From the IMG/VR virus record IMGVR_UViG_3300049459_000322, positions 1 to 32,409 of that record: DNA of 32,409 bases. One strand, given 5' to 3'. Below the pieces are notes generated by a model that was given only the letters and a program-made list of their open reading frames with translations, was not told the DNA's origin and did no database searches. Shown here piece after piece: positions 1 through 32,409 of the stretch (position 1 is its first letter; every line of letters starts with the position of its first letter). The position numbers and the translations under genes are program-made. The DNA is from a virus.

Positions 1-327
1 GTGAGTAATATGGATGATACAACTGCTTACGTAAGGGAGTTCGTACGGCGTGAACTCCCATTAGTGACGACGTTCCTTCTTAAGAAAATCGACATCAAAG
101 ATGGTGATATCTTACAAGAACTCTATGAAGCCGACGATATCGCTGAAATGTCTGAGAAATTCTTCAGGGAATTTAACGTGCAATCTAAAGGTTTTACGCT
201 TAACTCGTACTTTCCCTGGAAAACTCCTTCGTGTTTTTCGCGCAAGCCGGAGAATCAGGGCAAAAAGCCCCTTACCCTGGAAATGTTTATTGAGTCTGCA
301 AATGCGGGATGCTGGCTGTTCGAATAA
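1..327 (+). CDS. DUF1493 family (acyl-carrier-protein-like) protein, possibly 5'-incomplete
   Basis: This 108-residue protein opens with GTG at the first base of the window, so the true start could lie upstream. The pattern is that of the enterobacterial DUF1493 family: an N-terminal helix (VREFVRREL), an acidic stretch with 'LYEADDIAEMSEKFFREFNV', then 'YFPW' and a closing 'PLTLEMFIESANAGCWLF'. The family is small and looks like acyl carrier proteins, but its biochemical role is not established. It points right, away from the leftward operon at 561-2444, and about 230 non-coding bases separate them. It could be chromosomal flank just outside the prophage or edge cargo. The family call is from remembered consensus and I am moderately sure of it. 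Confidence 0.65.
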   Translation: MSNMDDTTAYVREFVRRELPLVTTFLLKKIDIKDGDILQELYEADDIAEMSEKFFREFNVQSKGFTLNSYFPWKTPSCFSRKPENQGKKPLTLEMFIESANAGCWLFE

Positions 328-330
328 CTG

Positions 331-466
331 ACATAAGGGCGATATGCTTTGCCTGTTTGTCTTCCAGTAAACGACAATCGGATGCGGGGTCCGACCCGAC
401 TATCTAATCGCAGCCAATTTAACAGGTGCATCAGGTGCCATATTGTCGCTGTTCCAAATACTAAAC
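331..466. other. Non-coding gap; possible left prophage edge
   Basis: About 140 bases with no convincing ORF lie between the DUF1493 gene and the leftward lysogeny operon. There is a GC-rich imperfect hairpin near 380-400 and the first copy of a 10-bp direct repeat (AATACTAAAC at 457-466, repeated at 480-489). Since the phage genes begin just downstream, the left attachment site could lie here. The right copy would be beyond the window end, past int, so no core repeat can be confirmed. Confidence 0.3.
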
Positions 467-499
467 AAAAAAAAGACCGAATACTAAACTCGGCCTTTT
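467..499 (-). terminator. Intrinsic terminator of the leftward lysogeny operon
   Basis: On the minus strand a stem GGCCGA / TCGGTC (one G-U pair; arms at 490-495 and 475-480) is followed by a run of eight T (474-467). It sits about 65 bases downstream of the stop of the 133-aa gene at 561. On the plus strand the same hairpin is followed by four T, so weak bidirectional activity is possible. Confidence 0.7.
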
Positions 500-560
500 A
501 AATCATTAAGTTAGCTTGCATGAAGGCGATCAAATGGCTACACATAATGACTTGGTACTT

Positions 561-962
561 TTAGAGCTGATTCAAACACTGCTGGATAGGTATAGCTCGC
601 TCTTTGGCATACTCGAAACTGTCGAGCCTTGATTTCAAACTCTGCTCTGTAGCAATAAAATCGTTGAGCCTATACAAAGATACTCCCCTGAGATATCGCC
701 CCACGGCAATGGTCATATCTTTTTCACCCGTTTCGTTATACTCTCCACCGGAGGGTATCTTTCCTTGTAACTCAATATACTTCATAAAATTATTTATTAA
801 TGATTGAATGAAATTATCAATATCATTTGAATAAATAGAAAAAAACTCCCCTCGATGGCGATTATCTGGCCCGGGATAGTAATATTCTATTTCCCATCTA
901 GACTTATTAACCTTGAGTGTGCCACCACAAGGAAGTTTTTCCTGATAGAACTCATCATACAT
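561..962 (-). CDS. Hypothetical protein, 133 aa, distal gene of the lysogeny operon
   Basis: I do not recognise this protein. The N-terminal half is rich in aromatic and charged residues (KSRWEIEYYYPGP), and the C-terminal part is predicted mostly helical (LNDFIATEQSLKSRLDSFEYAKERAIPIQQCL). No signal peptide, membrane segment or metal-binding cluster is visible. The ATG at 962-960 has a weak GTGAG ribosome site just upstream. It lies 39 bases downstream of the WYL-like gene on the same strand and just before a terminator, so it is probably co-transcribed with the repressor in the lysogen. The local sequence is AT-rich compared with the late genes. By position it is a lysogenic-conversion or immunity candidate, which is inference only. 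Confidence 0.6.
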   Translation of the reverse strand: MYDEFYQEKLPCGGTLKVNKSRWEIEYYYPGPDNRHRGEFFSIYSNDIDNFIQSLINNFMKYIELQGKIPSGGEYNETGEKDMTIAVGRYLRGVSLYRLNDFIATEQSLKSRLDSFEYAKERAIPIQQCLNQL

Positions 963-1001
963 ATTAAGCTCACTATTTAAATAAAAAACGTAGCCTATAA
1001 A

Positions 1002-1589
1002 TCAACTTTCTAACACAGCTGCCCATTCATATGGATCCATAGATTCACCAGTATCACGTACAATGATGTCACCCTCAATGCGGTCAAGCCGGAACGTCCT
1101 GAATTTACGGGCAGCATGACAGTAACCCTCAACGTACTGACCATCAAAACTTTTGACATCAACCTCACGGAACCGGCTTACGCCTTCAGCGTTCACATAA
1201 TTGAAAGCAACCTCATTTAAGCCTTTTGAATTTGAAGATTTTGCAAAGTTTTTGGAGCGATAAAACTGCTGAGTTTCGTCTTTTTCATCTTGATCATTAA
1301 AGAAACCTAGAGTGTCTTTATGTCCACCTGAAGCATCTAAATAGTTTTTTTTTGGTTCTTTATATCTGTAATTGCAATACAGCTGTATAACGCCGCCAAT
1401 CAGCAGCATTATTACTATCGCAGGCGATTGATTTTCATCATTAGCTGCTGAACCACCAGTAGCTAAGAAGTAAAAGCCGGCGAATAACGACTTAAAGAAT
1501 TTATTAGCATTGCTCTGCTGCTTTATACATATGCTGCGTACAGACCATGCACCTAAAATCAATCCTAATAGTGCTAATATTGTTGGCAT
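1002..1589 (-). CDS. Membrane-anchored WYL-like domain protein
   Basis: The 195-residue protein has a hydrophobic N-terminus (about residues 2-20), a second segment at about 56-73 (AIVIMLLIGGVIQLYC), a polar linker (80-122) and a C-terminal domain (126-180). That domain reads like a WYL domain: 'AFNYVNAEGVSRFREVDV' followed by 'YVEGYCHAARKFRTFRLDRI'. WYL domains bind ligands or nucleic acids and often regulate phage-defence loci; a membrane-tethered version suggests sensing near the inner membrane. It has a plausible ribosome site (GTAGGGAT) and starts 12 bases after the repressor stop, so the two are very likely co-transcribed. A role in superinfection exclusion or immunity is inferred only from position. 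Confidence 0.65.
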   Translation of the reverse strand: MPTILALLGLILGAWSVRSICIKQQSNANKFFKSLFAGFYFLATGGSAANDENQSPAIVIMLLIGGVIQLYCNYRYKEPKKNYLDASGGHKDTLGFFNDQDEKDETQQFYRSKNFAKSSNSKGLNEVAFNYVNAEGVSRFREVDVKSFDGQYVEGYCHAARKFRTFRLDRIEGDIIVRDTGESMDPYEWAAVLES

Positions 1590-1601
1590 ATCCCTACCCT
1601 T

Positions 1602-2444
1602 TTAGAAGTTATAATCCATAGTTAAAATAACCTTCCCTGCTGCACTGACCTCTTCAGCCCCACATGTAAAGGTAGTAGCTTTATTAGAAACGCTAATTTT
1701 TCGCCCAGGTAGCAATGCAATATCGTAAACGTCGTACTTTCCATCAATACCGAGTAACCATCGGCCATTGCTGATCTCAGTAACTCCAGTGTCAACAATC
1801 CATGATCCGACATTGCTGAAAACGTAAAGCGGTTCGATTATCCCGTGTGGGATAAAACTTAAGTCAATACTCCAACTGGCAGCATCCTGAAGAACCCCTG
1901 CCGTTAAGTTTTTACGAGGAATGATAGAGGCCGCGATAGTTTTATCGTTACTTTCAACATTCATCCCCTTTCCTGTGGCGAGCCACAACAATGGGACGCC
2001 AGTATCAAGTGCGCATGCCACAACCACATCACCAGGAAAATAATCCCGCCGGACCCATGTGCTAACAGTTCCTGATGAAATATCGAGAAGTTCACAAAGC
2101 TGTTTCTGCAGTGTGAAGCCGTAAGCATCCATGATTCTGCGAAGCACTGGCCTGCCACCATTGGACATTATTTCTTCGTAGAGAGCCTTGCCTCTGCCAA
2201 ACGGTTGAGAATCATTGGAACTTGCTTTTGCAAGCTCACCGTTCACCAACCATTGTAAATCGGCTCCTGTATCCAGGGCGCACTTAATTATCGAGTTACC
2301 CGGTACGCTGTCACGCTGAGTCCACCCACTAATGTTATTGGCAGGGATACCTAATGACAGAGCCAACTCTTTTTGAGTTTTGACCCCGTAAGAAGACATC
2401 AATCTTTCAAGCACTTCGGTACTTTTACCCATTTCATCAATCAT
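1602..2444 (-). CDS. CI-type lysogeny repressor with two tandem HTH domains
   Basis: This is the prophage repressor. From the chosen ATG (280 aa) residues 8-70 form one phage-CI N-terminal HTH domain (VLERLMSSYGV...LGIPANNISGW...CALDTGADLQWLVNG). Residues 98-160 form a second copy (VLRRIMDAYGF...LDISSGTVSTW...CALDTGVPLLWLATGKG). Residues 178-280 are the 186-CI-type oligomerisation domain (DGKYDVYDIALLPGRKI). Phage 186 CI has about 192 residues and a single HTH, so this protein carries an extra one. There is no LexA-like Ala-Gly cleavage pattern. Upstream in-frame ATGs (2474, 2456) fall inside an inverted-repeat operator; the ATG at 2432 is also possible. It diverges from the Cox-like gene. 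Confidence 0.85.
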   Translation of the reverse strand: MIDEMGKSTEVLERLMSSYGVKTQKELALSLGIPANNISGWTQRDSVPGNSIIKCALDTGADLQWLVNGELAKASSNDSQPFGRGKALYEEIMSNGGRPVLRRIMDAYGFTLQKQLCELLDISSGTVSTWVRRDYFPGDVVVACALDTGVPLLWLATGKGMNVESNDKTIAASIIPRKNLTAGVLQDAASWSIDLSFIPHGIIEPLYVFSNVGSWIVDTGVTEISNGRWLLGIDGKYDVYDIALLPGRKISVSNKATTFTCGAEEVSAAGKVILTMDYNF

Positions 2445-2454
2445 AAAAAACACC

Positions 2455-2483
2455 ATTAGGTGATAAATAATCATTTACCTAAT
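2455..2483. promoter_or_regulatory. Candidate operator: inverted repeat ATTAGGT-N15-ACCTAAT
   Basis: The perfect 7-bp arms ATTAGGT (2455-2461) and ACCTAAT (2477-2483) flank an AT-rich spacer between the divergent repressor and Cox-like genes. A related AAACACCAT motif occurs at 2448-2456 and again at 2519-2527. This is the expected place for repressor and Cox operators. Which protein binds which repeat cannot be told from sequence. Confidence 0.5.
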
Positions 2484-2559
2484 CGCTTTTACGATCTAAA
2501 GTGCATTCACACCACATGAAACACCATAGAACGAAACGACACAAAGGAGATACTGCGAT

Positions 2560-2961
2560 ATGCATACTCAAAATGCAAATAACCAGAACGCATTTGACTT
2601 AAACCAATCACCTGAACTGATCGCAAACATTACTTCAGCGCTAATGCCTGTACTCAGTGCCGCCGTTAATGCCGCTGTTGAAAAAGCAATGGTATTAAGC
2701 ACATCAGCAACAATGTCTAAAGATGATTTTGCAGCAGCAAACGGTATTAGCAAGTCAGTATTAGAAAAATGGATTGCCAATGGCGTTGTGTTGCTTGCCC
2801 CTACTCCTTCAACCACTTACAAGCAAAATCGTAAAAACAAGAAAACAGGTGAAGTTAAAGAAACCACCATGACAAAACATGGTAACCCGCTGATTAACGT
2901 GGCTGCGTGGCGCGAGAAGAATCGCCAACACGCTCTTAACTGCCGTTACATCAAACCTTAA
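2560..2961 (+). CDS. Cox/Apl-like DNA-binding regulator and excisionase, first early gene
   Basis: It is the first rightward gene after the divergent repressor, the place of cox in P2 and apl in 186, which repress the lysogenic promoter and act as directionality factors for integrase. The 133-residue protein has an alanine-rich N-terminal extension (1-48). A HTH-like segment follows at about 50-75 (SKDDFAAANGISKSVLEKWIANG) and a C-terminal 'NPLINVAAWREKNRQHALNCRYIKP'. That last part resembles the 'F-x-K-L-I-G-K...M-I-x-K-G...W' layout of Cox proteins. P2 Cox is 91 aa, so the N-terminus is longer here. An AGGAG site lies 11 bases upstream of the ATG. Confidence 0.65.
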   Translation: MHTQNANNQNAFDLNQSPELIANITSALMPVLSAAVNAAVEKAMVLSTSATMSKDDFAAANGISKSVLEKWIANGVVLLAPTPSTTYKQNRKNKKTGEVKETTMTKHGNPLINVAAWREKNRQHALNCRYIKP

Positions 2962-2992
2962 CTTGATTATGCAAGCTGAAGGAACGAACTCC

Positions 2993-3502
2993 ATGTTTGA
3001 TTTTCAGGTTTCCCAACAATCGCACTATGAAAATGCCTGCCGGGCTTTTGCCTCTCGCCACAACATCCGTGAGCTGGCCGACAAGGTTGGTATGAATCAG
3101 CAGACTTTACGCAACAAGCTTAACCCCGATCAGGTGCATCAGCTTACTGCACCAGAAATTGCAATGCTGACCGATGTTACCGAAGACGCCACGCTGATCG
3201 ATGGCTTGCTGGCGCAGATGAAGTGCATGCCAGCCGTACCAGTGAATGAAGTAAAAGCCGAGCGCATGACGCATTACGTTATGCAGGCAACTGCTGAGCT
3301 GGGGAAAGTTGCTGCTGCAGCCGTATCCGGCGAAAGAATGACAGCCTCACGCACAAGCGCTTTCATGGAAAACGTTAACGCAGGCATTCGCTGCCTGTCG
3401 CTTATCGGCTTAACCGTTCATGCGCGTGTCCAGTCAAACCCGTCTCTTGCCAGCACCGTTGATGCAATCAGCGGGATAGGCGCGTCAATTGGCCTGAGCT
3501 GA
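2993..3502 (+). CDS. cII: 186-type CII regulatory protein
   Basis: The protein (169 aa from the chosen ATG, the same length as 186 CII) begins 'MFDFQVSQQSHYENACRAFA'. It contains 'GMNQQTLRNKLNPDQVHQLTAPEIAMLTDVTEDATLIDG', the conserved HTH and core of 186-type CII proteins. It ends 'DAISGIGASIGLS', again like 186. In 186, CII activates the establishment promoter for cI, favouring lysogeny. An in-frame ATG at 2963 would add ten residues with no family match, so 2993 is preferred; a GAAGGA site precedes it. It sits between the Cox-like gene and fil in the early operon, as in 186. Confidence 0.9.
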   Translation: MFDFQVSQQSHYENACRAFASRHNIRELADKVGMNQQTLRNKLNPDQVHQLTAPEIAMLTDVTEDATLIDGLLAQMKCMPAVPVNEVKAERMTHYVMQATAELGKVAAAAVSGERMTASRTSAFMENVNAGIRCLSLIGLTVHARVQSNPSLASTVDAISGIGASIGLS

Positions 3503-3512
3503 GGTAAACAAC

Positions 3513-3692
3513 ATGATTTCCTTTGCATCATTGCTTAAGCGTCAGAATCCGTCACCTGCTTACGGTCACGGCTGGATTATGGGAAAAGACGGAAAGCGCT
3601 GGCATCCAAGTAATGACCAGAAAGCTCTGCTGCGTGGGCTGACACAGAAACAAAAGCCAACGCTCAAATTCATTCTTAAGGTTGGGGGTTAA
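3513..3692 (+). CDS. fil: Phage filamentation protein Fil (DUF2724)
   Basis: This is a 59-codon ORF. The product starts MISFASLLKRQNPSPAYGHG and continues with WIMGKDGKRWHPSNDQK, which matches the Fil family of 186-like phages. Expression of 186 Fil inhibits host cell division and causes filamentation. A GAGG ribosome site lies 8 bases upstream, overlapping the end of cII, so the two are probably co-translated. The next gene starts at 3694, one base after this stop. The protein has no membrane segment and is strongly basic. Confidence 0.85.
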   Translation: MISFASLLKRQNPSPAYGHGWIMGKDGKRWHPSNDQKALLRGLTQKQKPTLKFILKVGG

Positions 3693-3693
3693 T

Positions 3694-4077
3694 ATGGGGC
3701 GCACCGCACTGGCAGTAACCGCCGGGCAACTGGCAAAGCCATTTACGCAAATTCACCTTGTGCATGCCCGTGTTGATACCGTTGAGAGAATGTCTTTCAG
3801 CGAGTTTCAGCGGGCGTGGCGAAAAATGCGTAAGAACAATGACAACCCAGCGCTGCGTTATTTCAACCGCCAGAATGAAGAGTTTAAATTCTGTGTAATG
3901 ACCCTGGCAAATCGCGATCGCCCGACAACATTCAGGCAGGATGAAATAGGCAGGCCGTTTGAAAGTTTCACTGAGACTCAGCGCGAAATGATTATCAGGG
4001 CGATGAATAAAATGTGTCGCTGGGGACGTATTCTCCCCCGTCAGTTTTCAGTCGCAGACAGTTTTTTACCTGAATAA
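3694..4077 (+). CDS. Early-operon protein, DUF5347-like
   Basis: The protein is 127 residues from the ATG following the fil stop, with GGGGG as ribosome site; an upstream alternative start would overlap fil. It contains 'MSFSEFQRAWRKMRKNNDNPALRYFNRQNEEFKFCVMTLANRDR' and 'FTETQREMIIRAMNKMCRWGRILPRQFSV'. Both resemble a family of uncharacterised early proteins in P2-like prophages, probably DUF5347. It is predicted largely helical, without membrane segments or obvious catalytic motifs. The place between fil and the DUF2732 gene suggests an accessory replication or regulatory role. The function is not known to me and the family name is tentative. Confidence 0.6.
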   Translation: MGRTALAVTAGQLAKPFTQIHLVHARVDTVERMSFSEFQRAWRKMRKNNDNPALRYFNRQNEEFKFCVMTLANRDRPTTFRQDEIGRPFESFTETQREMIIRAMNKMCRWGRILPRQFSVADSFLPE

Positions 4078-4144
4078 ATAACCAACTTATAAATCAATGG
4101 CGTAAACACGCCGGGCATTCTTTTGCCTTAAATAAGGAAAGTAT

Positions 4145-4375
4145 ATGGAACTCACGCCCCCCAAAGAAATTGAAGGATTTTATGAAAATTCTTTAGATGT
4201 AATGTTACGTGATGTGCGGCTTGACGAACAACGCAACCGGGCCGAATTAATGGCTTCCAGATTGAATGTTCTGGCATGGAAAATTAGTAGCGGAGAGTTA
4301 AATCACTCTGAAGCTGCAGAGCTGTTACGTAATGAATCGGAAAAAATTCAGCGTCAGGCACAGGAGCTGCACTAA
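4145..4375 (+). CDS. DUF2732 family early protein
   Basis: This is a 76-residue acidic, helical protein. The region 'RNRAELMASRLNVLAWKISSGELNHSEAAELLRNESEKIQ' matches the small DUF2732 family found in the early operon of P2/186-like phages. The function is unknown. An AAGGAAA ribosome site precedes the ATG. Its TAA overlaps the ATG of the next gene (TAATG at 4373-4377), so translation of the two is probably coupled. Confidence 0.75.
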   Translation: MELTPPKEIEGFYENSLDVMLRDVRLDEQRNRAELMASRLNVLAWKISSGELNHSEAAELLRNESEKIQRQAQELH

Positions 4376-4596
4376 TGGCTGATTCTATGGATATCGTCCA
4401 GGCCCGCGTAGAGGAAGAGCTAGCCCGCAACGTTGCCAACGCAATCCACCGCCCCGTCAGAGTTAGCGAGTTTTTCTGTCTGGAATGTGGTGAGGAAATC
4501 TCTGAAGCGCGCCGCCGTGCAATCCAGGGCGTTGAGCGTTGCGTCACCTGTCAGGAAATCACTGAGCTTAAAAGCGCCCATTACAAGGGGTGCTGA
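4375..4596 (+). CDS. DksA/TraR-type C4 zinc-finger protein
   Basis: The protein is 73 residues long with a four-cysteine zinc finger, C35-x2-C38 and C56-x2-C59 (FFCLECGEEISEARR...ERCVTCQEI), characteristic of the short TraR/DksA family. TraR-type proteins bind in the RNA polymerase secondary channel and alter promoter output without ppGpp. Short relatives are standard in the early operon of P2-like phages. It lacks the long DksA coiled coil, so it is a minimal TraR-like form. Start and stop overlap both neighbours, which fits a tightly coupled operon. Confidence 0.88.
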   Translation: MADSMDIVQARVEEELARNVANAIHRPVRVSEFFCLECGEEISEARRRAIQGVERCVTCQEITELKSAHYKGC

Positions 4597-4937
4597 TGAT
4601 GAGAATCAAAATAAATAGCTCTCATGTTATCTCAGTTGCCCCGACAGGAGCGCTGGCGTTAGGGCGTCTGGCATGGCGGCAGGTTGGTGCAAACCGATTT
4701 CATGTGCCGGAAGTATTGGCGATTTATGAATCTGAGATTTTGCTTGCCCGCGACCTGATCAGTGACTGCATTGGGATTTCTGTACATCGCGGTGAGATTA
4801 ATAATGCGGGTGATATGGCTGAATTATTTAACCGCCTGTTACCCCTTTGCACTGCTGCTACTCATGATTTGGCACCCCTGCGAGAAAGAACGAAGCAGGA
4901 ATATGAAAACAGAAAACACAATGAGGCCAACCAATGA
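4596..4937 (+). CDS. Hypothetical early-operon protein
   Basis: This is a protein of about 113 residues. Three possible starts lie close together (GTG 4590, ATG 4596, ATG 4599); the two ATGs overlap the end of the zinc-finger gene. It contains 'VPTGALALGRLAWRQVGANRFHVPEVLAIYESEILLARDLISDCIG' and a charged C-terminal helix (LRERTKQEYENRKHNEANQ). No known motif is visible. Its TGA overlaps the dam ATG (ATGA at 4934), so it is translated as part of the replication operon. Similar unnamed genes occupy this slot in other P2-like prophages. The function is unknown. Confidence 0.65.
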   Translation: MMRIKINSSHVISVAPTGALALGRLAWRQVGANRFHVPEVLAIYESEILLARDLISDCIGISVHRGEINNAGDMAELFNRLLPLCTAATHDLAPLRERTKQEYENRKHNEANQ

Positions 4938-5791
4938 ATGGAACCGTTTTGAAGTGGGCGGGCAGCAAGTCCCGCATCATGTTAGAAATTAACAAGCACC
5001 TGCCAGTGGGTAATCGCCTTGTGGAACCTTTTGCAGGTTCGTGCGCAGTGATGATGAATACAGATTACCCGGCTTATCTGGTGGCTGACGTAAATCCTGA
5101 TTTGATTAATCTGTATCGTCAAATTAAAGATTTCCCGCAGCAGTTCATTATCGTAGCCAGTCGTGCATTTTCTGAAAATCGTTCAGGTGAAAGCTATTAT
5201 AAAATCCGTGAGATTTTCAATCATCATCTTGGCCTTCCATTGTTAGAGCGTGCCGCATATTTCCTGTATCTGAATCGCAATGGATATCGTGGCATGTGTC
5301 GTTATAACCAAAAGGGAAACTTCAACGTTCCGTTTGGTCATTATGATGAGCCTTATTTTCCTTTGGATGAAATCAAAGCTTTCGCAGAAAAGGCAGGGCG
5401 CGCCACGTTTATATGCGCTGATTTTACTGAAACGCTGGATATGTTGAACGCTGGCGATGTGGTTTATTGCGATCCTCCATACGACGAAACGTTTGCTGAA
5501 TATCACTGCGGCGGCTTTGGTAAAGATAAACAGTATGAGCTGGCATCGGTTCTGAGTGAGGTAGCTAACCGTCACCCGGTCATAGCATCGAATAGCAACA
5601 CCAGGCTCGTTAAAAGCTTGTACCGTCAGTTTGACCTTCATCAGATTACGGCCCCGCGTAGCATTGGCGTTGCGGCTGGAAAAGGTAAAAAAGCTGAAGA
5701 GCTAATCTGTGTTAGCCGTGAATGCGGCACCGCTATTAAGCATGCAAACCCTGCCGTGTATCCTGGCATAATCAATGGTGCACGTGCATGA
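4934..5791 (+). CDS. dam: DNA N6-adenine methyltransferase (Dam / D12 class)
   Basis: The protein is 285 residues long with the D12-class order. The SAM-binding motif is 'KWAGSK' (7-12) and 'VEPFAGSCAVM' (30-40), 'ADVNPDLINLY' follows (51-61), and the catalytic DPPY lies at 180-183 within 'DVVYCDPPYDETFAEY'. These enzymes transfer methyl from SAM to adenine N6, usually in GATC. A phage copy may protect DNA from host restriction or time replication and packaging. 186-like phages carry dam next to A. The 3' end overlaps the A start as ATGA (5788-5791), so translational coupling to the initiator is likely. All key residues appear intact. Confidence 0.93.
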   Translation: MNGTVLKWAGSKSRIMLEINKHLPVGNRLVEPFAGSCAVMMNTDYPAYLVADVNPDLINLYRQIKDFPQQFIIVASRAFSENRSGESYYKIREIFNHHLGLPLLERAAYFLYLNRNGYRGMCRYNQKGNFNVPFGHYDEPYFPLDEIKAFAEKAGRATFICADFTETLDMLNAGDVVYCDPPYDETFAEYHCGGFGKDKQYELASVLSEVANRHPVIASNSNTRLVKSLYRQFDLHQITAPRSIGVAAGKGKKAEELICVSRECGTAIKHANPAVYPGIINGARA

Positions 5792-8028
5792 CGCAGGAAT
5801 TTGCCTACCCGTGGAACGCTCCACGGGAGGCCATCGCCAGCCCCTATCTCACATATGACCAAATCCACCGCCGCGATCAGCTGATTGCGGCTGTTTCGCA
5901 TGCGCGCGAATTACTGGAAGGTCAGCCCGCGCTTGTCCGTATCGACGTTAATCGCCGCCTTGCCGAACTGGAAAGAGAAAGTGGAGTTCAGCGAGCCAAT
6001 GCCTACTTAACGAAAACTTTCGTTGAGCGGACATTGCCACGCCTTGAGCTTGTAAATGCACAGTATCGCCTGGGTGAAATGACTAAAGGGAGCTTTACGA
6101 TGTTGACTGATAACGCCGGAAATAACAGTAGGGCAGCAACCGCTGCCGGTACGCTTTGGGAACTGATGAGAAGATTTAACCGCCTGCCGGAAATGGCCCG
6201 CGCCGATGTTGATCTGCTGGCGGGTGATGTCGCCAGTTTTATTTTGTCAGAAATGGTCCAGGCACATGCTCAGTACGTTGACGAGTCAGACTATAAATAC
6301 ACACACCGCATCTACATGATGGCGGCCGGCATCACGCGTGAATTGAAGCAAACCCCTCCCCTTTGGGAAAAAGTAACCTCGCGCTTATTTGATCCCGAAG
6401 AAGTGACACCGGCCATTATGCGTATGCAGATGGAAAAATGGTGGAAAGGCCGCCTGCGCCGTATAGCTGCATCATGGCGTGAACATCTTCAGATCGCCCT
6501 TGCTAACGTCAGCAAAAAACACACCCCTTACGCCAGCAGCATGACGGTTATCGAATGGCGTGAGCAGAAGCGTCGCACCCGCGAATTTCTAAAGGGACTG
6601 GATTTGGAAAACGAGGAAACCGGGGAGCGCATAAGCCTGATCGAAAAATTCGACGGCAGCGTGGCAAATCCGTCTATTCGCCGTGGTGAGCTGATGAACC
6701 GCATCAGCGGCTTTGAGAAAATCTGCAATGATATGGGTTACGTAGGCGAGTTTTATACTGTTACCGCCCCATCCCGCTATCACGCAACAATCAAAACCGG
6801 TCACCGTAACCGCAAATGGAACGGAGCCAGCCCCGCTGATACGCAGCGGTATCTCTGTAACGTCTGGCAGAAAGTACGCGCGAAACTTCATCGTGAAGAC
6901 ATTCGCATTTTTGGCATTCGTGTTGCTGAGCCTCACCATGACGCAACGCCGCACTGGCACATGCTGATGTTCATGCTTCCTGAGAATGTTGAAAGGGTCG
7001 GTCAGATTCTGCGTGATTACGCTTATCAGGAAGACAGCAGCGAGCTGACCACTGACAAAGCCCGAAAGGCACGATTCCATGCTGAGGCCATCGATCCAGA
7101 TAAAGGCAGCGCTACCGGTTATATAGCTAAGTATATTTCCAAGAATATCGACGGTTACGCTCTTGATGGCGAACTGGATGATGAAAGCGGTAAAGAGCTT
7201 AAAGAGACTGTGCCTGCCGTTTCGGCCTGGGCTGCACGTTGGCACATCCGCCAGTTTCAGTTTATTGGCGGTGCGCCGGTGACGGTATTTCGCGAACTTC
7301 GCAAAATGGCAGATAGCGAAACTGCACACGGGTTGAGTGTTGAGTTTGGGACGGTCCATGATGCGGCTGACGGCGGAAAATGGGCAGAGTATGTAAATGC
7401 TCAGGGCGGCCCGTTTGTTAAGCGTGACGATTTGGTTGCCCGTAACTGGTATCAGACAAGCCAGGACACCAATGAGTACGGAGAAGAAATTACCCGCATT
7501 CAAGGGGTGTACGCACCTTCAGTCGGCGACGACACGCCTATCTTAACCCGCCTTACCAAATGGAAGATTGTTTCAAAAATCGCCGTTGATTTGGGGGTTG
7601 ACCTTAAGGGTGCGAATGCGCCCTCTCGGAGTTCTGTCAATAACTGTACGGGGAGATCGGGATGTGAGGATCTGACGCAGCCGGACGTTATGCCGAATAT
7701 GGACTTTGACCATATGCCCAGGATAGAACGGCGCAGTTTATTGAGGAGATTGGCCAGTGAACGGCCGGAGAAAGCGGCAAAAGCCTTCAGGCGCTCCGAC
7801 AAAGTGGAAGCTGCATGCGTCAGGGTAATCGACCAAATCAGAGAATTGACGGGTGAAACCATCAGCCGTGGGTTAGCTACGCGTCTTATCAGCGGCGTAG
7901 ATACTAAAATCGCAGGGGAATGGTGTCGGAGCGCCAGTAATGGCGAGCTGTTCCGTGCACCCAGACCGATTTCATTCACAGAACTGTTAGCCAGACTTCA
8001 TGATCTGCGTGTAATGGCCGCAACATGA
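5788..8028 (+). CDS. A: Replication initiator gpA (HUH endonuclease)
   Basis: The protein is 746 residues long (P2 gpA is about 760). It starts rolling-circle replication by nicking the ori and joining covalently to the 5' end. The metal-binding HUH motif is 'PHHDATPHWHMLMF' (H389-W-H391). Two active-site tyrosines lie in 'SATGYIAKYISKNIDG' (Y445 and Y449), matching P2 Tyr450/Tyr454. Palm-like elements 'FYTVTAPSRYHATIK' (322-336) precede them. The ori nick sequence lies inside this gene at 7625-7640, as in P2, so the protein is expected to act in cis on its own coding strand. It is the last gene of the early operon. Confidence 0.95.
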   Translation: MTQEFAYPWNAPREAIASPYLTYDQIHRRDQLIAAVSHARELLEGQPALVRIDVNRRLAELERESGVQRANAYLTKTFVERTLPRLELVNAQYRLGEMTKGSFTMLTDNAGNNSRAATAAGTLWELMRRFNRLPEMARADVDLLAGDVASFILSEMVQAHAQYVDESDYKYTHRIYMMAAGITRELKQTPPLWEKVTSRLFDPEEVTPAIMRMQMEKWWKGRLRRIAASWREHLQIALANVSKKHTPYASSMTVIEWREQKRRTREFLKGLDLENEETGERISLIEKFDGSVANPSIRRGELMNRISGFEKICNDMGYVGEFYTVTAPSRYHATIKTGHRNRKWNGASPADTQRYLCNVWQKVRAKLHREDIRIFGIRVAEPHHDATPHWHMLMFMLPENVERVGQILRDYAYQEDSSELTTDKARKARFHAEAIDPDKGSATGYIAKYISKNIDGYALDGELDDESGKELKETVPAVSAWAARWHIRQFQFIGGAPVTVFRELRKMADSETAHGLSVEFGTVHDAADGGKWAEYVNAQGGPFVKRDDLVARNWYQTSQDTNEYGEEITRIQGVYAPSVGDDTPILTRLTKWKIVSKIAVDLGVDLKGANAPSRSSVNNCTGRSGCEDLTQPDVMPNMDFDHMPRIERRSLLRRLASERPEKAAKAFRRSDKVEAACVRVIDQIRELTGETISRGLATRLISGVDTKIAGEWCRSASNGELFRAPRPISFTELLARLHDLRVMAAT
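7625..7640 (+). other. ori: Rolling-circle replication origin / gpA nick site
   Basis: The stretch CTCGGAGTTCTGTCAA lies within the 3' third of gene A. The P2 origin nick region, as I remember it, reads CTCGGAGTCCTGTCAA at the same relative place, so 15 of 16 bases agree. gpA would cut here to start leading-strand synthesis. Confidence 0.8.
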
Positions 8029-8131
8029 AATCATGGGCATTCTCAACTAGCACAGGTTAAGGCATATCAAGAGCTGCGAGCTAACATATTGTGGTAGAAC
8101 AATATTTATCAGGATAATCAGAAGGGTAAAA

Positions 8132-8149
8132 GTTAAGGATCATCTTAAC
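8132..8149. promoter_or_regulatory. Inverted repeat GTTAAG-N6-CTTAAC after gene A
   Basis: Perfect 6-bp arms with a 6-base spacer (GATCAT) lie in the 190-bp gap between A and the LexA-controlled ORF. No T-run follows on the plus strand, so it looks more like a protein-binding site or RNA hairpin than an intrinsic terminator. The role is unknown. Confidence 0.35.
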
Positions 8150-8180
8150 AAAATCCTTTCAATCCACTAAAGTGGCATGA

Positions 8181-8200
8181 TACTGTATATAAACACAGTG
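8181..8200 (+). promoter_or_regulatory. LexA (SOS) box
   Basis: The sequence TACTGTATATAAACACAGTG contains CTGT-N8-ACAG and matches the E. coli LexA consensus (TACTGTATATATATACAGTA) at 17 of 20 positions. It ends 18 bases before the ATG at 8219. A TATAAA-like -10 lies inside the box, so bound LexA would block the promoter. Confidence 0.88.
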
Positions 8201-8218
8201 TTTTTATAGGGAGGGAAT

Positions 8219-8404
8219 ATGCAGCTGGACGAAGTAAACGCCATGCATAAAAAAATGGCGTGCGTACGTTTTATTGCCGAGGTTTCGTTGATAGCGAACT
8301 GCAAACCAACCGATTATGAGCTGGCACTAACCATCATTGCTGACCTGACTAATTCGCAGCCATGCAATGAAGATAGTGATGGCCTTTTTTACTCGGCTAA
8401 TTAG
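8219..8404 (+). CDS. LexA-controlled 61-aa protein, candidate antirepressor
   Basis: This small protein of 61 residues (KKMACVRFIAEVSLIANC..., then TDYELALTIIADLTNS) has an excellent ribosome site (GGGAGGGAAT) and a strong LexA box directly upstream. I do not recognise the sequence. In 186 and in Salmonella Fels-2/Gifsy prophages, SOS induction works through a LexA-controlled antirepressor (Tum or small antirepressors) because the CI repressor is not cut by RecA. Here the repressor is also 186-type, and this is the only LexA-controlled ORF in the early half, so an antirepressor role is a reasonable inference. A DinI-like SOS modulator is the alternative. The sequence itself shows no HTH or catalytic motif. 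Confidence 0.65.
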   Translation: MQLDEVNAMHKKMACVRFIAEVSLIANCKPTDYELALTIIADLTNSQPCNEDSDGLFYSAN

Positions 8405-8421
8405 CCTAGATGGAGATTGCA

Positions 8422-8517
8422 ATGCAAGTTGAATTCACCCTCTACCATCAACACAAACTAAGCCTAGGAACAGTTAAAGGCCTTACCGGTTTCCGCCTCC
8501 TCCGCTTTACTTTATGA
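8422..8517 (+). CDS. Possible 31-aa peptide downstream of the SOS-controlled ORF
   Basis: A short ORF encodes MQVEFTLYHQHKLSLGTVKG plus eleven residues. It has GGAG six bases before the ATG and lies 17 bases after the preceding stop, within the same probable SOS transcript. The first residues loosely recall the N-terminus of DinI proteins (M-x-V-E...T...L), so it could be the remnant of a dinI-like gene, as found near cos in some P2-like phages. The match is weak and no continuation was found in the other frames. Confidence 0.3.
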   Translation: MQVEFTLYHQHKLSLGTVKGLTGFRLLRFTL

Positions 8518-8526
8518 CCCGCTTTT

Positions 8527-8546
8527 GGCCACCCGAAGTGGTGGCC
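8527..8546. terminator. Strong hairpin GGCCACC-N6-GGTGGCC, possible terminator
   Basis: Perfect 7-bp GC-rich arms with the loop CGAAGT lie directly after the 31-aa ORF stop. No clear T-run follows (CTATAG) on the plus strand. On the minus strand the stem is followed by AAAAGC. It may end the SOS/early transcript before cos, or stabilise its 3' end. Confidence 0.4.
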
Positions 8547-8550
8547 TATA

Positions 8551-8714
8551 GCCATGCATGCCTACACTGCATGGATCTGCATGCGGGAAACTTGGATCTA
8601 TACCCTCCCCCACGCCTTGTACGACGCTGCTTTCAGAGGATCGTGCAGTTGCATGAAATGAGGTCACTAAAGCGGGCAGGCGTGGCGGGGATAGCATTGC
8701 GCGCAAGGGTATAA
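8551..8714. other. cos: cos packaging region with P2-type cohesive-end core
   Basis: The 19 bases at 8679-8697 read GGCGTGGCGGGGATAGCAT. The P2 cohesive end is GGCGAGGCGGGGAAAGCAC, so 16 of 19 agree, and the following TGCGCGC is shared too. Upstream are several GCATG repeats (near 8553-8585) and a GC-rich stretch, the sort of terminase recognition context found at P2/P4 cos. It lies on the correct side of the leftward packaging operon. Small ORFs that cross it on both strands are not credible. Confidence 0.85.
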
Positions 8715-8837
8715 ACATGCTTATATAGTAATGTGAATTTTTCCTTTCGGAACTATGAACTTAGAATTTTCTCTAACGTGTCCCTTTAAAACTTTCAGTT
8801 AGCTTAATCAAGACTTAACTCAAACATAGGAAAATAC
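8715..8837. other. AT-rich leader of the cargo ATPase gene
   Basis: This is the non-coding stretch between cos and the AAA-TOPRIM gene. Base composition shifts sharply to AT. A TATAGT hexamer at 8724-8729 could be a -10 element, but no good -35 pairs with it. An ATAGGAAAA ribosome site ends the stretch. Confidence 0.35.
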
Positions 8838-10799
8838 ATGTATCTTAAGAGTATTAACATAGATAATGTCGGTGCTATTAAAAAGTTAATTATCGATTTA
8901 CCATTTAATAAAGATGGCAATCCTGAACCAATTATTCTGGTCGGAAGAAATGGTTCAGGAAAAACATTGGTGATGTCAAGCATACTTGATTCACTAATTC
9001 AAATAAAAAGAAATTTCTTCCAGGAAATACCTGAAGTTAAAGAAAACAATTTCTATAAAGCAGGTAAGAAAGATTACATTTCAACCGGCGAGTCATACAG
9101 TTTTATCAACTTTCAATATATTAAAACTGATACTTCCTTAATAACGTATAGAGATATCGCCACTCATACTCCCGCTGAAACAAGAACACTCCTTCAACAT
9201 TACGGCATTAATTTCCAGCACGACTTTGATGATAACGGATTTCATAGGGAGGTAGCTGGGGATTTTAAAGGTATTTTTGGAAGTGAACTCATTCTTTACT
9301 TTCCAGTGAATAGGTATTATTCCCCTGCATGGCTCGTCGAGAAAGATGATGTGAGAATCAAAACTACAGAGAAATATGTAGGCAAAGACAACAGTAACAT
9401 TATAAAAATGGATGTGATAAATGAAGTTGAGTCATGGATTTTAGATGTAATTTTAGATAGAAGTTTATATGAGCAACAAACAAAAATAACTCAACTTTAT
9501 GAAAAAAAAGGTGATTCCTATACATTAGTTAACATTCCTATGATGACATCCATACCAGGAAGAAATACTGGAATTGTCAATGAAATAAATAAAATATTGT
9601 TCACCATGCTAAAAGTAAAACTACCCGACATTGACTCTGCTCGATTCGGAATATCTTCAAAAGAAAGCGGCCGTAGAGTTTCTATTATAGTTGGTTCGGG
9701 TGGTGTTGAAACAACAATCGCTCCTACATTTAGTCATCTTTCCTCTGGAGAAACAATGATTGTCGCATTATTCTGCTCAATTATAAGAGACTATGACAAA
9801 ATAGGGAAAAGTAATTTATTAGACACAAAGGAAATAAGAGGATTAGTTGTAATTGATGAAATTGATTTAAATTTACACATAGAATACACAAAAGATGTCT
9901 TACCAGAAATGTTGAGGTTATTTCCTAAAATACAATTCATTATGACATCTCACTCGCCATTTTTCTTGGTAGGTATGAAGGAGGCTTTTGGTAGTAGTTA
10001 CACCGTCTTTAACATGCCAAATGGTGAGATAATTAATGAAAGCGATTTTAGCGAAATGAAGAAGGCATATAGCATATTTATAAAAGAGTTTGACGAATTT
10101 AGTGAAACTCTCGACAAGGTAAAGCTGGAGTTATTAAAAGGTGAAAATCCAATTATAGTTACTGAAGGTAAAACCGACTGGCGCCATATTAAAAATGCGC
10201 TCTACTCACTTCAAAGTAGAGGCGAATATTCTGAGATTAAAATCGATTTTCATGAATATGATGATGATTCATTTTCGGATTCTAAACTCAACACTTTTCT
10301 TGAAAATATTAAGCTCCTCAATAACAACAGAAAAATAATAGGTATATTCGATCGAGATGAAGGTCATGGAAAACAATATGCTAAAAACACTTTAAACGAA
10401 TTAGGGAATAACGTTTTTGCCGTTTCAATTCCACAACCTAATTTTCGCTCCTATCATGAAGGAGTGTGCATCGAGCTGATGTACAGAGATGAAGATCTTC
10501 TTCGCGAAGATGCTAATGGCAGAAGGATATACTTATCCAGTGAGTTCAATACAATCGGCAGGCTTGTTGATGATGTAACAATTGGAGTATCCAATGCATC
10601 TAAGACTAAAAGCTTCCTTTCAAAATCCAAAGAAAAGATTGTAGACTCAGAAGTCTATGATAATGAGTCCAATAGTTTAGCCCTGAGTAAAATTAATTTC
10701 GTAAGAGCGATTGAAAATAAAACCCCTCCCTTCGACCAAGTTGATATCAGTTCTTTCTCTCCATTATTCGATATTTTGCGAGAAATAATTCAGCGATAA
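8838..10799 (+). CDS. AAA ATPase + TOPRIM nuclease (OLD/PARIS-like anti-phage cargo)
   Basis: The 653-residue protein has an N-terminal ABC/SMC-type ATPase: Walker A GRNGSGKT (36-43), signature LSSGE (301-305), Walker B VVIDEID (337-343) and switch 'MTSHSPFF' (H372). The C-terminal part is TOPRIM-like: 'IIVTEGKTD' (439-447, E443), 'IGIFDRDEGHG' (501-511, D505/D507) and 'CIELMY' (544-549). This architecture is shared by OLD-family nucleases (P2 Old), Gabija GajA and, as separate genes, PARIS AriA/AriB (AAA + DUF4435). Here both parts are in one chain. The gene is far more AT-rich than the phage core, has its own leader and sits between cos and Q. Both are signs of a moron expressed in the lysogen, probably for defence against other phages. 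Confidence 0.82.
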   Translation: MYLKSINIDNVGAIKKLIIDLPFNKDGNPEPIILVGRNGSGKTLVMSSILDSLIQIKRNFFQEIPEVKENNFYKAGKKDYISTGESYSFINFQYIKTDTSLITYRDIATHTPAETRTLLQHYGINFQHDFDDNGFHREVAGDFKGIFGSELILYFPVNRYYSPAWLVEKDDVRIKTTEKYVGKDNSNIIKMDVINEVESWILDVILDRSLYEQQTKITQLYEKKGDSYTLVNIPMMTSIPGRNTGIVNEINKILFTMLKVKLPDIDSARFGISSKESGRRVSIIVGSGGVETTIAPTFSHLSSGETMIVALFCSIIRDYDKIGKSNLLDTKEIRGLVVIDEIDLNLHIEYTKDVLPEMLRLFPKIQFIMTSHSPFFLVGMKEAFGSSYTVFNMPNGEIINESDFSEMKKAYSIFIKEFDEFSETLDKVKLELLKGENPIIVTEGKTDWRHIKNALYSLQSRGEYSEIKIDFHEYDDDSFSDSKLNTFLENIKLLNNNRKIIGIFDRDEGHGKQYAKNTLNELGNNVFAVSIPQPNFRSYHEGVCIELMYRDEDLLREDANGRRIYLSSEFNTIGRLVDDVTIGVSNASKTKSFLSKSKEKIVDSEVYDNESNSLALSKINFVRAIENKTPPFDQVDISSFSPLFDILREIIQR

Positions 10800-10821
10800 A
10801 AAATGGCCCGTCCGGGCCATT
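10797..10821 (-). terminator. Terminator of the P-Q packaging operon
   Basis: An 8-bp stem AATGGCCC / GGGCCATT (10802-10809, 10814-10821) with a 4-base loop is followed on the minus strand by an unbroken run of T (10803-10798). It lies just after the Q stop codon and also directly follows the convergent ATPase gene, so it may serve both. Confidence 0.85.
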
Positions 10822-10823
10822 GC

Positions 10824-11852
10824 TTAAACATCGAGCATATATCCATTGAATTTAATGGCTTCTATCCCTAGCCAATTATTTATTTCCTTCATTCGCTCCT
10901 GGAGAGGCGTCAATTCATTCCTCACAAACACTTGTGCCGCCTTAATAACATCACCAAACCCGCCAGTATTATCCGGGATAATACCCATCATCTGAGGTGG
11001 CACCCGGTGAGCCGCTAGCAGGTCGTCTCGGCTGGCCTTTTTGATATTAAAAAAGTCATCCTTAGTTGCGACTTCACTCAGTGGCAGAATCTTGATCCCG
11101 TCGGGCTTGCCGTTTGGGGCGTACATGAACAGGTTGCGAAAATTGCCAACGCCTTTTGTATCCCTCATCGCCTTGCGCATCTGCTCTATGTCGCTGCTGC
11201 TTTGCGCCGCATCTGTCATGTAAAGAATGTAACCCGCGTGCGCACCGTTCTGATAATACTTGCGCCGGTAGAGTGTTGCGGCTTCATTCAGCCAGGCTGA
11301 GTTGAGCGCGCTCAGATATTCAGGCAGGCCATAGATTTCCTGATTAACGTCCGGCTCCAGCAGGTGAAACACGCTGCCCGGTTCAAAGCGGTGCGCGTCC
11401 TTCCAGTCGTTGATAAACCAGAACACATCATCTTCAACGCCGCGCCGGGTGAATTTCGCCGGTGAGCATTCAACCCGGAACCCTTTGCCCAGCGTGTTTT
11501 TTCTCAGTTCAGGGAAGGCATTACCAAACGTCAGATAATCCAAAATGATGCGGCTGAATTCTTGCTGACTGAGCATCGGGTGTGGGATGTATGTAGACAG
11601 CAAAATATTACGCTTAACATAAATCGGCGAACTGTGATGAACGGCAGCCCGCAGGCTTTTAGCCAGGCCGTTGAAACTGACCGGTGGCTCATACCAGCGG
11701 CCATTACTGAGACATTCTGCGTAGTCCAGGATTTCCCGCTTATCCAGCACAGGGATCGGCTCACCAAAGCTGAAAGCCTCGGCATGTTGCAGGTCTGGTT
11801 TTACCGGCTGAGACTGATTTTCAAATGCCTTGCGGCCCCTGCGCTTACTCAT
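10824..11852 (-). CDS. Q: Portal protein gpQ
   Basis: The protein is 342 residues from the chosen ATG (P2 gpQ is 344). It forms the dodecameric portal at the packaging vertex. Recognisable stretches are 'FSFGEPIPVLDKREILDYAECLSNGRWYEPPVS', 'NILLSTYIPHPMLSQQEFSRIILDYLTFGNAFPE', 'YLSALNSAWLNEAATLYRRKYYQNGAHAGYILYMTD' and 'DNTGGFGDVIKAAQVFVRNELTPLQERM', all typical of the PBSX/P2 portal family. The ORF is open to 11897, but the ATG at 11852 overlaps the end of the upstream small ORF (ATGAGTAA) and yields the usual length. Leftward operon with P, as in P2. Confidence 0.93.
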   Translation of the reverse strand: MSKRRGRKAFENQSQPVKPDLQHAEAFSFGEPIPVLDKREILDYAECLSNGRWYEPPVSFNGLAKSLRAAVHHSSPIYVKRNILLSTYIPHPMLSQQEFSRIILDYLTFGNAFPELRKNTLGKGFRVECSPAKFTRRGVEDDVFWFINDWKDAHRFEPGSVFHLLEPDVNQEIYGLPEYLSALNSAWLNEAATLYRRKYYQNGAHAGYILYMTDAAQSSSDIEQMRKAMRDTKGVGNFRNLFMYAPNGKPDGIKILPLSEVATKDDFFNIKKASRDDLLAAHRVPPQMMGIIPDNTGGFGDVIKAAQVFVRNELTPLQERMKEINNWLGIEAIKFNGYMLDV

Positions 11853-12033
11853 CTTTATCCCCTGAACCGGTGCATTCATGAATGAACGTGCAGACATGGA
11901 GTTTTCTATAACTCTCAGGTGTCAGACTTCCGCGCAGCGCGGTCATGAGGTCTTTAATCTCACTTTCTTTCAACTCAGGAAACATCGGATTAAGCGCCTG
12001 AGTTTCCGGGGTGCAGGTTGTGACATTCAGCAT
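11845..12033 (-). CDS. Small coupled ORF between P and Q (62 aa)
   Basis: This short ORF starts MLNVTTCTPETQALNPMF and ends CTGSGDKDE. Its ATG overlaps the terminase stop as TAATG (12035-12031) and its stop overlaps the portal start as ATGAGTAA. Such exact coupling on both sides argues that it is translated. I do not recognise it; it is acidic, with 'ELKESEIKDLMTALRGSLTPESYRKLHVC' predicted helical. In P2 itself I recall no gene between P and Q. It might be a packaging accessory protein or a translational bridge. Confidence 0.6.
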   Translation of the reverse strand: MLNVTTCTPETQALNPMFPELKESEIKDLMTALRGSLTPESYRKLHVCTFIHECTGSGDKDE

Positions 12034-13796
12034 TAATAAAACTCCACAAAGTTAGGACTCTGGCCGCCATCGGCGGCGGTGAGCGGTTCGTTTAAAAGCG
12101 CGTGCATGATTGCCCAGGCAACGTCAGCATGGCTGGCCTCTTCACTGCGACTGGCCTCATAGGTAGAACGGTTTCCGCTGGCGGTCATCGTTTTGCGGAT
12201 AGCCATAAATGACTGCGTGATATCGGTATTGCCCGCGTCGTATTCCAGGCGCCCGCTGCTGATGGTGTCTTTGGCTTTCAGCACCATCACGGTTTTCACC
12301 TCGGGCGAATACCGGATTTCCCGCGCTGCCGGGAAAAACTGCCGGACAAGCTGAAACACACCCTGGCCGATACCGGTGGCGTCGATACCGATATATTCAA
12401 CGGTATATTTCTCCGTCAGCTCTTTAATGGATTTGGCCTGCGCGGCAAAGTCCATGCCCCGCCACTGATGGCGCTCAAGCACGCGGAACTTGCCGCCCGC
12501 AACCAGCGGCGGGGCCAGAACAGCGCAGCCTGCGCTGTCGCCGGTGTGGGACGGGTCATAGCCAATCCAGACCGGACGGTAATCAAACGGGCGCAGCGCG
12601 TAGGGGTTAAAATCAGTCCACTCTTCCAGACTGTCGATCATGCAGGTCTGCAGCTCAGCGAAAGGGAACACGCTGGCCTCATCATCCACAAATTCGCACA
12701 TCAACAGGTTCTGATATTCAGGCGGGCTGTATTCAAGCGAGAGCTGGTCCAGGTCAAACAGATTGCAGCCGCCGGTCAGCGCATCCTCAACGGTAACAAT
12801 CTGCCGCCACTGACCGTCAGCGCACAGCGCGCCGCCTGCAAGATGCGAGTGACTGAGATCCAGCTCAACCCGGTCTGACTTATTGCGCCGGCCTTTGTTG
12901 AAAAGCTCGCCGGACCAAAACGGATAGGCGCTGTGGGAAAGGCTCGACGGCGTGGAAAAGTACGTGGTGCGCCATTTCTTGTGCAGCGACATCCCACTGG
13001 CAACTTTGCGTAGTTCCTGGAATTTCGGTATCCAGAAATATTCATCCAGATACAGGTTGCCGGTGTAGCTCTGCGCCGTGCGTACGTTGGTCCCAAGGAA
13101 AATCAGGCGTGCGCCATTTGGCAGCACAATCGGATCGCCCTTCAGGTCAACGTCAACCTGCCGGGAAAAGTCGATGATGTAATTTTTGAAAACGTGGGCC
13201 TGCGCCTTGCTGGCTGAGAGGAAAATCTGATTGCGGCCCGTCACCAGAGCATCAATCAACGCTTCGCGGGCGAAGTAGAACGTTGCGCCAATCTGGCGGG
13301 ATTTGAGGATGTTGCGGATACGGTGAGCCAGCCCGGCCTTGTGCCAGTGCAGCTGATACTCAAAACAGTTATCCATAAAAAGCGACGTCAGTTTGTCCGT
13401 AGCCTCTTCGCTGAACTCGTTTTTAATCACCGGCTGGCGCTCGCCCCGGTTGCGGTTGCGCACGTTAGGATTGAGATCGGCCTCGCTGCCGGTCTGGCGG
13501 TACCGTTCGACGCGGGCAAGCCGTTCAATCTGCCGCCCCAGCGCGTCTATCTCTTTGTAATCACCATTTCCTTTCACCTCTTTCATGATGAGCTGAATCA
13601 ACCGGGCTTCCATGCTGTTTTCAACGCGACTGATGGGCGCCACGTCTTCCCATGCGTCGCGCAGCTTCCAACTCTGCACGGTTGGCGTTTTCTGGCCCAG
13701 CGTTTCCGCTATCTGACGCACGGAGAATCCCTGCCAGTAAAGCAGTGCGGCCTGTCGGCGGGGATCGCTGATGATGGTTGTCGGTGTCGTTTTCAT
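12033..13796 (-). CDS. P: Terminase large (ATPase/nuclease) subunit gpP
   Basis: The protein is 587 residues long (P2 gpP is 590). It has an N-terminal HTH-like DNA-binding segment (11-50, RRQAALLYWQGFSVRQIAETLGQKTPTVQSW). The ATPase core has a Walker-A-like 'LKSRQIGAT' (164-172) and Walker B 'NLYLDE' (247-252). The C-terminal RNase-H-like nuclease has acidic residues in 'IGYDPSHTGD' (D414), 'YIGIDATG' (D472) and 'SHADVAW' (D558). It cuts at cos and powers DNA packaging with gpM and the gpQ portal. It is transcribed leftward, divergently from O. Confidence 0.95.
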   Translation of the reverse strand: MKTTPTTIISDPRRQAALLYWQGFSVRQIAETLGQKTPTVQSWKLRDAWEDVAPISRVENSMEARLIQLIMKEVKGNGDYKEIDALGRQIERLARVERYRQTGSEADLNPNVRNRNRGERQPVIKNEFSEEATDKLTSLFMDNCFEYQLHWHKAGLAHRIRNILKSRQIGATFYFAREALIDALVTGRNQIFLSASKAQAHVFKNYIIDFSRQVDVDLKGDPIVLPNGARLIFLGTNVRTAQSYTGNLYLDEYFWIPKFQELRKVASGMSLHKKWRTTYFSTPSSLSHSAYPFWSGELFNKGRRNKSDRVELDLSHSHLAGGALCADGQWRQIVTVEDALTGGCNLFDLDQLSLEYSPPEYQNLLMCEFVDDEASVFPFAELQTCMIDSLEEWTDFNPYALRPFDYRPVWIGYDPSHTGDSAGCAVLAPPLVAGGKFRVLERHQWRGMDFAAQAKSIKELTEKYTVEYIGIDATGIGQGVFQLVRQFFPAAREIRYSPEVKTVMVLKAKDTISSGRLEYDAGNTDITQSFMAIRKTMTASGNRSTYEASRSEEASHADVAWAIMHALLNEPLTAADGGQSPNFVEFY

Positions 13797-13840
13797 GGCA
13801 TCAGGCTACCGAGGCCCGCCCTGCCTTGCGCGCTCTCTCT

Positions 13841-13862
13841 GTTGTGCCAGAAGTGAGCAAAC
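13841..13862 (+). promoter_or_regulatory. Candidate Ogr-activator box for the O operon
   Basis: GTTGTGCCAGAAGTGAGCAA extends two more bases to 13862. It shares 15 of 22 bases with the stretch at 25087-25108 before FI and 12 of 22 with 20778-20799 before V. P2 late promoters are bound by Ogr about 55 bases before the start. From this centre the start would be near 13906, giving a short leader to O at 13940. A second GTTGTG at 13881-13886 is placed to serve the divergent P promoter. Confidence 0.5.
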
Positions 13863-13939
13863 CGGCTTTCGTTGAGTGGCGTTGTGTTCGTGGTGAAACT
13901 GGCCGTGACCTGAACCAACCACTCACCGGAGCCTGATTA

Positions 13940-14785
13940 ATGGCAACTAAAGCAAAGCGTTTTCGCATCGCAACTGAAGGCGCAACCACCGACGGGCGCG
14001 TGATCTCCCGCAACTGGATTTCGCAGATGGCGAAAAACTACAACCCGGAAATGTACGGTGCCCGCATCAATATGGAGCACATCCGTGGTTACTCTGCCGA
14101 CAGCGCTTTTCGTCGATTTGGCGATGTGACGGCTGTTGAAGCGGAAGAAATCGCGGACGGTCCACTGAAAGGTAAGCTGGCACTTTATGGCTACATCGAC
14201 CCCACCGACGAGCTGATCGCTATGTCGAAAGCACGCCAGAAAATCTACACCTCCGTTGAAGTGAATCCCGAATTTGCTGACACCGGCGAGGCCTATCTGG
14301 TTGGCCTGGCCGTGACCGACGATCCGGCAAGTCTCGGCACGGAAATTCTGAGCTTCAGCGCGAGCGCTGCAGTAAACCCGCTGACCTCCCGCAAACAGGC
14401 TAAAGGCAATCTCTTTACTGCCGCCGAAGAAACTCCGATTGAGTTCTATGAGGAAGCCGATCCCGCGCCGTCCCTTATGGCCCGCATCAGCGCGATGTTC
14501 TCTGCGAATAAAAAAGGAAGTGACGCACAGTATGCCGACGTGCACGCCGCCGTCACCCTGATTGCCGAGCAGGTACAGGACGCCGGTGAAAAAGTTGAAT
14601 CTCATTTCTCCGCGCTTGAAAAGAAACTTTCTGACCGTCTCGACGCGCTGGAGCAGGAAACCACGACCGGCCGCAGTGAAGTCAACGCGCTGACCCAGCA
14701 GCTTGAGAAGACCGACGGTAACTTTAACCGCCGTCCGCGTGCCAGCGGTGGCGACGGCAAAATGTCCGTGGAAACCGACTGCTAA
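13940..14785 (+). CDS. O: Capsid scaffolding protein / prohead protease gpO
   Basis: The protein is 281 residues long (P2 gpO is 284). The N-terminal half is the serine protease: D18 (TTDGR), H47 (INMEHIRG) and S105 (IYTSVEVN) correspond to the P2 triad Asp19/His48/Ser107. The C-terminal part (about 175-250) is a coiled-coil scaffold (HAAVTLIAEQVQDAGEKVESHFSALEKKLSDRLDALEQE). It directs gpN shell assembly and then cleaves itself and the capsid proteins. It is the first gene of the rightward O-N-M-L operon. Confidence 0.95.
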   Translation: MATKAKRFRIATEGATTDGRVISRNWISQMAKNYNPEMYGARINMEHIRGYSADSAFRRFGDVTAVEAEEIADGPLKGKLALYGYIDPTDELIAMSKARQKIYTSVEVNPEFADTGEAYLVGLAVTDDPASLGTEILSFSASAAVNPLTSRKQAKGNLFTAAEETPIEFYEEADPAPSLMARISAMFSANKKGSDAQYADVHAAVTLIAEQVQDAGEKVESHFSALEKKLSDRLDALEQETTTGRSEVNALTQQLEKTDGNFNRRPRASGGDGKMSVETDC

Positions 14786-14787
14786 CC

Positions 14788-14803
14788 GCTGCCATATGGC
14801 AGC
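14788..14803. promoter_or_regulatory. Perfect 16-bp palindrome between O and N
   Basis: GCTGCCATATGGCAGC lies just after the O stop and 40 bases before the N start. It can form a 6-bp RNA stem with an ATAT loop. There is no T-run, so it is not a terminator. It could stabilise or process the mRNA to set the N:O ratio, which is inference. Confidence 0.4.
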
Positions 14804-14842
14804 AAAGAACGGCCTACCCAATCTCTGATTACAGGAATAACA

Positions 14843-15907
14843 ATGCGCCAGAACACCCGCTTTAAATTTAACGCCTTTCTGACCCGCCTGGCCGGGCTGA
14901 ACGGCGTGGACACCGGCGATATGGACAAGAAATTTTCCGTAGAGCCGTCCGTCAGTCAGACGCTGATGACCCGCGTGCAGGAGTCTTCTGATTTCCTGAC
15001 CCGCATCAACATCACCCCCGTTGTGGATATGAAAGGGGAAAAAATCGGCATCGGCGTGACCGGTTCGATTGCCAGCACCACGGACACCGCAGGCGGTGAC
15101 GAACGTGAAACGGCTGACTTCTCGGACCTGACCGCCGACGGTTACGAATGTACCCAGACCAACTACGACTTCCACATTCGTTACAACCAGCTTGATCTGT
15201 GGGCGCGCTATGAAGATTTTCAGGCCCGCCTGCGTGACGCGATTATCAAGCGTCAGGCGCTGGATCGCATCATGGCTGGTTTCAACGGGATTGCCCGCGC
15301 CAAAACCTCAAACCGCGCAGCCAACCCGCTGCTGCAGGATGTCGCCGTGGGCTGGCTGCAAAAGTACCGCGCCAACGCACCAAAGCGTGTGATGAGCAAA
15401 ATCACCGGTGAAGACGGAGAGGTTATCTCCGCTAAAGTCCGGGTCGGCAAAGCCGGTGACTATGCCAACCTTGACGCACTGGTGATGGACGCAACCAACA
15501 GCATGATCGAGCCGTGGTATCAGGAAGACCCTGAGTTGGTTGTTATCTGCGGGCGTCAGCTGCTGGCTGACAAGTATTTCCCGCTGGTTAACCAGACGCA
15601 GGCGGCAACCGAGCAGCTGGCGGCTGACGTGATTGTGAGCCAGAAGCGCATCGGCAACCTGCCCGCCATCCGCGTGCCGTATTTCCCGGCTAATGCGCTG
15701 ATGATCACCCGCCTGGATAACCTCTCCATTTACTGGCAGGAAGGCACGCACCGCCGCCTGATTGTGGAAGTGGCGAAGCGTGACCGCATCGAAAATTACG
15801 AGTCCATCAACGAGGACTTCGTGATCGAAGATTACGCGGCGGGTTGCCTGGTGGAAAACATCGAACTCGGTGATTTCACCGCTGTTGAAGCCCCAGCCGG
15901 AGAGTAA
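14843..15907 (+). CDS. N: Major capsid protein gpN
   Basis: The protein is 354 residues long (P2 gpN is 357). It has an HK97-type fold and forms the T=7 shell. Recognisable stretches are 'MRQNTRFKFNAFLTRLAGLNG', 'FLTRINITPVVDMKGEKIGIGVTGSIASTTDT', 'NYDFHIRYNQLDLWARYEDFQARLRDAIIKRQALDRIMAGFNG' and 'NYESINEDFVIEDYAAGCLVENIE'. The conserved N-terminus is the region removed by gpO in P2. A strong AGGA ribosome site precedes the ATG. It lies between the scaffold and the small terminase, as in P2. Confidence 0.96.
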   Translation: MRQNTRFKFNAFLTRLAGLNGVDTGDMDKKFSVEPSVSQTLMTRVQESSDFLTRINITPVVDMKGEKIGIGVTGSIASTTDTAGGDERETADFSDLTADGYECTQTNYDFHIRYNQLDLWARYEDFQARLRDAIIKRQALDRIMAGFNGIARAKTSNRAANPLLQDVAVGWLQKYRANAPKRVMSKITGEDGEVISAKVRVGKAGDYANLDALVMDATNSMIEPWYQEDPELVVICGRQLLADKYFPLVNQTQAATEQLAADVIVSQKRIGNLPAIRVPYFPANALMITRLDNLSIYWQEGTHRRLIVEVAKRDRIENYESINEDFVIEDYAAGCLVENIELGDFTAVEAPAGE

Positions 15908-15910
15908 TGC

Positions 15911-16579
15911 ATGTTGAGTCCTGCCCAGCGTCACGTTATGCGTCAGCAGGCCGTCGCCGCGTCCCAGCAGGCTGACGGGCCGATGCGCCACGCCAACGGC
16001 TATGAGTTGATGTTAATGAAGCTCAATGAAGACAAGCGCCGCCTGAAAAAGGTGCGCTCGATAGAGAGCAAGGCTCAGATGAAACGCGAGATGCTGCCTG
16101 GTTATCTGCCGTGGGTGGCAGGCGTACTGAGCGCGGGCAAAGGTGTGCAGGATGCCATCCTGATGACCGTCATGATCTGGCGTCTGGATGCCGGGGATAT
16201 TCCTGGCGCGCTGGAGATTGCCCGCTATGCCCTGAAGCACGGACTGGTGCCGCCTGATACCTACAAGCGCAACAGCACGGCTTATCTTCTGGCTGAGGAC
16301 GTGGCCGAGGCGGCAACACGCGCCTGGACGGCAAAAGCGGAAGTCGATATTGACCCGCTGCTGGCAACGCTTGAACTGACGAAATCCGAAGATATGCCGG
16401 ATGAAGTGCGCGCCAAGCTGCACAAAATCACCGGCTATGTATTTCGCGATATGGGCAGGACTCTGGATGCAATGGAACACCTGAAACGTGCGCTGCAGCT
16501 TCATCAGGGCAGCGGCGTTAAAAAGGACATAGAACGGCTGGCAACGGAACTGAAAAAACAGGCCATTGCCCGTCGTTAA
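15911..16579 (+). CDS. M: Terminase small subunit gpM
   Basis: The protein is 222 residues long. It recognises cos DNA and recruits gpP. 'SPAQRHVMRQQAVA', 'LPGYLPWVAGVLSAGKGVQDAILMTVMIWRLDAGDIPGALEIARYALKHGL' and 'DMPDEVRAKLHKITGYVFRDMG' match the P2 family closely. P2 gpM is 247 aa with a basic C-terminal tail; here the protein stops at a TAA right after 'ELKKQAIARR'. The same frame stays open for another 31 codons and ends in an ATGA overlap with the L start, so the tail may have been lost by a nonsense change. Confidence 0.93.
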   Translation: MLSPAQRHVMRQQAVAASQQADGPMRHANGYELMLMKLNEDKRRLKKVRSIESKAQMKREMLPGYLPWVAGVLSAGKGVQDAILMTVMIWRLDAGDIPGALEIARYALKHGLVPPDTYKRNSTAYLLAEDVAEAATRAWTAKAEVDIDPLLATLELTKSEDMPDEVRAKLHKITGYVFRDMGRTLDAMEHLKRALQLHQGSGVKKDIERLATELKKQAIARR

Positions 16580-16671
16580 CGAACGCGCCCCGCGCCGGGC
16601 GGCACGGCTGCTGCGATCCGTTTAACGGTATCAATGCCGCCGTCCACCGCCCACCTATTCAGAGGCCCACT

Positions 16672-17139
16672 ATGAGCACGGTAGTCATTCCGCAACCGCG
16701 ACCGGCAGATACTGCCGAGCCGCCGATTGTTAACACCTTTTTCTGGCCTGACGTGGACCTGCAGCGGCTTCGTGAAACCCTGCGTTATGAGGGAACCATA
16801 ACGGCGGCACGCCTTCGTCAGGCCGTGAAAACGGCAATCTCCGAAGTGAATGCCGAGCTTTACGATTACCGGGCTGAGCAGATGGCATCCGGCTTTCCGG
16901 TGCTGTCTGACGTGCCCGCCGACATGCTCGACGGCGAAAGCGAGAAGCTCACCAACTATTTCGACGCGGTAAGTCATCTCACGGCGGCAACCATCGTTGA
17001 ACGCTACCGGGGCTATGACGCGAACGGCACGAAAAAGGCCGATGAAATCAAAGCCAGTGCGGATGAATACTGGCGTGATGCGCGTTTCAGCATCAGCAAA
17101 ATCGCCGGTAAGCGTCCCTGCATCATCGGGCTGCTCTGA
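16672..17139 (+). CDS. L: Head completion protein gpL
   Basis: The protein is 155 residues long (P2 gpL is 169). It closes and stabilises the filled head at the connector. Typical stretches are 'NTFFWPDVDLQRLRETLRYEGTITAARLRQAVKTAISEVNAEL' and 'DEIKASADEYWRDARFSISKIAGKRPCIIGLL'. The stop overlaps the X start as TGATG. A 92-bp GC-rich gap separates it from M, unusual in this otherwise overlapping operon. Confidence 0.92.
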   Translation: MSTVVIPQPRPADTAEPPIVNTFFWPDVDLQRLRETLRYEGTITAARLRQAVKTAISEVNAELYDYRAEQMASGFPVLSDVPADMLDGESEKLTNYFDAVSHLTAATIVERYRGYDANGTKKADEIKASADEYWRDARFSISKIAGKRPCIIGLL

Positions 17140-17342
17140 TGAAAATCTATGCGCTGCAGGGCGAAACCGTGGACGAAATCTGTTTTCGCTGGTACGGGCG
17201 CACGCAGCAGGTTGTTGAACTGGTTTATGCAGCAAACACCGGCCTCGCTGAGATGGGGCCGGTACTGCCCCACGGTTACGCCGTTGAGCTGCCTGAACTG
17301 TCCGAGTCGTCAACGAGCGAAACGCTCAACCTGTGGGACTGA
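17139..17342 (+). CDS. X: Tail protein gpX
   Basis: The protein is 67 residues long, the same length as P2 gpX. It carries a LysM-like fold signature (KIYALQGETVDEICFRWYGRTQQVVELVYAANTGLAEMGPVLPHGYAVELPEL) typical of small tail proteins that join tube and head. Start and stop lie tight between L and the holin gene. The function is known from P2 genetics as essential for tails, with the detailed role unclear. Confidence 0.92.
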   Translation: MKIYALQGETVDEICFRWYGRTQQVVELVYAANTGLAEMGPVLPHGYAVELPELSESSTSETLNLWD

Positions 17343-17344
17343 GA

Positions 17345-17575
17345 ATGGAAAAAAACAGCTCAATTCTGAGTTACATCGTCGGACTGCTGATGATGTGGCT
17401 GAGCCGCCACACTATTCAGGACATTGCCTTTATGGTCGGCACGGTAGTTGCCCTGACCACGCTGGCGCTGAACGTGGCGAGCTTTTTTATCAACTGGCAT
17501 TACCGGCGCAAAACCTTCCGGCTGCTTGAACAGCGTCAGCCTGACGACGGGGTGAGCAATGAACTCCTTCGCTAA
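17345..17575 (+). CDS. Y: Holin (HP1-like / gpY equivalent)
   Basis: The protein has 76 residues, two hydrophobic helices (about 8-22, YIVGLLMMWLS, and 27-50, AFMVGTVVALTTLALNVASFFI) and a charged C-terminal tail (YRRKTFRLLEQRQ). This is the layout of small class II holins such as HP1 holin. Holins form the inner-membrane lesion that times lysis. Here the endolysin appears to have its own signal anchor, so the holin may act by depolarising the membrane. It is a different family from P2 gpY (93 aa, three helices) but occupies the same slot. Confidence 0.85.
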   Translation: MEKNSSILSYIVGLLMMWLSRHTIQDIAFMVGTVVALTTLALNVASFFINWHYRRKTFRLLEQRQPDDGVSNELLR

Positions 17576-18068
17576 ACGCTGCGCCGTGGTTGCCGTGCTG
17601 GCCTTTGCCACGCTGTTGCCAAAATTTCAGACGCTGAAAACGTCTAGCGATGGTCTGGCGCTGATTGCGAACGCTGAAGGCTGTCGAACCTCGCCTTATC
17701 AGTGCAGCGCAGGTGTCTGGACAAATGGGATCGGCCACACCCTGGGCGTAACGCCCGCCAGTCAGATCAGCGAACAGCAGGCGGCTGTAAACCTGATCGA
17801 TGACGTTATCCGCGTTGAGCGTGGCCTTGCGCAGTGCATGCCGGTGGCGATGCCGCAGCGGGTGTATGACGCTGCCGTGTCATTCGGATTTAACGTCGGC
17901 GTGCGGGCTGTCTGCCGGTCTACCTTTGCCAGATACATCAACGCACTCCACTGGCAGGCGGCGTGCAACGAGCTGCGGCGCTGGGTGTATGTGGATGGGA
18001 AAGTTAATCGTGGGCTGCAGAACCGCCGGGCAACCGAGACGGCTTACTGCCTGAAGGGGCTGCAATGA
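17559..18068 (+). CDS. K: SAR endolysin (glycoside hydrolase 24 lysozyme), gpK equivalent
   Basis: The 169-residue protein starts with a weakly hydrophobic N-terminal segment (CAVVAVLAFATLLP) after 'MNSFAKR', which suggests a signal-arrest-release anchor. The catalytic pattern E-x8-C-x5-T is present in 'NAEGCRTSPYQCSAGVWTNGIGHT', as in R21-like phage lysozymes. 'AVSFGFNVGVRAVCRSTFARYIN' and 'ACNELRRWVYVDGKVNRGLQNRRATE' are typical of the same family. It degrades peptidoglycan. It overlaps the holin gene by 17 bases and the spanin gene by 4. Confidence 0.92.
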   Translation: MNSFAKRCAVVAVLAFATLLPKFQTLKTSSDGLALIANAEGCRTSPYQCSAGVWTNGIGHTLGVTPASQISEQQAAVNLIDDVIRVERGLAQCMPVAMPQRVYDAAVSFGFNVGVRAVCRSTFARYINALHWQAACNELRRWVYVDGKVNRGLQNRRATETAYCLKGLQ

Positions 18069-18511
18069 TCCGTTTCCTCTTCATCCTGCCTGCCCTGTTG
18101 CTTGCGGGGCTGGGGGCAGCCTGCTGGCAACTGAGCACCACGAAAACGGAGCTGACCAGCGCCAAGCGGATTATCGGCACGTTGTCTGCCGGGATTGAAA
18201 GCCGGGACAAAGCCATTGCCCGGATGAATGACGAGGCAAAAGAGGGGCAAATACGCGAAGCTAAACTGCGGCTGATGCAGGGCCGGGCCAGTACCTCTGC
18301 CCTTAACCGTGAACTGCAAATACAGAGAGAAACCGATGCGAGCGAAGACCTTCGCGGCTGGTCTGCTGCTGTCCTGCCTGAGGATGTTATCCGGCTGCAC
18401 AGTCGCCCCGCCTTCAGTAGCGCCCGAGATTATCTGGACTGGCTGTCCGCGCGTGACAAGCTGCCCGTTCCCGGCAAACAGCCTGCAAACGCAGGGCGAT
18501 CTGGCGGCTGA
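18065..18511 (+). CDS. lysB: LysB-like inner-membrane spanin
   Basis: The 148-residue protein has an N-terminal membrane anchor (FLFILPALLLAGLGAACW) followed by a long predicted coiled coil (TTKTELTSAKRIIGTLSAGIESRDKAIARMNDEAKEGQIREAKL). This is the build of i-spanins of the Rz/LysB type, which link to the o-spanin and fuse the inner and outer membranes at the end of lysis. The lysC ORF begins inside its 3' half in another frame, the classic nested arrangement. Confidence 0.88.
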   Translation: MIRFLFILPALLLAGLGAACWQLSTTKTELTSAKRIIGTLSAGIESRDKAIARMNDEAKEGQIREAKLRLMQGRASTSALNRELQIQRETDASEDLRGWSAAVLPEDVIRLHSRPAFSSARDYLDWLSARDKLPVPGKQPANAGRSGG

Positions 18512-18656
18512 TAACCGCCGGTTGGAGGCTGCGCTCGCATCGTGCGGGCTGCAGATTGAAATCATCAAAGACTGCCAGGAGGAACACGATGTTAAAGCCA
18601 GCCCAGCTGCGAAAGGTACTGACCGACTGCGTGCCGCATCTGCAGATAAATCCTGA
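18336..18656 (+). CDS. lysC: LysC-like outer-membrane lipoprotein spanin
   Basis: The protein is 106 residues from the ATG at 18336. The N-terminus 'MRAKTFAAGLLLSCLRMLSGC' is a lipoprotein signal with lipobox LSGC, giving a mature protein starting at Cys21. The mature part is short, with Pro/Cys features and a helical stretch (DLAADNRRLEAALASCGLQIEIIKDCQEEHD) that could pair with the i-spanin. It overlaps lysB in another frame and runs about 68 bases into R. The C-terminal tail overlapping R is not clearly functional. Confidence 0.8.
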   Translation: MRAKTFAAGLLLSCLRMLSGCTVAPPSVAPEIIWTGCPRVTSCPFPANSLQTQGDLAADNRRLEAALASCGLQIEIIKDCQEEHDVKASPAAKGTDRLRAASADKS

Positions 18657-19053
18657 CAGCCTGAATATGTTCGTGGACAGCGGGCGCATTGTCTCAACGC
18701 TTGCCGCTTCGCTGTCCTTTGAGGATCAGTATCAGCTCAATCTCGTTATCACCGATTATCCCGGTAACGTTGATTTGCTGATTGTGCCGGTACTGGCCTG
18801 GCTGCGTCAGAATCAGCCCGATATTATGGCAACCGAAGACAAGCGCAGGACGGGCTTCACACATGAGGTGGATATAATCAGCGACACCCTGATCGATATC
18901 AGTATTAAGCTGCAGCTCACCGAGCGCGTGATTGTACGGCAGGTGGATAGCGCCCTGCACGTTGACCGCGTGCCTGAGCCGCCGCTGCCTGATAACGATG
19001 ATGCACCCAAACAGCTCTTTCTTGCCGGTCAGCTGATCAGTGAGTGGCAGTAA
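18589..19053 (+). CDS. R: Tail completion protein gpR
   Basis: The protein is 154 residues from the ATG at 18589 (P2 gpR is 155). 'MLKPAQLRKVLTDCVPHLQINPDSLNMFVDSGRIVSTLAASLSFEDQYQLNLVITDYPGN' and 'LLIVPVLAWLRQNQPDIMATED' match the P2 protein directly. It acts in tail completion and head joining. An AGGAGG-type site (CCAGGAGGAAC) precedes this start; the ORF extends to 18556 but the extra residues have no family match. The stop overlaps the S start (TAATG). Confidence 0.94.
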   Translation: MLKPAQLRKVLTDCVPHLQINPDSLNMFVDSGRIVSTLAASLSFEDQYQLNLVITDYPGNVDLLIVPVLAWLRQNQPDIMATEDKRRTGFTHEVDIISDTLIDISIKLQLTERVIVRQVDSALHVDRVPEPPLPDNDDAPKQLFLAGQLISEWQ

Positions 19054-19502
19054 TGGACGGGCTGCAAGCTTTTGATGACCGCCTGTCGGCACTGATTAAC
19101 AACCTCTCCCCGCAGTCGCGTAAACAGATGGCCGCTGCCATTGCGAAACGCCTGCGTGCCAGTCAGCAACAGAACATTAAACGCCAGCAGGCGCCGGACG
19201 GCACCCCGTACAAACCCCGCAAGCGCCAACCCCTGCGCGGCAAAAAAGGCCGGGTAAAGCGTGAGATGTTCACGAAACTCCGTACCGCAAAAAACCTCAA
19301 GGCGAAAGGCAACAGCGATGATGCTGCCGTGCAGTTTACCGGGAACGTGCAGCGCATGGCCCGCGTGCATCATTACGGGCTACGGGATAGGGCAAGCCGG
19401 GGCGGCAAAGAGGTGCAGTATGAGGCCCGCCCGCTTCTGGGTTTCAATGAGGCCGATATTGAAATGATTGAGCGCGAAGTGATTGCCCGCTTGGGCAATT
19501 AA
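19053..19502 (+). CDS. S: Tail completion protein gpS
   Basis: The protein is 149 residues long (P2 gpS is 150). It opens 'MDGLQAFDDRLSALINNLSPQSRKQMAAAIAKRLRASQQQNIKRQQAPDGTPYKPRKRQ' and contains 'MFTKLRTAKNLKAKG' and 'VARVHHYGL'-type residues of the Mu-gpG/P2-gpS virion morphogenesis family. It is basic and helical. In P2 the next gene is V on the same strand; here a leftward two-gene cassette begins only 10 bases after the S stop. Confidence 0.94.
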   Translation: MDGLQAFDDRLSALINNLSPQSRKQMAAAIAKRLRASQQQNIKRQQAPDGTPYKPRKRQPLRGKKGRVKREMFTKLRTAKNLKAKGNSDDAAVQFTGNVQRMARVHHYGLRDRASRGGKEVQYEARPLLGFNEADIEMIEREVIARLGN

Positions 19503-19512
19503 TTTGAAGTGA

Positions 19513-20274
19513 TCAATTCACATCTATACCTTTTATATTAAGCACAACCGACTGGTACTTATCAGGGGCTGGGGCATCTTGCCCCTCTACCCTTTCGCGG
19601 CTGAATACATCGATCATATATCCATCTTTATCGTGGCGTGTATTTATGATGCATCTTCTGTCGCGTGGGAACTCCACCAATGCCATATGGTTAACTTCTA
19701 AAATCTCCCTATCAACCCTTTGGCAATATATACCATCATAAATGCACTCTTCAACATGCTCACACAAAATGAATGACAATGAGCAGACTGAACAAACTCC
19801 AATGCTTTCAATCATCCCAGGACTGTTAAACAAAGCATGCTTAGGGAATAGAAGGTTTGCAAAATTTTCTGTGGTCATGTAAAGCCCATCCAATCCGTGA
19901 CTTTCACCCTCATTTATCGGTGGATATTTCTTCATAAAGCTTGTGCATACTTTAAGATAATCTTCTGCATCAATCAATGAAGCCCATGCTTTATGGTTAT
20001 CTTCTTCCTTTAAATACAAAACAACTTTATATAAAGAAAGCAATGAGGAAAGGACGCATTGGAAATAAAGGATTTTGTCAGCTCCATGACCATACCCTCT
20101 TTCAATGGCTTGTTGCTTATATTGTTTAATGCCTCCAATTGAAAAAGTTAAAGCTTCAATCCATCTCCTCACAATTATTTTCGATGTAGTGATCTGCAAA
20201 TCATTAAAGGCGTCCTTAGACACCTCCGTAACTTCCAGCTCAATATCATCTAAATTAACTTTTTTACTTCCCAT
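19513..20274 (-). CDS. Unknown cassette protein with a Cys/His cluster (253 aa)
   Basis: I do not recognise this protein. Residues about 20-116 are predicted helical (SKIIVRRWIEALTFSIGG, LSSLLSLYKVVLYLKE, DAEDYLKVCTSFMKKY). Residues 161-184 carry a compact Cys/His cluster, C-x2-C-x6-C-x-H-x3-C-x6-C (CSVCSLSFILCEH then YDGIYC), which looks metal-binding. It is followed by 'EVNHMALVEFPRDRRCII', like a short beta domain. No membrane segment or signal is seen. The gene is strongly AT-rich, points against the late operon, and its ATG overlaps the end of the upstream partner by 11 bases. That fits a moron expressed from its own promoter in the lysogen. A defence or exclusion role is inference. Confidence 0.75.
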   Translation of the reverse strand: MGSKKVNLDDIELEVTEVSKDAFNDLQITTSKIIVRRWIEALTFSIGGIKQYKQQAIERGYGHGADKILYFQCVLSSLLSLYKVVLYLKEEDNHKAWASLIDAEDYLKVCTSFMKKYPPINEGESHGLDGLYMTTENFANLLFPKHALFNSPGMIESIGVCSVCSLSFILCEHVEECIYDGIYCQRVDREILEVNHMALVEFPRDRRCIINTRHDKDGYMIDVFSRERVEGQDAPAPDKYQSVVLNIKGIDVN

Positions 20275-20722
20275 TAATTACTCCTTTTAGGACTGACTTG
20301 ATTTCTTTTAAACCTTCCACTCCCCCTTCATAACTTAACTCTGTTTTCTTTGTTTCGTTGGATTCTTCGCAAATAATCCTCAAGCGCACCAATGCAGCTT
20401 CATCTTTTTTTGTTATTCTAGTTGCACAAATCTTAACGGCATCAATTATTAAGTCAAATATGTCAGGGTTGTTTTGGACTATGTTTGCAGCTAAATAGAG
20501 AATTGGACCAAACCATTCACTACTTCTTTGCTCGATTAAGGCTTTGGGCGGGGTCAAAAATTCAACTGGCAGGGTATTTTTTAGTTCTTTGTGAAAACTT
20601 AGCGCAGTTGAAGTATAAGCTGAATCTTCTAATGAGTGCCAAAATGTATCTGGGATAATGAGCACACTTTGCACTGCGTCTTTATCAATAGCTAACTCGC
20701 AGGGTTTCATTTCAATTTTCAT
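20264..20722 (-). CDS. Unknown cassette protein, partner of the 253-aa protein (152 aa)
   Basis: This is the first gene of the leftward AT-rich cassette. The N-terminal half (1-66) has no recognisable motif. Residues 70-103 form hydrophobic helices (WFGPILYLAANIVQNNPDIFDLIIDAVKICATRI). A beta-hairpin-like stretch follows (ALVRLRIICEE...TELSYEGGVEGLKEIKSVLKGVI). That helix-hairpin-helix end is reminiscent of small adaptor-like domains attached to defence proteins, but I cannot name a family. A GAAGG site lies about 10 bases before the ATG. The 11-base overlap with the downstream gene implies translational coupling, so the two proteins probably work together. Confidence 0.72.
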   Translation of the reverse strand: MKIEMKPCELAIDKDAVQSVLIIPDTFWHSLEDSAYTSTALSFHKELKNTLPVEFLTPPKALIEQRSSEWFGPILYLAANIVQNNPDIFDLIIDAVKICATRITKKDEAALVRLRIICEESNETKKTELSYEGGVEGLKEIKSVLKGVINGK

Positions 20723-20777
20723 TTTATTAAGCCTTCAATTGTTGACGAAAGTACTCTTATAGCATTTCAAAGGAAAG

Positions 20778-20799
20778 GTTGTGTAGTGTGCCAGCAACA
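20778..20799 (+). promoter_or_regulatory. Candidate Ogr-activator box for the V operon
   Basis: The stretch GTTGTG(N9)AGCAACA shares the GTTGTG and AGCAA ends with the box before O. If Ogr binds about 55 bases before the start, the transcript would begin near 20846, practically at the V start codon, so either the spacing differs or V is nearly leaderless. CATAAT at 20835-20840 fits a -10 for that start. Confidence 0.35.
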
Positions 20800-20844
20800 T
20801 CATTTCACTGTAATGCGTAGCCAATTTCAAGTCATCATAATGTG

Positions 20845-21483
20845 ATGAACAGTGAAAATTTTGCAGAAATCCAGCGCTTGCTGCGCAACCTAATCCGCAT
20901 CGGAACCGTCACCTCCGTTGATTTAGACGGCGGGCTTTGTCGCGTGCAGACCGGAGCAAATGAAACCGACTTGCTCAACTGGCTGACATCAAGTGCCGGG
21001 CGGGTAAGGCGCTGGCATGCGCCGTCTGTTGGTGAGCAGGTTCTTATTCTGTCGCTTGGCGGTGAGCTGGATTCCGCGTTTGTACTGCCCGGCATTTTTT
21101 CCGACGAACACCCGGCGCCCTCAGCCTCTGCCGACGCTGTTCACATCAGCTTTCCTGACGGCGCGGTGATTGAGTACGAGCCGGAAACCGGAGCGCTCAC
21201 CGCAACGGGCATGCAAACCGCCACGGTGCAGGCGGCTGAATCGGTCAGCGTGACGACAAAGGTTGTGCTTGTTACTGCCAGCGAAAAAATCACCCTTGAT
21301 ACGCCAGTGGTTGAATGCACCAACCTCTTAAAGACTGCAACTCTTGAAGTAACCAAAGGGGGCAAAATGACTGGCAATGTTGAACATAGCGGCGGCAGCT
21401 TAAGCTCTAACGGCGTTATCGTTGACCATCACGATCATGGTGGCGTGCAGCGCGGCGGCAGTAGAACGGACGGCCCGCAATGA
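20845..21483 (+). CDS. V: Baseplate spike protein gpV
   Basis: The protein is 212 residues from ATG (P2 gpV is 211). It has an N-terminal OB-fold (IGTVTSVDLDGGLCRVQTG...GEQVLILSLGGELDSAFVLPGIFSD), then the beta-helix shaft, and a C-terminal iron-binding tip 'HHDHGGVQRGG'. P2 gpV carries a similar H-x-H tip and forms the membrane-piercing spike. A GTG three bases upstream is also possible. No Shine-Dalgarno sequence is visible before either start (CATCATAATGTG), unlike the other late genes. This may be a result of the cassette inserted just upstream. Confidence 0.95.
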   Translation: MNSENFAEIQRLLRNLIRIGTVTSVDLDGGLCRVQTGANETDLLNWLTSSAGRVRRWHAPSVGEQVLILSLGGELDSAFVLPGIFSDEHPAPSASADAVHISFPDGAVIEYEPETGALTATGMQTATVQAAESVSVTTKVVLVTASEKITLDTPVVECTNLLKTATLEVTKGGKMTGNVEHSGGSLSSNGVIVDHHDHGGVQRGGSRTDGPQ

Positions 21484-21830
21484 GCCGTGTAACCTATACC
21501 GGCATGCAGCGCGATACCGGCGAAAGCGTGGATGATCTGGCGCACATCAGTCAGTCGGTACGTGACATTCTCACCACCCCCGTTGGCTCACGGGTGATGC
21601 GCCGCACCTATGGCTCGCTGCTATCTGCACTTATCGACCAGCCCAATAATCCCGCGCTGCGCCTGCAGATAATGTCTGCCTGCTATATCGCGCTGCTGCA
21701 GTGGGAGCCGCGTATTGAACTGACCGCAATCAGTTATGAATCCACCTTTGACGGCAAGATGACGGTTGATATCACCGGCAACCGCACCGGCACGTCAGGC
21801 AACTTTAACCTCTCCATTCCAGTGAGCTGA
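21480..21830 (+). CDS. W: Baseplate protein gpW (gp25-like)
   Basis: The protein is 116 residues long (P2 gpW is 115). 'VDDLAHISQSVRDILTTPVGSRVMRRTYGSLLSALIDQPNNPALRLQIMSACYIALLQWEPRIEL' is the gp25/lysozyme-like baseplate wedge family. It overlaps the V stop by 4 bases (ATGA) and is followed by J, as in P2. Confidence 0.95.
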   Translation: MSRVTYTGMQRDTGESVDDLAHISQSVRDILTTPVGSRVMRRTYGSLLSALIDQPNNPALRLQIMSACYIALLQWEPRIELTAISYESTFDGKMTVDITGNRTGTSGNFNLSIPVS

Positions 21831-21834
21831 GATT

Positions 21835-22743
21835 ATGGCAACCATAGACCTGAGCCAGTTACCCGCGCCGGATATCGTTGAGGAGCTGGACTATGAAACC
21901 TTGCTGGCAGAGCGCAAGAGCACGCTGATCTCTCTTTACCCCGCTGACAAACAGGAGGCCATTGCCCGCACGCTCACGCTTGAATCTGAACCGATCGTGA
22001 AGCTGCTGGAAGAGAATGCTTATCGTGAGGTCATCCTGCGCCAGCGGGTAAATGAAGCCGCCCGGGCGGTCATGGTGGCTTATTCAACGGGGGCTGACCT
22101 TGATCAGCTCGGGACCAACAATGGCGTTGAGCGACTGATACTGACTCCGGCAGATGACATCACAATCCCGCCAACAGCGGCGGTGCTGGAAAACGACGAT
22201 GATTTTCGCATGCGTATCCCGGAAGCCTTTGAAGGGATGAGCGTGGCCGGGCCGACCGGCGCTTACGAATATCACGCGAAAAGTGCCGACGGACGCGTGG
22301 CTGATGCCTCGGCTATCAGCCCGTCACCGGCCAACGTAACGATCACCATTCTTTCACGCGAGAACACCGGCACAGCGGGTGATGACCTGCTGGCCATTGT
22401 TGATAAGGCGCTGAACGATGAAGACGTGCGCCCGGTAGCTGACCGCGTGCGGGTGCAGTCGGCAGAAATCGTTGAATACAGCATTGATGCCACGCTTTAT
22501 CTCTATCCGGGACCGGAGAGCGAACCCATTCGCGCCGCTGCCGAGGCGAAGCTTGCCGCTTTTGTCACGGCGCAGGTGCGGCTCGGGAGGGATATCCGCA
22601 AGTCTGCGATCTATGCCGCGTTGCATGTTGAGGGCGTGCAGCGCGTTGAGCTGGCTGCGCCTGCAGATGACGTGGTGCTCGACAAAGCCCAGGCCGCGTA
22701 CTGCACCGGTTACGTGATTAACGTGGGGGGTTCAGATGAGTGA
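21835..22743 (+). CDS. J: Baseplate assembly protein gpJ
   Basis: The protein is 302 residues long, identical in length to P2 gpJ. 'IDLSQLPAPDIVEELDYETLLAERKSTLISLYPADKQEAIARTLTLESEPIVKLLEENAYREVILRQRVNEAARAVMVAYSTGADLDQL' is the Baseplate_J family signature. It forms the edge of the baseplate where fibres attach. Its stop overlaps the I start by 8 bases. Confidence 0.95.
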   Translation: MATIDLSQLPAPDIVEELDYETLLAERKSTLISLYPADKQEAIARTLTLESEPIVKLLEENAYREVILRQRVNEAARAVMVAYSTGADLDQLGTNNGVERLILTPADDITIPPTAAVLENDDDFRMRIPEAFEGMSVAGPTGAYEYHAKSADGRVADASAISPSPANVTITILSRENTGTAGDDLLAIVDKALNDEDVRPVADRVRVQSAEIVEYSIDATLYLYPGPESEPIRAAAEAKLAAFVTAQVRLGRDIRKSAIYAALHVEGVQRVELAAPADDVVLDKAQAAYCTGYVINVGGSDE

Positions 22744-23344
22744 TCGCCTGCTGCCGGTTGGCTCGTCGGTGCTGGAAGTGGCGGCTGCTGAAGCCTGCGC
22801 CCTGATTGAGGAAATTCCCGTACCGCTGCGCAGGCTGTGGAACGCGCAGACCTGCCCCCTGCCGCTGCTGCCGTATCTGGCCTGGGCGTGGTCCGTGGAC
22901 CGCTGGGACCAGGGCTGGTCAGAATCCACCAAGCGCAGCGTTGTTGCCGCCTCAGAATATGTCCACCGCCACAAAGGCACCATCGGATCGCTGCGCCGCG
23001 TGGTTGAGCCACTGGGCTATCTCATCCGCATTGTGGAGTGGTGGCAGACAAACGAGGAGCCAGGCACGTTCCGGCTTGATGTGGGGGTACTGGATACCGG
23101 CATCACCGAGGAAATGTATAACGAGCTGGAAAGGATGATTGCAGACGCAAAGCCCTGCAGTCGTCACCTGATCGGCCTGTCCATCAACCTTGATGCTACC
23201 GGGGCGCTTCCCGTGGCGGCGGCCTGTTACACCGGCGATGAGCTGACCGTTTATCCCTACCTTTCTGAAACCATCACCGTCAGCGGGCCGGGTTATTCCG
23301 GCGCGGCGGTTCACATTATTGATAACCTGAGAGTGAACGCATGA
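22736..23344 (+). CDS. I: Tail protein gpI
   Basis: The protein is 202 residues long (P2 gpI is 176). 'RLLPVGSSVLEVAAAEACALIEEIPVPLRRLWNAQTCPLPLLPYLAWAWSVDRWD' and 'RSVVAASEYVHRHKGTIGSLRRVVEPLGY' are diagnostic of the P2 gpI family, a baseplate component that works with gpJ. The C-terminal 25 residues extend beyond P2's. The stop overlaps the H start. Confidence 0.94.
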   Translation: MSDRLLPVGSSVLEVAAAEACALIEEIPVPLRRLWNAQTCPLPLLPYLAWAWSVDRWDQGWSESTKRSVVAASEYVHRHKGTIGSLRRVVEPLGYLIRIVEWWQTNEEPGTFRLDVGVLDTGITEEMYNELERMIADAKPCSRHLIGLSINLDATGALPVAAACYTGDELTVYPYLSETITVSGPGYSGAAVHIIDNLRVNA

Positions 23345-24456
23345 CCGTAAAATATTATGCGCTGCTGACCAATATCGGCGCAGCCAAGCTGGCAAATGCC
23401 GCCGCCCTCGGCACTAAACTGCAAATTACGCAGATGGCGGTTGGGGATGGCGGCGGCACGTTACCAACCCCGAACGCCAGCCAGACCACACTGATTGGTG
23501 AAAAGCGACGGGGACCGTTAAATCAGCTCAGTATTGACGCTGCCAACAGTAGCCAGATTATTGCCGAACAAATTATCCCGGAGAGTGACGGTGGTTTCTG
23601 GATCCGGGAGATTGGCCTTTTTGATGCCGACGGCACGCTTATTGCCGTGGCTAACTGCGCGGAAACTTATAAGCCGCAGCTGCAAGAAGGCAGTGGGCGG
23701 ACGCAGACTGTGCGACTCATCCTTATCGTAAACAGCACGGATGCCGTCACGCTGAAGATTGACCCCTCCGTTGTGCTGGCAACGCGGCAGTATGTCGACA
23801 GCGCTGTGATTGAGGTTAAGGCTTACGCTGACAAGGCGCTGGCTGCGCACGTTGCGGCCGCCAATCCGCACAATCAATACCTCCAGACGTCCAGCGCGCT
23901 GTCAGAAATAAAAGAGGCGGGGCTGGTTGCCGATGCGCTGAAAAATCTTGGTCTGGGCAATGGCTCTGCGTTACCCATCGGGGTACCCGTTCCGTGGCCT
24001 CTGGCCGCAGCGCCAGACGGCTGGCTGAAATGCAATGGCGCTGCATTCAGCGCCGCAAGTTATCCGGTACTGGCAAAAGCATACCCGGCCCTGAAGCTAC
24101 CTGATTTGCGCGGTGAGTTTATTCGTGGCTGGGATGACGGACGCGGGGTCGATGGTTCACGGATTTTAATCTCGGCTCAGTCTCCAACGACAATCCGCAC
24201 GGCGGCGCTGGACTATTATGGCGCTGACGCAACGACGACCAACGGCACAATTGGAACCGCATTCAGTCAGGCAGATAGCGTAACAAGTTCGCAGCCTGCT
24301 GATGCTAAATCTCCGGCAAACGGCGCTCTGGGGGCAATTCTTAATGACAACAGTATGTATGCTGAACAAAAGCAGGGTGGGGTTATCACTACAAGTCAGT
24401 GGATTTCTGTTCGCCCACGCAACGTGGCATTTAACTACATTGTGAGGGCCGCGTAA
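23341..24456 (+). CDS. H: Tail fibre protein gpH
   Basis: The protein is 371 residues long, much shorter than P2 gpH (669). The N-terminal 150 residues are the baseplate-attachment part (DUF3751: YYALLTNIGAAKLANAAALGTKLQITQMAVGDGGG...FWIREIGLFD). A linker with 'AANPHNQYLQ' follows, and then a tail-collar domain (PVPWPLAAAPDGWLKCNGAAFSAASYPVLAKAYPALKLPDLRGEFIRGWDDGRG). The C-terminus (ISVRPRNVAFNYIVRAA) is typical of short fibres that end at the collar fold. It decides host receptor binding and lacks the long repeats of P2 H. Confidence 0.92.
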   Translation: MTVKYYALLTNIGAAKLANAAALGTKLQITQMAVGDGGGTLPTPNASQTTLIGEKRRGPLNQLSIDAANSSQIIAEQIIPESDGGFWIREIGLFDADGTLIAVANCAETYKPQLQEGSGRTQTVRLILIVNSTDAVTLKIDPSVVLATRQYVDSAVIEVKAYADKALAAHVAAANPHNQYLQTSSALSEIKEAGLVADALKNLGLGNGSALPIGVPVPWPLAAAPDGWLKCNGAAFSAASYPVLAKAYPALKLPDLRGEFIRGWDDGRGVDGSRILISAQSPTTIRTAALDYYGADATTTNGTIGTAFSQADSVTSSQPADAKSPANGALGAILNDNSMYAEQKQGGVITTSQWISVRPRNVAFNYIVRAA

Positions 24457-25046
24457 TGGCGAAAGTAACGTTTGATAAGGATGGCCTGGCTAAAGCGTCT
24501 GGCACGCTGACGGTGTATAGCTATGATGCGAAAACCGGAGAATACACCGGTACCAATGAAGAGTATTTAGCGTCGGGCGTCGGCATCCCGGCCAATGCAT
24601 GCACCGTTGCCCCGCCAGAAGCTGGACAGGGGAAAGTCGCGGTATTTAATGACCGCAGCTGGCTGTTGGTTGCGGATCACCGCGGCGAAACGATTTATTC
24701 GACGAAAGACGGCCAGCCCGCTGTCGTTACTGAAACAGGTGACTACCCTGAAAACACAACCGTCTTAGCGCCACTCACCGTGTTTGATGTGTGGGACGGT
24801 AACGAATGGGTGACCGATGCCGCTGCTCAGTCCGCCGCTCAGGTCCGGGAAGCCGACGCCAAAAAGGCCAGCCTGATTGCCGTAGCCAACGAGACGACTC
24901 AGGCATGGCAGGCGCAGCTGATGCTCGGCATCATTAACGATGCAGATAAAGCCGCGCTAACTGAATGGATGAAATACATACAAAAGGTGCAGGGCACCGC
25001 CACGGCATCCGCCCCGGATATCACCTGGCCGCAGCAGCCAGAATAA
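24456..25046 (+). CDS. G: Tail fibre assembly chaperone gpG
   Basis: The protein is 196 residues long (P2 gpG is 175). The C-terminal part 'ANETTQAWQAQLMLGIINDADKAALTEWMKYIQKVQGTATASAPDITWPQQPE' is the tail-fibre assembly (Tfa) signature. The N-terminus contains a 'YSYDAKTGEYTGTNEEYLASGVGIPANACTVAPP' stretch common in these chaperones. It overlaps the end of H (TAATG). It helps fold and trimerise the H fibre tip. Confidence 0.93.
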   Translation: MAKVTFDKDGLAKASGTLTVYSYDAKTGEYTGTNEEYLASGVGIPANACTVAPPEAGQGKVAVFNDRSWLLVADHRGETIYSTKDGQPAVVTETGDYPENTTVLAPLTVFDVWDGNEWVTDAAAQSAAQVREADAKKASLIAVANETTQAWQAQLMLGIINDADKAALTEWMKYIQKVQGTATASAPDITWPQQPE

Positions 25047-25057
25047 AGTCCATTCAT

Positions 25058-25079
25058 CCCCGTTCGCGGGGATTGTTTT
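25058..25079 (+). terminator. Intrinsic terminator after G
   Basis: A stem CCCCG-TTCG-CGGGG (25058-25071) followed by ATTGTTTT lies 12 bases after the G stop and before the FI promoter. It would separate the V-G and FI-D operons. No P2-type Z/fun cargo genes are found between G and FI here. Confidence 0.85.
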
Positions 25080-25086
25080 ATCTTTC

Positions 25087-25108
25087 GTCCTGCCAGCGAC
25101 CAGCAAAC
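25087..25108 (+). promoter_or_regulatory. Candidate Ogr-activator box for the FI operon
   Basis: The 22 bases share GT-x2-TGCCAG and AGCAAAC with the box before O (15 of 22 identical). The centre, near 25097, puts a start at about 25152 if Ogr binds 55 bases upstream. That leaves a 24-base leader with a TACGGAG ribosome site before FI at 25176, a good fit. Confidence 0.5.
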
Positions 25109-25175
25109 CCTAACCGCATGCGTCCGCCCGCATCACTTGTCATCCTGAGCGCACCCAATTTACGGAGTGCATCAG

Positions 25176-26345
25176 ATGTCTGATTATCATCATGGTGTCC
25201 GGGTCGTCGAAATCAACGACGGCACGCGCACCATTTCCACCGTCTCCACCGCAATCGTCGGGCTGGTCTGTACCGCCGAGGATGCGGATGTGACCGCGTT
25301 CCCGTTAAACACGCCTGTACTGTTAACTAACGTACTGTCTGCCATCGGCAAGGCCGGTAAGAAAGGCACGCTGGCAGCATCTTTGCAGGCGATTGCTGAC
25401 CAGGCTAAACCCGTCACCGTTGTGGTGCGCGTGGCTGAAGGCGCGACCAATGCGGAAACCATCTCCAATGTCATCGGCACCACCGACGAAAACGGCCAGT
25501 ACACCGGCATGAAGGCGTTGCTGAGTGCGCAGACCCAACTCGACGTTAAGCCGCGCATTCTCGGCGTGCCGGGCCTCGACTCGCTGGAGGTTGCGACCGC
25601 GCTTGCCAGTATTGCGCAGCAGCTGCGCGCCTTCGCCTACGTTTCCGCGTGGGGCTGTAAAACCATTTCGGACGCAATGAAGTATCGCGAGAACTTCAGC
25701 CAGCGCGAGCTGATGGTTATCTGGCCGGACTTTATCGCATGGAACACCACCGCCAACGCCTCAGAAACCGCATACGCCACCGCGCGTGCGCTGGGCCTGC
25801 GCGCCAAAATCGACAATGACACCGGCTGGCACAAAACCCTGTCCAACGTCGGCGTTAACGGCGTGACCGGCATCTCGGCGTCAGTGTTCTGGGATCTGCA
25901 GCAGGTGGGTACTGATGCTGACCTGCTGAATCAGGCCGAAGTCACCACGCTTATCCGCAAAGACGGTTTCCGCTTCTGGGGCAACCGTACCTGCAGTGAT
26001 GATCCGCTGTTTGCCTTTGAAAACTACACGCGCACCGCGCAGGTTATCGCTGACACGATGGCAGAGGCGCACATGTGGGCAAACGACAAGCCGATGACGC
26101 CAACGCTTGTGAAAGACATTATCGCGGGCATCAACGCCAAGCTGCGCGAAATGGTGACTGCCGGCTACCTGATCGGCGGCAGCTGCTGGTATGACGATAC
26201 CGCCAACGATAAGGACACCCTCAAAGCGGGCAAGCTCTTTATTGACTATGACTACACGCCAGTGCCGCCGCTGGAAGACCTCACCCTGCGCCAGCGCATC
26301 ACCGACAGCTATCTGGTGAACTTCGCTGCCGCCGTTAACAGCTAA
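25176..26345 (+). CDS. FI: Contractile tail sheath protein gpFI
   Basis: The protein is 389 residues from the ATG at 25176 (P2 gpFI is 396). 'MSDYHHGVRVVEINDGTRTISTVSTAIVGLVCTAEDAD', 'NRTCSDDPLFAFENYTRTAQVIADTMAEAHMWANDKPMT' and 'RQRITDSYLVNFAAAVNS' are the P2 sheath signatures. A GTG nine bases upstream (25167) overlaps the ribosome site and is not preferred. It is highly expressed: GC-rich and codon-biased compared with its neighbours. Confidence 0.96.
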   Translation: MSDYHHGVRVVEINDGTRTISTVSTAIVGLVCTAEDADVTAFPLNTPVLLTNVLSAIGKAGKKGTLAASLQAIADQAKPVTVVVRVAEGATNAETISNVIGTTDENGQYTGMKALLSAQTQLDVKPRILGVPGLDSLEVATALASIAQQLRAFAYVSAWGCKTISDAMKYRENFSQRELMVIWPDFIAWNTTANASETAYATARALGLRAKIDNDTGWHKTLSNVGVNGVTGISASVFWDLQQVGTDADLLNQAEVTTLIRKDGFRFWGNRTCSDDPLFAFENYTRTAQVIADTMAEAHMWANDKPMTPTLVKDIIAGINAKLREMVTAGYLIGGSCWYDDTANDKDTLKAGKLFIDYDYTPVPPLEDLTLRQRITDSYLVNFAAAVNS

Positions 26346-26357
26346 GGAGCCTGACCC

Positions 26358-26867
26358 ATGGCACTGCCAAAGAAACTGAAGTACCTGAATCTTTTCAACG
26401 ATGCGAACAGCTATCAGGGCGTTGTGACCTCGATCACTTTGCCAAAGCTCGCCCGCAAGCTGGACCCGTTCCGGGGCGGCGGCATGAACGGCGCGGCGCA
26501 TATTGATAACGGCCTGGAAGATGACGCCCTCGATCTGGAATGGACGATTGGCGGCATTGATGACCTGGTGCTGACGCAGTGGGGAGCCGGTGACGTGCCG
26601 CTGCGCTTCGCAGGCTCTTACCAGCGGGACGACACCGCCGAGACGGTGGCTGTTGAAGTGGAGATGCGCGGCAAGCATCAGCAGTTTGATTTTGGCGAAG
26701 CCAAACAGGGCGAGGACACAGAAACCAAAATCACCACCAAGTGCACCTATTACAAAATCACCTGGAACGGTAAAGAGCTGATCGAGATCGATACCGTGAA
26801 CATGATTGAGAAGGTAAACGGCACTGACCGGCTGGAGCAGCACCGCAAAAACATCGGCCTCGTTTAA
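26358..26867 (+). CDS. FII: Tail tube protein gpFII
   Basis: The protein is 169 residues long (P2 gpFII is 172). 'MALPKKLKYLNLFNDANSYQGVVTSITLPKLARKLDPFRGGGMNGAAHIDNGLEDDALDLEWTIGG' is the P2 major tail tube signature. It forms the inner tube within the sheath. An AAGGAG ribosome site precedes it, 12 bases after the FI stop. Confidence 0.96.
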   Translation: MALPKKLKYLNLFNDANSYQGVVTSITLPKLARKLDPFRGGGMNGAAHIDNGLEDDALDLEWTIGGIDDLVLTQWGAGDVPLRFAGSYQRDDTAETVAVEVEMRGKHQQFDFGEAKQGEDTETKITTKCTYYKITWNGKELIEIDTVNMIEKVNGTDRLEQHRKNIGLV

Positions 26868-26927
26868 TCCCGGCACCGGCGCTGCGGCGCTGGTCCTTTT
26901 TTCTGAACAACAAACCTGAGAACTGAA

Positions 26928-27206
26928 ATGGAAAACAAAGAAAACGTCGTTACCCTGGAGACCCCGATTACCCGTGGCGATCTGGTTATTTCAAGCATTG
27001 AGCTTATCAAGCCCAACTCCGGCGCACTGCGTGGCACGCGCCTTGCTGACCTTGCGGGCTCGGACGTGGACGCGCTGATCACCGTGCTGCCCCGCATCAC
27101 CATTCCCGCACTGACCAAAGCTGACTGCGCCGCACTGGACCCGGTTGATTTGATTGTGATCGCTGGCAAGGTGATTGGTTTTTTGTCGCCGAAATCGGAA
27201 GAGTAA
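26928..27206 (+). CDS. E: Tail assembly protein gpE (unshifted product)
   Basis: The protein is 92 residues long (P2 gpE is 91). It starts 'MENKENVVTLETPITRGDLVISSIELIKPNSGALRGTRLADLAGSDVDALITVLPRI' and matches the P2 gpE family, a tape-measure chaperone. A slippery T6G run at 27179-27185 near the 3' end allows the longer E+E' product. It lies between the tube and tape-measure genes. Confidence 0.94.
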   Translation: MENKENVVTLETPITRGDLVISSIELIKPNSGALRGTRLADLAGSDVDALITVLPRITIPALTKADCAALDPVDLIVIAGKVIGFLSPKSEE

Positions 27207-27361
27207 ACTGGCCTGCCGGTCTGACGGTCAATGACCTGATGGCCGACATTGCCACGATATTCCACTGGCCCCCCTCTGAACTGTACGACCTGCCGCTGGC
27301 TGAGCTTCTCGACTGGCGGCACAAAGCAATGATCCGTAGCGGAGTAACCCCAGATGAGTAA
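26928..27361 (+). CDS. E': gpE+E' extended product by -1 frameshift
   Basis: At 27179-27185 the run TTTTTTG lies in frame as T-TTT-TTG, an X-XXY-YYZ-type slippery site. A -1 shift there continues reading through 'VAEIGRVNWPAGLTVNDLMADIATIFHWPPSEL' and 'LLDWRHKAMIRSGVTPDE' to a stop at 27359-27361. This gives about 144 residues in total (P2 E+E' is 142). The stop overlaps the T start. The ratio of E to E+E' is essential for tail assembly in P2, as for lambda G/GT. Confidence 0.88.
27179..27185 (+). promoter_or_regulatory. Programmed -1 frameshift slippery heptamer
   Basis: The heptamer TTTTTTG lies near the end of E, the same heptamer as in P2 E/E'. The -1 frame stays open for 58 codons beyond it. 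Confidence 0.9.
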
Positions 27362-29816
27362 TAACCTGAAGCTGCAGGTGCTGCTCAAGGCCGTGGACCA
27401 GGCGACCCGGCCTTTTAAGGCAATCCAGACCGCAACAAAATCCCTTTCTGGCTCAATTCGTGAAACGCAGGCGAACATCAAGGCTCTTGATCAGCAGGCT
27501 GCGAAAATTGACGGTTTCAGAAAGGCCAGTGCGCAGCTTGCCGTCACTCAGCGCGCACTTAAGGATGCAAAAGACGAAGCGGCCGCGCTGGCGCTGGCAT
27601 TCAAAAACACGGTGCGTCCAACAACTGCGCAGGCCCGCGCACTGGAAGCCGCAAAACGCGCTGCCGCGGAACTGCAGACTAAATCAAACAGCCTGCGCCT
27701 GTCCGTGCAGCAGCAGCGCGAAGCGCTTAATACGGCTGGCATATCTACTAAAAATCTGAGCAGTGAACAGCAACGCCTCAAAACAAACTCAGCACAGGCC
27801 ACCGTATCACTCAGCCGTCAGAAGATGGAGCTGCAGCGACTCAGCCAGCAACAGGAAAAGCTTAACCGCATCAGCGAACGATACCGTTCCGGGCAGGAAC
27901 TGGCGGGTAAGGTGCGCAATTCCGGCGCGGCTGCAGTCGGTGCCGCAACCGTGGGCGGAGTGGCCGGTACGGCACTGCTAAGACCAGGTTATGACTTTGC
28001 GCTGTCCAACTCGACCCTGCAGGCAACGCTTGGCCTTGATAAGACCTCGCCCGAGTTTCAGTCACTGAGAACTCAGGCCAGACAGATTGGGGATAATACC
28101 GCCGCATCGGCTGGCGACGCGGCCAATGCACAGATCATCATCGCTAAAGCTGGCGGCAACGTTGACGACATTAAAGCGGCGACTCCGGTCACGCTGAATA
28201 TGTCACTCGCCAACAACCGCACGATGGAAGAAAGTGCCAAGCTGCTGATGAGTACCAAAAGCGCCTTTGGTATGGCTAACAGTGAAGTCGCGCACCTGGG
28301 CGATGTGATTTCAACAACGCTGAACAAAACCGCAGCAGACTTTGACGGGCTTAGTGATGCCCTTACGTATATTGCGCCAGTAGCGAAAAATGCGGGCGTG
28401 AGCGTTGAGCAGACCACGGCAATCATTGGCGCCCTGGCTAAAGATGGTATTACCGGCAGCATGGCAGGAACCGGAGCCAGGGCGATGTTGTCACGCCTGC
28501 AGGCACCCACCGGTCAGGCATACAGCGCAATTAAAGAGCTGGGCGTAAAGACAGCCGACAGCAAAGGAAATATGCGGCCCTTCTTCACCATTCTGAAGGA
28601 AATGCAGGGATCCTTTGATAAAAATAAACTCGGTACCGCACAGCGCGCCGAGTACATGAAAACCATCTTTGGTGAGGAAGCATCTGCGTCTGCGGCCACG
28701 CTGATGCGCGCAGCATCAAACGGCATGCTCGACGGTCTGACCAAAACCTTCCAGGGCTCAAATGGGAGCACTGAGAAACTGGTCAAGGTACAGCAGGACA
28801 ACCTCGGCGGCGACTTTAAGGAGTTTCAGTCAGCCAGTGAGGCAATTGGTACTGATCTGTTTGATGAGCTTGACACCAGTCTGCGTGCACTGACTCAGGA
28901 AACGACCAAGTTTCTGCTGAAGGTAGATAACTGGATACAGAAAAACCCGGCTCTGGCGGGAGGCATTGCAAAAGCGGCAACGGTTGGCCTTATCCTGGTC
29001 GGCGCCTTTGGTGCCCTTGCGCTGGCGGCATGGCCGGTCATGTTGGGAATCAATGCCCTGATCGCCGGGGCTGGCCTGTTGGGTACAGCGTTCACGGTTG
29101 TTGGAGGGCTGATAACGGGCGCTCTGGGTGCAATCACTTTCCCGGTTATCGCCGTTGTTGCCGCCGTGGTGTCCGGGGCGCTGCTTATCCGTAAATACTG
29201 GGAACCGATAAAGGCTTTCATTGGGGGTGTGGCTGAAGGATTTACTGCCGCTGCCGGGCCAATCAGTGATTCATTCAGCAGTCTGAAGCCGGTATTCAAT
29301 TGGGTGACGGATAAAGTTAAAGAGCTTTGGGACTGGTTTGGAAAATTGCTGGAGCCGGTGAAGTCAACGCAGGCAGAGCTTGCCACTGCCGGGGATATGG
29401 GTAAAAAGTTTGGCAACATGCTGGCAGAAGGTCTGAAAATTCCCGGACAGGCGCTCGATCAGCTGAGAAGCGGGATCGATTGGGTGCTGGAAAAGCTGGG
29501 CATTATTGATACTAAATCAGACGGACTGAAAGACAAAGTGCCATCACCTGACACAGTGGCGACCGGCGGCGCGGGAATGGTGGCTGACGGGTTGCAGCGT
29601 AATATCGCACTGGGCGGCGCAGCTTACCGGCCAGTCACGGCACCTGCTGCCAATGGCGGGTATAGCGATCAGAGTCAAAACAGCTATCAGTACGATATTC
29701 ACATGCATCCGGGTATGTCCAAAGATGATGCCCTGGCTCTTATGGCGCAACATCAGGAGCGGCAGCAGCGAAAGACTCAGGCTCAACAACGTAGCCGCAT
29801 GGGATGGGAGGATTAA
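27354..29816 (+). CDS. T: Tail tape measure protein gpT
   Basis: The protein is 820 residues long (P2 gpT is 815), so tail length should be close to that of P2. The N-terminal 180 residues are coiled-coil (ETQANIKALDQQAAKIDGFRKASAQLAVTQRALKDAKDEAAALALAF...SLSRQKMELQRLSQQQEKLNRISERYRSGQ). The PhageMin_Tail region follows (about 220-470), and then hydrophobic segments (about 540-620, IAKAATVGLILVGAFGALALAAWPVMLGINALIAGAGLLGTAF). The C-terminus is polar. A GGAG site lies 9 bases before the ATG, inside the end of the E' frame. Confidence 0.95.
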   Translation: MSNNLKLQVLLKAVDQATRPFKAIQTATKSLSGSIRETQANIKALDQQAAKIDGFRKASAQLAVTQRALKDAKDEAAALALAFKNTVRPTTAQARALEAAKRAAAELQTKSNSLRLSVQQQREALNTAGISTKNLSSEQQRLKTNSAQATVSLSRQKMELQRLSQQQEKLNRISERYRSGQELAGKVRNSGAAAVGAATVGGVAGTALLRPGYDFALSNSTLQATLGLDKTSPEFQSLRTQARQIGDNTAASAGDAANAQIIIAKAGGNVDDIKAATPVTLNMSLANNRTMEESAKLLMSTKSAFGMANSEVAHLGDVISTTLNKTAADFDGLSDALTYIAPVAKNAGVSVEQTTAIIGALAKDGITGSMAGTGARAMLSRLQAPTGQAYSAIKELGVKTADSKGNMRPFFTILKEMQGSFDKNKLGTAQRAEYMKTIFGEEASASAATLMRAASNGMLDGLTKTFQGSNGSTEKLVKVQQDNLGGDFKEFQSASEAIGTDLFDELDTSLRALTQETTKFLLKVDNWIQKNPALAGGIAKAATVGLILVGAFGALALAAWPVMLGINALIAGAGLLGTAFTVVGGLITGALGAITFPVIAVVAAVVSGALLIRKYWEPIKAFIGGVAEGFTAAAGPISDSFSSLKPVFNWVTDKVKELWDWFGKLLEPVKSTQAELATAGDMGKKFGNMLAEGLKIPGQALDQLRSGIDWVLEKLGIIDTKSDGLKDKVPSPDTVATGGAGMVADGLQRNIALGGAAYRPVTAPAANGGYSDQSQNSYQYDIHMHPGMSKDDALALMAQHQERQQRKTQAQQRSRMGWED

Positions 29817-29818
29817 TC

Positions 29819-30325
29819 ATGATGATGGTATTCGGCATGATGGTGTTTATGCGTCAGACCCTGCCCTATCAGGAAATGCAGCGCAGCGTTAATTACCGCT
29901 GGCCCTCTAACAGCCGCGTTGGCCTGCGCCCATCTTCGCAGTTTATTGGCGTTGGTGATGAAAAAATAACGTTGTCGGGAGAGCTACGCCCTGAAATTAC
30001 CGGCGGCACGGTTTCCCTTCTGGTCTTAAAGGTAATGGCTGATGAGGGGCGGGCATGGCCCCTGATTGGCGGGAACGGCACGATTTATGGCATGTATGTG
30101 GTCGAGGACTTTTCAGAGACTCACCGTGATTTCTTTTCGGATGGCTTAGCCAGGAACATCAGCTTTACCGTCAATCTGAAGCGAGTTGATGAATCGCTTA
30201 TCTCAATGTTTGGGGATCTGAAAAAGCAGGCTGACGGGCTGATTAGCGGTGTTGGCAATCTGCAGAGCCAGATTAATTCTGCAGCCAGCAGCGCGCTGTC
30301 AGGGCTGGGAGGGATTCTCGGATGA
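29819..30325 (+). CDS. U: Tail protein gpU
   Basis: The protein is 168 residues from the ATG at 29819 (P2 gpU is 159). 'FGMMVFMRQTLPYQEMQRSVNYRWPSNSRVGLRPSSQFIGVGDEKITLSGELRPEITGG' is the P2 gpU signature, a baseplate/tail assembly component. The GGGAGGAT ribosome site lies inside the T end. The ORF also opens at 29804, but that start has no site. The stop overlaps the D start (ATGA). Confidence 0.95.
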   Translation: MMMVFGMMVFMRQTLPYQEMQRSVNYRWPSNSRVGLRPSSQFIGVGDEKITLSGELRPEITGGTVSLLVLKVMADEGRAWPLIGGNGTIYGMYVVEDFSETHRDFFSDGLARNISFTVNLKRVDESLISMFGDLKKQADGLISGVGNLQSQINSAASSALSGLGGILG

Positions 30326-31473
30326 TAACCGGTTTACCTGTAGGGGCTGGCGCTCAACTGACCCCTGATTTCCTGCTGACTATTGGCAATAAAGATATAA
30401 CGGCAAATATCCGGCCTCGCCTGATCTCACTCTCACTGACGGATAATCGGGGATTTGAAGCCGATCAGCTTGATATTGAACTGGATGATGCGGACGGCCA
30501 AATGCAGCTACCGGCTCGGGGGGCGGTCATAACTCTGGCGCTTGGCTGGGAAAGCTCGGCGCTGATCGGTAAAGGCAGTTTTACCGTTGATGAGGTGGAG
30601 CACCACGGCGCACCCGATACGCTGACCATCAGGGCGCGGAGCGTAGATTTTCGCGGCACGCTTAACTCCCGTCGTGAAAACTCTTATCACGATATTACCC
30701 TTGGCGAAATTGTCAGCCAGATTGCAGAGCGCAATCAGCTCAAGGCGATGGTTGCTGACGGGCTGGCGAAAATCAAAATCAGCCATATCGATCAGACTCA
30801 GGAAAATGATGCGAAATTCCTGACCCGACTGGCAACGCTGAACGGTGCGGTTGCCGCCATTAAGGCGGGTAAACTGCTTTTTATCAAGCCGGGAAACGGA
30901 TTAACTGCCAGCGGCAAGCCCATCCCTCAAATGACTATAACGCGTCAGGACGGCGACCGGCACAGTTTCAGCATTGCAGATCGCGGGGCTTATACCGGCG
31001 TAACTGCAAGCTGGCTGCATACGAAAGATCCAAAGCCAAAAAAGGTGAAGCTGCAGAGAAAGAAAAAAGAGCAGCACCTGCGTGCGCTGCAACATCCAAA
31101 GGCAGTTAAATCCAAAGCCGCTTCAACAAAAGTGCCTGAAGCAAAAGAGGGAGATTATCTGGCAGGGTCTGAGGATAATGTCTTTGCCATTACCACTGTT
31201 TACAGCACTAAAGCGGCGGCAATGCGGGCAGCACAGGCTAAGTGGGAAAAGTTGCAGCGCGGCGTTGCGGAGTTTTCGATAACCCTGGCTATGGGCCGCG
31301 CGGACCTATACCCGGAAACGCCTGTTGCAGTTAGGGGGTTCAAATCGGTGATCGATGCGCAGCCGTGGATAATCAGCAAGGTGATTCATAACTTAGGGGA
31401 TAATGGCTACACAACGAGTCTTGAATTTGAGGTGCTTTTGTCGAACGTAGAATATGAAGAAGAAGATTCTTAA
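30322..31473 (+). CDS. D: Baseplate hub protein gpD
   Basis: The protein is 383 residues long (P2 gpD is 387). It belongs to the gp27/VgrG-like hub family. 'PDFLLTIGNKDITANIRPRLISLSLTDNRGFEADQLDIELDDADGQMQLPARGAVITLALGWE' and 'IISKVIHNLGDNGYTTSLEFEVLL' are typical. It carries the gpV spike. A lysine-rich linker (HTKDPKPKKVKLQRKKKEQHLRALQHPKAVKSKAA) is predicted to be disordered or coiled. Confidence 0.95.
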   Translation: MITGLPVGAGAQLTPDFLLTIGNKDITANIRPRLISLSLTDNRGFEADQLDIELDDADGQMQLPARGAVITLALGWESSALIGKGSFTVDEVEHHGAPDTLTIRARSVDFRGTLNSRRENSYHDITLGEIVSQIAERNQLKAMVADGLAKIKISHIDQTQENDAKFLTRLATLNGAVAAIKAGKLLFIKPGNGLTASGKPIPQMTITRQDGDRHSFSIADRGAYTGVTASWLHTKDPKPKKVKLQRKKKEQHLRALQHPKAVKSKAASTKVPEAKEGDYLAGSEDNVFAITTVYSTKAAAMRAAQAKWEKLQRGVAEFSITLAMGRADLYPETPVAVRGFKSVIDAQPWIISKVIHNLGDNGYTTSLEFEVLLSNVEYEEEDS

Positions 31474-31554
31474 ACTATAAATTGCAAACACAAACTTGAT
31501 TATGCAAAATGCGCATGATCCCGTTGCGCTTAATACATTCAGGTTGGTGAACAC

Positions 31555-31773
31555 ATGATGCATTGCCCTTTGTGCCAGAACGCTTCTCATGCCAGATCTA
31601 GCCGTTACATCTCAAAAGAGACAAAAGAACGGTATCATCAATGTCAAAATATTAACTGCGGCTGCACTTTTAAATCACATGAAAGCATTGCAGGTATCAT
31701 CATGCACCCAGGACAAGTAACCAAAGCACCACCCCACCCTGAGCGTGGCCAATCGCAATTACCCTGGCTTTAA
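31555..31773 (+). CDS. ogr: Late-gene transcription activator Ogr
   Basis: The protein is 72 residues long, exactly the P2 Ogr length, with cysteines C4, C7, C30 and C35 at the same positions as P2 Ogr (MMHCPLCQNASHARSSRYIS...RYHQCQNINCGCTF). It is a zinc-finger protein that contacts the RNA polymerase alpha subunit and turns on late promoters from sites near -55. Starting at 31555 keeps the Cys numbering; 31558 would shift it by one. It is the last rightward gene before the terminator and int. Confidence 0.96.
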   Translation: MMHCPLCQNASHARSSRYISKETKERYHQCQNINCGCTFKSHESIAGIIMHPGQVTKAPPHPERGQSQLPWL

Positions 31774-31778
31774 ACTAT

Positions 31779-31797
31779 CCCGCTTCGGCGGGTTTTT
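31779..31797 (+). terminator. Intrinsic terminator after ogr
   Basis: A stem CCCGC-TTCG-GCGGG with a stable tetraloop and TTTTT follows the ogr stop by 5 bases. It separates late transcription from the int promoter, so int is not simply read through from ogr. Confidence 0.93.
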
Positions 31798-31828
31798 CAT
31801 GTATGAATTCTGAAAAACAAACATTGAA

Positions 31829-31848
31829 TGCTGTATTTACATACAGTA
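31829..31848 (+). promoter_or_regulatory. LexA (SOS) box upstream of int
   Basis: TGCTGTATTTACATACAGTA contains CTGT-N8-ACAG with perfect 6-bp arms (CTGTAT/ATACAG). It ends 30 bases before the int ATG. Only one other such box (8181-8200) was noticed in the window. It predicts DNA-damage-inducible integrase expression. Confidence 0.85.
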
Positions 31849-31878
31849 TTTTTATGGTTTTTACACTCAGGTTTTATC

Positions 31879-32409
31879 ATGGCTATCAGAAAACAATCAG
31901 ACGGCAAATGGCTTTGCGATTTCTATCCAAATGGCCGTGAGGGTAAGCGCATCAGAAAGAGCTTCAAGACTCGCGCTGAGGCATTAGCATTTGAACGTTA
32001 TCAGGTCGAGGAGACCAAAGCTAAACCCTGGCTTGGCGAGAAAGAAGATCGCCGTAAACTCAGCGAACTTATAACCCTGTGGTACAAATTACATGGCTGC
32101 TCTCTGGGTGATAAAAAAGGCCGGCTCGGCAAGCTCAATATAATTTGTAGGGGATTGGGTGATCCAGTTGCAACCACCATCACCGCAAAGGATTGGGCGC
32201 ATTACAGAGAAAGGCGTCTAAGCGGCCAGATTGAGAACGGCTATAAAACCAGTGAGAAATCTCTCAAGGTCAAAGTGGGTACGGTAAATCGTGAGCATTG
32301 TTTTTTACGTGCAGTCTTTAACGAACTGGAACGCCTGGGTGAGATCACCTACCCTAACCCGCTCAAAAATATTCGTGAGTTTGACGAACCTGAAAAGGAA
32401 ATGTCCTGG
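31879..32409 (+). CDS. int: P2-type tyrosine integrase (3' end beyond window)
   Basis: The first 177 codons are present and open to the window edge. The start resembles P2 Int (MAIRKQSDGKWLCDFYPNGREGKRIRKSFKTRAEALAFERYQVEETK against P2 'MAIKKLDDGRYEVDIRPTGRNGKRIRRKFDKKSEAVAFEKYTL'). The arm-binding N-domain is followed by the core-binding region ('KLSELITLWYKLHGCSLGDKKGRLGKLN', 'VGTVNREHCFLRAVFNELERLGEITYPNPLKNIREF'). The catalytic RHRY residues would lie beyond the window. Unlike in P2, it is next to ogr on the plus strand and has its own LexA box. Confidence 0.9.
   Translation, partial: MAIRKQSDGKWLCDFYPNGREGKRIRKSFKTRAEALAFERYQVEETKAKPWLGEKEDRRKLSELITLWYKLHGCSLGDKKGRLGKLNIICRGLGDPVATTITAKDWAHYRERRLSGQIENGYKTSEKSLKVKVGTVNREHCFLRAVFNELERLGEITYPNPLKNIREFDEPEKEMSW

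Follow-up and report, generated by a model that had tools for sequence, protein, structure and literature searches.

The locus described here raises a simple question: what are two small AT-rich genes doing between the tail genes S and V of a P2-like prophage, on the strand opposite to the late operon? The window, i.e. the whole stretch of 32,409 nucleotides (32.4 kb) analyzed here, is a virus record that represents a P2-like prophage of Mixta. We examined the cassette itself, the site in which it resides, its relatives in other genomes and the functions that the two genes may serve.

Structure and composition of the cassette

As the preliminary description of this DNA had reported, two overlapping leftward ORFs lie between S and V. 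Gene A (20264..20722, minus strand; 152 aa) is the first gene of the pair, with homologues that likewise lie directly upstream of B, while gene B (19513..20274, minus strand; 253 aa) encodes a zinc-type Cys/His protein, delineated by its ORF and by residues invariant among its members; A runs 11 bases into B (20264..20274, minus strand), also as described. Both flanking genes are intact, with gpS on the left (19044..19502, plus strand; Phage_tail_S 3e-36) and gpV on the right (20842..21483, plus strand; Phage_base_V 4e-15 and Phage_spike 2e-26). The drop in GC noted earlier was borne out, at 0.37-0.38 for A and B vs. 0.56-0.58 for S and V, and GC3 shows the same trend (0.33-0.36 vs. 0.59-0.67 in the flanking genes). 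A second copy of the cassette, 98% identical, is present in Mixta theicola QC88-366; comparison of the two Mixta copies gives a pN/pS of 0.13 in A and 0.08 in B, similar to that of gpS (0.12). Both genes are under purifying selection, and we therefore regard them as genuine genes encoding functional proteins rather than as decayed DNA.

With regard to signals, an AGGAG ribosome-binding site for B can be read directly from the sequence inside gene A (20281..20285, minus strand). Upstream of A, the sequence contains a putative extended -10-like promoter (TGCTATAAG; 20756..20764, minus strand), with the promoter scan as a whole at chance level (3 sites vs. 4.2 expected in shuffles). To the right of the cassette, a TGT-N12-ACA box (20782..20799, plus strand) matches the place of the P2 pV late activator (Ogr) site, an assignment made by position, as the count of this pattern is weak (8 in the window vs. 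6.3 expected). To the left, a 9-bp hairpin at the gpS end (19480..19501, plus strand; fold z = -3.3) is located where P2 has its O-operon terminator, and the P2 annotation has a terminator between S and orf30. With a hairpin on its left and an activator-like box on its right, the insert appears to sit between two late operons, both of which should stay working.

The S-V gap as a cargo site

The premise that S is followed directly by V in P2 proved to be wrong, as P2 itself carries the nonessential leftward orf30 between these two genes; a leftward AT-rich insert at this place is thus the P2 arrangement itself. The orf30 place has been recognized as one of three regions with foreign genes in P2-like phages (PMC3091744), and phage R18C has a different 741-bp ORF there (PMC6823313). 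The expectation that the cargo at this position would vary among P2-like phages was confirmed, with the gap either empty or occupied by unrelated tenants. It is empty in Erwinia phage ENT90, as found with the joined flanks of the window as query, and, judged by span, in PSP3, 186 and others. Among 5426 E. coli genomes, 1650 matched the P2 flanks; in a survey of 60 rows spread over the ranking of these matches, 55 had both flanks, with 35 empty gaps, 16 inserts of orf30 length (the one that was read is 84% identical to orf30) and 4 of other lengths.

Altogether, at least seven unrelated AT-rich families, A-B included, have taken up residence between S and V. The contents read comprise orf30, a family of 347-354 aa, single proteins of 247 aa and 246 aa, the latter encoded rightward, a pentapeptide protein, a type VI retron and A-B; the protein-coding inserts that were measured all have a GC of 30-38%, and by blastp the inserts are mutually unrelated except within the orf30 family and within the 347-354 aa family. 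The retron of Yersinia phage vB_YenM_56.17 is a recognized defence type (RT_VI 2.6e-104, HTH_VI 6e-36), its HTH_VI + RT_VI pair being read rightward at L025 5915-7139. From the gap being empty or filled with interchangeable unrelated inserts, one of them a known defence type, we conclude that S-V is a true cargo site.

Two of the other tenants deserve mention in their own right. The 347-354 aa family, with members in E. coli and in two Yersinia P2-like phages (L047 972-2015, L024 2396-3460 and L026 5403-6464), is another undescribed cargo, with 37-42% identity and no match to Pfam or PADLOC for the two Yersinia members. The 246-aa rightward cargo of E. coli JNEC-KY180 (L048 887-1627) has an N-terminal part that looks HNH-nuclease-like by eye (CVLCGSSDDITREHIIPQW).

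In comparison with these tenants, A-B resembles orf30 and the other S-V cargo in position, AT-richness, mostly leftward orientation and the character of a nonessential-type insert that leaves the late operon unbroken, but shares no sequence similarity with them; moreover, the cargos that were read are single genes except for the retron, whereas A-B comprises two genes and has relatives beyond the P2-like phages. The type VI retron is likewise compact and AT-rich and resides in the same gap; however, it has a reverse transcriptase and an HTH protein, and A-B has neither. Two defence places have been well studied in P2-like phages, A-Q (old/tin) and G-FI (fun(Z)) (PMC9122126, PMC9519451). Like A-B, old/tin and fun(Z) are cargo of P2-like prophages at fixed variable places, but they occupy other sites, encode unrelated proteins and have a tested exclusion function. 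With a retron among its unrelated AT-rich inserts, the S-V (orf30) gap is a third place, in addition to A-Q and G-FI, where defence genes of P2-like prophages may be sought.

Pairing, relatives and protein features

Relatives of A-B were sought by translated and profile searches, and they extend well beyond P2-like phages. A P2-like prophage of E. coli SA53-3 carries the pair at another position, with int on one side and the host gene yfiB on the other (L001 7934-9167); in two relatives, nothing separates int from yfiB, and this place can thus also take cargo. Other copies were found in several Enterobacterales including Erwiniaceae, on an Acinetobacter plasmid, in Rhizobium and a Rhizobiales bacterium, on a Haloterrigena plasmid, in another haloarchaeon, and in the archaeal pleolipovirus Humcor2 as well as its host Halorubrum coriense. 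In the Halorubrum virus Humcor2, the genes HrrHm2_025 and HrrHm2_020 (annotated as 'CxxC motif protein') constitute a homologous A-B pair, which is only ~25% identical to that of the window and belongs to a tailless archaeal pleolipovirus (PMC7911831). The pair is rare, being present in 4 of 395 Enterobacterales genomes, 3 of 292 Halobacteria, 1 of 397 for the Rhizobiales order and 4 of 198 Erwiniaceae (centre genomes counted), and searches of viral contigs with divergent relatives as queries yielded nothing further.

Despite this divergence, with pairwise identity falling to ~10% for A and ~16% for B, the two genes have stayed together. Both ends are in the sequence for 13 divergent loci, which come from a pleolipovirus of archaea, haloarchaea, Rhizobiales, and the prophages, chromosomes and plasmids of gammaproteobacteria. 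Every one of them has A immediately upstream of B in the same orientation, with an overlap of 1-65 bases in 11 and a 17-base gap in 2, and in all 13 the GC of the pair is below that of the rest of the locus. With an A profile run over the 198 Erwiniaceae genomes, A was found only in genomes with B, and the only B that lacks an A is cut off where its contig ends. The distances of A and B are correlated in a mirror-tree comparison (r = 0.84), a value reached in none of 10000 permutations. A and B are an inseparable pair across bacteria and archaea, an association that is new here.

Twelve residues of B are invariant in the 13 members, namely W97, P144, S151, C161, C164, C171, H173, Y179, G181, C184, V200 and P203. 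From the alignments, the invariant Cys/His cluster spans codons 161-184 (19723..19794, minus strand) with the pattern CxxC-x6-CxH-x5-YxGxxC. Of the cluster originally listed for B, C161, C164, C171, H173 and C184 hold in every member while C177 is not conserved, leaving five conserved potential ligands; read from its sequence pattern, the cluster would most simply be a zinc site. A second branch of B (G200, Acinetobacter and the Erwiniaceae genome G1399) has an extra C-terminal cysteine-rich motif that is SEC-C-like. The likeness to SEC-C motif proteins is confined to this branch; the B of the window is devoid of such a motif, and its Cys/His cluster is distinct from SEC-C. The A proteins of the same branch contain a segment of strong hydrophobicity, with a mean hydropathy of 2.0-2.2 over 19 residues; the A of the window has no such segment (0.92).

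Neither protein matches a family in Pfam, PHROGs, NCBIfam or PADLOC, and as to known defence systems in particular, none of the models in PADLOC-DB 2.0.0 is matched by A or B. When each member was scanned against Pfam, the sole results were a weak SEC-C match (0.007) within one branch of B and matches at the level of chance, such as HEPN_AbiV (0.17); profile searches of the PDB likewise returned only chance matches. AlphaFold2 models built from four sequences are poor, with a mean pLDDT of 46.5 for B and 52.6 for A; they suggest that B may have a helical N-terminal half and a strand-rich C-terminal half bearing the Cys/His residues, and that A may be ordered as strand, helices, two strands and helix. 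The helix-hairpin-helix end that had been assigned to A was abandoned, as there is no domain match, conservation in this part is essentially limited to Y131 and G133, and the model, which is of low confidence, has a strand-strand-helix at that end. The Foldseek comparison of both poor models with the PDB, which the preliminary description had recommended, gave no match with an E below 0.58. In view of the low pLDDT and this outcome, we claim no fold or activity for A or B.

Possible functions of the pair

Taken on its own, the company that the relatives keep, with neighbour genes picked by eye, is a suggestive pointer to defence for several copies. An OLD nuclease (1.8e-56) and AbiEii are found beside the A-B relative on the Acinetobacter plasmid; in G1399, an FRG-domain PDC-S15 is located directly upstream of the pair (1.7e-99); G1451 has an LmuA-like protein beside it (2.5e-7); and an SLFN_AlbA_2 neighbour is common to G033 and the Rhizobiales copy, the latter with a PIN_12 and a PD-lambda-4-like protein (1.7e-5) as well. 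Within the sequence read, no defence gene adjoins the G348, E. coli and Humcor2 copies, and that of G348 is among ordinary chromosomal genes without an evident mobile element. As a side observation, the Acinetobacter plasmid p7SAAs470 (L027, 8.8 kb) amounts to a tiny defence-type island, with RelB/YafQ toxin-antitoxin, AbiEii, an OLD-like nuclease and the A-B relative.

An obligate, AT-rich and mobile pair that occurs across two domains, in their viruses, plasmids and islands, and that shares a site with a retron, best fits an anti-phage or exclusion function. We therefore lean towards the view that A-B, housed in the orf30 (S-V) gap as lysogenic-conversion cargo, is a self-contained and mobile module of two components that acts against phages or excludes them. 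A stronger formulation, to which we would give somewhat less than an even chance, is that A-B represents an undescribed two-protein antiviral system of bacteria and archaea, in viruses of both domains, in which a zinc-bearing protein of new fold works with an obligate partner and which is unrelated to every catalogued defence family. The earlier proposal of a functional pair that might form an undescribed defence or exclusion system is thus partly supported, by the pairing, the interchangeable cargo and the defence-type neighbours, although its P2 premise and the helix-hairpin-helix claim have fallen away.

Other explanations have to be weighed against this reading. A toxin-antitoxin or addiction pair, in which A neutralizes B or the reverse and thereby retains the prophage or plasmid, with any anti-phage effect being secondary, would account for a small gene placed first and overlapping a larger gene with its own ribosome-binding site, as well as for the occurrence of the pair on plasmids, prophages and islands; we nevertheless consider it unlikely, since neither protein matches a toxin or antitoxin family, both are larger than typical type II pairs, no catalytic motif is recognizable and the pair is present in a pleolipovirus. 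Less probable still is a counter-defence or take-over module that shields the mobile element from the restriction or immunity of its host, or adjusts transcription in the host. The occurrence of the pair in widely differing hosts, on viruses, plasmids and prophages alike, together with a zinc-type motif that may be compatible with nucleic acid binding, would be in keeping with such a role, but the pair also resides on chromosomes without an evident element (G348), and the P2-like copies are positioned at lysogenic-conversion sites and not among early genes.

We attach little credence to another phage-independent conversion function, such as stress response, metabolism or host regulation. Non-defence genes do occur among the cargo at P2-like variable sites (PMC9122126), and partition genes and a toxin are reported for the A-Q site (Rousset 2022, PMC9122126); however, the relatives of A-B have defence-type neighbours, and a low GC combined with occurrence in both bacteria and archaea typifies conflict genes. 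That the pair aids tail assembly of this phage, as its location among tail genes might imply, is hardly credible: it is on the strand opposite to the late operon, it is missing from most P2-like phages, where the S-V gap is empty, and a tailless virus of archaea is among the carriers of its relatives, as are plasmids and chromosomes. As homologues are not confined to tailed phages with a place in the late operon, we rejected a virion factor on distribution; the structural matches to virion assembly factors that could have spoken against defence did not appear for A or B, a weak test in view of the poor models.

Returning to an anti-phage or exclusion module, we surmise that A-B would most likely shield the lysogen from other phages and, in doing so, the prophage as well. 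One leftward mRNA from its own promoter would encode both proteins while the late operon is silent, and translation of B from the site inside A may set the A:B ratio. A and B would work as a complex, with the putative zinc-binding C-terminal half of B recognizing a nucleic acid or protein that is produced in the course of infection, and with A either keeping B inactive or coupling B to its target until infection occurs. Upon infection, the complex would then stop the phage from growing, probably in an abortive manner that sacrifices the cell. Were the defence reading true, the catalogues would have overlooked a compact system of two genes whose homologues occur in prophages of tailed phages, an archaeal pleolipovirus, plasmids and chromosomes.

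Three other genes of the window merit a comment. Next to an HTH repressor-like gene at the left end, there are a 133-aa protein (561-962, minus strand), without a match in Pfam or PADLOC, and a 195-aa protein (1002-1589, minus strand) with a partial WYL domain (8e-6). Between the replication gene A and the portal gene Q resides a 653-aa AAA ATPase (8838-10799, plus strand; GC ~33%), in which a C-terminal stretch resembles the TOPRIM end of type I-C retron proteins (PADLOC 2e-31), with a likeness to PtuA-like ATPase as well (2e-27); judging from these matches, it is a second, separate defence-type gene, located at the classic P2 hotspot.
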